From NCBI GenBank assembly GCA_002711995.1, contig PASN01000014.1:310001-374000 (forward strand): a DNA stretch of 64,000 nt. Direction: 5' to 3'. The stretch's first letter is position 1, and each line of letters starts with the position of its first letter. Below are positions 1 to 64,000 of this stretch, piece after piece. The DNA comes from Halobacteriovoraceae bacterium. Its GTDB lineage: Bacteria; Bdellovibrionota; Bacteriovoracia; Bacteriovoracales; Bacteriovoracaceae. The notes beneath the pieces are model-generated. The model was not told the origin of the DNA. It searched no databases and saw only the letters and a list, made by a program, of their open reading frames with translations. The position numbers were made by a program, and so were the translations under genes.

Positions 1-259
1 TTTGTTTGATTCAATTCCTTCTTTAAAAGAGAAAAATGTCGTTGCCTCGATTCTTACTGGAATGGGCAAGGATGGAGCTAAAGGTATGCTAAAGCTTAAA
101 GAGCAAGGGTATGAAACGCTTGCTCAAGATGAGGAGTCTTGTGTTGTCTTTGGCATGCCTAGAGAGGCCTTAAAGATAGGGGCTGCAAACCTTGCCGTTC
201 CACTGACCGATATGTCTAAAGTTATAGTTCAAAAGATGAACAAATCTTCACAAAGTTAA
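1..259 (+). CDS. cheB: CheB protein-glutamate methylesterase, C-terminal fragment (5' partial)
   Basis: The window opens inside this gene; only the last 85 residues are visible. The motif ILTGMGKDGAKGM, followed by GYETLAQDEESCVVFGMPREA, is the hallmark of the CheB catalytic domain. It contains the active-site Asp region (GMGxDGxxG) and the substrate loop with the conserved FGMP. CheB removes methyl groups from chemoreceptor glutamates during adaptation. The N-terminal receiver domain, if present, lies outside the window. The chemoreceptor gene that begins 160 bases downstream is a natural substrate. The identification is firm; the start cannot be seen. Confidence 0.93.
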   Translation, partial: LFDSIPSLKEKNVVASILTGMGKDGAKGMLKLKEQGYETLAQDEESCVVFGMPREALKIGAANLAVPLTDMSKVIVQKMNKSSQS

Positions 260-292
260 GATTAGCCTAATTAATTCAATAGTTTCAAATAC

Positions 293-322
293 TTGACCGC
301 AGTATTCCTTACTGACTAAGTT
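293..322 (+). promoter_or_regulatory. Possible sigma-70 promoter for the chemoreceptor gene
   Basis: TTGACC and TAAGTT are separated by 18 bases in the 160-base gap between cheB and the chemoreceptor. The -10 box is a weak match. A small inverted repeat (CGATT...AATCG) lies nearer the start codon. No flagellar-type sigma-28 motif was found. This is tentative. Confidence 0.25.
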
Positions 323-421
323 TAATTATTAAAAAAAAATTAAAATTCATGTCGCTTTTACATTAAGATTATTAAATGACAGTCGATTAAGCGTTGAATC
401 GAAAAAAAGAGGAATCTGTTT

Positions 422-2527
422 ATGAAGTTTAATTTGTCATTAAAACAAAAATTGCTACTGTCAAATATTGGGCTGATCGTTGTGTTTGGGTTAATTTTAC
501 TATTTCAGTTCAACAACGCTTTATCTCAACAAAAAGTTGAAATCCGTAATGGTTTTAACAACTCCTCCAGTAAATTGTCTGGCAACCTAAGCCAGAATTT
601 TTATAAGTTTTATCATAATGTTCAGGCCATTAGTAAAAATGAGTCCCTTAAAGGTGAGGATAAACAAAAGATCTCATTCTTTCTGAACGAGCTAGTAAGT
701 CTTTATCCAAACTATGATTTTATGGTGCTTACAGACCTTGAGGGAAATTACAAGAGTTCAAGTTTTCTATCACCCACTGGTGATAAGCTAGCTGTTTCAA
801 ACCTTGAAGGTAAAAACTTCAGTGGGACTGAGTGGTTTAAGGCCACTAAAGATGGAGATCTAACAGAGGACTATGAAAAGAAAATTTACGGTTCACATTT
901 TTCCGAAATTAAAGACAGTGAAATAGGAAAGCTGCTCTATGGAGAGTCCAAAAAAGGCTTCTACGTAACCACTCCTGTTCAGGATGAGTTCGGAGACTCC
1001 TTGGCCATCCTAACAACCTTTGTTGGGGTTCGCGCAATCAATGAAAGTGTCGCTGAACTTGAGGCCTCTTTAAAAGAAGAAGGAAAGGAAGGAGCTCTTA
1101 TACGGGTTATGGGAGCTAACAAACTAATTTCCTCCAATCAAGAGTCAGAAAAAACTCTCACGCCAAGATCAAGTCTTAAATTTGAAGAGGATGACGACAA
1201 GAAAAATGAAGGCTTTGAGCTTCCATGGGCCAAGTCTCGTCCGTTGGTTGCAGTGGAGAAAATTAATGACAAAAGGTTTTTAAAAGAGCTTGATTGGGAA
1301 GTATACGTTGAAATGGACTCAACAGAAGCATTTCAAGGCATTAACGCATCTAAAAACTTCTTTGGCGTAAGCTTTATAATCAGTTTAATTCTATCCGCCA
1401 TTGTTGCGTTCTTCATGAGTAGGGCCCTGTCTAATAGAATGAGCAAGGCTGCTGAAAGCGTTTCGAGCGGTTCTGATGAAATCAATGAAGCAAGTGGCGA
1501 GATTAGCGATCAGGCCAAGCTTCTTTCAGAGTCTACAAACCAACAGGCATCAAGTCTACACGAGACAGTTTCGTCTCTAAACGAGATTTCTGCAATGGTT
1601 AGCAAGAGTGCTTCACACTCACAAAGTTCAAAAGAGATGTCATCAAGAAGTAGAGAGTCTGCCAATGAAGGCATGAAAACAGTTGAACAAATGCTGGAAG
1701 CGATTGATGAAATTGCTTCTGCCAACTCTGAAATTGTTGAGCAGCTAAACACCAACTCAAAAGAGATGCAAGAAATCACAAACGTAATCAAAGAGATTGA
1801 AGATAAAACAAAAGTTATCAACGATATCGTTTTTCAAACAAAGCTTCTTTCATTCAACGCAAGTGTTGAGGCAGCAAGGGCGGGTGAGCACGGTAAAGGG
1901 TTTGCGGTTGTTGCAGAGGAAGTGGGAACCCTTGCAAAGAGCTCAGGTGACGCAGCGACAGAGATTGAAGACATGCTCGCCAAATCAATTGAAAGTGTTA
2001 ACAAGATCGTTGAAAACACTAAAAATCGTGTTGATGGACTTGTTGAAAAAGGAAGCGCCAAAGTTGAAATGGGCAGAGAGGTTTCCAAGCAGTGTAAGGA
2101 TGCACTTGAAATTATCTTAGACCAGTCTTCAAACCTTGATATGGCAATTGAAGAAATTGCAACTGCGTCTGTGGAGCAGAGTCAGGGAATCCAAGAGATC
2201 AGTAAGGCCATGGATCAATTAAATGCCGTAACAAGCCAAAACTCAGACATTGCAAAGAAAGTTTCCAATGGAACTGACCAACTAAATCAACAGGCAGAAA
2301 AGCTAAGCTTTGTATCTATGAACCTTAACAAGATGGTTTATGGAAAAGAGAAGATCAATGAACCAGTTAAGAGTGATTCATCTTCAAATGAGGATGACAA
2401 CAAAGTTATAAAGTTTGAACAAAAGAAGTCACAGCAGGAGCCTCCTAAACCTGTAGAGGAAAAGGTAACTGTAAATGGCTCAGAGACCGCATTGGATTCT
2501 GATGACCATGAGTGGGAGGACCTCTAA
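422..2527 (+). CDS. Methyl-accepting chemotaxis protein
   Basis: This is a transmembrane chemoreceptor of 701 residues. It has a first membrane segment at about 12-28, a periplasmic sensing region at about 35-310 resembling a dCache-type ligand domain, a second membrane segment at about 315-335, and a long cytoplasmic coiled coil. The hairpin tip near residue 465 reads [20 protein letters not shown], followed by [18 protein letters not shown], the signature that binds CheA and CheW. No recognisable HAMP domain separates the second membrane helix from the signalling coil. The protein ends in a flexible acidic, Gln-rich tail closing with EWEDL. That resembles the xWxxF/L pentapeptide which tethers CheR/CheB in other receptors. 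The neighbouring cheB fits. The ligand is unknown. Confidence 0.95.
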
Positions 2528-2628
2528 ACCTTAGTTAGAAATTATATAAAAACAAATAGTTAAACGAATGGGCATTGCCCTAGATGGTGAGTTACACCCT
2601 AAATAGTAAAAATAATAAAGGAGAGAGA

Positions 2629-2874
2629 ATGAAATTAGTTTCATTAATCGCGATAGGAATGCTGTTCTCTGCGTCGGCCATGGCCGGAACAAAGGATGAC
2701 TTTATCGCGGAAGTAAAAAAACAATGTGGCAAAGATGATGGTGCCGCCGCCGCATTGGCAACAGGCGGTAGACAAGGGAACGTTATGAAGTGGAAGACAT
2801 GCACTTCAGCAACGGTGACAGTGGGCGACTGCACACTTACATGCACGGATAGTTCATCTAAAATTGGTGGCTAA
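2629..2874 (+). CDS. Small secreted Cys-containing protein
   Basis: This is an 81-residue protein of unknown function. The start at 2629 is preferred over an in-frame upstream start because AAAGGAGAGAGA sits just before it and the protein then begins with a clean signal peptide (MKLVSLIAIGMLFSASAMA, cleavage after AMA). The mature part is about 62 residues with four Cys (CGKDD, KTC, DCTLTC), suggesting one or two disulfides in the periplasm or outside the cell. It lies 28 bases upstream of the outer-membrane protein gene and probably shares its transcript. I recognise no family. Confidence 0.75.
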   Translation: MKLVSLIAIGMLFSASAMAGTKDDFIAEVKKQCGKDDGAAAALATGGRQGNVMKWKTCTSATVTVGDCTLTCTDSSSKIGG

Positions 2875-2902
2875 ATTTAATTAAAGGGAAAAGGGAAATA
2901 TT

Positions 2903-4366
2903 ATGAAAAAAATTGCTATCGCCGGACTATCGGCATTAATGATGACTCAAGGGCACGCACAGTCTCTTGAAGAAAGAGTGGAGGCTCTTGAGTACCAAGG
3001 ATACGAAAACTTTTTTAAAGTTTCCGGGTCAATGGAGATGCGCTTTGACTTTGTAAGCAGAGACAATAAAGACTCTTATACTACCTTCTCCGATCCAAAC
3101 GCATATGCTAAGGCATTAGCAACTGCGGCTGCTGTTGGTGGTGGGGCTGCAGGTATATCAGCTTTTCAAGCCGCAGAATGTGGAGAAACGATTTTAAGTG
3201 GAGCTGTTACTAAAGAAGGGTGTTCTACTGTTGGTGATGACCAGCAAGATAACTCTCGTTTTGGTAGACTGTTTCTCAACCTAGATGTTGAATCAAATCC
3301 AACAAATAAGCTTTCATTCTATGGTAGATTAAGCATGGCCAAGTATATTACTACGCTTACTAGCCAAGGCTCAGATCCAAACTCTGGTGCTTTTAGCGAC
3401 CTTTCTGCTGGGGCAAATGCATCAGATGCTAGTCTTTGGGTGGAAAGAGCTTTTGCAAACTATAAAGTTAACGACGATCCGACTTTCACATTTGGTCGAT
3501 TGCCAACCATTGATGGCGCGCCGATGCACCACCATAAAGCCCAGCCTATGGCAGGTAACTATCCTATCCTTGCGTTCTCTGGGATTTTTGACGGGATGGC
3601 CTTAACTCAGAATTTTGGAAAGCATACAGCGAGAGTTGTTTACTCCCCACTTTCAACTGTAAACTTCTCAGACTCTATCAGTGCTCAAAGCGATGCTGCT
3701 GGAGATAAGCTTTCTAGAATGGAAGATGCTTATGCTTTAATGTATGAATACTCTGATGGCGACGTTGGTTTTGCTAGAAAGGTAAATGTAATTGCAATGC
3801 ATAACTCTATTGGCAATTTACCAATCACAGGAACTGACCTAAAAATGAACCTTCAGAGAACATCTCTTTATGCTGAGGCACTTGATGTTGCTGATACTGG
3901 TGTGACTTTAGCGGTTCATGGGATGACTTCAACTACCGAATCTGAGGGACAAGTCTTCTCTGACCCTGCACTAGCTGGAGTATCTGCGGCACTTCCGACA
4001 CTTGGTTGGTTAAGCGGCGAAGAAGATGATAAAACTACTGGAACAGCATACGGTATTCTAGCGAAATATCGTTTCAGCAATGGCTTTTTAAAAGGCTCTT
4101 CTATCGGTGGTGAGTACTTCCATGGTAGTGAAGGTGCTTTTCTTTATGACGCTGGAAATAATGATCCTGTGTCAATGTATACAACTTATGGCGACGCTTA
4201 TAGAGTTTTTTATAACAAAACGTTTGAGGGTGGTCTAAAGTGGAATGTTCAGTACATGAGCCAGCAACAAGATTACATTCGTCCATATGTTGGACTGATA
4301 GGAGAGGCTGCTGAAGTTGATAGAAAAACTGATTTTGTCTCTACTAGCTTTATAGTTAACTTCTAA
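2903..4366 (+). CDS. DUF3373-like outer-membrane beta-barrel protein
   Basis: The 487-residue protein has a signal peptide (cleavage near GHAQ), then a short coiled-coil segment (SLEERVEALE), then alternating beta-strand-like sequence ending in SFIVNF with a C-terminal aromatic, as expected for a protein inserted by the BAM machinery. The layout and the repeated FYGRLSM/TFGRLPT-type strands recall the DUF3373 family of proteobacterial outer-membrane proteins. A role as a porin or surface structural protein is inferred. AAAGGGAAAAGGGAAATATT precedes the start. It converges with the next gene at a 7-base gap. Confidence 0.7.
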   Translation: MKKIAIAGLSALMMTQGHAQSLEERVEALEYQGYENFFKVSGSMEMRFDFVSRDNKDSYTTFSDPNAYAKALATAAAVGGGAAGISAFQAAECGETILSGAVTKEGCSTVGDDQQDNSRFGRLFLNLDVESNPTNKLSFYGRLSMAKYITTLTSQGSDPNSGAFSDLSAGANASDASLWVERAFANYKVNDDPTFTFGRLPTIDGAPMHHHKAQPMAGNYPILAFSGIFDGMALTQNFGKHTARVVYSPLSTVNFSDSISAQSDAAGDKLSRMEDAYALMYEYSDGDVGFARKVNVIAMHNSIGNLPITGTDLKMNLQRTSLYAEALDVADTGVTLAVHGMTSTTESEGQVFSDPALAGVSAALPTLGWLSGEEDDKTTGTAYGILAKYRFSNGFLKGSSIGGEYFHGSEGAFLYDAGNNDPVSMYTTYGDAYRVFYNKTFEGGLKWNVQYMSQQQDYIRPYVGLIGEAAEVDRKTDFVSTSFIVNF

Positions 4367-4373
4367 TTATGAA

Positions 4374-4949
4374 TTATGGCCTGGGCTCCTTGCTCAGGTC
4401 ATTTAAACTTTCTCTGGGCACGTCGCCTAAATACTCAGAACTAAAATGAAACTTCACCTTACCTGGAGGTTCAATAACGACTATGCCACCCATTTGAGTT
4501 TGGGAACCATTGTCTTTATTGAGGATGTTCATGTCATTTTTGTGGCCTTTCTGTCGCAGAGACTTAAAGGCATTGGCGCTTTTAAAGTTCACAAGATAAG
4601 ACAGGCCGCGGTTAAGGCCGCAAAGGTCAAATGATTCAAGTGATGGGTCGGTGTAAAACTCAACCTTATCGTTGATTTCCAAGTCCTCTTTGAGAACCTT
4701 AATCATGTGGGGAGCTCCATTGCCAATAAACACAACTCTATTTTGTATCTTGTTTGTTTTAAATTCGGCCAAAACTTGAGTCACGTGGGACCTGCAAGCT
4801 ATGCAGCCAAAGTGTCTTAAAAATATGATGGCAACCTTGCCTTTTTGGTAAAGTGAGTTGAAGGGAGTAGGAGCACCATTTTCATCCAGAAGACTAACTC
4901 TGTTGAGTCCAATGATGTCTATTTTGTTTTGGAGCTCGAATTTATTCAT
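4374..4949 (-). CDS. Peroxiredoxin-like (AhpC/TSA-2 type) thioredoxin-fold protein
   Basis: This is a 191-residue protein. It has a thioredoxin-fold core with VAIIFLRHFGCIACRSHV, where Cys49 and Cys52 form a CxxC-like pair, as in the PRXL2/AhpC-TSA_2 family. Further along, IQNRVVFIGNGAPHMIKVLKEDL fits the following beta-alpha unit. Such proteins are thought to act in peroxide or thiol metabolism, but the substrate is not established. An in-frame ATG at 4994 would place the N-terminus inside the rpmB terminator hairpin, so I take the internal ATG at 4949. No strong ribosome binding site is visible there. Confidence 0.75.
   Translation of the reverse strand: MNKFELQNKIDIIGLNRVSLLDENGAPTPFNSLYQKGKVAIIFLRHFGCIACRSHVTQVLAEFKTNKIQNRVVFIGNGAPHMIKVLKEDLEINDKVEFYTDPSLESFDLCGLNRGLSYLVNFKSANAFKSLRQKGHKNDMNILNKDNGSQTQMGGIVVIEPPGKVKFHFSSEYLGDVPRESLNDLSKEPRP
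4378..4400 (+). terminator. Possible terminator hairpin inside the convergent gene's 3' end
   Basis: GGCCTGGGC and GCTCAGGTC can form a nine-pair stem with G-U pairs and a five-base loop just after the outer-membrane protein's stop codon. Only ATTTAAAC follows, so the U-tract is poor. It lies within the coding end of the opposite gene. Confidence 0.3.
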
Positions 4950-4964
4950 TGTGGAAATTTTAGC

Positions 4965-5000
4965 AAAAAAAAAGCCGCTTTTATTAAGCGGCATTTTTTT
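4965..5000 (-). terminator. Bidirectional intrinsic terminator downstream of rpmB
   Basis: GCCGCTT and AAGCGGC form a perfect seven-pair stem with a five-base loop. On the minus strand a run of nine T follows the stem, giving a strong rho-independent terminator for rpmB. On the plus strand a run of seven T also follows, so it can work both ways. Confidence 0.85.
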
Positions 5001-5024
5001 ATAATTTGATTTTAAAAATCTTAA

Positions 5025-5255
5025 TTATGCGTTTGGCCCGTACTTTCTAAGAAACTTAGATAGGGAACCAATCTTATCAAGGCTTCTGATAGCTTTAGCA
5101 GAAAGTCTTAGCTTGATAGTTTTACCAGTCTCTGGATCAAAAACTCTTTTAGTGTGAAGGTTTGGTTGCTTCAAAGTCTTAGTTTTGATGTTTGAGTGAG
5201 AAACCTTATTGTTAACTTGTCTTCTTTTTCCAGTTAAATCACATACACGGCTCAT
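5025..5255 (-). CDS. rpmB: 50S ribosomal protein L28
   Basis: This is a 76-residue basic protein beginning MSRVCDLTGKRRQVNNKVSHS, with NLHTKRVFDPETGKTIKLRLSAKAIRSLDKIG in the body, typical of bacterial L28, a protein of the large ribosomal subunit. Its length is normal for the family. AAAGGATATTT precedes the start. It stands alone: L33, often its neighbour, is not adjacent. It has its own terminator and a plausible promoter at 5311-5339. Confidence 0.96.
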   Translation of the reverse strand: MSRVCDLTGKRRQVNNKVSHSNIKTKTLKQPNLHTKRVFDPETGKTIKLRLSAKAIRSLDKIGSLSKFLRKYGPNA

Positions 5256-5310
5256 AAATATCCTTTTTAAACTTAATTAAATCTTTAAACTAACTAAAAT
5301 TTGAGATGCT

Positions 5311-5339
5311 AAACTACCCAAATATCATTAATAATGCAA
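5311..5339 (-). promoter_or_regulatory. Putative sigma-70 promoter for rpmB
   Basis: On the minus strand TTGCAT and TAGTTT are separated by exactly 17 bases, about 55 bases upstream of the rpmB start codon. The -35 box is good and the -10 box is fair. Confidence 0.45.
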
Positions 5340-5413
5340 GTCATAATGTTGGCAGAATCAGTCTTTTATTATTTAATATGGACAAAACTACTTAAAAATA
5401 AAAGGAAAACCCA

Positions 5414-7384
5414 ATGAAGATTGCCCCTTTAAAGATTAAAAATAAGTTACACAGCGCAAAAGATCTTGAGCCAAAGTACAAGGTCAGCGTTAAAAGCAAG
5501 TCAGGAGATGAGGTTGTTGCCGCGGACCCTAAAGCAACACGTGCCATGCTCGCTCTTATGGACTTAGGGGCCGTGAATGGAGGCGCTGCTTGCCACTGGG
5601 GTGGACCTGCAGCAGCTGCTGAGATGGCCAGTGCAATTCACGCCAAGATGTTTCAAAGTGACTCTTGGGTGGAGTCTTTCAACTTCGTAAATGATATCGG
5701 CCATGCGGAGAACGGAATTTATGCTCTAAGAGCAAATCTGGGCTTTGGCGGTCTAAAAATGGACGATTTAAAAGGTTTTCGCTCTATTGAGTCAAACCTT
5801 ACAGGGCACGGGGAAAGCCACCTATATCCAGAGGGGGTTCTCCTATCCAATGGGCCTCTAGGGAGTGCTCTTCCTCAGGCGCAAGGTCTTGCTATGGCAG
5901 ATAAGCTTGCTGGCAATGATAGGGTAACTGTATGTATGGTCAGCGATGGCGCGAGTATGGAAGGAGAGGCAAAAGAGTCATTTGCCGCAATCCCTGGTCT
6001 ATCTAAAAAAGGCAAGCTCAATCCATTTGTAATGATTGTGAGTGACAACAATACAAAGCTTTCAGGAAGAATTGAGGCCGACTCTTATGATATGAAACCA
6101 ACATTTGAGGCCATGAGCTCCCTAGGCTGGAAGACAATTAAGGTTGAAAATGGAAATGATCTTCAAGCATGCTATACGGCATTTGAGGAAGCTCTTGAGT
6201 CTAAAGACGCTCCTGTATTCATTTGGCTTAAAACAGTTAAAGGTTTTGGTGTTAAGTCCACTGAGGACTCTGCAAGTGGGGGACATGGCTTTCCTATTAA
6301 GGCCAGATCTAAGGATATCTATCCATTTTTGGAAGAGATTCTAGGTGGTGAAGTACCAAGCGAATTTAAGGCATGGGCCGACGAACTGACTGCTCCTGTT
6401 GAAGATAATAAAAGCGGTGGGAGTGAAGTTAAGAAAGAAAAAGTTCAGGCTGGGCTTGCCAGAGGTGCTATCAAAGCCGCTCAGGATGGAAAACCTGTAA
6501 TAAGCGTTTCATGCGATCTTCAGGGATCAACTGGGATGGGCGCGTTTCATAAAGAGCTACCTGAGAGATCGTTTGATATTGGTATTGCTGAATCAAATAT
6601 GGTTAGTGCAGCTGCTGGGATGAGCAAGCTTGGCTATATCCCTATTGTTGATACATTCGCAGCATTTGGTGTGACCAAAGGCAATCTTCCATTGATAATG
6701 TCCTCATTGTCTGAAGCACCAATGATTGCTGTGTTTAGCCACGCAGGGTTCCAAGATGCCGCAGATGGAGCGTCTCACCAGTCTTTGACTTATATCAGCG
6801 CTGTTAGCTCTATTCCAAACACGAAGGTTGTCATTCCCGCTTCAAGTGAAGAAGCAGAATCTCTTATGATCCAAGCTATTGATGAGATTGAAACCGCAAG
6901 ACTCGAAGGTCGATCTGGGAACTCCTATATATTCTTCGTTGGAAGGGAAGGCTTTCCAACCACACTATCTGATCAACGGCCAAAGCTTGGAAAGTCTCTA
7001 ATTTTAAAAGAGGGAAAGGACGCGACAATTGCGGCCTGTGGACCAATGGTTGCTAAAGCGCTTGAGGCGAGCGAGCTATTGAAAGAGGCCGGACATGAAG
7101 TGGGAGTAATCAATTGCCACAACGTTAATGATGTTGACGTAGAAACGCTTGAGAGTGCTCTTAAAAACTCCAGCTCGAAGCTAATTACAATCGAGGATCA
7201 CCAGGTAGTAGGTGGGATGGGAGCGCAACTTGTTCACGGACTTTGTCAGGCCGGCGTTCAGTTTAAATCGAAAAGCTTAGGTGTTAAAGGTGAGTTTGGT
7301 CAATCTGCTTATAAAGCGGATGAACTTTACACTAAAAACGGACTAGACGCTCAATCTTTGGTTGCGGCATTTAACCAACTATAA
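5414..7384 (+). CDS. Transketolase-like thiamine diphosphate enzyme
   Basis: This 656-residue protein has the full three-domain length of a transketolase. The ThDP-binding motif runs from SDGASMEGE (Asp178-Gly179) to VSDNN (Asn212-213). GHGESHLYPEG and LLSNGPLGSALPQAQGLAMA match the N-terminal transketolase domain. IGIAESNMVSAAAGM carries the predicted cofactor-activating Glu393 of the pyrimidine domain. Several otherwise near-invariant transketolase strings are changed: the usual TTGPLGQG reads SNGPLGSA, and GDG reads SDG. It is therefore a divergent paralogue whose sugar substrates cannot be assumed. It is followed after 15 bases by a small phosphatase gene, probably in the same operon. Confidence 0.85.
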   Translation: MKIAPLKIKNKLHSAKDLEPKYKVSVKSKSGDEVVAADPKATRAMLALMDLGAVNGGAACHWGGPAAAAEMASAIHAKMFQSDSWVESFNFVNDIGHAENGIYALRANLGFGGLKMDDLKGFRSIESNLTGHGESHLYPEGVLLSNGPLGSALPQAQGLAMADKLAGNDRVTVCMVSDGASMEGEAKESFAAIPGLSKKGKLNPFVMIVSDNNTKLSGRIEADSYDMKPTFEAMSSLGWKTIKVENGNDLQACYTAFEEALESKDAPVFIWLKTVKGFGVKSTEDSASGGHGFPIKARSKDIYPFLEEILGGEVPSEFKAWADELTAPVEDNKSGGSEVKKEKVQAGLARGAIKAAQDGKPVISVSCDLQGSTGMGAFHKELPERSFDIGIAESNMVSAAAGMSKLGYIPIVDTFAAFGVTKGNLPLIMSSLSEAPMIAVFSHAGFQDAADGASHQSLTYISAVSSIPNTKVVIPASSEEAESLMIQAIDEIETARLEGRSGNSYIFFVGREGFPTTLSDQRPKLGKSLILKEGKDATIAACGPMVAKALEASELLKEAGHEVGVINCHNVNDVDVETLESALKNSSSKLITIEDHQVVGGMGAQLVHGLCQAGVQFKSKSLGVKGEFGQSAYKADELYTKNGLDAQSLVAAFNQL

Positions 7385-7399
7385 ATAAGGATTAATAAT

Positions 7400-7861
7400 A
7401 TGAAGTCTTCAAGAATTTTTGACGTACCTGGACTTAACCATTTGTGGAAACTAGATAATTTCTACCTTGCTGGCCAGCCAAGTGAGGAGACATTTGAGGC
7501 CCTGAAAGATGAAAACATCAAGAAGGTATACAACCTTAGGGGAGAGTCGGAAATGGACTTTACTTGGGAAGAAAACAAACTTAAGGAGATGGGAATTGAC
7601 TATGAGCAGTTCCCAATAGTTACAGAGAATGGCCTTGACGTTAACAACTGTCAAAAACTGAACAAGCAGGTCAATGATAACGATACCTTTTTTATCCACT
7701 GTGGAAGCGCAAATCGCGTGGGCGCATGGCTTATCACATACCTGGTGTTGAACAAAGGTATGGATTTCGAGGACGCTGTGGAGCTTGCCAGCAATTCCGG
7801 ATTGAGCAACCCTGCCTTTGTTGAGCAAGCGGAGCAGGTAATCGAAAAAAGTAAAAGCTAG
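7400..7861 (+). CDS. DUF442/DSP-like phosphatase-fold protein
   Basis: This is a 153-residue protein. LDNFYLAGQPSEETFEALKDENIKKVYNLR is the start typical of DUF442 (beta-lactamase-hydrolase-like phosphatase) and related dual-specificity phosphatase folds. The active-site loop is FIHCGSANRVGAW, with Cys101 and Arg106. The spacing is CX4R rather than the CX5R of classical tyrosine phosphatases; from memory, CX4R also occurs in DUF442 proteins (HCRSGTRS). The substrate is unknown. It follows the transketolase-like gene by 15 bases. Confidence 0.72.
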   Translation: MKSSRIFDVPGLNHLWKLDNFYLAGQPSEETFEALKDENIKKVYNLRGESEMDFTWEENKLKEMGIDYEQFPIVTENGLDVNNCQKLNKQVNDNDTFFIHCGSANRVGAWLITYLVLNKGMDFEDAVELASNSGLSNPAFVEQAEQVIEKSKS

Positions 7862-7897
7862 AGACCGTTAATGGTTTTATAAGCGCATCATATGGTC

Positions 7898-7903
7898 TAT
7901 ACT
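7898..7903 (+). promoter_or_regulatory. Possible -10 box for the Crp/Fnr gene
   Basis: TATACT lies 27 bases upstream of the start codon of the regulator gene. No good -35 hexamer sits 16-18 bases further upstream, so the promoter could be activator-dependent or this could be chance. Confidence 0.25.
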
Positions 7904-7929
7904 GTCGCCATAAAAATAAGGGAGACTTG

Positions 7930-8589
7930 ATGAAGCTGCATTTGAATAACGCTTTCGACAATAGAATTGATTTGCCTGAAAATATTCTTGATAAGGCAAT
8001 TATAAAAAGGTTTAAGAAAGGGGATATTCTATTTAATAAAGGTGATCAATCCAAGAATCTTACCTATATTAATCGCGGCATTGTAGGCCTTGTAAACCTA
8101 GCTCCAAACGGACATGAGTCTTTGCTTAGAGTTTTTGGTGAAAAGTTCTTTTTAGGCTATAGATCGTTTTTGGTCGGTGAGAACTATCACGCTTCGGCAA
8201 TCGCTCTTTCTGACGGTGAGCTCATGATATTTCCATACACGGGAGCTGAAGAGGTTCAGGCACACCTTCCAGAGTTGTTTTTGCACTTAACAAGAATGAT
8301 TGCAAGAGATCTTAGAATTGCTGAAGAAAGATTTAATGATATCACTGGAAAGAGAGTCGTCTCGCGTATTATCGAAACTCTAATCTTCTTGAAACAACGT
8401 CACCCACAATACCAATGGACTCGTAGAGAAATTGGTGAGTTCTGTGGAGCGAAGACAGAAACTGTTACACGTGCTCTTACCAAGCTTGAAAAGGCCGGGC
8501 TGATAGAAAAGCAAGGCCGTGAGATTCACCTTAAAGACATCCAAGAGCTTCTTGAATACTCAGAAGGTCAAGAAGTTCTAAGTCACTGA
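7930..8589 (+). CDS. Crp/Fnr-family transcriptional regulator
   Basis: This is a 219-residue regulator. The N-terminal cyclic-nucleotide-binding-like beta barrel covers about 25-120 (KGDILFNKGDQSKNLTYINRGIVGL). A dimerisation helix follows, then a winged helix-turn-helix at about 160-205 (TRREIGEFCGAKTETVTRALTKLEKAGLI). No Cys cluster is present near the N-terminus, so it is not an oxygen-sensing Fe-S FNR. The ATG at 7930 is chosen over a TTG one codon earlier because GGGAGA is better spaced. Target genes are unknown. Its end overlaps the convergent gene by seven bases. Confidence 0.9.
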   Translation: MKLHLNNAFDNRIDLPENILDKAIIKRFKKGDILFNKGDQSKNLTYINRGIVGLVNLAPNGHESLLRVFGEKFFLGYRSFLVGENYHASAIALSDGELMIFPYTGAEEVQAHLPELFLHLTRMIARDLRIAEERFNDITGKRVVSRIIETLIFLKQRHPQYQWTRREIGEFCGAKTETVTRALTKLEKAGLIEKQGREIHLKDIQELLEYSEGQEVLSH

Positions 8590-9065
8590 TCATAGCACCA
8601 TCCGGCCATCACAATTCGATGGCCTTTTGTTACCGCCTTTACCATGTGTTCGTAATTTGAAATTCCAGTCTTAAAAACAATGATCTCGCCAAACTCCATT
8701 GGCGGTATTGAGCTGTACTCTTGTTCACCTTTTTTGCGAAGAAGAAGCTGACCACCTTCAATTGAGTCGGGGTTTAAATTAAGTCCCATGCTGAAGGCCA
8801 AAATTCTAGAGCCGTCGTCATGCCATATACCATCCTCTTCCCATTCGTTTTTCGAGTCTCTTATGCTGATTATAAATTCAATTCTTTTCTGTCCTGCATA
8901 GGGGCTTAGATATTGAAATAAAAGACCTGTAGGCACAATCAACCTTTCACAGATGGCGTCAACTTGGCCCCAGTTTTTATTGATAGTTGCCTCTTTTAGT
9001 TCTTCTGGCAGTGTCAACTTGTCGCTAAAAAATCCATTTTTAAATTCTTTCAAAACTACTACCAA
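8583..9065 (-). CDS. 2-oxoglutarate/Fe(II)-dependent oxygenase family protein
   Basis: This is a 160-residue protein with the double-stranded beta-helix iron ligands in order. WHDDGS gives His82 and Asp84, NYEH gives the distal His140, and KGHRIVMAGWCY gives Arg150 to bind 2-oxoglutarate. GLNLNPDSIEGGQLLL matches the strand between the first and second ligands in prolyl-hydroxylase-like enzymes. It would oxidise an unknown substrate, perhaps a protein side chain, using oxygen and 2-oxoglutarate. It converges with the Crp/Fnr gene. Confidence 0.82.
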   Translation of the reverse strand: MVVVLKEFKNGFFSDKLTLPEELKEATINKNWGQVDAICERLIVPTGLLFQYLSPYAGQKRIEFIISIRDSKNEWEEDGIWHDDGSRILAFSMGLNLNPDSIEGGQLLLRKKGEQEYSSIPPMEFGEIIVFKTGISNYEHMVKAVTKGHRIVMAGWCYDQ

Positions 9066-9192
9066 GCTCCTAAGGGGCGATTATCATTGACGTCTTGAAG
9101 CTTTATAGTCAAGAAATTGTCACTCGGCAACAGATTTGAAAGAATAATGTCATGGCATAGGAAATTGCCATTACAAAAAACATGGAGTTTTA

Positions 9193-9873
9193 ATGAATCT
9201 CAAAGCCGTCTCAAGTTTTTCTTCAAGCCTTATTTACGACGACATGGCCGATGTCGAATGGGAGAAGTTTGAATCTTCTGTGCTTATTGAAGTTAAAAGA
9301 GGAGATGATATTTTTACAAGCACCGCGGTTGTAATAAGAAGAAACATTCTTCTAACTTGCGCGCATAGTGTGGAGAGCGCAGATGGTGGAAGAGTTTTTT
9401 GGGATGCTCAGTACAAACCCCATTCTAAAAAGTTCGTTTCCTTCAAAAAGGTGATTATTCATCCAAGGTACAATCAAAAGAAATCAAACTACGCCAACGA
9501 TCTTGCCGTTATAGTGCTTGATGGAAACATGCCAAGTAAAACAAGGCCTGCAAAGATTTATAGATCACCTGAAAAGGTAAGACCTGGAATGCAGGTTCAC
9601 AGGCTAGGCTTTGGCGAAAGAAATGGCATGAACTGTAGAACCTGGACCAATCCGGAAATTGAATCCTACGACAATAAAACAATGAGCTTTATATGTAAGG
9701 ATGAAAAAGGTGTCATTGGAGATTCTGGCGGACCTCTTTATCTTAAATCAAACGGGCAATATCAACTGTTCGCTCTTCACTCCACTAAGGAAGGTGCTGA
9801 TAAAACCTATACTGTCTCTCTGGCAGATCATTTAAGCTGGATTAAATTTAACACCACACTTAGAGAAGCTTAG
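9193..9873 (+). CDS. Trypsin-like (S1) serine protease
   Basis: This is a 226-residue chymotrypsin-fold protease with an intact triad: His58 in TCAHS, Asp103 in NDLAVIVLD, and Ser178 in GDSGGPLYL. No convincing signal peptide or membrane segment precedes the catalytic domain: the N-terminus (MNLKAVSSFSSSLIYDDMAD) is polar, and GGAG lies just before the ATG. It could act in the cytoplasm or leave by a non-Sec route, or the true start may be elsewhere. The 3' end overlaps the convergent radical SAM gene by four bases. Its target is unknown. Confidence 0.88.
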   Translation: MNLKAVSSFSSSLIYDDMADVEWEKFESSVLIEVKRGDDIFTSTAVVIRRNILLTCAHSVESADGGRVFWDAQYKPHSKKFVSFKKVIIHPRYNQKKSNYANDLAVIVLDGNMPSKTRPAKIYRSPEKVRPGMQVHRLGFGERNGMNCRTWTNPEIESYDNKTMSFICKDEKGVIGDSGGPLYLKSNGQYQLFALHSTKEGADKTYTVSLADHLSWIKFNTTLREA

Positions 9874-10871
9874 TCTTCCATGCATAAATAGACTCTTTGC
9901 TCTTTAGCTCCACTTTTTATGAGTGAATCCTTTAATTTGCTAAGAATCCACGCTCTCATACTTCGTGGGTATCGCACGATGTCCTCAGATGACCTAACAA
10001 ATTGAGCGGCAAACATATCGCTGTCAGGATAGTTCTTTTTTGCTTCATTGAAGACTTGTGGTGTGAACCTTACCACCCCAAGAGAGAAGTAAGAAACAGC
10101 ACCTAGGTCTATTCCTTCTGAGAGGGCCATGAAGAGCTCCTCATACTCCTCAAAGACTTCATCCTTGTAGATGACTGGGTCAAAGTGAATGCCTATTTTA
10201 TGGCCCTGTGCTTGGGCCTTGGCGATGGCATTGATTCGCGCCTTTAGAGGAGGCGTTTTTAGATCAATTTGTTTTGTTGCTGATTCTGGTGAAAGGGAAA
10301 AACTGGCGTAAACATTCTCCAGAGGCTCGAGCTTCTCAAGTCTTTTAATGTTTACGGACTTGGTTCTTAACTCAAGTTTCGCTTTTGGGTTTTGCTTAAA
10401 AAAGTTCCAGTAGGCCTCAAGTTCCCCTGTAATATGAGAAAGGGCCAATGAGTCAGAGAATTCTCCTGCGTGAAACCAAACGGTCTCATCTGGGTGCTGG
10501 TTCAAGACCCTTTTCATTTCAGCTGCGATCTCATCGTGATTTAAAAACAAGACCACATCAGGGGAGTTGAAATAACCTTGAAGATAGCAGTACTTGCATT
10601 CGTAAATGCAGTTGAAGGCATGAATAAAATAAAAGTGCCTTTCTCCCTTAACGCCGTAAGCGTTTGGAGCTTCCTTAACTAATTGTCCTTTCTTGTTTGC
10701 TAGAAACAAATTTAAATTTGTTCTTTTGGCAAGATAAGGTTTCTTTACTCGTCCCCAAACATTGTCATATTGTTCAAGGTATTTCACGTTGCTGTTTTTA
10801 AATCGAGAAAGAATCGATTCAACTCGTGGGTGATCTTTCAATGAGTTCTCTATAAAGATATTTTCAAACAT
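9870..10871 (-). CDS. Spore photoproduct lyase-like radical SAM protein
   Basis: This is a 333-residue radical SAM protein. Cys88, Cys92 and Cys95 in FNCIYECKYCYLQGY form the CX3CX2C cluster site, and CYLQ is characteristic of the SPL (spore photoproduct lyase) family. That family repairs a thymine photodimer in spore formers. In non-sporulating bacteria its homologues have less certain roles, so UV-lesion repair is inferred. The ATG at 10871 overlaps the stop codon of the upstream nucleosidase gene by eight bases and follows GGTGAG. An upstream in-frame GTG at 10880 is possible. The overlap implies translational coupling. Confidence 0.82.
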   Translation of the reverse strand: MFENIFIENSLKDHPRVESILSRFKNSNVKYLEQYDNVWGRVKKPYLAKRTNLNLFLANKKGQLVKEAPNAYGVKGERHFYFIHAFNCIYECKYCYLQGYFNSPDVVLFLNHDEIAAEMKRVLNQHPDETVWFHAGEFSDSLALSHITGELEAYWNFFKQNPKAKLELRTKSVNIKRLEKLEPLENVYASFSLSPESATKQIDLKTPPLKARINAIAKAQAQGHKIGIHFDPVIYKDEVFEEYEELFMALSEGIDLGAVSYFSLGVVRFTPQVFNEAKKNYPDSDMFAAQFVRSSEDIVRYPRSMRAWILSKLKDSLIKSGAKEQRVYLCMED

Positions 10872-11868
10872 CAAGCTCACCGTTCCACACTTTTTCGAAG
10901 TCGGAAAATTTCAAGATCTCTGAAAGCTTCGATAGATTGTCGATATTCTTTTGGTCGTTTATCTCCATCTGAAGTGTGAATTTCTTCTTCTCAAAATTTT
11001 TATCAAATAGGAGCCTAGCACCTATTGCTTGCACAGGAGTGGATAGCTTTTCAAATTGTTTTTTTGTTGAAAGCTTCACCGGATTTAAACCAAGCTCCAT
11101 CGCCTCTAAAAGCAGGTTGGCCTTCTGCTTTGAAGACAGACCTTCTTTCATTTCCGCTAAGGCCTTCGATTCAAAGCTCGCCAGGTCAAAACCCTCTTTA
11201 AGGCCTAATGCTTTTACAAGACTCCTATATTTTGCTTTTTGAGTGAAGCTCATTTGAATTGGAGGTTCTTGTGAGCCGGGGTCTTCTTCTTGATCGCCTT
11301 CAATACCCAGCCAAAATTCCAATAGCCTTGTGGAGAATTCCAAGGCCTTCTCTTTTAAATCAAAGCAGTCCGTTGATTTTCCGGCCATATCTGACACGAG
11401 CTTAAACGATCTCAGTGGAATTGAGCACTCATCGCAGACTTTCGCTATTGCCCAAAGCTCTCTATCAACCAAGGGGGCAAAGTTGGATAGCTCATTGGCG
11501 TAGCTGTCATCAAGAACCCTTTCGCTGCTTGTAATAACATCTATCCCGCTATTTTCACTGTTAAGGGTAAAGCTTTGAAACTGCGGTTTCCCAGTGTGGC
11601 AGTATACTGTTTTAATTTCATGAAAGCTGTTAAGCCTAATTGATTTTTCTAGTGCCCCTGCTATGCCCAGATTAAAGACCTTTGTGATGGAATATTCCCC
11701 AAGAATCTGTCCTAACTTACTAAAGACTTCGTATATTCCTTCCCCCGTGATTAGGAGGGCAGTATCCTCATTTAAATATAGGCCTGGATGCCCTGAAACC
11801 CCTTTCATGGAAAGCTTCTTAATAAATTCCTGCGCTTCGCCTCTATGGGCAAATACTAATAAGTTCAT
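10864..11868 (-). CDS. MTA/SAH nucleosidase-like protein with C-terminal extension
   Basis: This is a 334-residue protein. The N-terminal ~190 residues look like a purine nucleoside phosphorylase/MTAN-fold enzyme: LLITGEGIYE, then VFNLGIAGALEKSI, then VDRELWAIAKVC near residue 130, and LVSDMAGKSTDCFD for the base-binding Asp region. MTAN-type enzymes cleave methylthioadenosine, S-adenosylhomocysteine and 5'-deoxyadenosine. A Gln/Glu/Pro-rich linker near 190-205 leads to a ~130-residue helical extension of unknown function. The gene overlaps the start of the radical SAM gene, which releases 5'-deoxyadenosine as a by-product if it acts as typical enzymes do. Confidence 0.75.
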   Translation of the reverse strand: MNLLVFAHRGEAQEFIKKLSMKGVSGHPGLYLNEDTALLITGEGIYEVFSKLGQILGEYSITKVFNLGIAGALEKSIRLNSFHEIKTVYCHTGKPQFQSFTLNSENSGIDVITSSERVLDDSYANELSNFAPLVDRELWAIAKVCDECSIPLRSFKLVSDMAGKSTDCFDLKEKALEFSTRLLEFWLGIEGDQEEDPGSQEPPIQMSFTQKAKYRSLVKALGLKEGFDLASFESKALAEMKEGLSSKQKANLLLEAMELGLNPVKLSTKKQFEKLSTPVQAIGARLLFDKNFEKKKFTLQMEINDQKNIDNLSKLSEILKFSDFEKVWNGELDV

Positions 11869-11950
11869 GTCTATTTACTAATAATACATAGGTCCAATGT
11901 AAAGGTGATTAAATGTTTTTAGGCCTTAAAGGATGTGGTAAGGAAGGAGT

Positions 11951-12865
11951 ATGAAAATTATATCAAAACTAAACAAAGAGTTCTCAACCCTAGGCTTTGG
12001 TGGTGGCGCCATTAGTGGGGAGGGCAGAGGCTATGGATTTGGAGATATGTCCGAATCAAAGGCCGAAGAAATTCTTCTTCTGGCCTATGAGCATGGAATT
12101 AATCTCTTTGATTTTGCCCCCATATATGGTTTCAATTTGGCGGAAAAAAGAGCGGGTAAAGCACTTAGGCATGTGCGTGAAAAGGTTCACTTTGTCTCAA
12201 AATCAGGTGTTGATTGGCATGATAATGGACGCGTGAATATGACAAATGATCCCAAGGTTGCGATCAAAATGCTAAATCAAAGCCTTAAAAACTTTGATAG
12301 CGACTATATTGATATGTACTTGGTTCACTGGCCAGATCCTAAAGTGGATATCAGAAGACCTCTTGAGGCCTTGTACAATGAAAAGGAAAAAGGAAAGATT
12401 AAACACCTAGGGCTTTGCAACACCAATATGGAAGACTTGAAAAAAGCAAAGGAAGTCTGTCCTGTTGAGGTTGTTCAAATGGAGGCAAATCTCTTTAATC
12501 AGAGCGCGTTTAAAGAAGTTGACGAGAGTGTGTTAAAGCTTGGCTGGGGAACGCTTGATAAGGGAATCCTTTCAGGAAGTGTAAAGACGGACTCAAAGTT
12601 TGATAGAGATGACTGTAGAAGCTGGGCGCCATGGTGGAAAAAAAGTGATTGGAAAAAGAAGGTTGAATTTGTAGAAAGCACTCTCGCAAAGTTTAACCTT
12701 AAGGATGCTGATCTTTTAAATATGGCGATAAAGTTTTCTCAAACCGTGGCAGATGTCTCTCTGTGTGGAATGAAAAAAGAGCAGCATCTTTTAAGCGGCA
12801 TTCGTGCTCTTGAATCATCTTGCGCAAATTATAAAGAGGTGGTGGATGAGTTCTCCACTTATTAG
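11951..12865 (+). CDS. Aldo/keto reductase
   Basis: This is a 304-residue NADPH-dependent reductase of the (beta/alpha)8 AKR fold. The catalytic tetrad can be read as Asp54 and Tyr59 (FDFAPIYG), Lys84 (VSKSG) and His126 (LVHWPDP). VKHLG-type and SLCGMKK stretches correspond to the cofactor-binding end of the barrel. The substrate is unknown. AAGGAAGGAGT precedes the ATG. The glycosyltransferase gene starts within its last 20 bases, so the two are co-transcribed. Confidence 0.9.
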   Translation: MKIISKLNKEFSTLGFGGGAISGEGRGYGFGDMSESKAEEILLLAYEHGINLFDFAPIYGFNLAEKRAGKALRHVREKVHFVSKSGVDWHDNGRVNMTNDPKVAIKMLNQSLKNFDSDYIDMYLVHWPDPKVDIRRPLEALYNEKEKGKIKHLGLCNTNMEDLKKAKEVCPVEVVQMEANLFNQSAFKEVDESVLKLGWGTLDKGILSGSVKTDSKFDRDDCRSWAPWWKKSDWKKKVEFVESTLAKFNLKDADLLNMAIKFSQTVADVSLCGMKKEQHLLSGIRALESSCANYKEVVDEFSTY

Positions 12866-13664
12866 TGTAATCATACCTGTCTTTAATAGGGAGAGACTGC
12901 TTAAAAGAGCAATTGAGAGCGTTCTTGGCCAAACTTATAAAAAGTATGAACTCATTGTTGTAGACGATGGCTCTGTCGACAATTCGTTAGAGATTGCTAA
13001 GTCTTATAAGGAAGCGATCGTCATTGAAAAAACTAATGGTGGTGTATCCAGTGCTAGAAATCTCGGAGCGAAACATGCAAGGGGTGAGTGGCTTGCATTT
13101 TTGGACTCTGATGACGAATGGCTTCCCCTAAAACTGGACAAACAAATAGAGTTAATAAATGAAGAGGTACATCTCATCCATACTGAAGAGCACTGGATCA
13201 GAAACGGATCCTTTGTTAATCAGCCCAAGGCCTATAAAAAAGGCGGCGGTGATCAATTTGAAAAGAGCCTAAAACTGTGCGCAATTTCTCCAAGCACCGT
13301 TCTTTTAAGAAAGTCACTGTTCGATCAACATGGAGGGTTTAGAGAAGACTATCCTGTTTGTGAGGATTATGACCTGTGGCTTAAGATCGTCTCTATGCAT
13401 AAGGTAGCACTGGTAGACGAACCTCTGATAAATAAATATGCAGGACATGAAGAACAATTATCTTTTCAATATAAGGCAATGGACTACTGGAGAGTAAAAA
13501 GCATGAAATGGATTCTTGATAATCGAGAACTATCTACAGAAAAGCTTGAAAGTCTTAAGGCCGTGTTAAAAAAGAAGATTGATATACTTGAGAAGGGATA
13601 CAGGAAACACTCAAATCTGGAAAACCTTGATGAGATTCTCCAGATTCGAGATTCGATTGTATAA
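12846..13664 (+). CDS. Family 2 glycosyltransferase
   Basis: This is a 272-residue GT-A fold enzyme. It begins SPLISVIIPVFNRERLLKRA, with nucleotide-binding DDGS (40-43) and the metal-binding DSDD (87-90) expected of GT2 transferases. CEDYDLWLK is the usual acceptor-side acidic motif. It lacks membrane segments and probably acts at the cytoplasmic face on a glycan or lipid carrier. The ATG at 12846 is preferred to an in-frame upstream ATG at 12804 because AAGAGGTGG precedes it and the extra residues are not part of the family. It overlaps the aldo/keto reductase gene. Its stop codon abuts the stop of the next convergent gene with no gap. Confidence 0.88.
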   Translation: MSSPLISVIIPVFNRERLLKRAIESVLGQTYKKYELIVVDDGSVDNSLEIAKSYKEAIVIEKTNGGVSSARNLGAKHARGEWLAFLDSDDEWLPLKLDKQIELINEEVHLIHTEEHWIRNGSFVNQPKAYKKGGGDQFEKSLKLCAISPSTVLLRKSLFDQHGGFREDYPVCEDYDLWLKIVSMHKVALVDEPLINKYAGHEEQLSFQYKAMDYWRVKSMKWILDNRELSTEKLESLKAVLKKKIDILEKGYRKHSNLENLDEILQIRDSIV

Positions 13665-15032
13665 CTACATTTCGTGTGCCATTTTTCTCTTCTTAGGGCG
13701 ATAATAGTGCCTTGGATTGTAATCCTTAAAGTCTGCAATCTTAGTCATGTAGATACAGGCGTATCGCTCAATTTGTGAAGCAAATACACTTGGCTCTGCG
13801 CCAGCTCTCATCACTTCACCCCAGTAAGGGTTAAAGTGCTTTTCATATTGTTTAATTTGTTTGCCAATCGCTCTATCAATTTTTTCAATCTCATCAAACT
13901 TTGAAAGAACTTGCTCCTTAGCCACCTCTTGCTTGAACTCGTGCTCTTTTGCGTAAAGTTCGTCAATCTCTTTCTCTAGGGCAATTTTTTGCTCCATAAG
14001 ATTGTCAATCTCCACACTATGCTCTTTTGTGCTTCTATAGGCCTGAACCTCTTGGTCAAGCTCTTCGATTACTAGAGCGGTTCTCCAGTCACAAGCTTTT
14101 TTTAGTCTCAAAATATCACCATAGATATGGTCACCTAAATATAGGATCTCATCACCTTTAAGGCCCATATCTGCTTGAAGCTTCACAGCGTATCCACCTT
14201 GGAAGATTCCTGGCTCGATCTTTTTATCCCAGTTTTCCATCATTGCAGTTTCAGGGTCTACTTTTAAAAATGGAAGTTTTTCTGTGAAAAATCTTGGCTT
14301 TGCCGCCAAAGTAACCGTTAGTTCAAACAGCTCAGACCAGTGCTTATGGTTCTTTAGAAAAGGTGTGATCGTATGATCAAGCAATGCTCTGGTGTAATTA
14401 TAGTCAGAATTGGTAATGATCCAAAGGCGCTTTCCATAAGTTGCAAATCGTTCCAGGGCCTCAACCGTTTCTTCGTCTTTAATTACATATTTATCAAGGT
14501 CCGCAGTAACTTGATCCTTTAAGGAGCCATCTCTGTGTGCCATATCCACGGACTTTAGCACGTCTGCGGCGAGTTCTTGGTATGGAGGAAGATCAAGCTC
14601 TGGTTTTTTGTCTTTTAGGTCCACTAATTGTGCAAACACAACCGTGAAAGCAATTGAGAAGGCCGTGTCAATTGAAAGGTATCTTTCCTCACTTAGATCA
14701 ACGCTCGAGCCCTTGTAAATCCTTTGTTGTTCTTTATAAGTAAGCTCACGTCCACCGTGGTATGCGTTTTTAATTTTATTATAAAGACTTACTTTAAGGA
14801 TGTTTCCATACTCCATGTCAACGATTAGACCTCTAACGGCCTTAAGGAAGTCAAACTCAAATTTTTCTATTTCTATAGGGTAGTTTAACTCTGTTACAAG
14901 CTTTTTAATGGTCTCATTAAATGTAAGTTCTTCGAAAACGTCACTATGGTATCTAACCAAAGTGTGGTCCATATCAAAACCGATGGCCTTGATGTGTTTC
15001 ATATTAAGAACTCTATTTACGTATATTGCCAT
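13665..15032 (-). CDS. HAD-family purine 5'-nucleotidase (cN-II/HAD-IG type)
   Basis: This is a 455-residue cytosolic nucleotidase. MKHIKAIGFDMDHTLVRY provides the HAD nucleophile Asp20 and the general acid Asp22. WIITNSDYNYT is motif II, and LYLGDHIYGDILRLKKACDWRTALVIEEL is the C-terminal acidic motif of this subfamily. VFYN-like spacing and overall length match the HAD-IG 5'-nucleotidases that hydrolyse IMP and GMP. A coiled segment (about 335-400) is rich in Glu and Lys. It stands alone and is divergent from the trypsin-ankyrin gene. Confidence 0.9.
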   Translation of the reverse strand: MAIYVNRVLNMKHIKAIGFDMDHTLVRYHSDVFEELTFNETIKKLVTELNYPIEIEKFEFDFLKAVRGLIVDMEYGNILKVSLYNKIKNAYHGGRELTYKEQQRIYKGSSVDLSEERYLSIDTAFSIAFTVVFAQLVDLKDKKPELDLPPYQELAADVLKSVDMAHRDGSLKDQVTADLDKYVIKDEETVEALERFATYGKRLWIITNSDYNYTRALLDHTITPFLKNHKHWSELFELTVTLAAKPRFFTEKLPFLKVDPETAMMENWDKKIEPGIFQGGYAVKLQADMGLKGDEILYLGDHIYGDILRLKKACDWRTALVIEELDQEVQAYRSTKEHSVEIDNLMEQKIALEKEIDELYAKEHEFKQEVAKEQVLSKFDEIEKIDRAIGKQIKQYEKHFNPYWGEVMRAGAEPSVFASQIERYACIYMTKIADFKDYNPRHYYRPKKRKMAHEM

Positions 15033-15228
15033 ATATAACCTCTTTTCAGCTATTTAAGTGTTGGGATTCTCTCGTTTTATAGATAAGGAGTCAATGCGTT
15101 TAATTTAACGCGGTAAGCAGCTGTAAGAAACAGGGCATTATGTGCAATTCTTACATGGAATTGGTTTCTCTGGTGTCAAAAAATATTCTCTTGGTTAAAT
15201 TCCAATTGGGTTAAATAGGGGAATGAAA

Positions 15229-16503
15229 ATGAAATTATTTTTGATTTTGACTGTAGTGGGGACTACGGTTGGCCAGGCAAAAGTTGATCAGGCCAAAGTT
15301 GTTTATGGTGAAGACAATCGAGTTGAAGTTTTTAAGGCCAGCTACAGAATGAAGCAGTTGGCGAGTTCCACAGCTGGAATGATTAAGAGCTCTCAGCTTA
15401 TTAAAACTAAGAATGGAGCAATTCTGCCTCCGTTCACATTAAAAGAATCGGTTGGGGTTTGTTCAAGTGAAAGATTCCAAGGACAGCCTGCGCCTTTTCA
15501 GTGCTCTGGTTTCCTCGTAGGACCTGACCTTCTAGTAACGGCCGGACATTGCGTTTCTGACCAACAAAGATGTTCAGTTGTATCATGGGTTTTCGACTTT
15601 AAAATAAGTCCAAATTCTTTAAAAGCTCCAGTTATGATGAAAAATGCAAACATCTATCGTTGCAAAGAAGTCGTTGAGGCAAAGTATGAAGGCCTTGCTG
15701 ACTACTCGCTGATAAAGCTTGACCGTCCAGTTATTGGAAGAAGTCCTCTTATAACAAGAACAAATGGCAAGATAAAACTCGGCACAAAGATTGCGGTTAT
15801 AGGTCATCCATCTGGACTTCCTACTAAAGTTGCCGAGGGCGCCAAAGTTGTTAGAAATGACAGCTCTGAATACTTTCAAGCAAACTTGGATACCTTTGGT
15901 GGCAACTCTGGGTCTGCGGTATTTGACTCTGGCAGCGGCACTGTTGAAGGCATCCTTGTAAGAGGCGCTAAAGACTATGAGTCAAGTGACGACGATGGAT
16001 GTGAAGTTGTTCACAAGACTGCTGATAAAATCACAGACTTCGGAAAATATGGAGAGGGTGTAACTAGAATCACTGATATCAAAACCTTAAGATATAGATG
16101 GGCCTTCCTTAAGGCAGCTCAGACTGGCGATATCGAAAAGGTAAAGTCAATCGCATCTAAACTGAAGTCGGTGGAGTTCATTTATGACAATGGTCGAAAC
16201 ACTGCCCTTCATTTAGCGGCAAAAAACAACCAAACCTCAGTTGTGAAGTATCTTATTAAAGCAGGTGTCAACATTAACGCCTACAATGAGGATGGCAATA
16301 CCGCACTTCATTTTGCGGCCGAGGCCGGATCACAAACAGCAGTCGCAAGACTTGTGGATGCGGGTGCTGATGTTCTTGCAAAAAATAATCTCGGTCAAAC
16401 GGCCGTGGATAGAGCAAGTCTAATGTCTTTTGGCATCAAACTTATTCTTGATAGAGCAATGCGAAATTCAGATAAGAGGGCGCTTGTGCTAGCAAGGGAC
16501 TAG
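15229..16503 (+). CDS. Exported trypsin-like protein with ankyrin repeats
   Basis: This is a 424-residue protein with a signal peptide (MKLFLILTVVGTTVGQA). A trypsin-like domain follows: CSGFLVGPDLLVTAGHCVS holds the His, GLADYSLIKLDRP the Asp, and DTFGGNSGSAVFDS the Ser. After a cleft near residue 290 come about three ankyrin repeats, including NTALHLAAKNNQTSVVKYLI and NTALHFAAEAGSQTAVARLV. The GNSGSAVFD serine motif is closer to the V8/glutamyl-endopeptidase-like subgroup than to classical GDSGGP. The ATG at 15229 is better spaced from TAGGGGA than the one at 15223. It probably acts in the periplasm or on prey or other targets (inferred). Confidence 0.88.
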   Translation: MKLFLILTVVGTTVGQAKVDQAKVVYGEDNRVEVFKASYRMKQLASSTAGMIKSSQLIKTKNGAILPPFTLKESVGVCSSERFQGQPAPFQCSGFLVGPDLLVTAGHCVSDQQRCSVVSWVFDFKISPNSLKAPVMMKNANIYRCKEVVEAKYEGLADYSLIKLDRPVIGRSPLITRTNGKIKLGTKIAVIGHPSGLPTKVAEGAKVVRNDSSEYFQANLDTFGGNSGSAVFDSGSGTVEGILVRGAKDYESSDDDGCEVVHKTADKITDFGKYGEGVTRITDIKTLRYRWAFLKAAQTGDIEKVKSIASKLKSVEFIYDNGRNTALHLAAKNNQTSVVKYLIKAGVNINAYNEDGNTALHFAAEAGSQTAVARLVDAGADVLAKNNLGQTAVDRASLMSFGIKLILDRAMRNSDKRALVLARD

Positions 16504-16522
16504 CCAACCGTTTTATAAAAGG

Positions 16523-16554
16523 CTAGGGACACAAATAAATTTTTGTCTCCCTAG
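16523..16554 (+). terminator. Terminator-like hairpin after the protease-ankyrin gene
   Basis: CTAGGGACACAAA and TTTGTCTCCCTAG form a stem of 12 of 13 pairs with a six-base loop, 20 bases after the stop codon. The sequence that follows (TCTTTAAAC) is only weakly U-rich. Confidence 0.5.
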
Positions 16555-16565
16555 TCTTTAAACTC

Positions 16566-16594
16566 TTGCAACTTTGTTAAATTTTTCTTAGGAT
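16566..16594 (+). promoter_or_regulatory. Putative promoter for the tRNA-Ala gene
   Basis: TTGCAA and TAGGAT are separated by 17 bases, ending about 17 bases before the mature tRNA 5' end. Another reading, TTGTTA-17-TGTATC, sits slightly closer. Confidence 0.4.
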
Positions 16595-16611
16595 TATGTA
16601 TCTCAAAACGT

Positions 16612-16687
16612 GGGGGATTAGCTCAGCTGGGAGAGCGCTACTCTGGCAGAGTAGAGGTCAGCGGTTCGATCCCGCTATCCTCCACCA
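16612..16687 (+). tRNA. tRNA-Ala (anticodon GGC)
   Basis: The 76-base sequence folds as a cloverleaf. The acceptor GGGGGAT pairs with ATCCTCC (one G-U pair), followed by discriminator A and an encoded CCA. The anticodon stem CTACT/AGTAG encloses the loop CTGGCAG with anticodon GGC, decoding GCC. The T loop reads TTCGATC. It is a single isolated tRNA, and no integrase or att duplication is visible around it. Confidence 0.96.
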
Positions 16688-16701
16688 TTTTTCTGTTTTA
16701 T

Positions 16702-17184
16702 TCAATCAACTATAAATGTTTCGCTAACTTCCCAGCGGGTAAACTCTTGGACTACAACCTCATATTCCCCTGGAGCAAGATCACCCAAGTCCACCGTCAG
16801 TGTGTACTCTTCTATCACTTCTGCGCAAAATTCACCTTCGATTTTGGAGTATACATCCACATAAAAGCTATTGCCGACAGTATCTAAGTTATTTTGTGCA
16901 GGCCCATGACAGGCGTCTGGCAGGTAGCCTTCAATTTGAGCGGTTACGCTTCCTTCATTCTGAACTATAGTTATATTTTCTGTGGGAACTAGTTTATTTC
17001 CATTTTCTCTCAACTGTTCCCTTTCTCTCTCCCTTCTGGCCTCTCTATTGTCTTCGCTCTCTCGCTCAGGCTGAGGTGTTGTTTGCGAGTTTGAGTCGCT
17101 AGAGCCAGAACCACCTCCGCAAGCACAAATGGTAAAAAATAAGAGAAGCATAGTTAGTGGTTTTAATCCATCATTCATGCTCAA
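16702..17184 (-). CDS. Putative lipoprotein
   Basis: This is a 160-residue protein with a hydrophobic leader ending LLLFFTICACGGGSGSS. The ICAC-Gly run is a passable lipobox, although Cys at -2 is uncommon. A Ser/Gln/Arg/Glu-rich low-complexity linker (about 25-65) leads to a small beta-rich domain with two Cys (DACHGP, GEFCAEV) at about 70-160, perhaps Ig-like. Function is unknown. No operon partner is visible. Confidence 0.65.
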   Translation of the reverse strand: MSMNDGLKPLTMLLLFFTICACGGGSGSSDSNSQTTPQPERESEDNREARREREREQLRENGNKLVPTENITIVQNEGSVTAQIEGYLPDACHGPAQNNLDTVGNSFYVDVYSKIEGEFCAEVIEEYTLTVDLGDLAPGEYEVVVQEFTRWEVSETFIVD

Positions 17185-17287
17185 AAGATAACAAAATCTT
17201 TATGGTGCTTCATATTGGAAATATAGAACCAACTCAATGGGTTTATCGAATACAAAAACACTTTTGTTAGGCCTGTCTAGATAGTTT

Positions 17288-18181
17288 TTAATCTTTAATG
17301 TGAGTGACTTTCTGAATACTTTCTTCGATACCTTTTATTGAGTTTTCAAATCTCAGCAATAATGAAGGGCCCATTTTGTCATTGGAGGCCTTGGGATTGG
17401 AGTAAACCTCCTTTATGATTTTCAACTCTTCAGATGTGCTTTCAAGCTTTGAGTAGAGCAAGTCGAGTGTGTTGTTTTTCTCCTTAATCTGCTGATGCAA
17501 GCTATGATTAATTTCCAATATTGAGGATGTTTTCTCTTCTGCCATTCTTTCAAGCTCTTCTTTGTCTTCGATCGACTTCTTTTCAATGGCTACTATCGGC
17601 ATAAGAATGCCTGTTATGTCATACAAAGCGTATGCAATAACCCAGCCCCACAGCTGAGCCCCAGGCTCCATTCTAAAGAGTGCAAAATTTATTGCGTGCA
17701 CTGCCTTAAAGAATAGGAGAGTTCCTAAAAGCTTTTGGAGTTTAGTTGCATTTGTCGACTTGTATAGAGATAGATACGCAAACTTAAAGTATGGGTAACC
17801 GATAGCGATGCTTAGTGGCAATGCAGTCCAAGTAAAGCTTGCTTCAAGATTGTAGAGAGCAAAGGTGGCAGCTAAAGCAGTAAGCATAGATATCGCAAAT
17901 TGTTTCCAATTGAAACTTTCTCCAATTGAGCTAAAAGCTAGATGAGACAATAAGGCCACAGGTATGGCAGTAATTGAATAAGCTAGTGCAATGTTAAATG
18001 CCCCCTTTTGAAATTGGGCCTGAATAAAGAATACTATTGCCACAGCAAGCCAGTAGAAGACGAGGACCTTGTTCATTCGACGCTTTTGAATATAGAACAG
18101 CGCTAGATTCGCAAAAAAGTTAATTATAACTAGAATGAACAAACACAAGAATAGTGTTTTTATTATCGGAGCTTCGGGCAT
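17288..18181 (-). CDS. Multi-pass membrane protein with C-terminal coiled coil
   Basis: The 297-residue protein has about seven predicted hydrophobic helices in residues 8-205, then a charged coiled coil of ~85 residues (SIEDKEELERMAEEKTSSIL onward). The shape resembles the sensing half of a membrane histidine kinase. However, the chain stops before any HisKA or ATPase domain, and no kinase remnant follows in the neighbouring DNA. It could be a standalone sensor that pairs with a partner through the coiled coil. I recognise no family. Confidence 0.65.
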   Translation of the reverse strand: MPEAPIIKTLFLCLFILVIINFFANLALFYIQKRRMNKVLVFYWLAVAIVFFIQAQFQKGAFNIALAYSITAIPVALLSHLAFSSIGESFNWKQFAISMLTALAATFALYNLEASFTWTALPLSIAIGYPYFKFAYLSLYKSTNATKLQKLLGTLLFFKAVHAINFALFRMEPGAQLWGWVIAYALYDITGILMPIVAIEKKSIEDKEELERMAEEKTSSILEINHSLHQQIKEKNNTLDLLYSKLESTSEELKIIKEVYSNPKASNDKMGPSLLLRFENSIKGIEESIQKVTHIKD

Positions 18182-18624
18182 GCTTGCAATCCTTTAGTTT
18201 TTGAAAAATGATAAAGAAGTTACCACATTAAATTAACTAAAATTTTTCTAAGGCTAGATGAATCAAGACTACAGAGGTGTTTACTCCAAAGGCTTATTAA
18301 GATTAACTTTATACTTTGGGTAGCTTTAAGAAAAAGAATTGGATATTTCAAAGCTTTTTAACAGATTGGAACGGCCTAGGATCTCATTTGTACTGGGGAA
18401 GTTTGCAGCTGAGTTAAACCTTTTTCTTTTCCAAGAATATGAGCAACAGGCGAACAAGATATTTAGTTCTTATGTGGCCGAATGAAAGTGATTAGTAAAA
18501 ACTAATCTTTTAAAGTGCTGTAATTGTTCAAATTTCAACGTTTATTCACCTAGAGAAGATATTTTACCAATAATGAACCCATAAAGTATCAGTATAGATT
18601 GCTCTAGTTTGTTATGGGGGATTG
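18182..18624. other. 443-base stretch without a confident gene
   Basis: This is the longest non-coding gap in the window. It lies between two divergently oriented genes, so it must hold promoters for both, but no strong -35/-10 pair stands out. One 48-codon open frame starts at a TTG (18339) and ends at 18485. Its product is amphipathic (FVLGKFAAELNLFLFQEYEQ) but lacks a convincing ribosome binding site. It could be a small gene, a gene remnant or chance. Confidence 0.5.
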
Positions 18625-19365
18625 ATGGTTAAAAGTCTTTTAATGTTGATCATTTTTTTCTCGTGGATTGCTCCTTCCAGTGAATACAAGAACGAGGTGA
18701 CGATTGGGGTAGGTTTTTTAAGACCGAAAGGAACGAAGCTCGGTCCCCTCAAACACTTCGAACTTGAGCTCACCAAAGAGATATTCAAAGAGATGGGCAT
18801 CAGGCCAAGGTTTTTGCACTTCGAATTAAAAGATGTTGCAAAGAAGTTTTTCAATCATGAAATAGAAGCAGCACTAACGCTTAAAGTAGGACTTGGGGGC
18901 GGAATATATTATAGCGATGACTATATTGTGTATCAAAATGTGGCTATATCTTTGGAGGATTCTCCCGTTAAGGTGAATCAAATTAGTGATTTGGAAAACT
19001 ATTCAATACTGGCATTTCAAAATGCCAGTAAATACTTGGGAAGGGAGTATAAAGCGCTTGCGGAAGAACATAAGAACTATTTAGAAATCTTGGATCAAAG
19101 CGTTCAAGTTAAGAAGTTTTTAAATAAAGACTATCAAGTCTTTATTGGAGATATTGATATCTTCAATTTTTATAAAAAAGAATTGGAGAGGGAAAAACCA
19201 AAGGCGTCTTTTAAAACCTTTAAGATCTTTACTCCTTCAAATTATAAAATGGGATTTAGAAGCAAAAAGTTAAGGGACCTTTACAACAAGAAGTTGGAAA
19301 GCATAAAGGCCAGCAGAAGATATTTGGAACTAAAACAAAGATCTATAAAACTGACCAGCAACTAG
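18625..19365 (+). CDS. Family 3 periplasmic solute-binding protein (paralogue A)
   Basis: This is a 246-residue protein with an N-terminal hydrophobic signal (MVKSLLMLIIFFSWIAPSSE) and a type II periplasmic-binding fold like the bacterial extracellular solute-binding family 3 (amino acid type). It is a clear paralogue of the protein at 21196. Both share the pattern LTL..GxGGG..(Y/H)(Y/F)SDxYVxYQNVAI, then KDxQVFxGDxxIFxxY and an F(K)xFxPxxYKxGF stretch. The ATG at 18625 follows TGGGGGA; a TTG one codon earlier is less likely. No ABC permease or ATPase gene is nearby, so it may feed another transporter or act as a sensor. Confidence 0.75.
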   Translation: MVKSLLMLIIFFSWIAPSSEYKNEVTIGVGFLRPKGTKLGPLKHFELELTKEIFKEMGIRPRFLHFELKDVAKKFFNHEIEAALTLKVGLGGGIYYSDDYIVYQNVAISLEDSPVKVNQISDLENYSILAFQNASKYLGREYKALAEEHKNYLEILDQSVQVKKFLNKDYQVFIGDIDIFNFYKKELEREKPKASFKTFKIFTPSNYKMGFRSKKLRDLYNKKLESIKASRRYLELKQRSIKLTSN

Positions 19366-19369
19366 CTTC

Positions 19370-20317
19370 TTAGCGAACGCAGATGTATTTGAAATCCTTT
19401 CTGCCAACACTTGAAGCGCTTCTTACCTTCATATGCTTGAATCCTGGTATGAATACTTTAAAGCCATCCATTGCCCAATAGTGACCTTCTCCACCCAAAG
19501 ACACACCGCCGGAGTAGGTGCCATAAGAGTCTAAGAGCGTATACTCCATTTTTGTTGGGAGTCTGGCCCCAATTTCTTCACATGCATATTGCGCATCATA
19601 GGGATTGTTAACCACACCGATATCACCAGTCAGGTCTCCTAGAAGGGTCAGTTTTCTTTTGTGTGTTTCAAGAACGCTTGGAAAAGTTGTTCTTTGAAAG
19701 TCATCAAAAATTTGTGTTGCTATGGTGGACATTACTGTGTTGGCCCTGCCTTGAGCGATATAGTCCTTTGTGTAACCGTCAGAGTTAATTACTGTAAGTG
19801 TGACAAGCACGTGGCCATTACACTCAGGGGACATGCTATATGTTCCATAAGCGAACAGGTCTACATCTTTTGCTTTCTTTTTTGGATATGTGTCTACTTG
19901 TTTTCCTTCAATTGCCGCCTGCACCACTTGGTCAAGATCTTCGACATATTTAAAGTTTAGTCTTTTAACACGGGGTCTTATCTTTCTATAGAACTGGTCT
20001 AAATATGCCTTAAAAGAATTTTCCAATGTAATACCAAGACCCTTCTTAGCATACCTAAGATTCTCACCATAAAGCATATTAATATTCAAAAGTGTGTCGA
20101 AAGGATTGAGATCCCCAGCTAAGAGCAGACGCTCCGCATGCTCGACCATCTCTGCAACATATTCCGATCTGGTTTGAGAGTAGGCCGATTCGAATTCGCA
20201 TAAGTTTGCTCCTTCAATATTAAAGGGGATTCGCGGCCAAAAGTCATATTTGTCTTTTTTGGTTTCCCCAAAGGCAATGGAAGATATTAGAAATAGAAAT
20301 GATAATAAAATTTTCAT
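19370..20317 (-). CDS. Secreted protein with possible Lcl/SUMF1-like C-terminus
   Basis: The 315-residue protein starts with a signal peptide (MKILLSFLFLISSIAFG). The middle is mainly helical with no family I recognise. The last ~85 residues contain CEEIGARLPTKMEYTLLDSY, then GHYWAMDG and finally YICVR. This pattern is typical of Lcl/DUF1566 or formylglycine-generating-enzyme-like C-type-lectin folds (RLPT...W...CVR). It lacks the SUMF1 active-site residues, so I make no catalytic claim. It converges with the solute-binding gene after four bases. Confidence 0.6.
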   Translation of the reverse strand: MKILLSFLFLISSIAFGETKKDKYDFWPRIPFNIEGANLCEFESAYSQTRSEYVAEMVEHAERLLLAGDLNPFDTLLNINMLYGENLRYAKKGLGITLENSFKAYLDQFYRKIRPRVKRLNFKYVEDLDQVVQAAIEGKQVDTYPKKKAKDVDLFAYGTYSMSPECNGHVLVTLTVINSDGYTKDYIAQGRANTVMSTIATQIFDDFQRTTFPSVLETHKRKLTLLGDLTGDIGVVNNPYDAQYACEEIGARLPTKMEYTLLDSYGTYSGGVSLGGEGHYWAMDGFKVFIPGFKHMKVRSASSVGRKDFKYICVR

Positions 20318-20528
20318 GGATTAATAGAATCACTTCTTGGAATGGGACGCAATTGTTGAGCTGAAACCATGTAGGATTTATAGGTGGTGTTTAAAATTTA
20401 TTCATCTAAAATTCAATCACTTACGGCAGCTAAGCAATCTTAACACAAACCTAACTTAAAGAGTCATCCATAATATTCTAAAAGGTGTTCAACAAAACAA
20501 CTGGTTAATACAACACAAGGAGATAAAT

Positions 20529-20969
20529 ATGAAAACATTTTTCGGATCTATGCTACTAACACTTACTTTTGCATTTGCCGGCTCAGGCAATGGCTATATA
20601 GAAGGTATTAAGAAAATGACCCTTCAAGAGCTTAGTCAGGAAGAGGGAATCGAGCTTGATGGCGACAGGCTATGGTTTGGTCTTACTCAGGTTTCAGTAG
20701 TTGATGTTTGCATGGCCGATGAGGAGACGTTCAGAACTATTGAGAAAAGAACTATTGAGGTTTTGGATGAAGACTACTTTGAGGTGGTTGGCTATGACTA
20801 CCTTTACAAGTCAATCTATGGAACAAAAACATTTGTTGACGGCGATGGCACAATTGACGTGGATGTTGTTTACCCAACAACTTTTGAAATACAAGTTTTG
20901 ACTGAAGACTATGAGTTTGGAAACGAGTTTCTTTTTGAAAGAAGCTACACTGTTCCGGCCTGCGAATAA
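20529..20969 (+). CDS. Small acidic secreted protein
   Basis: This is a 146-residue protein with a signal peptide (MKTFFGSMLLTLTFAFAG) and a mature part rich in Asp, Glu, Val and aromatic residues, with two Cys (VDVCMADE and the C-terminal PACE) that could form a disulfide. It is predicted to be periplasmic or secreted and is probably a small beta-sandwich. No family was recognised. AAGGAGATAAAT precedes the ATG, and a strong terminator follows, so it is a monocistronic unit. Confidence 0.7.
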   Translation: MKTFFGSMLLTLTFAFAGSGNGYIEGIKKMTLQELSQEEGIELDGDRLWFGLTQVSVVDVCMADEETFRTIEKRTIEVLDEDYFEVVGYDYLYKSIYGTKTFVDGDGTIDVDVVYPTTFEIQVLTEDYEFGNEFLFERSYTVPACE

Positions 20970-20992
20970 TTCGATAAAATCCAAAAACATAC

Positions 20993-21017
20993 GGCCAGCG
21001 CAATGCTGGCCTTTTTT
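20993..21017 (+). terminator. Intrinsic terminator
   Basis: GGCCAGC and GCTGGCC form a perfect seven-pair GC-rich stem with a five-base loop, followed at once by six T. It ends the transcript of the small acidic secreted protein. Confidence 0.88.
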
Positions 21018-21195
21018 CTGTAATACTTAATCCTAGAGAATTTATTTAGCCCTTATTTCCAGGAAGGCCATTAAAACTTTTTTTATACTTTGATGAAAAA
21101 TAATTAATGTGAAGGAATCTTAATCCGAAAGATAGCTGTTCCATTAAGAAATTCTTATTGGTTTTTATCAACTATCTTTAAAGGAGAGAGAGAAA

Positions 21196-21915
21196 ATGAA
21201 ATGTTTAGCAATGGCCTTTTGCCTTCTATTAAGTGCGCAAGGATTGGCAAAAGAGATAAAGGTTGCTGTTGGCCTGTCCCTTACGCCTTATGTAATCAAA
21301 TCTAAAGGCACTGGTATTGAGCTTGATATTGTGACCAAAGCATTGAGCTCCCAAGGACACACGCCAAAGTTCATTTATGTGCCATTTGATCAAATTGCAG
21401 AGGCCGTAAAAAGCGGCAAGGCCGACGCCGGTCTTACCCTACAAGAAGCAGTGGGTGGTGGCCTTCACTTTAGTGACAACTATGTTGAGTATCAAAATGT
21501 TGCGATCGCTCTTAAAGAGTCAGCTACTAATGTTTCAAGTATTCCAGATCTAAGTAAGTACACAATAGGTTCATTTAAAAATGCTAAGCTCTATCTTGGT
21601 CCGGAGTTTAAGTCAGCTGCTGATTCTGCAAAAAAATATGACGAATTTGCAATGCAGGTTAAGCAAGTAAGAGGTTTGTTTACAAAAGACTTCCAAGTGT
21701 TTGTAGGGGACCAAAATATTTTCAAATATTACAGAAAAAATGCCGGAAGATCTGTTAACTCAAAACAGGCCATTGATGTTTTTAAAGTTTTTTCTCCTAC
21801 GCCTTATAAAATTGGATTTAAAGACAAGGGTGTAAGAGACGCCTTTAATAAAGGTCTTAAATCTCTCAAAGCGTCTGGCGAATATAGAAAAGTCGTAAAC
21901 AAATACACTAAATAA
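21196..21915 (+). CDS. Family 3 periplasmic solute-binding protein (paralogue B)
   Basis: This is a 239-residue protein with a signal peptide (cleavage after GLAK/AKE) and a family 3 solute-binding fold. FDQIAEAVKSGKADAGLTLQ is the typical first-lobe motif, and HFSDNYVEYQNVAIALKES the hinge-side strand. It is a paralogue of 18625-19365. AAAGGAGAGAGAG precedes the start. A Tsx-like outer-membrane channel follows after nine bases, which suggests that the pair handle one substrate across the outer membrane. A nucleoside-like or amino-acid-like ligand is possible but not established. Confidence 0.82.
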   Translation: MKCLAMAFCLLLSAQGLAKEIKVAVGLSLTPYVIKSKGTGIELDIVTKALSSQGHTPKFIYVPFDQIAEAVKSGKADAGLTLQEAVGGGLHFSDNYVEYQNVAIALKESATNVSSIPDLSKYTIGSFKNAKLYLGPEFKSAADSAKKYDEFAMQVKQVRGLFTKDFQVFVGDQNIFKYYRKNAGRSVNSKQAIDVFKVFSPTPYKIGFKDKGVRDAFNKGLKSLKASGEYRKVVNKYTK

Positions 21916-21924
21916 GGAAAGAAA

Positions 21925-22680
21925 ATGAAAAAATCGATCATATCTATTGCACTGCTGACGCTGTCGACAACAACTATGGCCGCAGACTGGCAGGGATCAT
22001 CTTTAAGTTTGTTGTCAGGTGACGACTTCGCTGTTGGCTCCGATACAAGCAGAACTGAAATTACTTATGAGAACGCCCTTGGTTTTGGTTTTGGCGATTC
22101 ATTTTTCTTTTTGGATGTGACCAACCCATACAAGAAGGCCAACTCAAATTATACAACCGAAATGTATGGAGAGTGGCATCCAAGATTTAGCATTGGAAAG
22201 CAGTTTGGTCTTATAAAGGGAGACGGACTTATTAAAGATGTGCTTTTTGCCAACACTTTTGAGTTTGGCAACAATGCCTTTGCTCAACATAGAGCAAATC
22301 TACATGGTATAGGAATTGACTTTAACCTTCCGTATTTTTCATTTTTTCAATGGAATATATATGTAAGAGACAATCTTGATAGACAGGGCACGTCACTGCA
22401 GTCTACTTTTGCCTACCTACTTCCGTTTAAAGTGGGAGGTCTAGACTTCGTATGGAATGCTTATGTTGATATTGTTCACAATGACGAGGGCGAAGAAGGC
22501 ACTGAGACAATTGCTCACAGACATACTGGACAACAGCTAAAGTTGGATGTTGGCGCTCTATGGGCCAAGCCAGGAAAGCTCTACGCCGGCTTTGAGTATC
22601 AAGTATGGGACAACAAATTTGGAATTAGAGATGGTGATTCAGAGAAAAACCTAAAATACATGATGCAGTGGCAATTTTAA
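21925..22680 (+). CDS. Tsx-like nucleoside-specific outer-membrane channel
   Basis: The 251-residue protein has a signal peptide (AMAA cleavage) and the short alternating strands of a 12-stranded Tsx/OmpK-type barrel. ADWQGSSLSLLSGDDFA at the mature N-terminus is the Tsx-type opening, and YVRDNLDRQGTSLQ and GFEYQVWDNKFGI are typical strands. It ends MMQWQF with the C-terminal Phe expected for outer-membrane insertion. Family members carry nucleosides or related small molecules. It shares an operon with the solute-binding paralogue B. Confidence 0.82.
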   Translation: MKKSIISIALLTLSTTTMAADWQGSSLSLLSGDDFAVGSDTSRTEITYENALGFGFGDSFFFLDVTNPYKKANSNYTTEMYGEWHPRFSIGKQFGLIKGDGLIKDVLFANTFEFGNNAFAQHRANLHGIGIDFNLPYFSFFQWNIYVRDNLDRQGTSLQSTFAYLLPFKVGGLDFVWNAYVDIVHNDEGEEGTETIAHRHTGQQLKLDVGALWAKPGKLYAGFEYQVWDNKFGIRDGDSEKNLKYMMQWQF

Positions 22681-22688
22681 TCCAAGTG

Positions 22689-23780
22689 TTATTTTTGGGC
22701 GAGGGCCGCAACCCTCGTCTTTTTCCACTCCAAAAGGCTCCACCAAGTGTTGCTGTTTACCAGCAATTTTTGACCAGGGACTTCAATATTTAGATAGATC
22801 CATTTTGCGAAATAAATTGATACACCCAAATAAATCACAGAGGTGAGAGCAGGGCCTGGCACATAATTTGGAAACGTCTTAAAGAGCAAGTTTATACCTA
22901 TAAGCACCAAGGAGTGTGCCAAGTAAAGACTGTAAGAAATTTCACCTAGTAAACCAAGGTATGGAATCGCTTTGGCCGTTTTAAATGAAGCTGCTCCATA
23001 GATAATCATCATAAAATAAATAAGATACATCCAGTCAAAAAAGGCGTTGTTTACCAATAAAGAGTGGCCAATTGTGAAAACGAGACCAATTATAAAGAAT
23101 TCCACTCTCTTTTTGTTATTTATAAAGAAATTGAACAGTAACATTCCAAGACAGAATTCACTTATGACCCTTAGTGAAACCCATGAAAAGGCAAGCATGT
23201 ATTGTTCGTAGTTGTTTACTATGGCCGCAAGGGTGATATTTATGCCAAAGATGGCAAGTGCTATGGACGGATGGTTTTTAAGCCTTGTTAGAGCGTAAAG
23301 AAGGAATGGAAAACTGAAATACGCCAAGAGCTCAGAACTAACCGACCACGATGGGGCATTCCACCCAACGGGAGTGCCGAAACCTACACCATTTAATAGA
23401 AACATTTGAGAGATAAATTTTCCAGCTGTATAGTTTGTCGTATCCATCTTCCCCAGACCGGCCCCCACCATTACTACCACTAAGTAAATTGAGAGTATAA
23501 AAATATGGGCCGGAAACAGTCTCGCTATTCTTTTTTTGATAAAGCTTTTGAAAGTGTCGAATTTAAATTCTTTAAGCTTCTGTCCATATGTAAATGAAAT
23601 GATAAACCCGCTTAGTATGAAAAATAAATCCACTCCAAGCCATCCCTTGCTAATGAACTTGGGCAGTAGGCCGTTTTGCTCTATTGGAAAGTGCGCTAAA
23701 CCGGTGTATGCGTGGCACATTGCGACCCATAAAGCGGCAAGACCGCGAATTACTGTTAATCCATGTAGGTAGCTTGGCAT
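22689..23780 (-). CDS. Acyltransferase 3 family membrane protein (OafA/YrhL-like)
   Basis: The 363-residue protein has about ten membrane helices. GLTVIRGLAALWVAMCHAYTGL carries the catalytic-type RGLAA...H of the acyltransferase-3 family. GWLGVDLFFILSGFIISFTYG and PSWSVSSELLAYFSFPFLL are the second and third conserved blocks. Such enzymes move acetyl or other acyl groups onto sugars of surface glycans. The exact substrate is unknown. It converges with the Tsx-like gene after eight bases. Confidence 0.88.
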   Translation of the reverse strand: MPSYLHGLTVIRGLAALWVAMCHAYTGLAHFPIEQNGLLPKFISKGWLGVDLFFILSGFIISFTYGQKLKEFKFDTFKSFIKKRIARLFPAHIFILSIYLVVVMVGAGLGKMDTTNYTAGKFISQMFLLNGVGFGTPVGWNAPSWSVSSELLAYFSFPFLLYALTRLKNHPSIALAIFGINITLAAIVNNYEQYMLAFSWVSLRVISEFCLGMLLFNFFINNKKRVEFFIIGLVFTIGHSLLVNNAFFDWMYLIYFMMIIYGAASFKTAKAIPYLGLLGEISYSLYLAHSLVLIGINLLFKTFPNYVPGPALTSVIYLGVSIYFAKWIYLNIEVPGQKLLVNSNTWWSLLEWKKTRVAALAQK

Positions 23781-23934
23781 AATATATAGTCCTTCTTTGC
23801 TTCGAAGGGATTATTGAGGGCCGGAAGCGAATACACAAATATATGGGCAATATCATCCATAGACGAAAACCTTGTCTAAACATTTTTTAATAGGCTGGCG
23901 ATAGAGGAGCTGTAGAAAACATAAGGGGTATTAA

Positions 23935-24201
23935 ATGAAAAAGTTTATTTTAAGCATCTCAATTATTGCGTCCATGGGTGTATTTGCAGAACATCCACAT
24001 AAAGAGGACAGCAGTCACTATGATCACAAAAAGCATGAACATCATGAGCACCACCATGAGCATCATAAGGACCATGACCACAAACATAAATCAGGTTGTG
24101 GACATAAAGAAGTCAAGCATGATGGGCACAAAGACTTCAAACATGATGGGCATAAACATCATCAGGTTGATGGACACACTCACGACTGTGAAGACGAATA
24201 A
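23935..24201 (+). CDS. Histidine-rich secreted metal-binding protein (predicted)
   Basis: This is an 88-residue protein. A signal peptide (MKKFILSISIIASMGVFA) is followed by a mature chain of about 70 residues, of which about 24 are His, with Asp, Glu, Lys and two Cys. The HxH, HHxHHH and HDGHKHH patterns suggest binding of zinc, nickel or copper in the periplasm. The tandem HDGHK units come from a duplicated 24-base segment. It could store or buffer metal, or feed a transporter not in this window. No partner gene is adjacent. Confidence 0.78.
   Translation: MKKFILSISIIASMGVFAEHPHKEDSSHYDHKKHEHHEHHHEHHKDHDHKHKSGCGHKEVKHDGHKDFKHDGHKHHQVDGHTHDCEDE
24115..24162 (+). repeat. Two tandem 24-base imperfect repeats
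   Basis: Two adjacent 24-base units, each containing CATGATGGGCA, encode the repeated KHDGHK stretches of the histidine-rich protein. Confidence 0.75.
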
Positions 24202-24219
24202 GCTCAAACTTTTTCCCAC

Positions 24220-24240
24220 GGCCTCCAAGTTTTGGAGGCC
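24220..24240. terminator. Strong hairpin without U-tract after the His-rich gene
   Basis: GGCCTCCAA and TTGGAGGCC form a perfect nine-pair stem with a three-base loop, 18 bases after the stop codon. No T-run follows on either strand, so it may be a 3'-end stability hairpin or a rho-assisted terminator. Confidence 0.35.
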
Positions 24241-24430
24241 AATCTAATAAAATCTTTCCTCTAATTATTGCCCTTATATCCTGGCCTGATTTTTAGTAGC
24301 TATATCTTGCGCGCTGAAACGCGCCAACATTTAACACTAAATTCCTTAGTTTATTTCAATGCTACTTCATCCAAATAAACGCTTTTACTCATTAACCAAT
24401 TAAATTCATCATTGCTTTATCAGTTAACAA

Positions 24431-24448
24431 TCACAAAAGGTTTTGTGA
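24431..24448. promoter_or_regulatory. Perfect inverted repeat upstream of the poly-Gln gene
   Basis: TCACAAAA-GG-TTTTGTGA is an 8+8 dyad with a two-base centre. It ends six bases before the AGGAGGT ribosome binding site at 24454. It could be an operator or a 5' leader hairpin that affects translation. Confidence 0.45.
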
Positions 24449-24466
24449 ATTTTAGGAGGTAATTTT

Positions 24467-25015
24467 ATGAAGAAGTTAATTATGACTGTAACACTTGGAC
24501 TACTGTCTGCTTCGGCGTTTGGTGGAGAGCTTACTTATGAGCAATTCAAGGAGTCTTGTAGAAACCCGGATGATTTCGGACATCAAAGACCACCTGAAGC
24601 TATTAAAGTAATCTGTGAAGACGCAAGAACTCGTTGGGTTCCTGTTGAGTCTGCTCCATTTGAACTAGACACTGTGGCTCAATTGACTGCTGAGCTATTC
24701 TCTGACAAGCACCACGTTGATCAAGAGCTTTTCCCACTTCCAGGTGGTGAGACAAATGGTGTATGTCCAAGACTTAGAGAAGATCTAACAAGCGCAGCTG
24801 TTGAAATCTCTCTTACTTGTGCAGAAGTACTAAATGACAAAAGAGATCTTGAAGACATCTGTCTAGAGGCCATCTCTTCTGCGGAAGCTGCAAACCCAGA
24901 CATTAGAGAGTCTATGCCAACTGGCAACATGTTTGAGCCTTGTGGAACTGTAGAGCAACAGCAACAGCAACAACAGCAACAACAACAGCAGCAACAACAA
25001 GAACAACAACAATGA
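24467..25015 (+). CDS. Secreted protein with C-terminal poly-glutamine tract
   Basis: This is a 182-residue protein with a signal peptide (MKKLIMTVTLGLLSASAFGG) and a ~140-residue body with six Cys, suggesting disulfides. The C-terminus is 15 consecutive Gln, then Glu and three Gln before TGA. AGGAGGT lies seven bases before the ATG. Function is unknown. In the +1 frame, the bases just after the stop read DEQQDDYQY then stop, a composition like that of the tail, so the present end may result from a frame slip. The tract is encoded by mixed CAA and CAG codons. Confidence 0.78.
   Translation: MKKLIMTVTLGLLSASAFGGELTYEQFKESCRNPDDFGHQRPPEAIKVICEDARTRWVPVESAPFELDTVAQLTAELFSDKHHVDQELFPLPGGETNGVCPRLREDLTSAAVEISLTCAEVLNDKRDLEDICLEAISSAEAANPDIRESMPTGNMFEPCGTVEQQQQQQQQQQQQQQQEQQQ
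24956..25012 (+). repeat. CAA/CAG microsatellite in the poly-Gln coding tail
   Basis: Nineteen trinucleotide units, all CAA or CAG apart from one GAA, lie at the end of the gene. Whole-unit changes would alter tail length without changing frame. Confidence 0.9.
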
Positions 25016-25091
25016 TGAGCAACAGGACGACTACCAGTACTAAGTTCTAGCTCTAAAAAAAAATTGGGGGAGGTCTTAGACCTCTCCCTTC

Positions 25092-25979
25092 TTACGTTGT
25101 TATTCCGCCAAAGATATGCATGACTTCACCCGTAACATATCCTGAGTCCGCTTGAGAGGCCAAATAGACGTAGGCCGGAGCTATTTCCTCTGGCTGTGCT
25201 GGCCTTCCCATAGGTGTTGATTCGCCAAAATGTTTCACCTCACCGGCCTGACGTTCTGAAGGATTGAGAGGAGTCCATACCGGACCTGGCGCCACGGCAT
25301 TGACCCTTATTCCTTTGTCCACAAGACTTTGGGCAAGAGATTTTGTGAAAGCGTGAACTGCTCCTTTTGTGGCAGAATAGTCTAAAAGACCTGGAGCTCC
25401 ATTTTCTCCAACGAGCGAGCCTGTGTTTATGATCGAAGAGCCTTTGCCCATATGCTTTAAAGCGGCCTTAATTAATAGAAAAGGCGCGTATATATTGGTT
25501 TTAAAAGTGTGATCCCACTGCTCAAGGTCAAGGTCCAGTGGATCTTTGACATGTACTTGGTAAGCGGCGTTGTTTACAAGAATGTCGATTTTTCCAAATT
25601 TATGGGCCACTAATTCCACGACCTTTTCCACCTTTGTAGGATCTGAAAAATCACACTCTATAGGAAAGCAGTCACAGCCAAATTCTTTTAGCTCAGACTT
25701 TGTGGTAGCAGCATCTTTCTTTTCCTGAGGAAGGTAGGTGAATGCTACTTTGGCACCTTCTCTTGCGTACAGGCAAGCTACTGACCTTCCAATACCCGAA
25801 TCCGCTCCAGTAATAAGAGCTATTTTGCCTTCAAGCTTGTTGGCAGGCCTATAAAAACGCCCCTTGTGCTCTGGACTTGGATCCAGTAGATACTCCTTTC
25901 CCGGCGGCCGTCCTACATCTTTGGCCGGAAAAGTCGGTTTTGGCATCGATTTTTCGTATTCTTCTCCTGATACAGTCAT
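25092..25979 (-). CDS. Short-chain dehydrogenase/reductase (general-stress type)
   Basis: This 295-residue SDR has the long N-terminal arm typical of the YdaD/YhxC-like general-stress group (MPKPTFPAKDVGRPPGKEYL). LITGADSGIGRSVA is the NAD(P) motif, NNAAYQV the NNAG-type motif, and GLLDYSATKGAVHAF gives the catalytic Tyr-x3-Lys. INTGSLVG holds the catalytic Ser region. The start at 25979 is firm because AGGAGGACTT lies directly before it; an in-frame upstream ATG at 26108 would add 43 residues foreign to the family. The substrate is unknown. Confidence 0.92.
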   Translation of the reverse strand: MTVSGEEYEKSMPKPTFPAKDVGRPPGKEYLLDPSPEHKGRFYRPANKLEGKIALITGADSGIGRSVACLYAREGAKVAFTYLPQEKKDAATTKSELKEFGCDCFPIECDFSDPTKVEKVVELVAHKFGKIDILVNNAAYQVHVKDPLDLDLEQWDHTFKTNIYAPFLLIKAALKHMGKGSSIINTGSLVGENGAPGLLDYSATKGAVHAFTKSLAQSLVDKGIRVNAVAPGPVWTPLNPSERQAGEVKHFGESTPMGRPAQPEEIAPAYVYLASQADSGYVTGEVMHIFGGITT

Positions 25980-26145
25980 AAGTCCTCCTATTTTATGGGG
26001 CCTATGCTGCAGGCCAAACTCCAAAGAACAGGTGGGTAGTGCGCAAATATTAGACACCTCAATACATTTCAAGTTGTAATAATTACAACTCTCTGGAACA
26101 GAGTCCACTAAGAAACTAAGATTGGTGAATAAATCTGGAGGGAAT

Positions 26146-26637
26146 ATGTCTAAATTGGTGTTTACTTTATTATTTTCACTTATGTCATCTTTGGCATTTG
26201 CATCTGAGGTTCACTTGGTTAAGGCCACCAATGATGAGGATAATGAAATCTGTGATTTATACTTGGTATTGGATGAACAAAAAGATATCTCAGGTATTAG
26301 AATTATTAAAACCGTTGAAGGTGAGACAATTGATGATGTTTACCAATATCTTGATGGTAAAGAATACTCCATGGTGATTTCTCGACAACAAGGTAGAGAG
26401 GTTGTGAAAATGAGTTCCTCTAACTTTTCAAGTCATAATGGAGCTAGTTTAAATCTTATCTATTTGTACAACGGGTTTGGATCTACCTATCATGGTAAAA
26501 AGCTTGAGTTGTCCCGAGATGGGGATGAATGGAAGTTGGAGATGGATGGAAAGAGTGTAAGCCACCTGCACTTTGTATCAAATAAAAAATTCTTAGTGGG
26601 AACGGTTGGCATAAAGTTTATTAAAGCAGTTAAGTAA
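26146..26637 (+). CDS. Small secreted protein of unknown function
   Basis: This is a 163-residue protein. The start at 26146 follows GGAGGGAAT and gives a signal peptide (MSKLVFTLLFSLMSSLAFA). The mature chain is beta-rich with a single Cys and no motif I recognise. It is divergent from the SDR gene and may share its regulatory gap of about 170 bases. A hairpin follows the stop codon. Confidence 0.65.
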   Translation: MSKLVFTLLFSLMSSLAFASEVHLVKATNDEDNEICDLYLVLDEQKDISGIRIIKTVEGETIDDVYQYLDGKEYSMVISRQQGREVVKMSSSNFSSHNGASLNLIYLYNGFGSTYHGKKLELSRDGDEWKLEMDGKSVSHLHFVSNKKFLVGTVGIKFIKAVK

Positions 26638-26662
26638 ACAAAGAGCACTTTTTGCTCTTTGT
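26638..26662 (+). terminator. Hairpin after the small secreted protein gene
   Basis: ACAAAGAGCA and TGCTCTTTGT form a perfect ten-pair stem with a five-base loop, starting right after the stop codon. Only CCCATCTT follows, so the U-tract is weak. Confidence 0.45.
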
Positions 26663-26702
26663 CCCATCTTGAATTTTCTACCGGTTAGATTACAATTAAC
26701 CA

Positions 26703-27983
26703 ATGAATTTAAAAATAGAGTCCGGTGGGGAAGAGAGAATCTTTGTATTCCAGGATAAAACCAAAATATCTGTAGGGAGTTCTCCCTCCTGCGACATTTC
26801 CTTACAAGAAGATGGTGTGGAGTCCGTTCACCTTCAAATTCATGAAAAAAATGGCGAGTACTTCGTCGAAGACATGGGAACCAAAGGCGCAACCTTTATC
26901 AATAGCAAATCTCTAGAGACCAATAAGCTAGAGCCCTTTAATTCATTCTTTCCTATTAAGCTTGGCCAAGATGTATTCGTTTATCTATTGGATGAGGTTC
27001 CCTCCATTAACTCAGAGCTCTCTGAAGACACATCAATTAAAATTAATCCTGAAGCTTTGGAGGCCTTAGAGCAGCCTAAGAAGAAAACTAAGGAAGAGCT
27101 GAAGAATGAGCGGGTTTACGTGCCGAAAAGTCACGGGAAGGTTAACCCTGAAAAGATGCCTCGAGAGATTAAGATTCAAAGGAAAAAAATTGTCTTAGGA
27201 AAAAAGGCGAAGAAAAAAAGCAAAAAGAAAGCAGCCTCAAATATCTTCTATGGATTGCTGTTTATTTGCGTTCTTGGTTTTGCCAACAAGGACAGAATCT
27301 TAGGCCTTGTGGTCAGTGAGAAAAAGGTGGTCGAAGCGCCAAAGTCCAAACCTGTTGTCACTCCTAAACCGAAGGTTAAAAAAGACAGCTTCAATGAGAA
27401 GAAGGCCATCGCTGTTGCAAAACTGGATAAATGCCTAAGCAAAGTGGAAGCTGAACTATGTAAACCATTTACGAGCACAAGAGAGCTTCGCTATCCAGAA
27501 GGTTTTGTTCAAATACTTTCAAATTTATACTTAGTTGTGGACATTGATGAGGCCAATAGTTGGAAAAGATATGAGCTCAATCCTAATGAGGAAGAACTTG
27601 GAGCACTTACAAGGCTTGGTCAGCTTCGAATGGGAGCCGCCTTCGATTTGGTTAACTTTAAGTCCAATGACTTTCTAGTGGAGGATGTTGATATATTCAG
27701 CCCGGTGGCATTAAAGGCCGCCATGGTGACCGAGTTGTTTCAATATGATTTATGGGAGAGAATCGGCCAGCTAAAAGATATTGAACAACTCTATGTAATC
27801 CTAGTTGACTCCACGCGAGCAGAGCTCAGGTACCTTGGACATCTTAAAACTGCCTCTAAAGGCCTTGGGGAGTCCATTGATGCCGGCCAACTTAAAAAAG
27901 AACTTCTTTACTACTGGAGAACTGGAATTAAATATGACGATTCTCTTTTGGAGAATGCAAACATCATTTTAAAGAGTTTTTAA
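26703..27983 (+). CDS. FHA-domain membrane protein
   Basis: The 426-residue protein has an N-terminal forkhead-associated fold (1-98: ISVGSSPSCDISL, VESVHLQI, EDMGTKGATFIN), a Lys-rich juxtamembrane stretch (about 130-178), one membrane helix near 180-197, and a ~230-residue periplasmic part. The FHA Arg that normally contacts phosphothreonine (GR in most family members) is replaced, since the motif reads VGSS. It may therefore not bind phosphopeptide. The topology recalls secretion-system or division scaffolds, but no such genes are adjacent. It overlaps the convergent cytochrome gene by 15 bases. Confidence 0.8.
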   Translation: MNLKIESGGEERIFVFQDKTKISVGSSPSCDISLQEDGVESVHLQIHEKNGEYFVEDMGTKGATFINSKSLETNKLEPFNSFFPIKLGQDVFVYLLDEVPSINSELSEDTSIKINPEALEALEQPKKKTKEELKNERVYVPKSHGKVNPEKMPREIKIQRKKIVLGKKAKKKSKKKAASNIFYGLLFICVLGFANKDRILGLVVSEKKVVEAPKSKPVVTPKPKVKKDSFNEKKAIAVAKLDKCLSKVEAELCKPFTSTRELRYPEGFVQILSNLYLVVDIDEANSWKRYELNPNEEELGALTRLGQLRMGAAFDLVNFKSNDFLVEDVDIFSPVALKAAMVTELFQYDLWERIGQLKDIEQLYVILVDSTRAELRYLGHLKTASKGLGESIDAGQLKKELLYYWRTGIKYDDSLLENANIILKSF

Positions 27984-29696
27984 AAACTCTATTAGCTCCA
28001 GCTTCTCTTTGTAGTTAAATTTTTCACGTCCATCATCAGTCAACAACATCTTTGTGTGTCCTTGATTTGAAGTCCCAGGCCTTGTGGCATTGAAGTGATA
28101 TTCTTTGTCTTCTTTATAAGGAGAGCGAATCTTCTTAGGTGCAGGGTAGCCATTTTTAACCACATCAAAGTCTCTCTCTTTACTGTGCGCAGGCACTGCA
28201 ATGTAGCTCTTAGGACGTTTAAAATCAGGTGTGATCACGTCAAAAAGAGTTGGAACGCTGTTGTTGTGAAAGTAAGGCAATCTGGCCCAAACTCCCACTA
28301 ACGGTGGTGGAACATATCCTTTTTGAGGTTTTACAATAGTTCCTATCGTTTCTGAAATTTTAAGACGGTTTAGGTCTTTGTAAAAATATCTCATACCCTC
28401 CGCTCTATAAGGGTCTGTGCCAACGTCAATTACTGGAGTTTTTTTATGATACCAAACCTTGGTTGTTTCAAGTTGTTCTGAATAGGAGAGTCCTTCCGGA
28501 TTCTCCCAAGCTTTCTCATACTTTCCATGGCAGCCTGAACAGTTTTTCAAAAAAAGCTTTTGTCCACGCTTGGCCTTGGCAATATTGATTTGGTTGGGAA
28601 AAAACTTTTGATATTTTGGAGCTTTAGTTGAAAACACAAACGCCGTGAGCTCTTCAATTGTGTCGGTGTTTCTTACCAGCCATCCTTCCAATTGTCTCAG
28701 ATCAACACCTCTTCCAATTTCGTTCCATAAAAAATTTGTGTGGATTGGATTCCCAGAAACGATTGAACCATCGCTTAGCCATCTGGTTTTATATTTTAAA
28801 TTCCACCAAACTGCAGGCTTGGAATCAGCAGGCACATTTCTTAATCTATTTCTTCGAGGGAACTTTGCTCTCCAAGGATTTAAGCTTGCATACTCATCTT
28901 CAGATCGTTTTGATAGGCTAAGTCCCACTTGGGCAAGACTTGTATCAAGTCCTAGCTCCAGGGGCGGCCTTACCTCCACATACTTTAAGGCGTGTTTTGC
29001 CCTTTTGAATATATAGAGATCCTCGTCACTAGGGTTGAACAAAAGCTTAAACGCTGCTGAGGGAACTTTGCTAATCATAGATTGGCCAAGGTGAAAAAAT
29101 TCGTTTGCCTTGGGGAATCTATTAGTCATTCCCAGAACCTTGGTTCCAAAAAGATCTGAGCTATGGCAAGCGGCACAGCTAAAGGTGGTGCTTCTAGTCC
29201 CATGGATACTATTAGTTGTGACTCCCATTCTTTGTTTTTGTATGTCATGGCCCATATAAGGGATCTTGTTCGGTGTTTTGGGATCTGGATGTTTTGGATA
29301 TTTATGAAGACCTAACCAAGTGAAGATTTCATCCATACTTCTAAATTTCGAAATCTTTTTAGCAATTTTAAAGATGAATTTTCTTAGTGGGGAAGCGTCT
29401 TCTTCATTAAAAAACCTGTTAACTGACTCATTAGGAATCATGAGATTGGTTACAGTTACAGGGTAGTAAAGTGAGTGCTTTGCACCTTCTGTTAGGGTTT
29501 GATCTAAGGCCTCAGGGCCTAAATCATATATATTGGCCCTATTTCCATCTCTGTAACAAACATAATGTTCATTGTGCCATTCACATATTTCATTTCCTGG
29601 AAGTTCTGAGGATGAGCTCCAATCTGGGGTATTGGAATAAACCAAATTTATTGAAAATGAGTATAAAAATAGTATAAGGTAAGTTTTTGAAATCAC
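27969..29696 (-). CDS. Di-haem cytochrome, RoxA-like
   Basis: This is a 575-residue exported protein with a signal peptide and two haem-attachment motifs, CAACH near residue 170 and CSGCH near residue 390. PYFHNNSVPTLFDVI in the last third is typical of RoxA/RoxB-like di-haem proteins, distantly related to cytochrome c peroxidases. Known RoxA enzymes cleave polyisoprene, but most relatives are uncharacterised. An oxidative activity on a long-chain or aromatic substrate, or peroxidase activity, is possible. It is monocistronic as far as can be seen. Confidence 0.82.
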   Translation of the reverse strand: MISKTYLILFLYSFSINLVYSNTPDWSSSSELPGNEICEWHNEHYVCYRDGNRANIYDLGPEALDQTLTEGAKHSLYYPVTVTNLMIPNESVNRFFNEEDASPLRKFIFKIAKKISKFRSMDEIFTWLGLHKYPKHPDPKTPNKIPYMGHDIQKQRMGVTTNSIHGTRSTTFSCAACHSSDLFGTKVLGMTNRFPKANEFFHLGQSMISKVPSAAFKLLFNPSDEDLYIFKRAKHALKYVEVRPPLELGLDTSLAQVGLSLSKRSEDEYASLNPWRAKFPRRNRLRNVPADSKPAVWWNLKYKTRWLSDGSIVSGNPIHTNFLWNEIGRGVDLRQLEGWLVRNTDTIEELTAFVFSTKAPKYQKFFPNQINIAKAKRGQKLFLKNCSGCHGKYEKAWENPEGLSYSEQLETTKVWYHKKTPVIDVGTDPYRAEGMRYFYKDLNRLKISETIGTIVKPQKGYVPPPLVGVWARLPYFHNNSVPTLFDVITPDFKRPKSYIAVPAHSKERDFDVVKNGYPAPKKIRSPYKEDKEYHFNATRPGTSNQGHTKMLLTDDGREKFNYKEKLELIEFLKTL

Positions 29697-29850
29697 GTAG
29701 AAGACTCCCTATGTTTTGGGAATCATGTCAATAGTTGAGTAGGTTTGTCAATTCACCGTGTAATACTTTATCTCACCGAAATTATTCTGTTTTTTTATTC
29801 TTCGTTTTTTGCTGATTTATTTTAAAAGGCCATTATTGTATGATCTTGCT

Positions 29851-29934
29851 ACCAACTCACTTTGTTGCTTTTGTGAGTTGGTTCCTCCCAGTAATAAATG
29901 GCCTTCCCCAAAAATAGGCCATTTATTACTTGGG
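29851..29934. repeat. Two adjacent inverted repeats between two minus-strand genes
   Basis: ACCAACTCAC (29851) pairs with GTGAGTTGGT (29873). Next, an arm starting CCCAGTAATAAATGGCC (29887) pairs with a partner ending at 29934, with a single bulged A and a 13-base loop. The second hairpin is unusually long. They lie downstream of the pseudo-receiver gene and upstream of the di-haem cytochrome. Neither is followed by a clean T-run, so a pure terminator role is doubtful. Confidence 0.6.
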
Positions 29935-29946
29935 CCTTTAAAAAAT

Positions 29947-30474
29947 CTATAAATTTCCTGCCTTCTGAATTGCTGCTTTTAAAGTTTCCACTTTAAAAGG
30001 TGCGCTTACGTATGCTTTGGCACCTGACTTTGTATTTTGATGCTGCTGGGCCTTTTCTTCCGAGAGGTTTTTGGCCATAATGACTGTGCCAATTTTAGGA
30101 AACTTCGTTTTAATCTGAGCACATAGCTGATTTACCGCCTTAGGGGCCGCATTATAGTTAAACACTACAACCTGGTCCTTTTGGGACTGCAAATGAGTGT
30201 TGAGCTCCTTAAGGTTGTCCACCACTGAATACTGATAGGGAGAAGGGAAGCTTCCAACATTTTTAGAAAAAAAGTCAGATTGGAAGTCAAAAAGAACTAC
30301 GCTTAAGGGCTGTTCAGGAGACTGTGACTCTTCTTGCTCGCTATCATCGACTGCCGCTGCGAACTCAATCTCGCTGGCCACATCATCTAATTGGTCTTGT
30401 TCTGATTTAGCTTCTTCCCTTAGGCTATTAAGATCTAAAACTACGGTTGGCTTGTCGTCTTCTTGGTCTGACAT
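29947..30474 (-). CDS. Pseudo-receiver domain protein
   Basis: This is a 175-residue protein. The first ~55 residues are an acidic, Gln-rich disordered region. Residues 56-175 look like a response-regulator receiver fold with LSVVLFDFQSDFF, then QVVVFNYNAAPK where the phosphoacceptor Asp should stand, and GAKAYVSAPFKVETLKAAI, matching the usual KP(F) end. The phosphorylation Asp appears to be Asn, so it is probably not phosphorylated. It is divergent from an acidic coiled-coil gene whose product has a similar disordered acidic start; the two may work together. Confidence 0.65.
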   Translation of the reverse strand: MSDQEDDKPTVVLDLNSLREEAKSEQDQLDDVASEIEFAAAVDDSEQEESQSPEQPLSVVLFDFQSDFFSKNVGSFPSPYQYSVVDNLKELNTHLQSQKDQVVVFNYNAAPKAVNQLCAQIKTKFPKIGTVIMAKNLSEEKAQQHQNTKSGAKAYVSAPFKVETLKAAIQKAGNL

Positions 30475-30587
30475 ACACTTCCTTTTTTATCTTTGGCCTA
30501 TTATAGCAGAAAATGTAAGTGTTTGAAATCCCGGTTTTAGTCCTTAAAACCTAGTTGGTCTGGTTTCATAATTAAAGAAATAAATAG

Positions 30588-30635
30588 AAAAGCCGATGGG
30601 TAACATAAGATAACCCTATTGGCGTAGGCTTTTTT
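30588..30635 (+). promoter_or_regulatory. Hairpin with T-run directly before a start codon
   Basis: An outer stem AAAAGCC/GGCTTTT encloses an inner stem CCGATGGGT/ACCC(T)ATTGG, and six T run straight into the ATG at 30636. It resembles an intrinsic terminator or leader control element, and it leaves no normal ribosome binding site for the next gene. Confidence 0.4.
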
Positions 30636-31229
30636 ATGGCATTGGAAGATTTAGACCTCGAATTTGAGGACGAAGAAGAACAAAGGCAAGACGACGCTAT
30701 AAGCGTTGATGTTGATTTGAGCTTCTCCGTTGTTGGAGAAGAGGATACCAGTTCGCCTAAAGAAGATCCTGCGCAAACACTTGAAAACAATCCACCAAGC
30801 ACACCTGAACATACAGAAGCTGCTTCTTTTGATCATGCCGAGGTCGCAAACCTCGAGGATGCTAGAAAGAAAGCGCAGAGTGAACAACGTTCCGCAAGAC
30901 CTGCTCCTGAAAGGTCTACGCCAAAAGCCAACGAGGACAGTCTTGCGGACGTTCACCACTCTAACGAACTTGAAGAGATTAAGGCGCAACTTAAAGAGCT
31001 CAAAGAGCAAATGAGTCAATTCCAAGAAGAGGGCGACACGCGGCTTGCCGTTCAAAAAGCAAAGTCAGACCTCGCAACGGAGTTTCTAAGCGATGCAAAG
31101 CTTTTGGATCATCAAGTGAATGTAATTCTTAAAAGGATACATTCCAAAGTGCCAGGGCTTAAAAAAGAAGTATTGATCATTAACAAGTATATAAAAGAAT
31201 TTCTTAAAAACAGCTCTTCAAAGAAGTAA
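30636..31229 (+). CDS. Acidic disordered and coiled-coil protein
   Basis: This is a 197-residue protein. The N-terminal ~100 residues are strongly acidic and Pro/Ser-rich (MALEDLDLEFEDEEEQRQDD). A coiled coil runs from about 108 to 135 (NELEEIKAQLKELKEQMSQF). The C-terminal ~65 residues are helical and basic, ending KKEVLIINKYIKEFLKNSSS. No signal peptide or membrane helix is present, so it is cytoplasmic. The family is not recognised. The start codon follows a hairpin and T-run with no obvious ribosome binding site, so the true start is uncertain. Confidence 0.62.
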   Translation: MALEDLDLEFEDEEEQRQDDAISVDVDLSFSVVGEEDTSSPKEDPAQTLENNPPSTPEHTEAASFDHAEVANLEDARKKAQSEQRSARPAPERSTPKANEDSLADVHHSNELEEIKAQLKELKEQMSQFQEEGDTRLAVQKAKSDLATEFLSDAKLLDHQVNVILKRIHSKVPGLKKEVLIINKYIKEFLKNSSSKK

Positions 31230-31232
31230 AGA

Positions 31233-32078
31233 CTAGGCCTTTACCTTGGCCGCTGCATACCGCGAACTCATAATTACACTTACTATTATAATGCCCATAC
31301 CCGCAATGCTGATCCAACTAAGCATTTCGTCAAAAAAGATAATTCCAGTTAACAGGGCCCAAACAGCAGTCAAATAGTTGAAGTGACTTATCTTAGATGC
31401 GGACTCTGCCATGTAGGCCTTAGTCATGAAAACTTGGGCTATTTGAGTGCACACCCCAATTAGAATAAGTCCAAACAAGTCGGAAAGAATTGGAGTCACC
31501 CAAACAGGCACAAGAAAAGGCAAACAGACCGGAATCGTTATTAGGGGAAAGAAAAAGATAATCAGCTGGTGATGTGCCCTATCCTTTAAGAGTCTTATAA
31601 AGTTGTAGGCCAACCCCGCAAACAAAGCAGCTGTCATTCCCATCATGAAATGCAATAAGCTCGTGTTCGGGTCAAAGCTTTTCATTAGGGCGGCGCCCAC
31701 GAAGCCAGCGACTATAAATGGCCATTGTTTTGGGTTGGGGGATTCTTTGACCAAAAACACACTAAGAACAACTGTGAAAACAGGGGCCAGGTAAAGAACA
31801 GTAACCGCAGTTGCCAAAGGCATTACTTGAATTGTGTAAAAGTATAAACTCAGCGCTATGGCACCGCATAGACCCCTTAAAAAAAGAAGATTAAAATGCT
31901 CGTTGAAGATTTTGATTTTCTTTTGCCAGATTACTGAGTAGGAGAGTATTAATGTCACTAGGGATCTGAAAAATACAATTTCTATTGCTGGGATATGGGA
32001 ATAGTATTTAACTAATGCATTGATAATGCTAAAAAATAAACTGGCCAATAATATGTGTTTCACACCGGTAGAAAGCAT
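31233..32078 (-). CDS. DMT-family (EamA) transporter
   Basis: The 281-residue protein has about ten membrane helices arranged as two EamA repeats. AIEIVFFRSLVTLILSY and FLRGLCGAIALSLYFYTIQV match the first repeat, and ALFAGLAYNFIRLL with SHFNYLTAVWALLTGIIFFDE the second. Family members export metabolites or amino acids; the substrate here is unknown. It converges with the coiled-coil gene after three bases. Confidence 0.88.
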   Translation of the reverse strand: MLSTGVKHILLASLFFSIINALVKYYSHIPAIEIVFFRSLVTLILSYSVIWQKKIKIFNEHFNLLFLRGLCGAIALSLYFYTIQVMPLATAVTVLYLAPVFTVVLSVFLVKESPNPKQWPFIVAGFVGAALMKSFDPNTSLLHFMMGMTAALFAGLAYNFIRLLKDRAHHQLIIFFFPLITIPVCLPFLVPVWVTPILSDLFGLILIGVCTQIAQVFMTKAYMAESASKISHFNYLTAVWALLTGIIFFDEMLSWISIAGMGIIIVSVIMSSRYAAAKVKA

Positions 32079-32113
32079 AAAAGGCAGTATTGCACAAAGT
32101 GGAGTTAAGGTCT

Positions 32114-32794
32114 ATGACAGCTATCAAAAAACTAAAAAACTTGGAATATTTGGATAATATAAAAGGCGAGGACAGCGCAGTTGTCCTATTTCATGGATAC
32201 GGAGCAAGCATGCAAGACTTGCACGGAATCTCCAATTATTCCCAAGCGAAGTATGATTGGTTTTTTCCAAATGGACCCATTTCTGTCCCTCTAGGGTTTA
32301 TGATGGAAGGCCGTGCGTGGTTCCCTATAGATATGCAAGAGCTAGAGAGGGCCATGGCGACAGGAACTCATAGAAGTTTCAGAGAAAAGCGAAGCGATGA
32401 GTTTGATCGCTCTAAGGATATGGCGCTCGAGTTCTTAGAGGATATGAGAAAGCGCTATGACAAACTGGTCGTGGGAGGTTTTTCTCAAGGGGCCATGCTT
32501 GCATCTCATACTTTTTCCCAGGCAAAAGCTGATGGATTAGCCCTTCTTTCAGGCACACTTATTGATGAGGCATCTTTAACAAAGTCTGTGGAGTCTCCAC
32601 GGTGCAAGAGCTTTTTTCAGTCTCATGGAAAAAGTGATCCAGTTCTTTCGTATAAACAGGCCAAAGACTTGTACGATCTACTAGTTGATAAAAACCTTGA
32701 AGGTGAGTTTATTGAGTTTCAGGGCGCCCATGAAATACCTGAATCAGTTTTAATTGGACTGGATAAATATCTGAATAAAATTAAGCGGCCATAG
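32114..32794 (+). CDS. Carboxylesterase/phospholipase-like alpha/beta hydrolase
   Basis: This is a 226-residue hydrolase with the Abhydrolase_2 (YpfH/Est-like) layout: VVLFHGYGAS for the oxyanion region, GGFSQGAML for the nucleophilic Ser, KSDPVLS for the acid, and GAHEIP for the His. The PNGPISVPLG stretch is typical of this group. No signal peptide is visible, so it is cytoplasmic. The ATG at 32114 is chosen because GGAGTTAAGG precedes it. It overlaps the next convergent gene by 14 bases. Confidence 0.86.
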   Translation: MTAIKKLKNLEYLDNIKGEDSAVVLFHGYGASMQDLHGISNYSQAKYDWFFPNGPISVPLGFMMEGRAWFPIDMQELERAMATGTHRSFREKRSDEFDRSKDMALEFLEDMRKRYDKLVVGGFSQGAMLASHTFSQAKADGLALLSGTLIDEASLTKSVESPRCKSFFQSHGKSDPVLSYKQAKDLYDLLVDKNLEGEFIEFQGAHEIPESVLIGLDKYLNKIKRP

Positions 32795-33236
32795 GTGTCG
32801 CTTCTTCATTCATTTTATGCATCTGGAGCTCAAGAAATTCCTTTGAGCCCACTGGAAAATCAATAAAGTATAGGGCATATGTTCTGCCATCTTTTAGCTT
32901 TAACACCAACGTTCCAAAACCTTTCTCTTCCTTGGGAGCTATAACACTTTCTATCTCAGCAAAGTCTATTCTCGTTCCCTGTCCTAGTGTCATTCCAGCT
33001 TTGATGTGATCTTTGTATATTAAAACTACATGGTTTTTGTCGTAGTAAAAAAGAGCGCATACAAAAAAGACCAAAGAAAGGCCTAGGCCTAAAGCAAGGT
33101 CTCCCGTGCTAATCGAGGAAGTAAAACGCGACATAAGGTAGCATTGCACTCCAAAGACTGCTGTTAGGAGAGGCAGTACTCCTGTAATGTGTTCCATGTG
33201 ATTTATTCTTGAAAATTTTGCGATTGCTTTATCCAT
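32781..33236 (-). CDS. Small membrane protein with PH-like C-terminus
   Basis: This is a 151-residue protein. Two hydrophobic helices lie in residues 15-65. A ~75-residue cytoplasmic part follows (VVLIYKDHIKAGMTLGQGTR, then IDFAEIESVIA) that resembles the bacterial PH-like domain of YdbT-type proteins. Function is unknown. Its 3' end overlaps the hydrolase gene. Confidence 0.6.
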   Translation of the reverse strand: MDKAIAKFSRINHMEHITGVLPLLTAVFGVQCYLMSRFTSSISTGDLALGLGLSLVFFVCALFYYDKNHVVLIYKDHIKAGMTLGQGTRIDFAEIESVIAPKEEKGFGTLVLKLKDGRTYALYFIDFPVGSKEFLELQMHKMNEEATPMAA

Positions 33237-33335
33237 GAGTGACTTGTCGGCAAAATATTCCCATGGCCTGAACTTTTTTTATTCTGTTGTGCCTTGTCTG
33301 CCTATTATCCGAAAAGCCCTATAGAAAGGGGTGTC

Positions 33336-34040
33336 ATGAAAAAGTTCTTTGTACTATTTATAGTGGTTATTTGCGTTGTTTTCGTGTTTTGGAAAAGTGA
33401 AAGCGAAAAAAATAGGTTTACCGAATTTAACTATAAAAAGCCTTTTGAGTTCAACCCCACAAAGCTTCCTGAAAGGAAGGTGGCCTCATTGAATAAGAGA
33501 ACAAGGCCATCTACTAAAAAGAGAACTAATGAAGGTTTAAAGCAATTTAAAAAGGGGACAGAGGATGTTCCAACTCTTAAAGATTATAAGCTTTCCGCAA
33601 AACAGGTTGGCGCCACTCCAAAAGTTGCTGATTTAAATGTTGGTGGTGAATCTTATCACCTTTTAGAAAATAAATTTGCCGTTAACGCTCAGGAGTACGA
33701 TGTACCTCCAGCTGGCAGTGATAAAATCAACAATCACTATATTGTTGATGGAATCGATGCTCCCAGAGACGCATTAAGAGTTCTAGAGAATGCAAAGACT
33801 GGTGGACTTGCCGTATTTACAGGAATTTTAAAAGTTAAGTTGAGCGACATGTCCCAGCTGGATATTTTGCTCTCTCAGTACGACTGTGTCGTGGAGAACT
33901 CTTACCCTCATATCAATGTGGTCCTTATAAAGTTTTCCGACTACGAACTCACAATTCAAGCACATGAAGAGATATCAAAATTAGAGTGGGTTATTCGCTC
34001 TGAAGTGGAACTGCTTGAATACTCAAGGGGATCAAAATAA
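33336..34040 (+). CDS. Membrane-anchored protein of unknown function
   Basis: This is a 234-residue protein with one N-terminal helix (KKFFVLFIVVICVVFVFW), then a basic linker (KRTRPSTKKRT) and a periplasmic part. Residues 155-230 resemble a small alpha/beta unit (GGLAVFTGILKVKLSDMSQL through HINVVLIKFSDYEL). The start at 33336 follows GAAAGGGGTGTC and removes a poor 14-residue extension. No family is recognised. It lies upstream of the subtilisin-like lipoprotein gene with a 128-base gap. Confidence 0.6.
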   Translation: MKKFFVLFIVVICVVFVFWKSESEKNRFTEFNYKKPFEFNPTKLPERKVASLNKRTRPSTKKRTNEGLKQFKKGTEDVPTLKDYKLSAKQVGATPKVADLNVGGESYHLLENKFAVNAQEYDVPPAGSDKINNHYIVDGIDAPRDALRVLENAKTGGLAVFTGILKVKLSDMSQLDILLSQYDCVVENSYPHINVVLIKFSDYELTIQAHEEISKLEWVIRSEVELLEYSRGSK

Positions 34041-34168
34041 TTGCCAACAAGCAAAGGCAATCGATCGTTTTTGAGGAAAGGGAAGGCATAGAAATTCAAT
34101 GGTTTGGCGGCAGATTAAGTTTTTTTATATTAATGCCGTAAAATAAGTAAGTTGGAATACATAAATTA

Positions 34169-36142
34169 ATGAAAGCACTAATGTTTTTAACCATATTCAC
34201 TTTGAGCTCGTGTCTTCTTCCCGAGAAGGAGAAGAGTTCTTCTTCGCCTGCGCAAGTACCATACTCGCCTGCGGCGCCATTGATTTACAATGCAGACTTC
34301 TACGGACAACAAAAAATTGAATTTAGTCTTACCTCCAATGAAATCTTTGGTGAAAATCTAAGCGGCTACACTTACAGTGTTTCCAATGCGCCCTCATGGG
34401 CAAGCATAAATGTGACCACCGGTGAGATCACAGGCATCCCCGATGCGAATGGCCTTCATGAAGACATCACTGTGACCGCTGTGAATCCCCCGAACCCAAC
34501 AAAAACCGAAGTGTTCTCCATCGCGGTTAATGGAGACCCGCTTAGAAAATACGCCTGGCACTTAAACAACACAGGTCAGCGAAACTTTGCTTTCACCTCA
34601 GGTGTTTCAGGCAACGACATAAACGCGGATCCTGTTTACGCCAAAGGCATAACTGGCAATGGGATTAAGGTGGCCGTTAGTGATTCTGGGGTCGAAATCA
34701 ACCACGACGATCTTTATCAAAATTCTTTGGCCGGAGAACATAGAAATTTTTCGATTTCTTCGCCTTTTTACGGCACACCTACACCGAGTGACTTTCATGG
34801 AACAGCAGTAGCATCTTTAATAAGCGCTAAAGGCTGGAACAATGAGGGCTCTATGGGGGTTGCGCCTAATTCTAAATTTGCAGGTTTTCAATTTCTTCAA
34901 TCAGATTTTTCAACAAGTGTGCTCATAGAGCAGGCCAGTGGTGACTTTGACGTTTTCAATTATTCATATGGGGATGAGTATCACTACGACACTAGGTCCG
35001 ACTCATCTTATCTAGAGCATTTAAGACACAAGGCCAAAAACGGTAGGGGTGGAAAAGGATCGGTGTTTGTGAAGTCCGCGGGAAATGAATTCTATGTCAA
35101 GTCTGGACCATTGTGCGTAAGTCACAATGCAAACGCACCATTTGAGAATGAGTCACCTTATATCTTAATAGCAGGAGCAGTGAACGCCGATGGTGTAAAA
35201 TCCAGCTACTCAAGCGCTGGAAGCAATCTTTGGGTAAGCGCTCCCGGTGGTGAACTTGGCTACGCCGATCCGGCCATTATGGCCGCGGATCTTCCGACAT
35301 GCTTTAAGGGGAGAGCGAAGGCGCAGTCTTCGCCCACGAATACTTTTGAAGATGGGCATACTGAAAATCCATTATGCAACTATACTTCTGTGATGAATGG
35401 CACAAGCGCTGCTGCGCCAATTGTCTCGGGTGTTGTCGCTTTGATTATGGAAGCTAATCCGTCTTTAACACAACGAGAGATAAAGCATATATTGGCAATA
35501 ACCGCCAAGAAAATAGATTCTTCATCAGACACTAGTCATCCCTCCACACACGGGCATTTTTCTGGCTGTGCAAACTTAAGCCTTGCTGGGCACAGTTATG
35601 AACAAGGTTGGGTGTCAAATGCTGCTGGCCACTCATTTAACAACTACTACGGCTTTGGACTGGTAGACGCCGACGCTGCTGTGACAGAAGCTCAGACTCC
35701 TGGTTCCTGGCACCCATTGCCGACTTTAATTGAAACAAACCCTTATTTTAATGAAGGCTCACTATCAAGTTCACCGAATGCAAGCATTCCTGATGAGGAT
35801 CCAGCTGGTGTTACTGACACCATTACACTTTCTGCTACATCAGGAAGAAACAGCGACTTTGTTGTCGAGTCTGTTCAAGTCGAAGTTTCTGTCACTCATG
35901 CCTGGAGTGGCGAGGTTGGAGTGGAGCTTATATCCCCCTCAGGGACAAAAAGCATTCTTTTAAACATTAATAATAGCTTTCTTGTAGAGCAGGATTCAAA
36001 TCTAAATATGGTTCTAACCAGTCACGCTTTCTATGGAGAAGCTGGCATTGGCAACTGGACCATCAAAGTGATTGACGCCGCTAAGAATGATACCGGCACT
36101 CTTACCAATTGGAAGCTAAACGTGCTGGGACACAATCCTTAA
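34169..36142 (+). CDS. Lipoprotein subtilisin/kexin-like serine protease with P domain
   Basis: This is a 657-residue exported protease. A lipobox LSSC (Cys15) anchors it to a membrane. Residues 40-122 form an Ig/He-PIG-like domain (GYTYSVSNAPSWASINVTTG). The S8 catalytic domain has Asp172 (AVSDSGVE), His210 (DFHGTAVAS), oxyanion Asn306 (SAGNE) and Ser413 (NGTSAAAPIVSG). The C-terminal ~120 residues are a proprotein-convertase P domain (VTHAWSGEVGVELISPSGTK, then GNWTIKVIDAAKNDTGTLTN). The order is that of kexin/furin-type S8B enzymes. A predatory or degradative role outside the cell is inferred. The DMT transporter starts two bases later. Confidence 0.93.
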   Translation: MKALMFLTIFTLSSCLLPEKEKSSSSPAQVPYSPAAPLIYNADFYGQQKIEFSLTSNEIFGENLSGYTYSVSNAPSWASINVTTGEITGIPDANGLHEDITVTAVNPPNPTKTEVFSIAVNGDPLRKYAWHLNNTGQRNFAFTSGVSGNDINADPVYAKGITGNGIKVAVSDSGVEINHDDLYQNSLAGEHRNFSISSPFYGTPTPSDFHGTAVASLISAKGWNNEGSMGVAPNSKFAGFQFLQSDFSTSVLIEQASGDFDVFNYSYGDEYHYDTRSDSSYLEHLRHKAKNGRGGKGSVFVKSAGNEFYVKSGPLCVSHNANAPFENESPYILIAGAVNADGVKSSYSSAGSNLWVSAPGGELGYADPAIMAADLPTCFKGRAKAQSSPTNTFEDGHTENPLCNYTSVMNGTSAAAPIVSGVVALIMEANPSLTQREIKHILAITAKKIDSSSDTSHPSTHGHFSGCANLSLAGHSYEQGWVSNAAGHSFNNYYGFGLVDADAAVTEAQTPGSWHPLPTLIETNPYFNEGSLSSSPNASIPDEDPAGVTDTITLSATSGRNSDFVVESVQVEVSVTHAWSGEVGVELISPSGTKSILLNINNSFLVEQDSNLNMVLTSHAFYGEAGIGNWTIKVIDAAKNDTGTLTNWKLNVLGHNP

Positions 36143-36143
36143 T

Positions 36144-37064
36144 ATGAGCAACAGTTCCCTTTTTATTTATTCCACACTTTTAATTATTCAGATTCTTTTT
36201 GGGATCAACTTTTTCACCTCTAAAGTCATAGTTGGCGTCATGGATCCCATACTTTGGTCCAACCTTCGATTTTTTCTGGCAGGCATCTTGATGTTGTTGG
36301 TGACTTTGGCCATGCGGAGGAAGCATCCTAAATTGGATAAAGATTTCTTTCTATCTTTAATACCTTTGTCGGCCTTGGGGATGGCGCTTGGACAAGGACT
36401 TTTCTTGTTTGGACTCAAGCACACAAGCTCTGTTAACACGGCGGTGTTAACCACAACGATCCCAATTTTGACTTTGGTTATCGTTGTGGCAAGAAAGCAA
36501 GAAGAGCTTACAATGAAAAAGTTTATAGGTTTTGGCCTGGCCTTTCTGGGGGTTGTTCTAATCAGAGACCTGACAAAGGCAAGCTTTGAATCTTCGAGCC
36601 TTTTTGGAGATATGATGGTGTTTCTGGGGGCGATGTGCTTTGCCCTATATCTAAGCTTTGGAAAAGGCTTTTTGAGAAAGCATGACAATCTTTGGGTAAC
36701 TACCTATATGTTTTTAACGAGTGCGTTGTTGATGGCCTTCTTTAACATTTTTAAAATAATCGAATTTGCCACGACGTTTGAATTCAATGCCACTGCTGAA
36801 GATACATCAACACTGTTTATATCGTGTGTTCTTTACACTATAATAGGCGCAACATTGCTTACTTACTTTCTAAATAACCTTGTACTCTCAAAGGCCCCTC
36901 CAGCTCATGTGGCCTTGTCTATTTATTTTCAACCTGTGGTCGCGGGTGTTTTTGGGTGGTGGTTTCTCGATGAAAACATAGGGGCTAGAACCATTATTTG
37001 TTCTATTCTTATAATGTCAGGGCTTTTGGTTTCGATATATCCCGGAGCTAAAAAAAGCTCTTAA
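36144..37064 (+). CDS. DMT-family (EamA) transporter
   Basis: The 306-residue protein has ten membrane helices in two EamA repeats (ILFGINFFTSKVIVGVMDPI and LSIYFQPVVAGVFGWWFLDE). GQGLFLFGLKHTSSVNTAVL is the conserved helix 4 region. It belongs to the same superfamily as 31233-32078 but is not a close copy. The substrate is unknown. Its ATG lies one base past the protease stop codon, so it is translated from the same message. It overlaps the convergent gene by 17 bases. Confidence 0.88.
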   Translation: MSNSSLFIYSTLLIIQILFGINFFTSKVIVGVMDPILWSNLRFFLAGILMLLVTLAMRRKHPKLDKDFFLSLIPLSALGMALGQGLFLFGLKHTSSVNTAVLTTTIPILTLVIVVARKQEELTMKKFIGFGLAFLGVVLIRDLTKASFESSSLFGDMMVFLGAMCFALYLSFGKGFLRKHDNLWVTTYMFLTSALLMAFFNIFKIIEFATTFEFNATAEDTSTLFISCVLYTIIGATLLTYFLNNLVLSKAPPAHVALSIYFQPVVAGVFGWWFLDENIGARTIICSILIMSGLLVSIYPGAKKSS

Positions 37065-38316
37065 GCGGCAACCCTATGGAGAGTCCCCACATTTTTGCGC
37101 TGAAGCTTTCCTTTCCCCAGTAGATGTAATTGAGTTCCCAAAAATAATTTTTGCCCCAACGAATCCAGATGTTTTGATAGTCAATAGATTCGGCAGGGGA
37201 GACAAATAGACCACCGGAAACAATATAATTTTCAATGTCAAATGCGTGCTTGTAAGTAAACTCCAGCCCTTGAGGAAAAATCGGCTCGTTGATAATCTCC
37301 TGACTGCTGTCAAATTTAAAATAGAGAGACTGCATTCCAAGCAAAGTCGTGATTACAAGTTTTTTATCGAAGATTCTAGCAATGTCGTTTGCGAAATAAA
37401 TACCAGCATTGTTGAAAACGCTTTCATCCCAGACTGCGGCGTTAAACCCTCGAACAGAAGAGTCGTGGGTTAGTTTTAAGTTGGCGTAAATCATTAGGGC
37501 CGGGGCGACGGGGGAGTCCTTTCTTTCCTGCTCAGTGCTTGAATCTTCTCTGAAAGTTGTCTCAAAAACATAGGGACCAAAGCCTATAGCGGTGTTTAAT
37601 CTCCTAAGCCTCTTTGGTACTGATGCGGAAATCTCAATTTCGCGCACTTCACCTTTTTCGTTGGTTACTTTTAATCTAACCGGGCGCTCATCCAAAAACA
37701 CCGCAAGATAAGGCGACTTTGATTCGTCTAAGAGTCTAAAGTTGGCGCTGCTCCAAAGTATTTCAAGCATTGGAGTCTCTTTGCCAAATCTTCCAATGCG
37801 TTGGGTTCTACACCCTAGTGACATTAACTCTTCTTCCATGCCTTTAACTTTAACGTTGTTTCTGGAGCAGGAGTAATCTATATAGTGAGCGGTTCCCTTT
37901 TTCTTTTTGGCCTCCACTTCCACATATCCAATATTTTTTCCGTCCTTGAAAATCTTTACTTTCTCTTCGCTGAAAAGAGAAATATAGAACTGGGTGTAGG
38001 CATACTTGCCTTTTTGTTGGGTAAGGAGCGACTGCTGATCATACCTTAGGTGAAATTGCTCAGCTTTGCCTTTTAAATAGAGCGCTATTCTAGCTCTGGG
38101 AACGGGTAGAATTTCTTGTGTTCTAATCCACTCAATGGAGTTGTTTTTTAAAACAGCTTTGGCGGCTATGCTCTCTGTAAGGTGAAATTTTATGTTAAAG
38201 TCATTGGAGCTTAGTTTTATTCGATTCTCAGCTATCTCCACTGGGCCAAAGGATATGTCTTGAGCACTATAGGCTATGGCCGATAGGCCTAAAAAAAAGA
38301 AAAATATATAATTCAT
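37048..38316 (-). CDS. Exported protein, probable outer-membrane location
   Basis: The 422-residue protein has a signal peptide (ending AIAYSAQ) and alternating strand-like sequence. The last ~150 residues have barrel-like strands (KLVITTLLGMQSLYFKF, then MWGLSIGLPLKSFF) and end in Phe. Two Cys in the middle (YSCSRN, LGCRTQ) may bond. No named family is recognised. An outer-membrane or surface-attached role is inferred. Confidence 0.6.
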   Translation of the reverse strand: MNYIFFFFLGLSAIAYSAQDISFGPVEIAENRIKLSSNDFNIKFHLTESIAAKAVLKNNSIEWIRTQEILPVPRARIALYLKGKAEQFHLRYDQQSLLTQQKGKYAYTQFYISLFSEEKVKIFKDGKNIGYVEVEAKKKKGTAHYIDYSCSRNNVKVKGMEEELMSLGCRTQRIGRFGKETPMLEILWSSANFRLLDESKSPYLAVFLDERPVRLKVTNEKGEVREIEISASVPKRLRRLNTAIGFGPYVFETTFREDSSTEQERKDSPVAPALMIYANLKLTHDSSVRGFNAAVWDESVFNNAGIYFANDIARIFDKKLVITTLLGMQSLYFKFDSSQEIINEPIFPQGLEFTYKHAFDIENYIVSGGLFVSPAESIDYQNIWIRWGKNYFWELNYIYWGKESFSAKMWGLSIGLPLKSFF

Positions 38317-38401
38317 AGTCTAATTCTAGCGCTTGCTTAATTAATTATCATGGAGGCAAAATTAGTTTGACGCTGTATGTGACCCCTGAGAGGATACGTA
38401 T

Positions 38402-39412
38402 ATGCAGACCTTTATAGTAACTTTTCTAGTATTCAGCGCCTCTATATGCCTTTTAATATTTTGGGCAAGCAGCGGTCCACTTCAACTCGACAGCGAACAG
38501 GCCTTCACAAACCAGGTTTCTTCCAATGATCATGAAATGATAACCATCGCTTCGTGGAATGTTGCCTGGGCCTATGGAATGGGTTCTGAAGGTGTGAACT
38601 ATATGCCTAAAAACCGTGAGCACTTTTTGCGCTCCTTGGATGATATTGTAAAGGTCTTAAGAGAGCGTGACTGTGACATTGTTCTTTTGCAGGAACTTGA
38701 TTTTGGCAGCTCAAAAAGTCATGGAGTTGATCAGCTCAAGTACTTGGCGGATAAGCTTGGGATGAATTACGCCTATGCGCCTTCTTGGAAGGTGAACTAT
38801 CTCCCATTTCCCTACTGGCCGGTATCAAGCCACTTTGGTCGGGTAAATTCAGGGGGAGGGGTTTTGAGTAAGTTCCCTATTAAAAAAAATAGAATTATTC
38901 TTCATGAAAAGCCTAAATCAAATCCGTGGCATTACAACCTATTTTATCTAAGTCGCTACACACAGATTGTGGATATGAAAATTGGTAATAAGGTCTGGTC
39001 TGTTTACAATAATCATTTGGAGGCATTTGCTAAAAACAACCGCATTCTTCAGGCCAAACAAATTGCAAAGCTTGCCAGTGAGGATAAAGATGTTTTAATT
39101 GTGGGTGGAGATCTCAATACCACACCGCCGGTGGCAAATAAAAAGAGCAACTTCGCAGGCTATGAAGAAGACGATTATGAAAATGATCCAACTTATGAAA
39201 TTATCTCAAAGATTGATGGCATCAAGGACACATTGCCGACTCAAGAATATCTAAAAGAAGAGCAGAGATGGTTTAGCTTCTCAAGTGCAAGGCCTGATCG
39301 AAAGCTTGATTATATTTTTGTTAATGAGAGGGCCACTGTTAAGGAGTTTGATATTTTAAAATCCCCTGTTAGTGACCACTTTCCTCTTTTTGCTAAGGTC
39401 CAGATTAATTAA
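38402..39412 (+). CDS. Exported endonuclease/exonuclease/phosphatase-family protein
   Basis: The 336-residue protein begins with a hydrophobic helix (TFIVTFLVFSASICLLIFWA). An EEP fold follows: ASWNV (metal Asn), VLLQELD (metal Glu), VYNNHLEAF (catalytic His region), VGGDLNTTP (Asp-x-Asn) and VSDHFPLFA (terminal Asp-His). It could cleave nucleic acid, a phospholipid head group or another phosphodiester outside the cytoplasm. It overlaps the convergent lytic transglycosylase gene by eight bases. Confidence 0.88.
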   Translation: MQTFIVTFLVFSASICLLIFWASSGPLQLDSEQAFTNQVSSNDHEMITIASWNVAWAYGMGSEGVNYMPKNREHFLRSLDDIVKVLRERDCDIVLLQELDFGSSKSHGVDQLKYLADKLGMNYAYAPSWKVNYLPFPYWPVSSHFGRVNSGGGVLSKFPIKKNRIILHEKPKSNPWHYNLFYLSRYTQIVDMKIGNKVWSVYNNHLEAFAKNNRILQAKQIAKLASEDKDVLIVGGDLNTTPPVANKKSNFAGYEEDDYENDPTYEIISKIDGIKDTLPTQEYLKEEQRWFSFSSARPDRKLDYIFVNERATVKEFDILKSPVSDHFPLFAKVQIN

Positions 39413-40844
39413 TCTGGACTACCAAGCGTTGTCCTGGATAAATTTTGGATTTGATTGAGTTTAATCTTTTCAATTGAGAAACTGAAACCCCATGCTTTTT
39501 AGCGATTTTTATTAGGTAATCGCCAGGCCTTACTGTATAAAACCTTTTATCGGTTGTAGGAAGTTTTAAAGTTTGGCCAGGGTAGATAGTTCTAGTTCTT
39601 AAGTTGTTAAGCTTAAGAATTCTGGATATAGAAGTGTGGTTTTTTCTCGCAATTGAATAGAGATTATCGCCTCTTCTTACTTTGTAGCTCGCATACTGTA
39701 CCCCGCTGCCTGGAATGGAGAGTCTTTGTCCGACCTTAATGAAGTTTGAGCGTCTTATATTGTTCGCCCTTTTCAACTCTGAAAGGCCAACGTTAAACTT
39801 TTCAGCGATTCTACTTAAATTGTCACCTCGTCTTACCCTGTAAGTCGTGTTTGTTGAGGCGATTCTTTGCCTAGAGTTAATTTCTTCAATCGCCTTATAG
39901 TTTTTATTAGGCAAGAAGATAGTGTAGCCGTTTCTTACATAAGGGATGGTTCTCCAGTAAAGATCTGGATTTAAAGAAAGTATTGTGGACTTGGGAACAC
40001 CCGTTTTTTTAACCAACTGGCCTAAAGAAACTCTTCTCTTGAGAGTTACTTCTTTAGTGTTTAAATAGCGATCAGCTTTAGGAGAGGGAAGGCTTATTCC
40101 GTACTTTTCTGGGTTTTGCACAATTTTCATTGCGGCAAGAACCTTTGGCACGTAGTGCCTTGTTTCTTTTGGCAGTACTTTTTTCGCTGACAGCTCGTAG
40201 TAGTCTCTTGTTTTGGCCTTTCTTATTCTTCTAACAACACCGTACTCGCCTGCGTTGTAGGCGCTCAATGCCAATTCCCAGTCTCCAAAGATGTTGTAAA
40301 GGTCTTGAAAGTAAAGGGCGGCAGCCTGAGTTGACTTTATTATGCTTCGTCTTTCGTCGATTCCGCCTCGGATTGTTAAACCATATCTTTTTCCAGTTGC
40401 CTTAATGAACTGCCATGGACCCACAGCGCTTGCGCGGCTTTTTGCGCCTAAGTAGTAGCCACTTTCAATAAGGCCTACGAAGAACAACTCTTTAGGAAGT
40501 CCGTAGTCATCGAAAATTCTCTCAATTGTGGCCTGGTACTTTGCGCCGTTTTTTAAGAATCTTAAGAAACGAGCTTTCTCTCTCTTAGAGAAATAGTTTA
40601 CCCAAAAATCCACCTTTTTATTTTTAACTTCTCTGAGAAACTCTGGTTTGCGGTCGTACTCTTCATTTAGAACCAGGTTCAGGTCTTCTTTTTGGCTTTC
40701 TTTTTCATATGCTCTAAGGGTTTGGGTGGGAGTTTTTTCGATTGAGTTTAGTGTTCTTACACCTGGTCCCGTATGGGCACATCCGGAGAGTATTGCAAGT
40801 AGGGCAATGCTGGCAAACTCTTTTGGTCTGGTACTTAATCTCAT
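39405..40844 (-). CDS. mltD: Lytic transglycosylase MltD with three LysM domains
   Basis: This is a 479-residue lipoprotein (ILSGC, Cys22). The SLT domain carries catalytic Glu127 in GLIESGYY, then AVGPWQFIKATGKRYGL and ALSAYNAGEYGV. Three LysM peptidoglycan-binding repeats follow at about 335-378 (YRVRRGDNLSRIAEKF), 382-427 (YKVRRGDNLYSIARKN) and 434-478 (YTVRPGDYLIKIAKKH). The domain order is that of MltD. It cleaves peptidoglycan in the periplasm. In predatory bacteria such enzymes may also remodel prey wall (inferred). Confidence 0.95.
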   Translation of the reverse strand: MRLSTRPKEFASIALLAILSGCAHTGPGVRTLNSIEKTPTQTLRAYEKESQKEDLNLVLNEEYDRKPEFLREVKNKKVDFWVNYFSKREKARFLRFLKNGAKYQATIERIFDDYGLPKELFFVGLIESGYYLGAKSRASAVGPWQFIKATGKRYGLTIRGGIDERRSIIKSTQAAALYFQDLYNIFGDWELALSAYNAGEYGVVRRIRKAKTRDYYELSAKKVLPKETRHYVPKVLAAMKIVQNPEKYGISLPSPKADRYLNTKEVTLKRRVSLGQLVKKTGVPKSTILSLNPDLYWRTIPYVRNGYTIFLPNKNYKAIEEINSRQRIASTNTTYRVRRGDNLSRIAEKFNVGLSELKRANNIRRSNFIKVGQRLSIPGSGVQYASYKVRRGDNLYSIARKNHTSISRILKLNNLRTRTIYPGQTLKLPTTDKRFYTVRPGDYLIKIAKKHGVSVSQLKRLNSIKSKIYPGQRLVVQIN

Positions 40845-40913
40845 AAACTTATCCTTTTTGTAGCATATTATTTCATTGTAGCGTTGTAAGGTGTTTCCAC
40901 AAGGGTGAAATTA

Positions 40914-40942
40914 TTGACACATTTAATTAAAAAACGTGATAA
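40914..40942 (+). promoter_or_regulatory. Sigma-70 promoter for the ggt-OPT operon
   Basis: TTGACA and TGATAA are separated by exactly 17 bases, with predicted transcription start about 38 bases before the ggt start codon. It is the best promoter match found in the window. Confidence 0.72.
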
Positions 40943-40986
40943 TTTCCTGACTACAAAAATCTTGTATTAAAACAAAGGGAAGTGTT

Positions 40987-42723
40987 TTGTTTAAACTATC
41001 AACGATTCTAATTTTATCATTCGCATTTTTTGGGTGCTCAACCAAAGATCTCTCAGAGTCTGAACTTCGAAAAGCAGAACTTATCGAAGGCAAGGTCAGG
41101 GAGCAATATGAGGCCTATGGCAAAAAATATATGATTGCCACTCAGGGTGGAGCTACCACAAGGGCCGCAAAGTTTGCGCTGGATAAAGGTGGAAACATCT
41201 TTGATGCAGCCACTGCTGCAAGCTTTGCGATTTCCGTTGAAAGACCTCATTCAACAGGCATAGGTGGCGGGGGCTTTATGCTGATCCACAACAATGGGAA
41301 GACAGAAGCTTTGGATTTTAGAGAGATGGCCCCACGAATGGCCAATAAAAATATGTTCTTGGAGAATGGAAAGCAAGTTAAGGAGCGATCTCTAACTGGA
41401 CCTTTGGCCAGTGGTACTCCTGGACTTGTCGCAGGTGTTGTTGAGGCCCATAGAAGCAGAGGTAAACTTCCTCTTGAACTAGTTATGCAACCAGCTATTG
41501 AGCTTGCGGAAAAGGGCTTTAAAGTATATCCCGCGCTGGCCAAGGCAATTGACACTAAAAAAGATAAGCTATGTAAGTTTAAGGCCAGCAAGGAGATCTT
41601 CCTAAAAGAAGATTGCAAACCACTTGAGGCCGGAGATCTCTTAGTGCAAAAAGATTTGGCCAACACCTTAAGACTAGTGGCCAAGAAGGGTAGGGATGGA
41701 TTTTATAAAGGCTTCGTCGCTAAAAGCATTGCCAAGAATCAAAAAGAACTTGGAGGCCTTATTACCACTAAAGACCTTGCAGGTTACAAGGTAAAAAATA
41801 GAAAACCAGTTGTGGGAACTTATAAAGGTCACAAAGTTGTGTCTATGCCTCCACCAAGTTCAGGCGGAACTCATATTATTCAAATTCTTAATATACTGGA
41901 AGGCTATGATCTAAAAGCAATGGGAGCTCAATCCGCCAAGGCCGTGCATCTAACATCCACTGCAATGCAAATCGCTTTTGCTGACCGTGCGAAGTACATG
42001 GGGGACTCGGACTTTGTAACTGTTCCGGTAGAAAAGCTTACCTCAAAGAAATACGCTGCAGGCCTTAGAAAGCTAATTGATAATAACAAGGCGGTTGAGA
42101 GCAGCAAGTTTCCAGTGCCTTTTCACAGAGTGCCTGAGCCTGACCACACGACTCACTTCACAATCATGGATGGGGAAGGAAACATAGTAAGCTCCACTCA
42201 GACAATTAACGGGTGGTTTGGATCAGCTGTAACTGTTCCAGGGACTGGAATCGTTATGAATAATGAGATGGATGACTTTGCCAGCCATGTGGGGGGTGTG
42301 AATTTATTTGGTGCTGTTGGCGGTGCAAATAATTTGGTAAGTCCAAGAAAGCGTCCTCTGAGCTCAATGTCTCCGACTATCGTTTTTGACAAGCAAGACA
42401 AACCTTTAATGGCGCTGGGAACTCCATCCGGAACTAGGATTTTAACTTGTGTTATGCAAACAACCCTTAATGTGTTGGAGCATGAGATGAATCTTTGGGA
42501 TGCTGTTTCCGCAACACGATATCACCATCAGTGGAGCCCAGAAGAAATTAGAGTTGGGCCTCCTTATTTAGACCCTAAGGTAGAGTCTGAGCTTAAGGCC
42601 ATGGGCCATAAGATTAACCACAAGTCCCTAGGGTGCAAGATACAAGCTATTAAAGTTGAAAAGGATGGAGTCCTTCACGGTGTGAGTGATCCACGTGAAG
42701 AGGGAATGAGTTACGGTATTTAA
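40987..42723 (+). CDS. ggt: Gamma-glutamyltransferase
   Basis: This 578-residue N-terminal nucleophile hydrolase is exported (MFKLSTILILSFAFFGCS, possible lipoprotein at Cys17 with a poor lipobox). It self-cleaves to give a new N-terminal Thr, predicted as Thr388 in PDHTTHFTIMDGEGN. RPHSTGIGGGGFM and MPPPSSGGTH are the large- and small-subunit signatures. It removes the gamma-glutamyl group from glutathione and related peptides. The start codon is TTG at 40987, preceded by AAGGGAAG; no in-frame ATG fits. An OPT transporter follows after 15 bases. Confidence 0.93.
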   Translation: MFKLSTILILSFAFFGCSTKDLSESELRKAELIEGKVREQYEAYGKKYMIATQGGATTRAAKFALDKGGNIFDAATAASFAISVERPHSTGIGGGGFMLIHNNGKTEALDFREMAPRMANKNMFLENGKQVKERSLTGPLASGTPGLVAGVVEAHRSRGKLPLELVMQPAIELAEKGFKVYPALAKAIDTKKDKLCKFKASKEIFLKEDCKPLEAGDLLVQKDLANTLRLVAKKGRDGFYKGFVAKSIAKNQKELGGLITTKDLAGYKVKNRKPVVGTYKGHKVVSMPPPSSGGTHIIQILNILEGYDLKAMGAQSAKAVHLTSTAMQIAFADRAKYMGDSDFVTVPVEKLTSKKYAAGLRKLIDNNKAVESSKFPVPFHRVPEPDHTTHFTIMDGEGNIVSSTQTINGWFGSAVTVPGTGIVMNNEMDDFASHVGGVNLFGAVGGANNLVSPRKRPLSSMSPTIVFDKQDKPLMALGTPSGTRILTCVMQTTLNVLEHEMNLWDAVSATRYHHQWSPEEIRVGPPYLDPKVESELKAMGHKINHKSLGCKIQAIKVEKDGVLHGVSDPREEGMSYGI

Positions 42724-42738
42724 CATAAAAGGATATAA

Positions 42739-44586
42739 ATGGACGCAAAAGTAAAAGAGTTTACTCTCTTGGCCGTGGGCCTTGGGATTGTGATTGGGGT
42801 GGTAATGACCGCCGCCAATGTTTATTTGGGGCTGTATGCTGGTATGACCGTATCAGCGTCGATTCCTGCAGCTGTAATCGCTATGGGTGTCTTTAAAGGG
42901 ATCTTTAAGGTGGACAGCGTTCATCAAAGCAATGTTGTGCAAACAATGGCCAGCGCTGGAGAGTCCTTGGCGGCAGGTATCATTTTCACATTGCCGGCCT
43001 TGGTTATTGTTGGAGCTTGGCAGGACTTTGAGTTTTGGCCGACAACAATGATTGCAATTTCTGGTGGCCTTTTAGGAGTAATGTTTATGATACCTCTTAG
43101 AAGCGCTCTTATTAAAAATGAAGAGGAGCTAATCTATCCTGAGGGTGTTGCTTGCGCTGCTGTGCTTGGAGCAGGTTCAGCAGAAGAGGGCAAAAGAGGC
43201 TTCTTTACAATTTTAAAAGGTCTTGTGTTTGCTGGTGTTTTTAAGTTGTTCACCAGCGCCTTCTCCCTAATTCTTGGAAGCGTAGAGTGGGCCAAAAAGA
43301 TTGGGGGAAGCACTTATTTTGTCGGATCAGACATTTCCCCTGCATTGCTGGCGGTAGGCTATATAGTAAAAATAGAAGTTGCGGTGTTGGTATTTATTGG
43401 CGGTATTATTGGCTTCTCAGTTGCAATACCAATGGTGGGAACTCCAGCTGATCTTTTGGAGCTGAACGCTGTCGATCTTGCTTGGAGTTTGTGGTCATCT
43501 CAAGTTAGATACCTAGGCGTCGGCGCGATGATCGTAGGTGGTGTTTGGTCAATCATCTCGGTAAGAAAGGGCATAAGCTCCGGACTTTCTGGACTGGCCG
43601 AAAGGTATAAGTCAAAAAGCAAAACAGTTAGTAGAGTTGACACAGACATGCCTTTAATTGGGATCATGGCGACTCTTTTGTTTTGTTTCCTTATTATGCT
43701 TGGACTTTATAACTCCTTGATTGGCTCATTTGGTTTAAGTCTATTTACAACAATTTTAATGATCATTTGTTCATTCCTTTTTGTTGCCGTTTCAAGTTAT
43801 ATTGTTGGCCTTGTGGGTAGCTCAAACAATCCAGTTTCGGGAATGACTATTTCTGCGCTTTTAGTCTCCGCGGCACTCTTTTTAGTGCTTGGTGAGAAGG
43901 GAGACAGCGCAATCCTTTCAACATTGGGTGTAGCTGCGGTTGTATGCTGTGCTGCCTGCACAGCAGGTGATTGTTCTCAAGACTTAAAAACGGGTTATTT
44001 AATTGGCGCCACTCCAAAGTTTCAGCAATACGCTCAAATAATCGGAGTAATCATTCCAGCATTTACAATTGCTCCTGTTCTGACACTTCTTCACGAGGCC
44101 TATGGAATTGGAGAGGGACTAAAGGCTCCGCAGGCGACTTTGTTTGCATCTATCACAAAAGCGCTGTTCGGAGACGGAAACCTTCCAGTCAACATGGTTG
44201 TGTATGGGATGATTCTAGGTGTGGTTGTCCTTTTGATTGATGGAATTTTTCTTAAAAACAAAAAGTTTAGACTTCACCTTATGCCAATGGCCGTGGGGAT
44301 CTACTTGCCAGTTACTCTGGCCTACCCTATCTTGGCCGGTGGCCTGATCAGGTACTTCGTTGAAAGAAAGAGAAAACTTGAGGATGAAAGCAAAGACCAA
44401 GGTGTGCTTTTAAGTTCTGGATTTATCGCTGGAGAGGCCATTATGGGCGTTCTTGTGGCAATTTATCTGTATTTTAACGGATCAGTTATTGATCTTGGAC
44501 TGGGACAAGGCATGCGTGAAGCAATTTCTTTATTGCTTTTTACAGGCCTTGCCGTTTACTTGTTTAGAACTGCTAAGAAATCTTAA
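42739..44586 (+). CDS. Oligopeptide transporter, OPT family
   Basis: The 615-residue protein has about 15 membrane helices. It opens with the OPT-type GIVIGVVMTAANVYLGLYAGMT. TMASAGESLAAGIIFTLPAL, ELIYPEGVACAAVLGAG and SSNNPVSGMTISALL are the conserved blocks. It imports small peptides or metal-peptide chelates using the proton gradient. Sharing an operon with ggt suggests uptake of cysteinyl-glycine or glutathione fragments (inferred). Confidence 0.92.
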   Translation: MDAKVKEFTLLAVGLGIVIGVVMTAANVYLGLYAGMTVSASIPAAVIAMGVFKGIFKVDSVHQSNVVQTMASAGESLAAGIIFTLPALVIVGAWQDFEFWPTTMIAISGGLLGVMFMIPLRSALIKNEEELIYPEGVACAAVLGAGSAEEGKRGFFTILKGLVFAGVFKLFTSAFSLILGSVEWAKKIGGSTYFVGSDISPALLAVGYIVKIEVAVLVFIGGIIGFSVAIPMVGTPADLLELNAVDLAWSLWSSQVRYLGVGAMIVGGVWSIISVRKGISSGLSGLAERYKSKSKTVSRVDTDMPLIGIMATLLFCFLIMLGLYNSLIGSFGLSLFTTILMIICSFLFVAVSSYIVGLVGSSNNPVSGMTISALLVSAALFLVLGEKGDSAILSTLGVAAVVCCAACTAGDCSQDLKTGYLIGATPKFQQYAQIIGVIIPAFTIAPVLTLLHEAYGIGEGLKAPQATLFASITKALFGDGNLPVNMVVYGMILGVVVLLIDGIFLKNKKFRLHLMPMAVGIYLPVTLAYPILAGGLIRYFVERKRKLEDESKDQGVLLSSGFIAGEAIMGVLVAIYLYFNGSVIDLGLGQGMREAISLLLFTGLAVYLFRTAKKS

Positions 44587-44991
44587 TTACAAACTGGTCG
44601 TGGGCGGAGTAAAGTCTCTGTCCATGACCGTTTTTCTTTTGGCGTCCAATGCCTTTTGGGCGCTTGCATCACAAATTTTTTGAACCCTAGAGCTTAGTTG
44701 AGCAAAGGCCTGACTAGAAGTGGAAAGACCGTCTCTATCTTTGATGTATCTTTTCACTTTGCTTGCAACAACAAGGTTGTCTTCAACCTCAGGGTTCTCA
44801 ACATAAAAGCTAAAGTCCTTTCCCATAACTGTTTTTCTTCCTGCATTTTTAGCTCTTTCGATAGCTTGATCCAGGTTTTCACCAACATCTTTGTTAAGGG
44901 GAAGGAAAAAATTGGCGGAAGTTGAACAGCCATACTTTTCTTTTATGTACTTTTTAACCTTGCTTAGAACCAGTAAACTTTCTATGTGCAT
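44587..44991 (-). CDS. Bacterial histone doublet (two histone folds in one chain)
   Basis: This is a 134-residue protein. Residues 10-60 and 77-127 are two copies of a bacterial histone fold and align without gaps at an offset of 67 residues. Each has SKVKKYIKEK/SKVKRYIKDR (helix 1), STS (loop 1), a middle helix of about 20 residues, and RKTVMGKDF/RKTVMDRDF (loop 2 with the Lys-Thr and Asp of histones, then a short helix 3). From memory, these match the histones of Bdellovibrio (Bd0055 type). A doublet can fold as an intramolecular dimer, as in archaeal doublets. It is predicted to bind DNA. AAAGGA precedes the start. Confidence 0.9.
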   Translation of the reverse strand: MHIESLLVLSKVKKYIKEKYGCSTSANFFLPLNKDVGENLDQAIERAKNAGRKTVMGKDFSFYVENPEVEDNLVVASKVKRYIKDRDGLSTSSQAFAQLSSRVQKICDASAQKALDAKRKTVMDRDFTPPTTSL

Positions 44992-45110
44992 AATATAATC
45001 CTTTGTGTTTATTTTAATTCATAAATGTATCTTTATCTTCAAAGGATAAATAAAGTTTAAAACACAGTGCGTAAAGACACTCTTCTTAACTGGCTAAGCT
45101 TCGAATTGTA

Positions 45111-45139
45111 TTGATTTTTGCGGCCTAAAACGATAAAAC
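45111..45139 (+). promoter_or_regulatory. Putative promoter for the KS-Ole operon
   Basis: TTGATT and TAAAAC are separated by 17 bases, ending 25 bases before the ATG of the first gene. The -10 box is imperfect. The same gap drives the divergent histone gene. Confidence 0.4.
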
Positions 45140-45164
45140 ATTTGTTAAAAATTAAGAGGAAAAA

Positions 45165-46394
45165 ATGTCTAGAACGCGTATTGTCATAACTGGTATTGGT
45201 CTAACAGCACCCAATGGAAACAATCTTCAAGAGTTTAGAAACAGTCTTTTGGAAAAAAAGTCTGGCATAAAAATGAAAGATGTAAGGTACATGGGAGATT
45301 ATCCTGCAGGGCTTTGCGAGTTTGATGAAACAAAATATCAAAAGAAGAAGGCCAGAAGGCGAGGCACGAGAGCTGGCTCTATCGCTATTTACTGTGCAAA
45401 TGAAGCTTTAGTCGACTCCAAAGTGGATTTTGATTCGATGGACAAGTCTAGAGTTGGTGTCTTTCTTGGCATTACTGAACATGGAAATGTTGAGACGGAA
45501 GAAGAAATCTATCAACTTCATCAGAACAATTTAAATGTGGACCTATGGTCCCATCACCATAACCCAAGAACAGTTTCCAATTCCCCTGCAGGGGAAGTGA
45601 ATCTAAATTTGAAAATTACTGGACCACATTTCACAATTGGATCTGCTTGCGCAGGTGGAAACATGGGCCTTATTCATGGCGCTCAACAGCTTATGCTTGG
45701 AGAAGTGGATTTTGCGTTTGCTGGTGGAGTGAGTGAAAGTGCTCAAACATTTGGTATCTTTGCGGCATTTAAGGCGCAAGGGGCCCTTGCTGTAAATGAG
45801 GATCCAACTAAGGCCTCAAGACCTATGGATAGGGATAGAAATGGAATCGTTATTAGTGAAGGCGGTTGTGTTTACACTTTAGAAAGGCTTGAAGACGCTC
45901 AAAAAAGAGGCGCAAAAATATATGGTGAACTCGTAGGCTATGCTTATAACACCGATGCTACTGACTTTGTTTTGCCTAATACTGAAAGACAAGTTGAGTG
46001 TATGGAGATGGCCCTAAAGAAGGCCCAGATTGATAAGGGATCAGTAAATATCGTAAACATGCACGCGACTGGCACAAAGGCCGGAGACATAAACGAGGCT
46101 TTGGCCGTGAAGACGATGTTTGATGACTGTGAGAACACATATGTGAACTTTACTAAGGGACATATTGGTCATGCGATGGGAGCGGCCGGAGCGCTTGAGC
46201 TTGCAGGCAACCTGCCAAGCTTCGACGATCATATGGTTCATCCCGGTATGAACCTGGAAAATATGGATCCTGAGTGCGCCATGAGAAACCTTGTGGGCGA
46301 CAAACCTGTCGAGCTTGAAAAAGTTGACACAATTCTAAATAACTCTTTTGGCATGCTTGGTATCAACTCAAGTGTGATCATTAAAAAATATTGA
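45165..46394 (+). CDS. Beta-ketoacyl-ACP synthase (FabF-like)
   Basis: This 409-residue condensing enzyme has a complete triad: Cys162 (GSACAGGNMG), His300 (NMHATGT) and His336 (KGHIGHAMGAAG), with Lys331. Because Cys is present it is an active ketosynthase and not a chain-length factor. It would extend an acyl chain by two carbons from malonyl-ACP. It heads a tight operon with an ACP (15-base gap), a CrtI-like flavoprotein and OleA-D. Dedicated chain building for the Ole pathway is inferred. It is not in a housekeeping fab context. Confidence 0.93.
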   Translation: MSRTRIVITGIGLTAPNGNNLQEFRNSLLEKKSGIKMKDVRYMGDYPAGLCEFDETKYQKKKARRRGTRAGSIAIYCANEALVDSKVDFDSMDKSRVGVFLGITEHGNVETEEEIYQLHQNNLNVDLWSHHHNPRTVSNSPAGEVNLNLKITGPHFTIGSACAGGNMGLIHGAQQLMLGEVDFAFAGGVSESAQTFGIFAAFKAQGALAVNEDPTKASRPMDRDRNGIVISEGGCVYTLERLEDAQKRGAKIYGELVGYAYNTDATDFVLPNTERQVECMEMALKKAQIDKGSVNIVNMHATGTKAGDINEALAVKTMFDDCENTYVNFTKGHIGHAMGAAGALELAGNLPSFDDHMVHPGMNLENMDPECAMRNLVGDKPVELEKVDTILNNSFGMLGINSSVIIKKY

Positions 46395-46409
46395 AAAAGG
46401 AAAATTTAA

Positions 46410-46652
46410 ATGACGGCTGAAGAAGTAAAACAAGTTGTTTTGGATATTATCTCTGACGTGGCTCCAGATGAAGAAGTTTCTGACATTAATTCTGCAGAGA
46501 GCTTGCGTGACCAATTGGATCTAGACTCTATGGATTTTCTGGACATCGTAATGGAGCTTAGAAAAAGACATTCTGTTGAGGTTCCTTCTGAGGACTACCC
46601 AAGACTTGCAACTCTTGACTCTTGTGTAGAATACCTTACTCCAAAAATGTAA
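46410..46652 (+). CDS. Acyl carrier protein
   Basis: This is an 80-residue acidic protein with the phosphopantetheine site DLDSMDFLD (Ser40) and the typical four-helix ACP pattern. The DSMD form differs from the usual DSLD of housekeeping AcpP, which suggests a specialised carrier. It lies 15 bases after the ketosynthase gene and three bases before the flavoprotein gene. Confidence 0.93.
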   Translation: MTAEEVKQVVLDIISDVAPDEEVSDINSAESLRDQLDLDSMDFLDIVMELRKRHSVEVPSEDYPRLATLDSCVEYLTPKM

Positions 46653-46655
46653 CAA

Positions 46656-48047
46656 ATGAATTATGACGCTATAGTCATTGGGGCCGGCATGTCCGGCCTT
46701 GCAGCAGGGATCCGATTGGCCATGTTTGGCAAAAAGGTCTGTGTGCTTGAGAAGCACACAATTGCCGGTGGCCTCAACTCTTATTACCAAAGAAGAATTA
46801 AAGAAACGAAAGAGATTGCACAGTTTGATGTGGGATTGCACGCTCTTACAAACTTTGCGACTAAAGGTGAAAGAGGCCGACCTCTAACGAAGATGCTGAA
46901 GCAGTTGCGAATCCCTTATGGAGATTTAAATCTTTGTCCTCAAAGTTATTCAGTAATTGATTTTCCAGATAAAAAACTGCGTTTTACAAATGACTTCGAA
47001 TTTTTAAGAAATGAAGTTCATGAAAAGTTCCCCCATCAAATTGATGCCTTTAACAAACTTGTAGAAAAGGTTGTGGCGTTCGACGAGCTTGATCTTAATG
47101 CAGGATACATGTCTTCTAGAGAGGTTTTAGGGAATTATTTATCGGACGCTCTTTTAATTGAAATGATTCTTGCACCGCTTTTAATATACGGAAGTGCGTG
47201 GGAAAAGGACATGGACTTTAACCAGTTTGTGATCATGTTCAAGTCTATATACTTGGAAGGCTTTTCACGGCCAAAGGGTGGAGTGAGAACCATTATTGAT
47301 AAGCTCATTTCACGCTTTAAAGAGGAGGGCGGTGAGCTGAAGTTTCGTCATGGTGTTGAAGAAATTTTAACTAAGGACGGGAAGGCCATTGGTGTTCGAA
47401 CCACAAAGGGTGAAGAGCTGTTTTCCAGCAAGATATTCTCAAGCGCAGGCCTTCCTGAGACAATGGAGCTTGCCAAAAAAGATACCTCCCACCAAGTTGG
47501 GCAAATGACTTTTTTGGAGGCGATTTGTCTAACGAAAAGAGCGCCAACAAAAGAAGAATTTGAACCTACAATTGTTTTTTATAACAATAGCGAAAAGTAT
47601 CATTATGAGGGTGCAAAGGATTTTTTTGACACTAGAAGCGCTGTAGTTTGTTGTCCAAACAACTACGATCCTGAAGTAAAGGATGTCCACGGGTGCTTTC
47701 GAGTTACCTTTATGGCCAATTATGAAAAGTTTAAAGCTCTTGAACGCTCTGCTTACTTAGAAAAGAAAGAACAGGCCTATGAAGAGGCATTGAAGATAGT
47801 TAAGAGTATCTCGCCAAGTGTTGAGCTGGATGTAGTTTTAAAGGATGTTTTCACACCAACAACAGTTGAAAGATACACTTGGAAAAAAAGAGGAACCGTA
47901 TACGGAAGTCCAGACAAAATTAGAAATGGTAAAACTGATATTGATGGGCTTTATGTGATTGGAACCGACCAAGGCTTTCTAGGGATTGTAGGTGCTATAC
48001 TAAGCGGTATTAGCCTTGGCAATCTGTATGGGCTAATGGAGAGTTAA
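46656..48047 (+). CDS. CrtI-like FAD-dependent oxidoreductase (desaturase/isomerase type)
   Basis: The 463-residue protein starts with the dinucleotide-binding motif AIVIGAGMSGLAAGIRLAMF and LEKHTIAGGLNSYYQ, as in phytoene desaturase, retinol saturase and prolycopene isomerase-like proteins. The C-terminal IGTDQGFLGIVGAILSGISL is the second FAD-binding block of this family. A paralogue is encoded at 60491. No phytoene synthase is present in the window, so a carotenoid role is unlikely; action on an acyl chain is inferred. It sits between acp and oleA, and its last base is the first base of oleA. Confidence 0.85.
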   Translation: MNYDAIVIGAGMSGLAAGIRLAMFGKKVCVLEKHTIAGGLNSYYQRRIKETKEIAQFDVGLHALTNFATKGERGRPLTKMLKQLRIPYGDLNLCPQSYSVIDFPDKKLRFTNDFEFLRNEVHEKFPHQIDAFNKLVEKVVAFDELDLNAGYMSSREVLGNYLSDALLIEMILAPLLIYGSAWEKDMDFNQFVIMFKSIYLEGFSRPKGGVRTIIDKLISRFKEEGGELKFRHGVEEILTKDGKAIGVRTTKGEELFSSKIFSSAGLPETMELAKKDTSHQVGQMTFLEAICLTKRAPTKEEFEPTIVFYNNSEKYHYEGAKDFFDTRSAVVCCPNNYDPEVKDVHGCFRVTFMANYEKFKALERSAYLEKKEQAYEEALKIVKSISPSVELDVVLKDVFTPTTVERYTWKKRGTVYGSPDKIRNGKTDIDGLYVIGTDQGFLGIVGAILSGISLGNLYGLMES

Positions 48048-49066
48048 TGAAATTTAAGAATGTATATATTGAATCCATGGCCTACCATAGGCCGGATGTG
48101 TTTCTTTCAAGTGAGGAGCTTGAGAAGAAGTTGTCTCCTGTCTATGAGCGACTAAGGCTTCCGTTTGGAAGGTTGGAGTTGTCCACGGGGATAAAGTCTA
48201 GAGGTTATTTTGAGAACTTAAGGCCTAGTGGAATATCTATTGCCGCTGGAAAGAAGGCCTTGTCTCAATCTAAGATATCAAAAGAAAATATTGATTTGTT
48301 AATTCACAGCTCTGTTTGCCGCGACTTTTTAGAACCGTCAACCGCCAGTGTTGTCCATGCTGGACTTGAGCTTAAAAGTGGTTGTTCCAGCTTTGATCTC
48401 TCCAATGCCTGCTTGGGCTTTTTGGATGCTATGAAGGTCGCAGCTGCCCAAATTGATTCAGGTCTTATCAACAACGCTTTGATTGTTACTGGAGAGAATT
48501 CAAGGCCTTTAATTGAAAAAACAATTGAATTCTTAAATGGGAATAAAGGTCTAACTAGAAAAAGTATAAAGAAATACTTTGCAAATCTGACCATTGGTTC
48601 TGCTGGCGTGGCCTTTGTCATGACATCCAATCCAGAGAATGCAATTGGCCGTTTTGTGGGTGTGGAAAATTTAAGCGATACAAGTGCCAGCGAATTATGC
48701 CAAGGTGATGGGAACACCAATGAGTTGATGATGGAAACTGATTCTGAAGAGTTGTTGAAGGCTGGCATAGACTTGGCAAAAAACTGCTTTCAGAAGTTTA
48801 AAGATAATATTCTTTCAGATATTGATCACGTTGTAGGGCACCAAGTTGGTGTTGCTCATAGAAATCTATTGATGAAAACCTTAGAGATTGAATCTATCAG
48901 AGATCATGTTTGCTACGATAGGTTCGGAAATACCGGCTCAGCAGCATGTCCCTTAACAATGGCGCTGGCCTTTGAGAATAATCAAATTAAGAGTGGAGAG
49001 AAGGTGGCGATGCTTGGTATAGGCTCAGGCCTTCACACTAATATGGCAGGTGTTCAGTGGCTGTGA
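48047..49066 (+). CDS. oleA: OleA, acyl-CoA/ACP head-to-head condensing thiolase
   Basis: This is a 339-residue FabH-fold enzyme. SSVCRDFLEPSTASVVHAGL carries the OleA-specific Glu96 (the second-base Glu), and LSNACLGFLDAMK carries the nucleophile Cys122. DHVVGHQVGVAHRN and GNTGSAACPL complete the active site. OleA condenses two acyl thioesters in a non-decarboxylative Claisen reaction to a 2-alkyl-3-ketoacid. The EP and ACLGF motifs separate it from FabH. Its stop codon lies past the start of oleB, so they are coupled. Confidence 0.93.
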   Translation: MKFKNVYIESMAYHRPDVFLSSEELEKKLSPVYERLRLPFGRLELSTGIKSRGYFENLRPSGISIAAGKKALSQSKISKENIDLLIHSSVCRDFLEPSTASVVHAGLELKSGCSSFDLSNACLGFLDAMKVAAAQIDSGLINNALIVTGENSRPLIEKTIEFLNGNKGLTRKSIKKYFANLTIGSAGVAFVMTSNPENAIGRFVGVENLSDTSASELCQGDGNTNELMMETDSEELLKAGIDLAKNCFQKFKDNILSDIDHVVGHQVGVAHRNLLMKTLEIESIRDHVCYDRFGNTGSAACPLTMALAFENNQIKSGEKVAMLGIGSGLHTNMAGVQWL

Positions 49067-49929
49067 AAAGTGGAATTGAAGAAATTAAAGCTCTTTATCC
49101 TTTTAAATCAAATTATTTAGATGTTGGTGCTGGGCAGATGCACTTTGTTGATGAAGGGGTTGGAAATCCAATCCTGATGGTTCACGGGAACCCAACTTGG
49201 TCCTTTTACTATAGAAACCTTGCCAAAGAATTTTGCGCCACCAATAGGGTTGTGGTGCCTGACCATCTAGGATGTGGTCTATCTGATGTTCCTTCAGATT
49301 ATGAATACACTTTAGAAAATAGAATTAAAGATTTAACCACATTGGTGAAGTTTCTAGATTTAAAAAATATAACTTTGGTCGTTCACGATTGGGGTGGGGC
49401 GATTGGAATGGGATTTGCCACTCGCTACCCAGAGTTAATTGACAGGGTTGTAATTTTAAACACTGCCGCTTTTAGAAGTGAGCGTATCCCTTTTAGAATT
49501 TCTCTTTGCAAAAATAAGTTGTTTGGCGATTTTCTTGTGCGCTATTTTAACGGTTTTGCCTGGCCGGCTACTTTCATGACCACAAAGAAAAAGCTTTCAA
49601 CAAAAATAAAGAAAGGCTATCTCATGCCTTACCAAGATCCAAAGCATCGAAAAGCAGTAAGCGAGTTTGTAAGAGATATCCCTATGAACGAGAAACATCG
49701 CTCTTACGAAACATTGAAGGAAATTGAAGAAAAACTTCCAAGACTTGGTTGTCCAAAGCTTATTTTATGGGGCGGAAGAGATTTTTGTTTTAATGACGAA
49801 TTTTTCGCCAGATGGAAGAATATCTACCCTGACAGCTTTCATAAATATTATAAAGACGCGGGTCACTACATACTAGAGGATGAAGGCGAGGATGTTAAAA
49901 AGCAGATTGAAGCCTTCATGGAGAGCTAG
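49057..49929 (+). CDS. oleB: OleB, beta-lactone decarboxylase (alpha/beta hydrolase)
   Basis: The 290-residue protein is of the haloalkane-dehalogenase type. VHGNPTWSFYYR (43-54), nucleophile Asp111 in VVHDWGGAIG, and DAGHYILEDEG for the His fit OleB. OleB removes CO2 from the cis-beta-lactone made by OleC to give a cis-olefin. The GTG at 49057 overlaps the end of oleA by ten bases; a second GTG at 49063 is possible. It is separate from oleC here, whereas some bacteria encode an OleBC fusion. Identity rests on the motifs plus position. Confidence 0.9.
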   Translation: MAVKSGIEEIKALYPFKSNYLDVGAGQMHFVDEGVGNPILMVHGNPTWSFYYRNLAKEFCATNRVVVPDHLGCGLSDVPSDYEYTLENRIKDLTTLVKFLDLKNITLVVHDWGGAIGMGFATRYPELIDRVVILNTAAFRSERIPFRISLCKNKLFGDFLVRYFNGFAWPATFMTTKKKLSTKIKKGYLMPYQDPKHRKAVSEFVRDIPMNEKHRSYETLKEIEEKLPRLGCPKLILWGGRDFCFNDEFFARWKNIYPDSFHKYYKDAGHYILEDEGEDVKKQIEAFMES

Positions 49930-51555
49930 ATGAATGTTGCCGATCAAATAACCGAAGTTGCCAAATTATTTCCCCACAAAAGGTCCGTGGTAGCAACAGA
50001 TGGCAAAGACAGGTTTGGCAAGTATAGATATGTTCATTACACCTTTGAACAGCTTGAAAGTAAGATTAATCAGTTCTCCAATGCCCTGGTAGACGTTGGT
50101 GTTAAGAAAGGTGACAAGGCGCTACTCTTTGTAAAACCTTGCCTTGATTTTAGCGCCTTGGTTTTCGCCCTTTTTAAGGTGGGCGCAGTTCCTGTTCTCA
50201 TAGATCCAGGTATGGGAAGAAAACCTTTTCTCCGCGCGCTTGAGAGCTGTGGGCCTAGAATTATGATTGGCATACCGAAGGCCCATGTTCTAAGAAGGTT
50301 GTTTCCAAAAGTTTTTAAAAGTGTTGAAATTTATTTGAATTATGGAAATAAATCTTTCCTTGGCGCCAAGTCTATTTTAGCACTCTCATCAAACAAGAGT
50401 CAGAGCTTCGAAAGTGTTGAGGTGGAAGCTAATGAACTGGGTGCCATTCTGTTCACATCGGGTGGGACTGGAAGACCAAAAGGTGTTGAGTATACCCACG
50501 ACATTTTTATTTCCCAAACGAAGGCCTTGAAGGAAGAGTTTAAGCTCACTAAAGAAGACGTTGATTGTCCTGGTTTTCCATTGTTTGCGATGTTTACTTT
50601 AAGTATGGGGATGACAAGCTGTATCCCGGATATGGACCCTTCTAGGCCATCAGAGGCATGTCCCAAGTCGCTTGAGAAGATTATTAAGGATCAGTCTGTG
50701 ACTTTTGCTGCTGGCTCACCTGCTATTTGGAAAAACTTGGGTGAGTATTGCGTTAGTGAAAATATTTTACTTCCGACATTGAGATCTCTTGTTATGTTTG
50801 GAGCTCCTATTTCTATTGAGCTGCATGAACTCTTCTCGAAGGCATTGCCAAATGGAGATACCTTCACGCCATATGGAGCTACGGAGTCACTTCCGGTGGC
50901 GAACGCCATGGGCTCGGCCGTTCTGGAGAGAAAGGAACAAATTAGAAGCGGAAAAGGTGTGTATCTCGGAAGACCTCTAAGTTCTGTGGATGTTAAGGTT
51001 ATTGCGGATGTTGAAGAAGCGATTGAAAGTATAAGCGATATCAAGGAGCTTCCCAATAATGAGATTGGGGAATTCCTTGTTAAGTCGAGAACCACCACTA
51101 AGGGATATTACCAGATGCCTGAGAAAACGAAGCTTGCAAAAGTTTATGATGGCGAGAGCGTATGGCATAGAATGGGTGATGTTGGCCATAAGGATGAAGA
51201 TGGAAACCTGTGGTTTTTAGGTCGTAAAGCTCATAAAATAGTTCATGAGGAGAAGTCTCATTACAGCATCTCCATTGAGTCAATTTTCAATCAACACCCT
51301 GAAGTCGAAAAAAGCGCTCTAATTAGCAAAGAGGTCCCTTCAATCGCAATTCAAAGAAAAGACGCGAGCATATCTTTAACTAAGGCGCAGGCCAATCTCT
51401 TTCTAAACGAGCTTTTAGAAATTGGTAAGAAGTATGGCCACACTAAAGACTTTGAACAGTTCTACCTTTGTTCAAAATTTCCTGTGGACGTGAGACACAA
51501 CATTAAGATCGACAGAAAACGTCTTGGTGAAATGAAACTTGAAAGGTTAAGGTGA
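49930..51555 (+). CDS. oleC: OleC, beta-lactone synthetase (AMP-dependent ligase family)
   Basis: This is a 541-residue member of the acyl-CoA-synthetase/luciferase superfamily. ILFTSGGTGRPKGVEYTHD is the adenylate P-loop, FTPYGATESLPVAN the second motif, and WHRMGDVGHKDEDGNLWFLG the C-terminal hinge motif. OleC activates a 2-alkyl-3-hydroxyacid with ATP and closes the beta-lactone ring. The start codon follows the oleB stop with no gap. The VRHNIKIDRKRL end matches full-length family members. Confidence 0.92.
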   Translation: MNVADQITEVAKLFPHKRSVVATDGKDRFGKYRYVHYTFEQLESKINQFSNALVDVGVKKGDKALLFVKPCLDFSALVFALFKVGAVPVLIDPGMGRKPFLRALESCGPRIMIGIPKAHVLRRLFPKVFKSVEIYLNYGNKSFLGAKSILALSSNKSQSFESVEVEANELGAILFTSGGTGRPKGVEYTHDIFISQTKALKEEFKLTKEDVDCPGFPLFAMFTLSMGMTSCIPDMDPSRPSEACPKSLEKIIKDQSVTFAAGSPAIWKNLGEYCVSENILLPTLRSLVMFGAPISIELHELFSKALPNGDTFTPYGATESLPVANAMGSAVLERKEQIRSGKGVYLGRPLSSVDVKVIADVEEAIESISDIKELPNNEIGEFLVKSRTTTKGYYQMPEKTKLAKVYDGESVWHRMGDVGHKDEDGNLWFLGRKAHKIVHEEKSHYSISIESIFNQHPEVEKSALISKEVPSIAIQRKDASISLTKAQANLFLNELLEIGKKYGHTKDFEQFYLCSKFPVDVRHNIKIDRKRLGEMKLERLR

Positions 51556-51558
51556 TAT

Positions 51559-52584
51559 ATGAAGATACTTGTTACTGGCGGCGGGGGTTTTTTAGGATCT
51601 GAGATTTGCAAACAACTTCTAGATAAAGGCCATAAAGTTGTATCCGCCAGTAGAAGTCATTACCCTCACTTGGAAGAGATCAATGTCGAGCAAAGAAGGG
51701 TCGATCTTTCACAGGGGTCTATTGATTTGTCCGACATTGATGCTGTAGTTCATACTGCCGCCAAAGCAGGTGTTTGGGGAAGCTATGAGGAGTTTTATAA
51801 AAACAACTTTCTCTCCACCCAGAATATTGTAAAAGCAGCTAAAAACGCAGGCATTAAGAAGTTTGTTTATACATCTTCTCCCTCTGTAGTATTCGGAAAG
51901 GATGACATCGAGAATGCAAATGAGTCAATAGAATATCCCTCTAAGTTTTACACCGCTTACTCTGAGACCAAGGCAATGGCCGAAAAGCTAGTGCTGCAAA
52001 ACAATTCAGAGGAGTTTAAGACAATTGCAATAAGGCCTCACCTTATTTGGGGAGAGGGGGACCCACATCTTGTGCCTAGGTTAGTTTCAAAAGCAAAAGA
52101 AGGTAAGCTTAAGGTTGTTGGGTATGGTGAAAATCTGGTTGATGTGATTCATGTTAAAAATGCGGCCCATGCCCATGTGCTGGCACTTGAAGCTTTAGAT
52201 AAAAAAGACTTCAGCGCTGGAAAAGCATATTTTGTTGGACAGGAAAGACCTGTTGTTTTGTGGGACTTTATTAATCAAATACTTCACCACGCAGGGCTTG
52301 ATCCTATTGATCAGTATGTGGGGTTTAGGACTGCTTATATCCTAGGCGCAATACTTGAAGTGAGTTTTAAGTTTTTAGGTATAAAATCCCCCGAGCCACC
52401 AATGACCAGATTTGTTGCGCTTCAATTGGCCAAACATCATTACTTTTCCCATGAGGCCGCCAAGAAAGATTTAGGCTATTATCCAATTGTAACAATCGAA
52501 GAAGGCCTTTCCACTCTTTTTAAAGATAAGTACGAAAAACTTAGCGCGATTAAAGAGGTGGAGGCAAGGCTTGACTCAGTTTAA
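51559..52584 (+). CDS. oleD: OleD, NADPH-dependent 2-alkyl-3-ketoacid reductase
   Basis: This is a 341-residue extended SDR. The dinucleotide motif is GGGGFLGSE (7-15), and the catalytic pair is Tyr134-Lys138 (YSETK), with TSSPSVVFG for the Ser region. RPHLIWGEGDPHLVPRLV is typical of the 3-beta-HSD/OleD group. OleD reduces the OleA product to the beta-hydroxyacid used by OleC. It is the last gene of the seven-gene operon. A T8 run follows the stop codon, but without a proper hairpin. Confidence 0.92.
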   Translation: MKILVTGGGGFLGSEICKQLLDKGHKVVSASRSHYPHLEEINVEQRRVDLSQGSIDLSDIDAVVHTAAKAGVWGSYEEFYKNNFLSTQNIVKAAKNAGIKKFVYTSSPSVVFGKDDIENANESIEYPSKFYTAYSETKAMAEKLVLQNNSEEFKTIAIRPHLIWGEGDPHLVPRLVSKAKEGKLKVVGYGENLVDVIHVKNAAHAHVLALEALDKKDFSAGKAYFVGQERPVVLWDFINQILHHAGLDPIDQYVGFRTAYILGAILEVSFKFLGIKSPEPPMTRFVALQLAKHHYFSHEAAKKDLGYYPIVTIEEGLSTLFKDKYEKLSAIKEVEARLDSV

Positions 52585-52708
52585 ACACAGGCCTGCTTTT
52601 TTTTAGACTTCCCTGAATTCATTTACCTATTAGCTTAATTAAAGTTTGTTTAGGCCTGATAAAGGCCAAAAAGTTTTTAGGCCTATCTTTCTAAGATATA
52701 AGCTTGTC

Positions 52709-53692
52709 ATGAAATTTGGCAGTACGCTTCTGTTAATTCTAACCCTATTATTTAGCTCCTGTGTGGGAGAGCAAAACTTCTTTGCTGGAAAGGGCCCTCA
52801 ATCACACGAGATTATTAAACTGTGGTGGACCCTGTTTGGAATCGCCTCATTTGTCACGGTCACCGTAAGTTTTTTTTTAGTTCGGGGCGCCCTTAAGAAA
52901 AACCGCGATGACTCCGTTAATGATGAAGCTCTAGGTAAAGGCCTTGTTTATGGGCTTATAGGCACGATCTCTCTTTTACTTGTTATTATCTTTTCAACCT
53001 TGAGGCTTGGACACCCTCCTGAATATTCAGAGGGAAATTTTGAATTAAAAGTCGTTGGGAAAATGTGGTGGTGGCAAGCGCACTATTATGATCCTGAAGG
53101 AAATTACCTTTTCGAAACTGCTAATGAAATTGTTATTCCCACAGGCCGGCCTATTCGCATAAAACTTGTTTCTGATACGGTTATTCATAGTTTTTGGGTT
53201 CCTGCTCTTGCCGGAAAGGTGGATATGTTGCCTGGAAGGGAAAATTTCTTGGTGGTGAAGGCCGATGAAGAAGGTGTTTTCAGAGGACAGTGCGCTGAAT
53301 TTTGTGGAACCCAGCACGCCCTTATGTCCTTCTATGTTAAAGCGGTCAGTGAGGACCAGTTTTCTAAGTGGAAAGAGAAACAGGGGAAGAAGTATAAAAG
53401 GATCAAAAGTCACGCTTTAGGGGAAAGGGTTTTTATCAACTCAGGATGTGTGAAATGCCATACGATTAGAGGTCTGGGAGTGGCAACTGACGCTAAATAT
53501 TATGGGCCTGATCTCACACACTTTGGTTCCCGCTCACATATAGCCGCTGCCACCTATCCAAATAATAAAGGGCATTTGGGAGGATGGATTTTGGATCCTC
53601 AGGGCGCTAAGCCTGGAAACTATATGCCCGCAACACCTCTGTCTGGAAAGGAGCTCAATGCGCTTCTAGAATTCTTGGAGGCGCTTAAATGA
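52709..53692 (+). CDS. ctaC: Cytochrome c oxidase subunit II with fused cytochrome c
   Basis: This is a 327-residue lipoprotein-like protein (LLFSSC) with two membrane helices and a CuA domain. VIHSFWVPALAGKVDMLPG and CAEFCGTQHALM give the CuA His, two Cys, His and Met. A C-terminal cytochrome c domain has CVKCH and a YMPATPLS Met ligand. The fusion is diagnostic of caa3-type oxidases. The start at 52709 gives a clean lipoprotein signal; an in-frame TTG 63 bases upstream would not. It overlaps ctaD by four bases (ATGA). Confidence 0.95.
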   Translation: MKFGSTLLLILTLLFSSCVGEQNFFAGKGPQSHEIIKLWWTLFGIASFVTVTVSFFLVRGALKKNRDDSVNDEALGKGLVYGLIGTISLLLVIIFSTLRLGHPPEYSEGNFELKVVGKMWWWQAHYYDPEGNYLFETANEIVIPTGRPIRIKLVSDTVIHSFWVPALAGKVDMLPGRENFLVVKADEEGVFRGQCAEFCGTQHALMSFYVKAVSEDQFSKWKEKQGKKYKRIKSHALGERVFINSGCVKCHTIRGLGVATDAKYYGPDLTHFGSRSHIAAATYPNNKGHLGGWILDPQGAKPGNYMPATPLSGKELNALLEFLEALK

Positions 53693-55569
53693 CACCCGAA
53701 GAAATAAAGATTCAAGAATTGGAAAAGGCGTGGATTAACCCTCCGGGTTTTATCGGGTGGCTGAGAATTGTGAATCAGACCAATATTGGAATTCGCTATA
53801 TAAATACTTCATTGATTTTCTTCTTTATGGCGGGGGTCTTAGGGGGCATCATGCGCGCTCAGCTTGCCGCACCTGAAAACGAATTGGTAGGGCCTGAAAT
53901 GTTCAATCAGATCTTTACTGTTCACGGCACAGCGATGATGTTTCTATTTGCGATCCCCATGGTTGAAGGACTTGGGGCCTACCTTGTGCCTCTAATGATA
54001 GGAACAAGAGATTTAAGCTTTCCGCGACTTAGCTCATTCAGCTATTTTGTCTTTTTGATTGGAGGTGTCACTCTTTTTGGATCTCTTCTTTTACAAGTAG
54101 CTCCCAATGCAGGCTGGTTTAACTACGTGCCTCTTGCGTTAAAAGAATGGTCAGTTGGCAAGAATATAGATGTTTACGCCACTGTGATCACATTCATAGA
54201 AATAAGCGCTCTGGCCGCGGCGGTGGAGTTAATTGTAACCATTCTGAAACAACGAGCTCCTGGCATGTCCATGGCAAAGATGCCTGTGTTTGTTTGGTCC
54301 ATTCTTGTTATGGCCTTTATGATTGTCTTTGCCATGCCTGGCGTTGTTGTTGGCAGTGTTATGCTCGCGTTGGATAGGTTGGTGGGAACCGTGTTCTTTG
54401 ATGCAAGTGTTGGAGGAGACTCTCTTTTGTGGCAACATCTCTTTTGGTGGTTTGGTCACCCTGAGGTTTATATTGCTTTTCTGCCTGCGGCCGGAGTGGT
54501 CTCTACTGTGATTCCTGTTTTTTGCAGGCGTCCACTTTACGGTCACACAGCTGTTGTCCTCTCCATGGTTGCTATAGGAATCATAAGTTTTGGATTATGG
54601 GTTCACCATATGTTTACAACTGGCATTCCCGATCAAGCAAACGCATTTTTTAGTGTCGCAAGCGCTATGATTGCGATTCCCTCTGGCATTCAAATTTACT
54701 GTTGGATTGCCACTCTATGGACTGGAAGGCCTAAATTTACCACGGCCCTTTTGTGGTGTATGGGATTTGTAATCGTTTTTGTTGTGGGTGGCCTTACCGG
54801 GGTAATGGTTGCCTCTGTGCCTTTTGACAAACAAACCCACGACACTTATTTCGTTGTGGCGCACTTTCATTATGTTCTCATTGGTGGGGTAGTCTTTCCT
54901 CTTTTTGGTGGAGTCTATTACTGGTGGCCTAAGTTTACTGGAAAGCTTTTGAACGAAACATTAGGGAAGTGGAACTTCTGGATGGTTTTAGTAGGATTTA
55001 ATGTCGCTTTCTTTCCAATGCATCTTTTAGGCTTCATGGGAATGCCTAGAAGGATTTACACTTACTTGGAAGAGATGCAATGGGGACCTTTAAATCTTTT
55101 ATCAAGCATTGGTGCCTATGTTCTAACACTTGGGTTCTTGATATTTATAGTGAATATAATTTGGACGCATTTTAAAGGAGAGAAGGCCGGGCCAAATCCT
55201 TGGAATGCATCCACACTTGAATGGTATGCTGAATCTCCACCAAGAAATTATAAATTTCTTGAAATACCTCAAGTCAACTCCCTTAACCCCCTATGGGAAA
55301 AGGAAGAGCTTAAACCTGCCACCATTGGGATGAGAACTGATCGAAGAGAGATTCTTATTACAGAGATTTTGACTGGCAAGCTGCAGGCTGTCGCTATCCT
55401 TCCCACAAACACAATATGGCCTTTGGTTCTATCCATCGCCACTGGTATGGCATTTATAGGAAGCATATTTTCCCCGTGGTGGTTTGTCGGTTCATTCTTT
55501 TTAGTGTTTCTCGCCATTACAGGTTGGTTTTGGCCATCAAGACCTTGGGATGAAGGGAGGGATGTATGA
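53689..55569 (+). CDS. ctaD: Cytochrome c oxidase subunit I (caa3 type)
   Basis: The 626-residue protein has about 14 membrane helices, the length of Bacillus caa3 subunit I. Haem and copper ligands are present: His79, His257 and Tyr261 (GHPEVYI), His306-His307, His392 and His394. Asp108 at the D-channel mouth and Glu259 are retained. However, the K-channel Lys is replaced: IPSGIQIYCW places Gln335 where most A-type oxidases have Lys (PTGIK). The usual channel Asn residues are Ala97 and Ser115/116. It is the catalytic, proton-moving subunit. Confidence 0.95.
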   Translation: MTPEEIKIQELEKAWINPPGFIGWLRIVNQTNIGIRYINTSLIFFFMAGVLGGIMRAQLAAPENELVGPEMFNQIFTVHGTAMMFLFAIPMVEGLGAYLVPLMIGTRDLSFPRLSSFSYFVFLIGGVTLFGSLLLQVAPNAGWFNYVPLALKEWSVGKNIDVYATVITFIEISALAAAVELIVTILKQRAPGMSMAKMPVFVWSILVMAFMIVFAMPGVVVGSVMLALDRLVGTVFFDASVGGDSLLWQHLFWWFGHPEVYIAFLPAAGVVSTVIPVFCRRPLYGHTAVVLSMVAIGIISFGLWVHHMFTTGIPDQANAFFSVASAMIAIPSGIQIYCWIATLWTGRPKFTTALLWCMGFVIVFVVGGLTGVMVASVPFDKQTHDTYFVVAHFHYVLIGGVVFPLFGGVYYWWPKFTGKLLNETLGKWNFWMVLVGFNVAFFPMHLLGFMGMPRRIYTYLEEMQWGPLNLLSSIGAYVLTLGFLIFIVNIIWTHFKGEKAGPNPWNASTLEWYAESPPRNYKFLEIPQVNSLNPLWEKEELKPATIGMRTDRREILITEILTGKLQAVAILPTNTIWPLVLSIATGMAFIGSIFSPWWFVGSFFLVFLAITGWFWPSRPWDEGRDV

Positions 55570-56165
55570 ATGTGGAGAAGTGGACTCGCTACCATGCAGA
55601 TCTAAAACACCCATACTGGTGGGGGATTATGGGACTAATTGTTATTGAGTCGACTGTGATTGCAATCTTTCTCGCAAGCTATTTCTACCTATGGATTGTG
55701 AATAGTTCTACCTCCAGAATGGCGTGGCCGGGAGGGGAAATTCCTTCAATTTTTTATCCCAGTGTCAACATTGGGCTGCTTTTATTTTGTGGATGGTCCA
55801 TGTGGTATGGGGGTGTATTAATTCATAAAAACAAAACCAAGGCCTTTGGGTGGCTTGCGGTGGCCTGCTGTGTGGTGGCCTGTGGTGTGCTTTGGCTTAG
55901 GTGGCTTCAGATGCTAAACCTGCCATTTAGCTATGATCAGAATGCCTATGCCTCCTTTGTTTGGGTTTTAAGTAGTTTTCATTTCATGCATGTTCTTGCG
56001 GGAATACTTGGCACAGCTGTAATTGGTTGGTTTTCTTTCAAAGGTTATTACACCGAACAGCGAAACCTGGGAGTTCAGATAGACACGATCTATTGGTACT
56101 ACATTGTCGCATCTTGGATTCCTGTCTACTTTGTAATTTACATAACACCGAGGTTCCAATGGTAA
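55566..56165 (+). CDS. ctaE: Cytochrome c oxidase subunit III
   Basis: The 199-residue protein has five membrane helices, the short form found in caa3 oxidases. IVIESTVIAIFLASYFYLWI holds the conserved Glu region, FVWVLSSFHFMHVLAGILGT the conserved His cluster, and VQIDTIYWYYIVASWIPVYF the last helix. Its start overlaps the ctaD stop (ATGA), and its end overlaps the next gene by seven bases. Confidence 0.93.
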   Translation: MNVEKWTRYHADLKHPYWWGIMGLIVIESTVIAIFLASYFYLWIVNSSTSRMAWPGGEIPSIFYPSVNIGLLLFCGWSMWYGGVLIHKNKTKAFGWLAVACCVVACGVLWLRWLQMLNLPFSYDQNAYASFVWVLSSFHFMHVLAGILGTAVIGWFSFKGYYTEQRNLGVQIDTIYWYYIVASWIPVYFVIYITPRFQW

Positions 56166-56485
56166 AAAGAAACAACCTTTTGATGTGGGGAGCTTTGTTA
56201 GGCCCAAGCACAACGTGGCTTGTGTATTTGATGGCAAGCTTTACCGTTGCCGCCTATGCCTGTGAAAGAGGGGATGATTGGATCATGCAAGGTATGACCT
56301 TTGGGGCGGTTGTAGTTTCTTTCATTTTTCTGTGGGGTGGTGGGAATGCCTATAAGAGATTTAAAGCGAGTCAAAATCAAAGTGGTATTTTTATTTGTGT
56401 GATCTCTTTTTTGTTAGGCGCTCTCATTGTGTTAATTCTGCTTGCAAGTGAGTTGAGCAACCATTTGGTGCGGCCATGCTTGTGA
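56159..56485 (+). CDS. Small membrane protein of the caa3 operon (CtaF/subunit IV-like position)
   Basis: This is a 108-residue protein with three hydrophobic helices (WGALLGPSTTWLVYLMASFT, then GMTFGAVVVSFIFLWGGG, then GIFICVISFLLGALIVLILL). The start at 56159 (ATGG overlapping the ctaE stop) is chosen because upstream sequence in the same frame lies entirely within ctaE. Position and size fit a fourth oxidase subunit, but sequence similarity to CtaF is not evident, so the role is inferred. Confidence 0.7.
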   Translation: MVKRNNLLMWGALLGPSTTWLVYLMASFTVAAYACERGDDWIMQGMTFGAVVVSFIFLWGGGNAYKRFKASQNQSGIFICVISFLLGALIVLILLASELSNHLVRPCL

Positions 56486-56835
56486 AGATTATTGTCATCT
56501 TTTTTATGGCCGGGTGTCAGGTAAAGCAAGTGGACACACTTGAAGTATTGCCTGGCGCAACTAGTATTGAACGTGGGAAAAGGCTCACGTTCTCCTATGG
56601 CTGCGCTGTCTGTCATGAGATCAGTGGAATAAATGACTACCCAGGTAATATTGGCCCTTCTCTTGTTAATTGGGGAAAGCAAAAGTACATCGCCGGGGCC
56701 GTGCCAAATAGAATGCCTGAATTGATACTGTGGCTTAAAAATCCTCAGGCCATTCAAAAAAACAGCGCTATGCCTAACTTAAACATGACTGAAGAAGAAG
56801 CTTCAGACATTGCTACATACTTATACTCTCAATAG
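56476..56835 (+). CDS. Small mono-haem c-type cytochrome lipoprotein
   Basis: This is a 119-residue protein with a lipobox (FFMAGC) and one haem site, GCAVCHEIS, with AMPNLNM as the axial Met region. The C-terminal ~75 residues are clearly related to the second half of the next cytochrome (compare IAGAVPNRMPELILWLKNP with IAGQVANYPKSLVKWLMHP), suggesting duplication. It starts inside the end of the upstream small membrane protein gene. It probably passes electrons to the oxidase. Confidence 0.85.
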   Translation: MLVKIIVIFFMAGCQVKQVDTLEVLPGATSIERGKRLTFSYGCAVCHEISGINDYPGNIGPSLVNWGKQKYIAGAVPNRMPELILWLKNPQAIQKNSAMPNLNMTEEEASDIATYLYSQ

Positions 56836-56841
56836 GTGTTT

Positions 56842-57705
56842 ATGAAGGCGAGATTTGCAGCAATATTATCACTACTAGGCGCAGGCTTTATTGCCGGTAT
56901 AGGGACAACTATCTTTTTGGAACTTGGGCTATACGACCTGTCGGCCCTTAGTCCTCATAATGAACTTGAAAGACAGCTCATAATGTTTTTAAAAAATAAC
57001 GCCATTGAGTATCAATCAGGCGATATCAAAGCGCCGGCGCTTAATGATCGTGAGCGAATTAAAAAAGGATTTGCTCTCTATGAGGTTCAATGCAAGGTAT
57101 GTCATGGCGCCCCTGGCGAGCCTCGTGGAAGAGTTTCCACAGGCCTTAATCCAAACCCGCCACCTCTTTTTAAAGCGGATGACCATTGGAGCTCGGGTGA
57201 GTTGGGGTGGATTATACAGAATGGACTAAAAATGGCAGGCATGCCTGGAGTTGGAATTGGTCAAACAGATGACGATATCTGGAACATTGTTTCCTATGTC
57301 AAGCGAATGAACACGCTTTCCGTTGCCGAATACAAGGCCATGAAAAAAGCGCTAAAGGATGGGGTAGATCCGCCTGGACTGGAGTGGGAATTTCCAGAAG
57401 AAGGGTGGAAAAAATTAAAGAACTATTCTGCAAGTGAGGGAAAAGTTCTTTTAAAGAAACTGGGGTGTGCTAGCTGCCACAGTATTCCCGGCATAAAGGC
57501 GCAAAACACTCATGCGGGGCCTTCCTTAAAGGAGTGGAAAAATAGGCACTTTATAGCCGGACAAGTTGCAAATTATCCAAAAAGTCTTGTGAAATGGTTA
57601 ATGCATCCTGAAAAAATTGATCCTACCACACTGATGCCCAATCTAGATGTTACTGAAGAACAGGCATGGAAGATGAGCGCTTATTTGATGAGTCTTGAAG
57701 AGTAG
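56842..57705 (+). CDS. Di-haem c-type cytochrome
   Basis: This is a 287-residue protein anchored by an N-terminal helix (FAAILSLLGAGFIAGIGTTI). The first haem motif CKVCHGAPG lies near residue 92 and the second CASCHSIPG near residue 213, with LMPNLDV as Met region. It is a predicted electron donor to the caa3 oxidase. The ATG at 56842 is preferred to an adjacent GTG at 56836. Its 3' end overlaps the convergent ctaG gene by 25 bases. Confidence 0.85.
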   Translation: MKARFAAILSLLGAGFIAGIGTTIFLELGLYDLSALSPHNELERQLIMFLKNNAIEYQSGDIKAPALNDRERIKKGFALYEVQCKVCHGAPGEPRGRVSTGLNPNPPPLFKADDHWSSGELGWIIQNGLKMAGMPGVGIGQTDDDIWNIVSYVKRMNTLSVAEYKAMKKALKDGVDPPGLEWEFPEEGWKKLKNYSASEGKVLLKKLGCASCHSIPGIKAQNTHAGPSLKEWKNRHFIAGQVANYPKSLVKWLMHPEKIDPTTLMPNLDVTEEQAWKMSAYLMSLEE

Positions 57706-58529
57706 CCTAGAATTCTTTTGACACTCCAAAGGCTGGACAAAATAAAGGTAATACCTGCAGGCATCCACATGATGAGGCCTGCAGTTTGTTGATCTCTTAA
57801 TGGGTTGATTCCCAAAAGTTTTGAACTCTCTATATATGGTTGATACCAAACCCCTTGAGAAAGGCCCATAAGAGCTCCTAGGATCATTGCATGAATCATG
57901 GATACAAACAGGTAGGCCGTTGCAACCGTTGGCAAAAGCTTGGCCCCATATGGATTAAAAACTACTCGCCAAAATAGATAGGCAGTCGCGAAAAACAGAA
58001 TGTGCTGCAGATCGTGAAGATGGCCATCTGAAAGTGCAGCATTGTAAAATTTTGGAACATGCCAGATGTAAAGAGTGGCGGCATAAAGTCCAAAGGCCGT
58101 AAGTGCCCTTTGCTTCCTTAGAAGCTTCACTGTTTTTACATAGAGCTTTTTTATTAGGGTTTTATTTAAAAAGCTTGTAGAGACCATGATGTGGTAATCA
58201 AGGCCTGCGATTGCAAGACAAGGGGCTGCAACCATAAGGATTAAAGTATGTTGCAACATGTGGATCGAGGCCATCTTTTCACTATAGAGATCTATTGCTG
58301 TTAAGAGTGCCAGGAAAAGGGATGACCAGCCTGTCCAGAAGAAGGTCTTTGTGAGCTTGCTTCCATTTTTTTTATTAATGCCAAATAAGTACAAGGCCAG
58401 AATGGTAAATAGGCCTATCCAAACATGTGGTTCCGTATTGAAGCTTGTTGGGGAGAGCTCACCACTATGCGCTCCATTGTGAGCAATGGATCTAATAGGT
58501 AAAAGCAGGCATAGTAGAAGTTTGGCCAT
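57681..58529 (-). CDS. ctaG: CtaG, cytochrome c oxidase assembly protein (caa3 type)
   Basis: The 282-residue protein has about seven membrane helices. MASIHMLQHTLILMVAAPCL, GLYAATLYIWHVPKFYNAAL and HDLQHILFFATAYLFW match the CtaG_caa3 family, which helps copper delivery and assembly of caa3 oxidase. It faces the oxidase operon and lies 39 bases after the fabI-like gene on the same strand, so it may be the last gene of that transcript. Its start codon lies within an inverted repeat. Confidence 0.9.
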   Translation of the reverse strand: MAKLLLCLLLPIRSIAHNGAHSGELSPTSFNTEPHVWIGLFTILALYLFGINKKNGSKLTKTFFWTGWSSLFLALLTAIDLYSEKMASIHMLQHTLILMVAAPCLAIAGLDYHIMVSTSFLNKTLIKKLYVKTVKLLRKQRALTAFGLYAATLYIWHVPKFYNAALSDGHLHDLQHILFFATAYLFWRVVFNPYGAKLLPTVATAYLFVSMIHAMILGALMGLSQGVWYQPYIESSKLLGINPLRDQQTAGLIMWMPAGITFILSSLWSVKRILGYSSRLIK

Positions 58530-58550
58530 GGGGAATAAAATACCATGGCC
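58524..58550. repeat. Inverted repeat covering the ctaG start codon
   Basis: GGCCATGG and CCATGGCC form a perfect eight-pair stem with an 11-base loop. The stem contains the ctaG ATG. It may limit translation of ctaG from read-through messages. Confidence 0.5.
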
Positions 58551-58568
58551 ATTTGTTTTGTTCTTTGT

Positions 58569-59348
58569 TTAGAGCTTTGAAAAGGCCTTAACTATTCCTT
58601 GATCAAAGTAATTCGCGCTCATGCCAGCATCGACTATGGTGTTTGAGGCGTTTATTCCTGAGGATAGAGGAGATAGAAGGAAAAGAACTGTATTTGCAAC
58701 CTCTTGTGTCGAAAGGTTTTGTTTCCTCATTGTTAGTTCTTCGCTGTAAAGGTAATTCTCAATATAGTTTGGTATACCGGCGCTGGCCGAGGTTTTTAAT
58801 GGTCCGGCACCAACACTGTTAAATCTAATATTGGAAAACTCGCTAAAGGATTTTGCCAAGTAAGCGCAGCTCGTTTCAAGCATTGCTTTTATGGGGCCTA
58901 GGTATCCATAAGAAGTTGCAAGGGTGTTGGAAATCGAAATGGTGACGACACTTGCATCCTTTTTTAGCAGATCTTTAAGCTCATTTGCTATCTGAACCAA
59001 TGAGAAACTGCTTATATGACAGGCCTGTAAGTAATCCTCAAGTTTAGTCTCATGGAATGGCTTAGGCCCTTCACTGAAATTTGCAAAAGCGATGGAATGA
59101 AGAAGGCCGTCAAGCTCACAGTCTATATTTGCTTTTAAAGCTTTTAAATGTTCTTTGTTTTCAACATCGAGAAGAAACACCTTATTCTCTGGAAAAAGCT
59201 TTTCGACTTTCTCTTTATTCTTATCGTTTTGAGCAGAGAATATACATTCAGCTCCCGCCTGAATTAAGGCCTTGGCGCTAAAGTAGGCCACACTTTTCTT
59301 GTTCGCGATGCCAGTAATGAAATAGGTTTTGCCTTTAAGGTCTATCAT
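58569..59348 (-). CDS. FabI-like enoyl-ACP reductase (SDR)
   Basis: This is a 259-residue enzyme. FITGIANKKSVAYFSAKALI is the FabI-type nucleotide motif (GxANxxSxA). LDGLLHSIAFAN matches the FabI HSIA block, and SYGYLGPIKAMLE has the Tyr-x6-Lys spacing of FabI. It reduces trans-2-enoyl-ACP in fatty acid elongation. Here it is last or next to last in a four-gene unit with CrtI-like, FabG-like and FabZ-like genes, pointing to a dedicated rather than housekeeping role. Its start overlaps the fabZ-like stop by four bases. Confidence 0.85.
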   Translation of the reverse strand: MIDLKGKTYFITGIANKKSVAYFSAKALIQAGAECIFSAQNDKNKEKVEKLFPENKVFLLDVENKEHLKALKANIDCELDGLLHSIAFANFSEGPKPFHETKLEDYLQACHISSFSLVQIANELKDLLKKDASVVTISISNTLATSYGYLGPIKAMLETSCAYLAKSFSEFSNIRFNSVGAGPLKTSASAGIPNYIENYLYSEELTMRKQNLSTQEVANTVLFLLSPLSSGINASNTIVDAGMSANYFDQGIVKAFSKL

Positions 59349-59764
59349 TTGTTCTCCACAAGGGTTACTGCAAATTCTATGATTAACGCCTTTTTGCCAG
59401 AAACACTTGCCACGGCCTTCATGTAGGCCGCAGGGCCAATTAGTTCTTTTAAATCTACTTTTATATCGAGCTGATCGCCAGGTTTAACCATGTTTTTAAA
59501 TTTTGCGTTTTGAATTCTTGAAACGACGGCCGTTTTGCTGGCAATGCCTTCGCCCTTGTGCGCCATCAATAAAGCGCCCGATTGGAAGCAGGCCTCGCAA
59601 ATTAAAACACCAGGCATTATAGGGTTTCCTGGAAAGTGTCCCTTGAAGTAGTCCTCGCTTTCTTTAACCAATTTCTTTGTATGGATGGTGTCCTCAGTTC
59701 TATCCACCATTTCGTCTATGAACAGAAAAGGGTCCTTTTGAGGGATCATTTCCACCGGATTCAT
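59345..59764 (-). CDS. FabZ-like 3-hydroxyacyl-ACP dehydratase
   Basis: This is a 139-residue hot-dog-fold enzyme with the FabZ signature GHFPGNPIMPGVL (His43) and the second catalytic residue Glu57 in LICEACFQSGA. It dehydrates 3-hydroxyacyl-ACP to trans-2-enoyl-ACP, and some relatives also isomerise the double bond. It shares a single base with the end of the fabG-like gene and overlaps the next gene by four bases, so translation is probably coupled. Confidence 0.92.
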   Translation of the reverse strand: MNPVEMIPQKDPFLFIDEMVDRTEDTIHTKKLVKESEDYFKGHFPGNPIMPGVLICEACFQSGALLMAHKGEGIASKTAVVSRIQNAKFKNMVKPGDQLDIKVDLKELIGPAAYMKAVASVSGKKALIIEFAVTLVENK

Positions 59765-60504
59765 TATAGACCACCCGATACTTCTATTGTTGCGCCGGTA
59801 ATGTAGCTTGCTTTTCTAGAAGAGAGAAAAAGCACAACATTCGCAACTTCCTCCACACTTCCAAAGCGCTTCATTGGCACTTGTTTTTTGTATTCTTTTA
59901 CTTGGTCTTCAGGGAGGTCCTGGATTAGCTCCGTTTCGATAAAGCCAGGTGCCACGTTGTTAACGGTAATGTTTCTTTTTGCAACTTCCTTGGACAAAGA
60001 CTTTGAAAGGGCAACTTGACCCGCTTTGGAGGCCGCATAGTTTGCCTGTCCTTGAAGGCCTAAGCTTCCACCTATTGAAGATATGTTTATAATACGTCCA
60101 TATCTATTTCTCATCATATGAAGAGTTGCAAACTTTGACATGTTGAAGGTACCCTTAAGGTTTATGTCTAAAATGCTGTCCCATTGGTCTTCGCTCATGG
60201 CCGCTGTGATGTTGTCAGATCTTCTTCCAGAGTTGTTTACAAGCACATCAATCTTATCGACTTCTTTTAAGGCCTCTTCGAAAAACGCCTCACATGCGGA
60301 GTGGGAAGAAACATCAAACTTCTTGAGAATAAGATTTGAACCAAGCTCTCCAAGCTCTTCCTTAAAGTTGTTGGCCGCTTAATCGTTAGATGCGTAAGTG
60401 GCGATTACAGTTGCGCCTTCTTCCAGGAATTGCTTTGCAATACCTTTTCCAATTCCTCTTGTTCCACCAGTAACGATAACGGTTTGATCTTTAAACTCTT
60501 GCAT
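59764..60504 (-). pseudogene. fabG: FabG-like 3-oxoacyl-ACP reductase interrupted by an in-frame TAA
   Basis: The frame from ATG 60504 to 59764 encodes a normal 246-codon FabG: VTGGTRGIGKGIA at 11-23, LVNNSGRRSD, INISSIGGS and NYAASKAGQVAL for the Tyr-x3-Lys, and a GG(L) end. Codon 42, after the residues ATYASND, is TAA (plus-strand TTA at 60379-60381). Everything on both sides remains in one frame with all motifs intact. It could be a recent nonsense mutation, a base-call error (GAA, AAA or CAA would restore it) or suppressed in vivo. Its start overlaps the CrtI-like gene by 14 bases. Confidence 0.85.
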
Positions 60505-61966
60505 TGTTTTCCTTAGTAGCTAAATTTGTCTGTTGATTTTCTTTCTCTAATTGGTAGAGCCAGCTCTCTACCTCATTTGACTGGATGACGCCGTAGTTTG
60601 CAGCTCCCAGCCAACCACTCATTATGATTCCAACACTGCCTGCGTGGAATAGGCCTGAGACTTCTTTGTGCATGTTCATGCTTACATCAAGACCCTCAAA
60701 CTTGGTCCCAAAGGAAGATCCTCCTTCATGGCGAGTGTATTTTTTAACTGTTAGTGGAGTGGCGGCGTCGACGAAGTCTATTTTTTGTCCAATCCCTGGC
60801 AGGAAGCCCTCGAGACAATCTATAGTTTCCTTTATCATTTTCTCTTTTTCGGCTTTGTATTCGTCCTCAGAAAGGTTCGCCCAGTCTTCCCAATTTGCGT
60901 TAGTGGAAGATACGATGGCGTATTTTTCATCTTTGTCGTATGGGCGCCCTTCTGGATAATATACAGAGAAAGTTCTGGAAGTGATTTCTTTACTTAGTAG
61001 GGCCTCTGTATCAAATTTAGGGTGTGTGGAGGTGAATATTAAGTCTCCAATAAAAGGTATTGTCTCTCCCTCCTTAAGACCGAAGTAAACTTGGCATGAG
61101 GAAGAATTCATTCTTACCTCTTTAGCTTTGTTAACATAATCAGTATTAAAGTTTTCTTTTCCGGCCAACTTGAAGATTGTGGTTCTTAGGTTTGCGTTGG
61201 AAACTACGGACTTTGCCCTTACAGTCTGTCCTTTGACAACCACGCCAGAGGTCTTGCCGTTTTCTATCAGAATTTGATCCACAGGCGCGTGTTTTTTTAT
61301 ATCAACGCCGTTTTTAAGAAGTTCATCCTGCATCATCTTAATTAAGTGGTCCGTTCCACCTTTGAAGGTGAAAACACCTTTTTTCATGAAGTTTGAAAAT
61401 ACTATTCCATAAGTGATTGCAGGGTCCTCTAGTGTTGATCCATTTGCATACACTATTGGTTCCATTAGAAATCTTGCAATGTCATTTCTTCCAGGAAAGA
61501 ACTTTTCGAACAGCTCGCCATTGGTCATTGATTGATCATCGTAAAAGTTCATGTTTTCAATGTAGTCATAAAAACTTTGAACAGTCTCGCGTTCAACGCC
61601 AAAGTGATCCACAAGTTTCTCAGTAAAGTCTTCCTTTGTGAAAAGGGATTCAATTTCGTATTGAGGATTGATGAACTTTACGCTTTTTAACTGCACTATG
61701 TGATCTGCAATTTCTTTGTTCCAGTACTTTCTACATGTCTTTTTCATCCCAAATGGAAACCCATGAAGACTTACATCAAAAACGTGTTTTTTATTAGCTC
61801 TATAGAACCAAGTTGCGAATCCACCCAGTTTGTTATGCGCTTCCAGTAGAAGAACTGAGCGTCCATTTTTTGCTAGTTTATTGGCAGCTGTCATGCCAGC
61901 TAGTCCAGAACCTATAACGACTACGTCATAATCTTTTTCTATTTTTTCTTTGGCCTTGATTAACAT
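60491..61966 (-). CDS. CrtI-like FAD-dependent oxidoreductase (second paralogue)
   Basis: The 491-residue protein has the FAD motif [18 protein letters not shown] and [20 protein letters not shown]. The C-terminal block is [20 protein letters not shown]. It is of the same phytoene-desaturase/retinol-saturase type as the protein at 46656, but not a close copy. The ATG at 61966 follows AAGGAATTAG; a 12-residue extension to 62002 is less likely. It heads the fabG-fabZ-fabI unit. Action on an acyl-ACP polyene or related chain is inferred. Confidence 0.85.
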
Positions 61967-62130
61967 TTTTCTAATTCCTTGTAATGGAGGCAACCATACC
62001 AAATTATTAATTTTTAGACCATAATTTCTTCCAGTCTTGTGTGCGGTGTGTTGACGCCGTTAAAGTTATACATGGCCTTGACATCGGAGCAATCGTTTGA
62101 CTCTCGCGAGGCATTGGCCGAAGATTTGGA

Positions 62131-64000
62131 ATGATGGAGTTTATTAATCCTTCTTATTTGGTGGCCCTCTGTTTTCTTTTAGGCGCACTCTGCTTGTGGC
62201 TAAATAAGGTTTCTTTTAGGTTGAGTGGTTTCGCGGCCATCTCGGGTTCTTTTGCAGTTTTGTTAGGCCAATTTGCTTTAAAGGGAGTAGGCTCCCTATC
62301 TTACCTTTTTGCCCTCATGTGTTCGACGATTGGCCTTTTGGTAGTTGGCTATAGCTGGGCCTATTTTAAAAAGGAGCCGGATCGATTTGGCCAATTTTCA
62401 TTGTTCTTATTTGCGTTTTTTGGCTCAATGCTTGGCCTACTCTACTCAAAGGACCTCATAAATCTTTTTATATATTGGGAAATGACAAGTCTTACATCAT
62501 TCTTATTGGTGGGATTTAAAAATGGTTCCAATAAGGCCAGGGAAGCTGCAAGGACAGCTCTCATAATAACTGGGGGTGGAGGTCTGTGTTTGCTGGCAGG
62601 CCTTATACTTCTAGGGATTGAGAATGGTACTTATGAAATTGCCAAGTTGACATCGGGAAGCACCCCCGCGGCAATTCTTGTCTTGCTTGGCATCTTTACT
62701 AAGTCTGCGCAATTTCCTTTTCATTTTTGGCTTCCCAAGGCGATGAAAGCGCCAACTCCGGCAAGCGCGTTTCTTCACTCCGCCGCAATGGTAAAGGCAG
62801 GCCCCTACCTTATAATTTTACTTACTCCAATTTTTTGGACTAATGAATTATGGAGTATAGGGCTAAAGAGCATCGGTCTCATAAGCGGTCTGGTGGGTGG
62901 TTATATGGCGATCACCAAAAGAGACCTCAAGGCCATTCTTGCGGGGTTAACTATTAGCGCCTTGGGCATTATGTGTGTAATGGGCTCGGTTTACAATCAT
63001 GCGGCCTTAAAAGCATTTCTTGTATTTCTTATGGCCCATTCGCTATACAAGTCCATTCTCTTTATGGGGGCGGGTATTCTTGATAAGCAATTTGGAGACC
63101 GGGATATTTTTAGGCTTTCAGGGGCATTGAGAGAATATAAACCTCTGCTTGTTATATTTGTAATTGGTCTCGGTTCAATGATAGGACTTATTCCTTTTAT
63201 GGGGTTTGTGGCAAAGGAGCTGGTGCTAAAAAGCATAGAGGGGCACTGGCTACTTTTCCCTGTCTGTCTTGTATTTCTCTTTTATGGGGTTGCGGCAATA
63301 AGAATTCTTTACCCTTTAATTTCTAAAAAACCGAAGAAGGTCGTTAAGAAACTTAAGTTTTCCTTTTATTGCGCTCCAATTATTGGCGCTGCAACGACAT
63401 TGATTTTTGGTATTTTACCAGGATTTCTTAATAAGCTTGTCGAGGACAGTTTAGGTGAAGTTGGAGTGGCGCAAAAGGTTGATCTACATTTATGGCACGG
63501 CCTTACTACTGCCTTCATTTTATCTGTTGCAATTATATTATGCTCTCTTTTGATTTCATGGTTTATGGCCCTTAAAAAATATCCAGAACAAAGTGGGGTT
63601 AGTGAAACACTTTATGATGCGTTTTGGCGAAATGTAAGAGCATACTCAGGCAAGACTGTAAGCGCATGGCACCGCTCAGGAACAAGTCTTTATCTTTATA
63701 TCTTCTTCGGATTCGCGCTTCTTCTTGTGGGTGGTATGTTTTTCACCTATTGGCGTCCAGTCGTTCCAAACGTAACTCAGGCACCCACATATTATGAATG
63801 GTCCACTGGCCTTCTTGTCGCTGGCGGAGCAATTCTCGCCTTAATGGCCAAAAATATTTTTATCGGAGTCGTGGGATTGGCCCTGAGTGGTTACGGCATG
63901 GCATTGTTGTTTATAATGTTTAGCTCTCCAGACCTAGCTTTAACCCAATTTCTTGTGGAAACGATGACCGTAATTTTAGTGTGCTTCATTTTTATTCGTT
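62131..64000 (+). CDS. mrpA: MrpA-like Na+/H+ antiporter subunit A (3' partial)
   Basis: The open frame starts at ATG ATG (62131/62134) and runs off the window after about 623 codons. The product is a polytopic protein related to NADH dehydrogenase ND5/NuoL. LFIYWEMTSLTSFLLVGF, FPFHFWLPKAMKAPTPASAF and FLHSAAMVKAGPYLI are the proton-channel helix motifs of MrpA/NuoL. The later part (SSPDLALTQFLVETMTVIL) matches the MrpA C-terminal region, which separates it from NuoL. The downstream mrp genes should follow beyond the window. It is divergent from the CrtI-like gene. Confidence 0.93.
   Translation, partial: MMEFINPSYLVALCFLLGALCLWLNKVSFRLSGFAAISGSFAVLLGQFALKGVGSLSYLFALMCSTIGLLVVGYSWAYFKKEPDRFGQFSLFLFAFFGSMLGLLYSKDLINLFIYWEMTSLTSFLLVGFKNGSNKAREAARTALIITGGGGLCLLAGLILLGIENGTYEIAKLTSGSTPAAILVLLGIFTKSAQFPFHFWLPKAMKAPTPASAFLHSAAMVKAGPYLIILLTPIFWTNELWSIGLKSIGLISGLVGGYMAITKRDLKAILAGLTISALGIMCVMGSVYNHAALKAFLVFLMAHSLYKSILFMGAGILDKQFGDRDIFRLSGALREYKPLLVIFVIGLGSMIGLIPFMGFVAKELVLKSIEGHWLLFPVCLVFLFYGVAAIRILYPLISKKPKKVVKKLKFSFYCAPIIGAATTLIFGILPGFLNKLVEDSLGEVGVAQKVDLHLWHGLTTAFILSVAIILCSLLISWFMALKKYPEQSGVSETLYDAFWRNVRAYSGKTVSAWHRSGTSLYLYIFFGFALLLVGGMFFTYWRPVVPNVTQAPTYYEWSTGLLVAGGAILALMAKNIFIGVVGLALSGYGMALLFIMFSSPDLALTQFLVETMTVILVCFIFIR

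Follow-up and report, generated by a model that had tools for sequence, protein, structure and literature searches.

The histone doublet gene and its locus

The analyzed window, a stretch of 64,000 nucleotides from a Halobacteriovoraceae bacterium, carries a short gene that encodes two histone folds in one chain (hereafter the doublet), and a divergent lipid operon begins on the other side of a short intergenic region (Table 1). The operon is composed of genes for a beta-ketoacyl synthase (KAS), ACP, FAD oxidoreductase, KASIII, alpha/beta hydrolase and AMP-ligase, all in one direction (window 45165-51555). The last three stand in the same order as the OleA-OleB-OleC olefin genes, which we take as a resemblance. 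The gene occupies the coordinates given in the sequence-only reading, which named no strand, and lies on the minus strand. The doublet protein is basic, with a pI of 9.3. Comparison with the gene of a congener gave a dN of 0.09 against a saturated dS of about 2.4, and thus the gene is under purifying selection.

Table 1. Features of the doublet locus, with positions counted from the first letter of the window
Feature	Position	Strand	Remarks
Histone doublet gene P0001	44587..44991	minus	ATG start, 134 aa
N-terminal histone fold	44809..44982	minus	residues 4-61; helices 9-20, 26-49, 57-59
C-terminal histone fold	44608..44781	minus	residues 71-128; helices 76-87, 93-116, 123-125
Linker joining both folds	44782..44808	minus	residues 62-70
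Loop-2 RKTVMGKDF, half 1	44812..44838	minus	residues 52-60
Loop-2 RKTVMDRDF, half 2	44611..44637	minus	residues 119-127
Likely ribosome-binding site AAAGGA	44999..45004	minus	seven bases before start; from sequence
Divergent intergenic region between doublet and KAS operon, 173 bp	44992..45164		
KAS (beta-ketoacyl synthase), first gene of the divergent lipid operon	45165..46394	plus	conserved doublet neighbour

Internal repeat and predicted fold

The sequence-only reading had described two halves that align without a gap at an offset of 67 residues. This alignment is borne out, as residues 4-61 and 71-128 are identical at 26 of 58 ungapped positions with a BLOSUM62 score of 123. A chance repeat is ruled out, since the maximum score in 3,000 shuffles was 43 (Gumbel P about 2e-15). 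At the DNA level the halves share 53% identity, which indicates that the repeat is old. Every motif quoted in that reading (SKVK.., STS and RKTVM..) is present, and so is the Pro-Leu-Asn that it placed in helix 2 of half 1 (FFLPLN). Most N-halves from the Bacteriovoracaceae possess the same residues (FFEPLN), and they are thus an inherited feature.

The match to Pfam PF00808 (CBFD_NFYB_HMF) is barely above the cut-off (21.9 vs 21.4 bits), and that to the NCBIfam model 'archaea_histone' falls below its cut-off. Sequence searches of the PDB with the separate halves matched HBb/Bd0055 for the N-half (8cmp and 8fvx, E 4e-7) and HLp for the C-half (9qt0, E 4e-5), so both halves match bacterial histones and neither an unrelated helical family. 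The profile of the doublet family reached HBb at E 3e-19. An AlphaFold2 model, built from an alignment of 34 doublets, shows a compact intramolecular pseudodimer (pLDDT 91.5, pTM 0.85). Helix 2 comprises 24 residues in both halves and helix 3 is truncated (57-59 and 123-125), as in alpha3 histones. The top Foldseek matches of the model are histone dimers or pseudodimers, including 1f1e, single chains or chimeras of H2A-H2B, viral doublets, SOS and 1wwi. The DNA-bound HBb chains 9f0e_A and 9ezz_A overlay one half at 0.7 Å with 38-47% identity. Model, Foldseek and PDB matches together support the earlier claim that a single chain holds two full histone folds, and the proposed intramolecular dimer agrees with the confidence of the model and the dimeric nature of its structural matches, as a prediction. 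The doublet halves group in trees with HBb and ZZ histones, apart from FtF histones. The fold of the doublet and its assignment to the HBb-type alpha3 histones are very likely.

Comparison with known histones

HBb/Bd0055 of Bdellovibrio bacteriovorus (8cmp, 9ezz, 9f0e, 8fvx, 8fw7) has the same fold with truncated helix 3, and shares with the doublet the S9-K10 motif, RKTxxxD, the DNA-contact lysines and the basic charge. However, HBb possesses one fold per chain and forms a symmetric homodimer, whereas two diverged folds lie in one chain of the doublet. Among the traits of the alpha3 bacterial dimers, the helix 3 of 3-4 residues, the shortened helix 2 and a sequence closer to the bacterial-dimer and ZZ histones than to FtF were found in the doublet; the homodimer of single-fold chains was not.

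Pseudodimers of the DUF1931 type (Aq_328, 1R4V; Thermus thermophilus, 1WWI) also have two histone folds per bacterial chain, and 1wwi is a Foldseek match of the doublet (TM 0.59). In the portions of the literature available to us, the described bacterial pseudodimers are DUF1931 proteins, reported to be without DNA-binding residues (PMC11390915, PMC12701072, PMC13088155). The doublet keeps these residues in both halves, where they are invariant, and is thus not a DUF1931 pseudodimer; none of the 34 doublet family members scanned matched PF09123, and membership is ruled out. The archaeal doublets (Methanopyrus HMk, 1F1E; HstA) have an intramolecular histone pair in common with it (1f1e, TM 0.63). 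Unlike the bacterial doublet they are of nucleosomal type with longer helices 2 and 3; neither these helices nor a nucleosomal sequence was found in the window protein, and the family profile gave no significant match to 1f1e (E 0.72). ZZ histones contain a histone half of similar type, but the doublet lacks the zinc finger. Membership in that family is ruled out, as no cysteine-pair motif is present and the two folds take up the 134 aa. FtF histones such as HLp (9qt0) belong to the same alpha3 superfamily, yet form a separate clade in the tree. All five FtF sequences compared possess the Arg and Asn pair of the tetramer. At the end of helix 2, Ala occupies the Asn position in both halves of the window doublet, and doublets in general do not conserve an Asn there; at the Arg position the window doublet has Arg/Lys and most others have His/Asn. 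FtF membership is ruled out by the missing pair.

Conservation of DNA-contact residues

In the HBb dimer, loop 1 from one chain and loop 2 from its partner together make up each outer DNA site, and N22 is the most-contacted residue (PMC11317129). Conservation was tabulated in HBb numbering for both halves of 23 representative doublets. S9, K10, K12, K16, K52 and T53, together with the clamp R51/D58, are 100% conserved in both halves. In doublet numbering, the invariant loop-2 residues are R52, K53, T54, V55, M56, D59 and F60 in half 1, and R119, K120, T121, D124, R125 and D126 in half 2. Position N22 is Asn or Ser across the doublets, with Ser in both halves of the window protein; R57 is Arg or, in half 1, Lys, which is the residue in the window protein; T8 is not kept and is Leu/Ala in the window protein. 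The proteins from all 47 doublet loci are basic (pI 8.4-9.8).

Distribution and origin

A total of 40 doublets were found in GTDB r220, 33 of them in or near the Bacteriovoracaceae (L033-L065; the label of some of these records is just Proteobacteria, Bdellovibrio or Halobacteriovorax) and seven in Gammaproteobacteria (L066-L071 and L081). The scan was seeded with short peptides of the window protein, and more distant doublets could therefore be missed. A full-length doublet is encoded in 46 of the 129 Bacteriovoracaceae genomes. The doublet is real and conserved.

The N-halves and C-halves form separate clades within each lineage. Gammaproteobacterial halves are 63-71% identical to one another and have a one-residue insertion in loop 1 in common. 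They resemble some singlets, several from planctomycetes (65-70% identity), more than they do the Bacteriovoracaceae halves (43-48%); the predicted fold of a gammaproteobacterial doublet is the same (pLDDT 91.7). With 58-59 alignment columns in either tree, a single fusion origin was rejected on a tree of 55 rows (AU p 0.0004), and the joint clades, tested singly on a tree of 109 rows, were not rejected (p 0.76 and 0.52). Two separate fusions in the two lineages are more likely on these sequences, though not proven. A mobile or phage origin was rejected, with no match found in phages or plasmids.

Among 20 genomes of the gammaproteobacterial family, seven encode doublets and another seven have histones with a single fold. 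In one further genome, G165, the doublet is frameshifted. A small deletion within the first RKTVM motif splits one gammaproteobacterial doublet (L128:795-1170), which is either a pseudogene or an assembly error. The seven gammaproteobacterial doublets of the GTDB scan adjoin a YajQ-like gene.

Association with the lipid operon

The operon is widespread in the family, with KAS found in 106 and KASIII in 103 of the 129 Bacteriovoracaceae genomes. In all 42 testable genomes the doublet and KAS are divergent neighbours, across a gap of 164-551 bp that is mostly about 185 bp, while the other flank of the doublet is variable. Many doublet-less relatives, in sister genera, have an HTH protein of about 220 aa directly upstream of KAS (49/49 testable), with weak Pfam matches to TrmB/ArsR (L141, L142, L143, L146, L149, L150, L151). 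The doublet occurs in 46 of the 129 genomes, the HTH protein in 55, and both together in none. On the KAS tree this exchange amounts to about one event plus losses. The exclusion is therefore not many independent observations, and was rejected as independent statistical evidence. Several genomes, G002 among them, have kept the operon with neither gene. An OPT transporter, or one further transporter gene, lies directly before KAS in three loci with neither neighbour (L144, L147, L148), the last of which comes from the window's own genus. In G089, a Bacteriovoracaceae genome of 1.6 Mb, the doublet (L155:3083-3472) lies at a different locus, with a small ORF and a hemF-like gene as neighbours, and no KAS gene was found.

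Proposed function and alternatives

The doublet is probably a single-chain, obligately asymmetric version of the DNA-bending dimer of HBb, the alpha3 'bacterial dimer'. Its halves are predicted to fold against each other like the two chains of HBb. Mapped from the HBb-DNA structures, each outer DNA site would combine loop 1 of one half with loop 2 of the other, namely K13/T24/S25/A26 with K120/T121/R125, and K80/T91/S92/S93 with K53/T54/K58. Further contacts may come from the starts of helix 1 (S10-K11 and S77-K78). HBb binds DNA without sequence specificity and bends it, in simulations by about 84 degrees across 36 bp (PMC11317129). By analogy, the doublet would bind the backbone of duplex DNA at the minor groove, likewise without specificity, and bending by it is probable. 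The fusion would render the dimer obligate and asymmetric, with K58 in half 1 versus R125 in half 2 and an altered helix 2 in half 1. A nucleoid role beside the three HU proteins of the window's genome may be inferred. Against this explanation of the doublet stand the changes of N22 to Ser, T8 to Leu/Ala and, in half 1, R57 to Lys. It also counts against it that the doublet is dispensable in some relatives, as the gene is absent there at the same site, and that a protein acting on the whole nucleoid would not usually stay linked to a single operon.

That linkage leads to the serious rival, or added role, in which the main target of the doublet is the promoter region between the divergent genes, from where it would control the KAS operon, and itself, in place of the HTH protein. 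Conserved divergent pairs often consist of a regulator and its target. The invariable adjacency to KAS beside a variable other flank, the HTH protein at the same place in doublet-less relatives and the failure of the two to occur together all favour such control, which could come with or without a wider chromatin role. However, the exclusion reflects about one exchange, the operon persists elsewhere with neither gene, and the doublet of G089 counts against a purely local role. No operator common to the few divergent regions was evident by eye, with the KAS start located in 10 of 22 loci. DNA binding by HBb is not sequence-specific (PMC11317129). We regard local regulation as possible and tentative. 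The bolder version, that a histone doublet took the place of the HTH protein as dedicated controller of the lipid operon and that the double form arose at least twice in bacteria, is rather doubtful. It is unlikely that doublets swap folds or form tetramers which wrap or bridge DNA like FtF histones; the related HLp does tetramerise and wraps about 60 bp of DNA (PMC12701072), but the doublet lacks the FtF tetramer pair and its single chain already folds with high confidence in the model. It is very unlikely that the doublet has lost its action on DNA and serves as a partner protein with histone folds, a possibility raised for DUF1931 doublets with their missing DNA-binding residues and unknown roles (PMC13088155, PMC12701072); every core DNA-contact residue is invariant in the two halves, and no doublet scanned matches PF09123.

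Bacterial singlets and doublets are already known as size classes (PMC10627809). No description of an HBb-type doublet was found in the literature searched, as far as its text was accessible; supplements of surveys may list such sequences uncommented. The bacterial double histones of the 2025-2026 papers, of the DUF1931 type, were reported without DNA-binding residues (PMC12701072, PMC13088155). Since the present family keeps them, it allows a direct test of histone fusion, for which the solved HBb dimer is a natural control. The doublet bears on the path from single histones to pairs that are obligate and asymmetric, of which archaeal doublets, viral doublets and the heterodimers of eukaryotes are examples. 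As it stands at a fixed position next to one operon, local regulation by a histone in bacteria can be put to the test, and its sequence suggests that it may offer bacteria a new way to bend or regulate DNA.

Other histones of the genome

No HBb-like singlet was found in the window's genome. Two further histones are encoded there. One (L002:1234-1692) combines an N-terminal cysteine-rich, zinc-finger-like domain with a C-terminal histone fold and is ZZ-histone-like. The other (L032:1297-1623) is a weak FtF-like histone with a longer loop 1.
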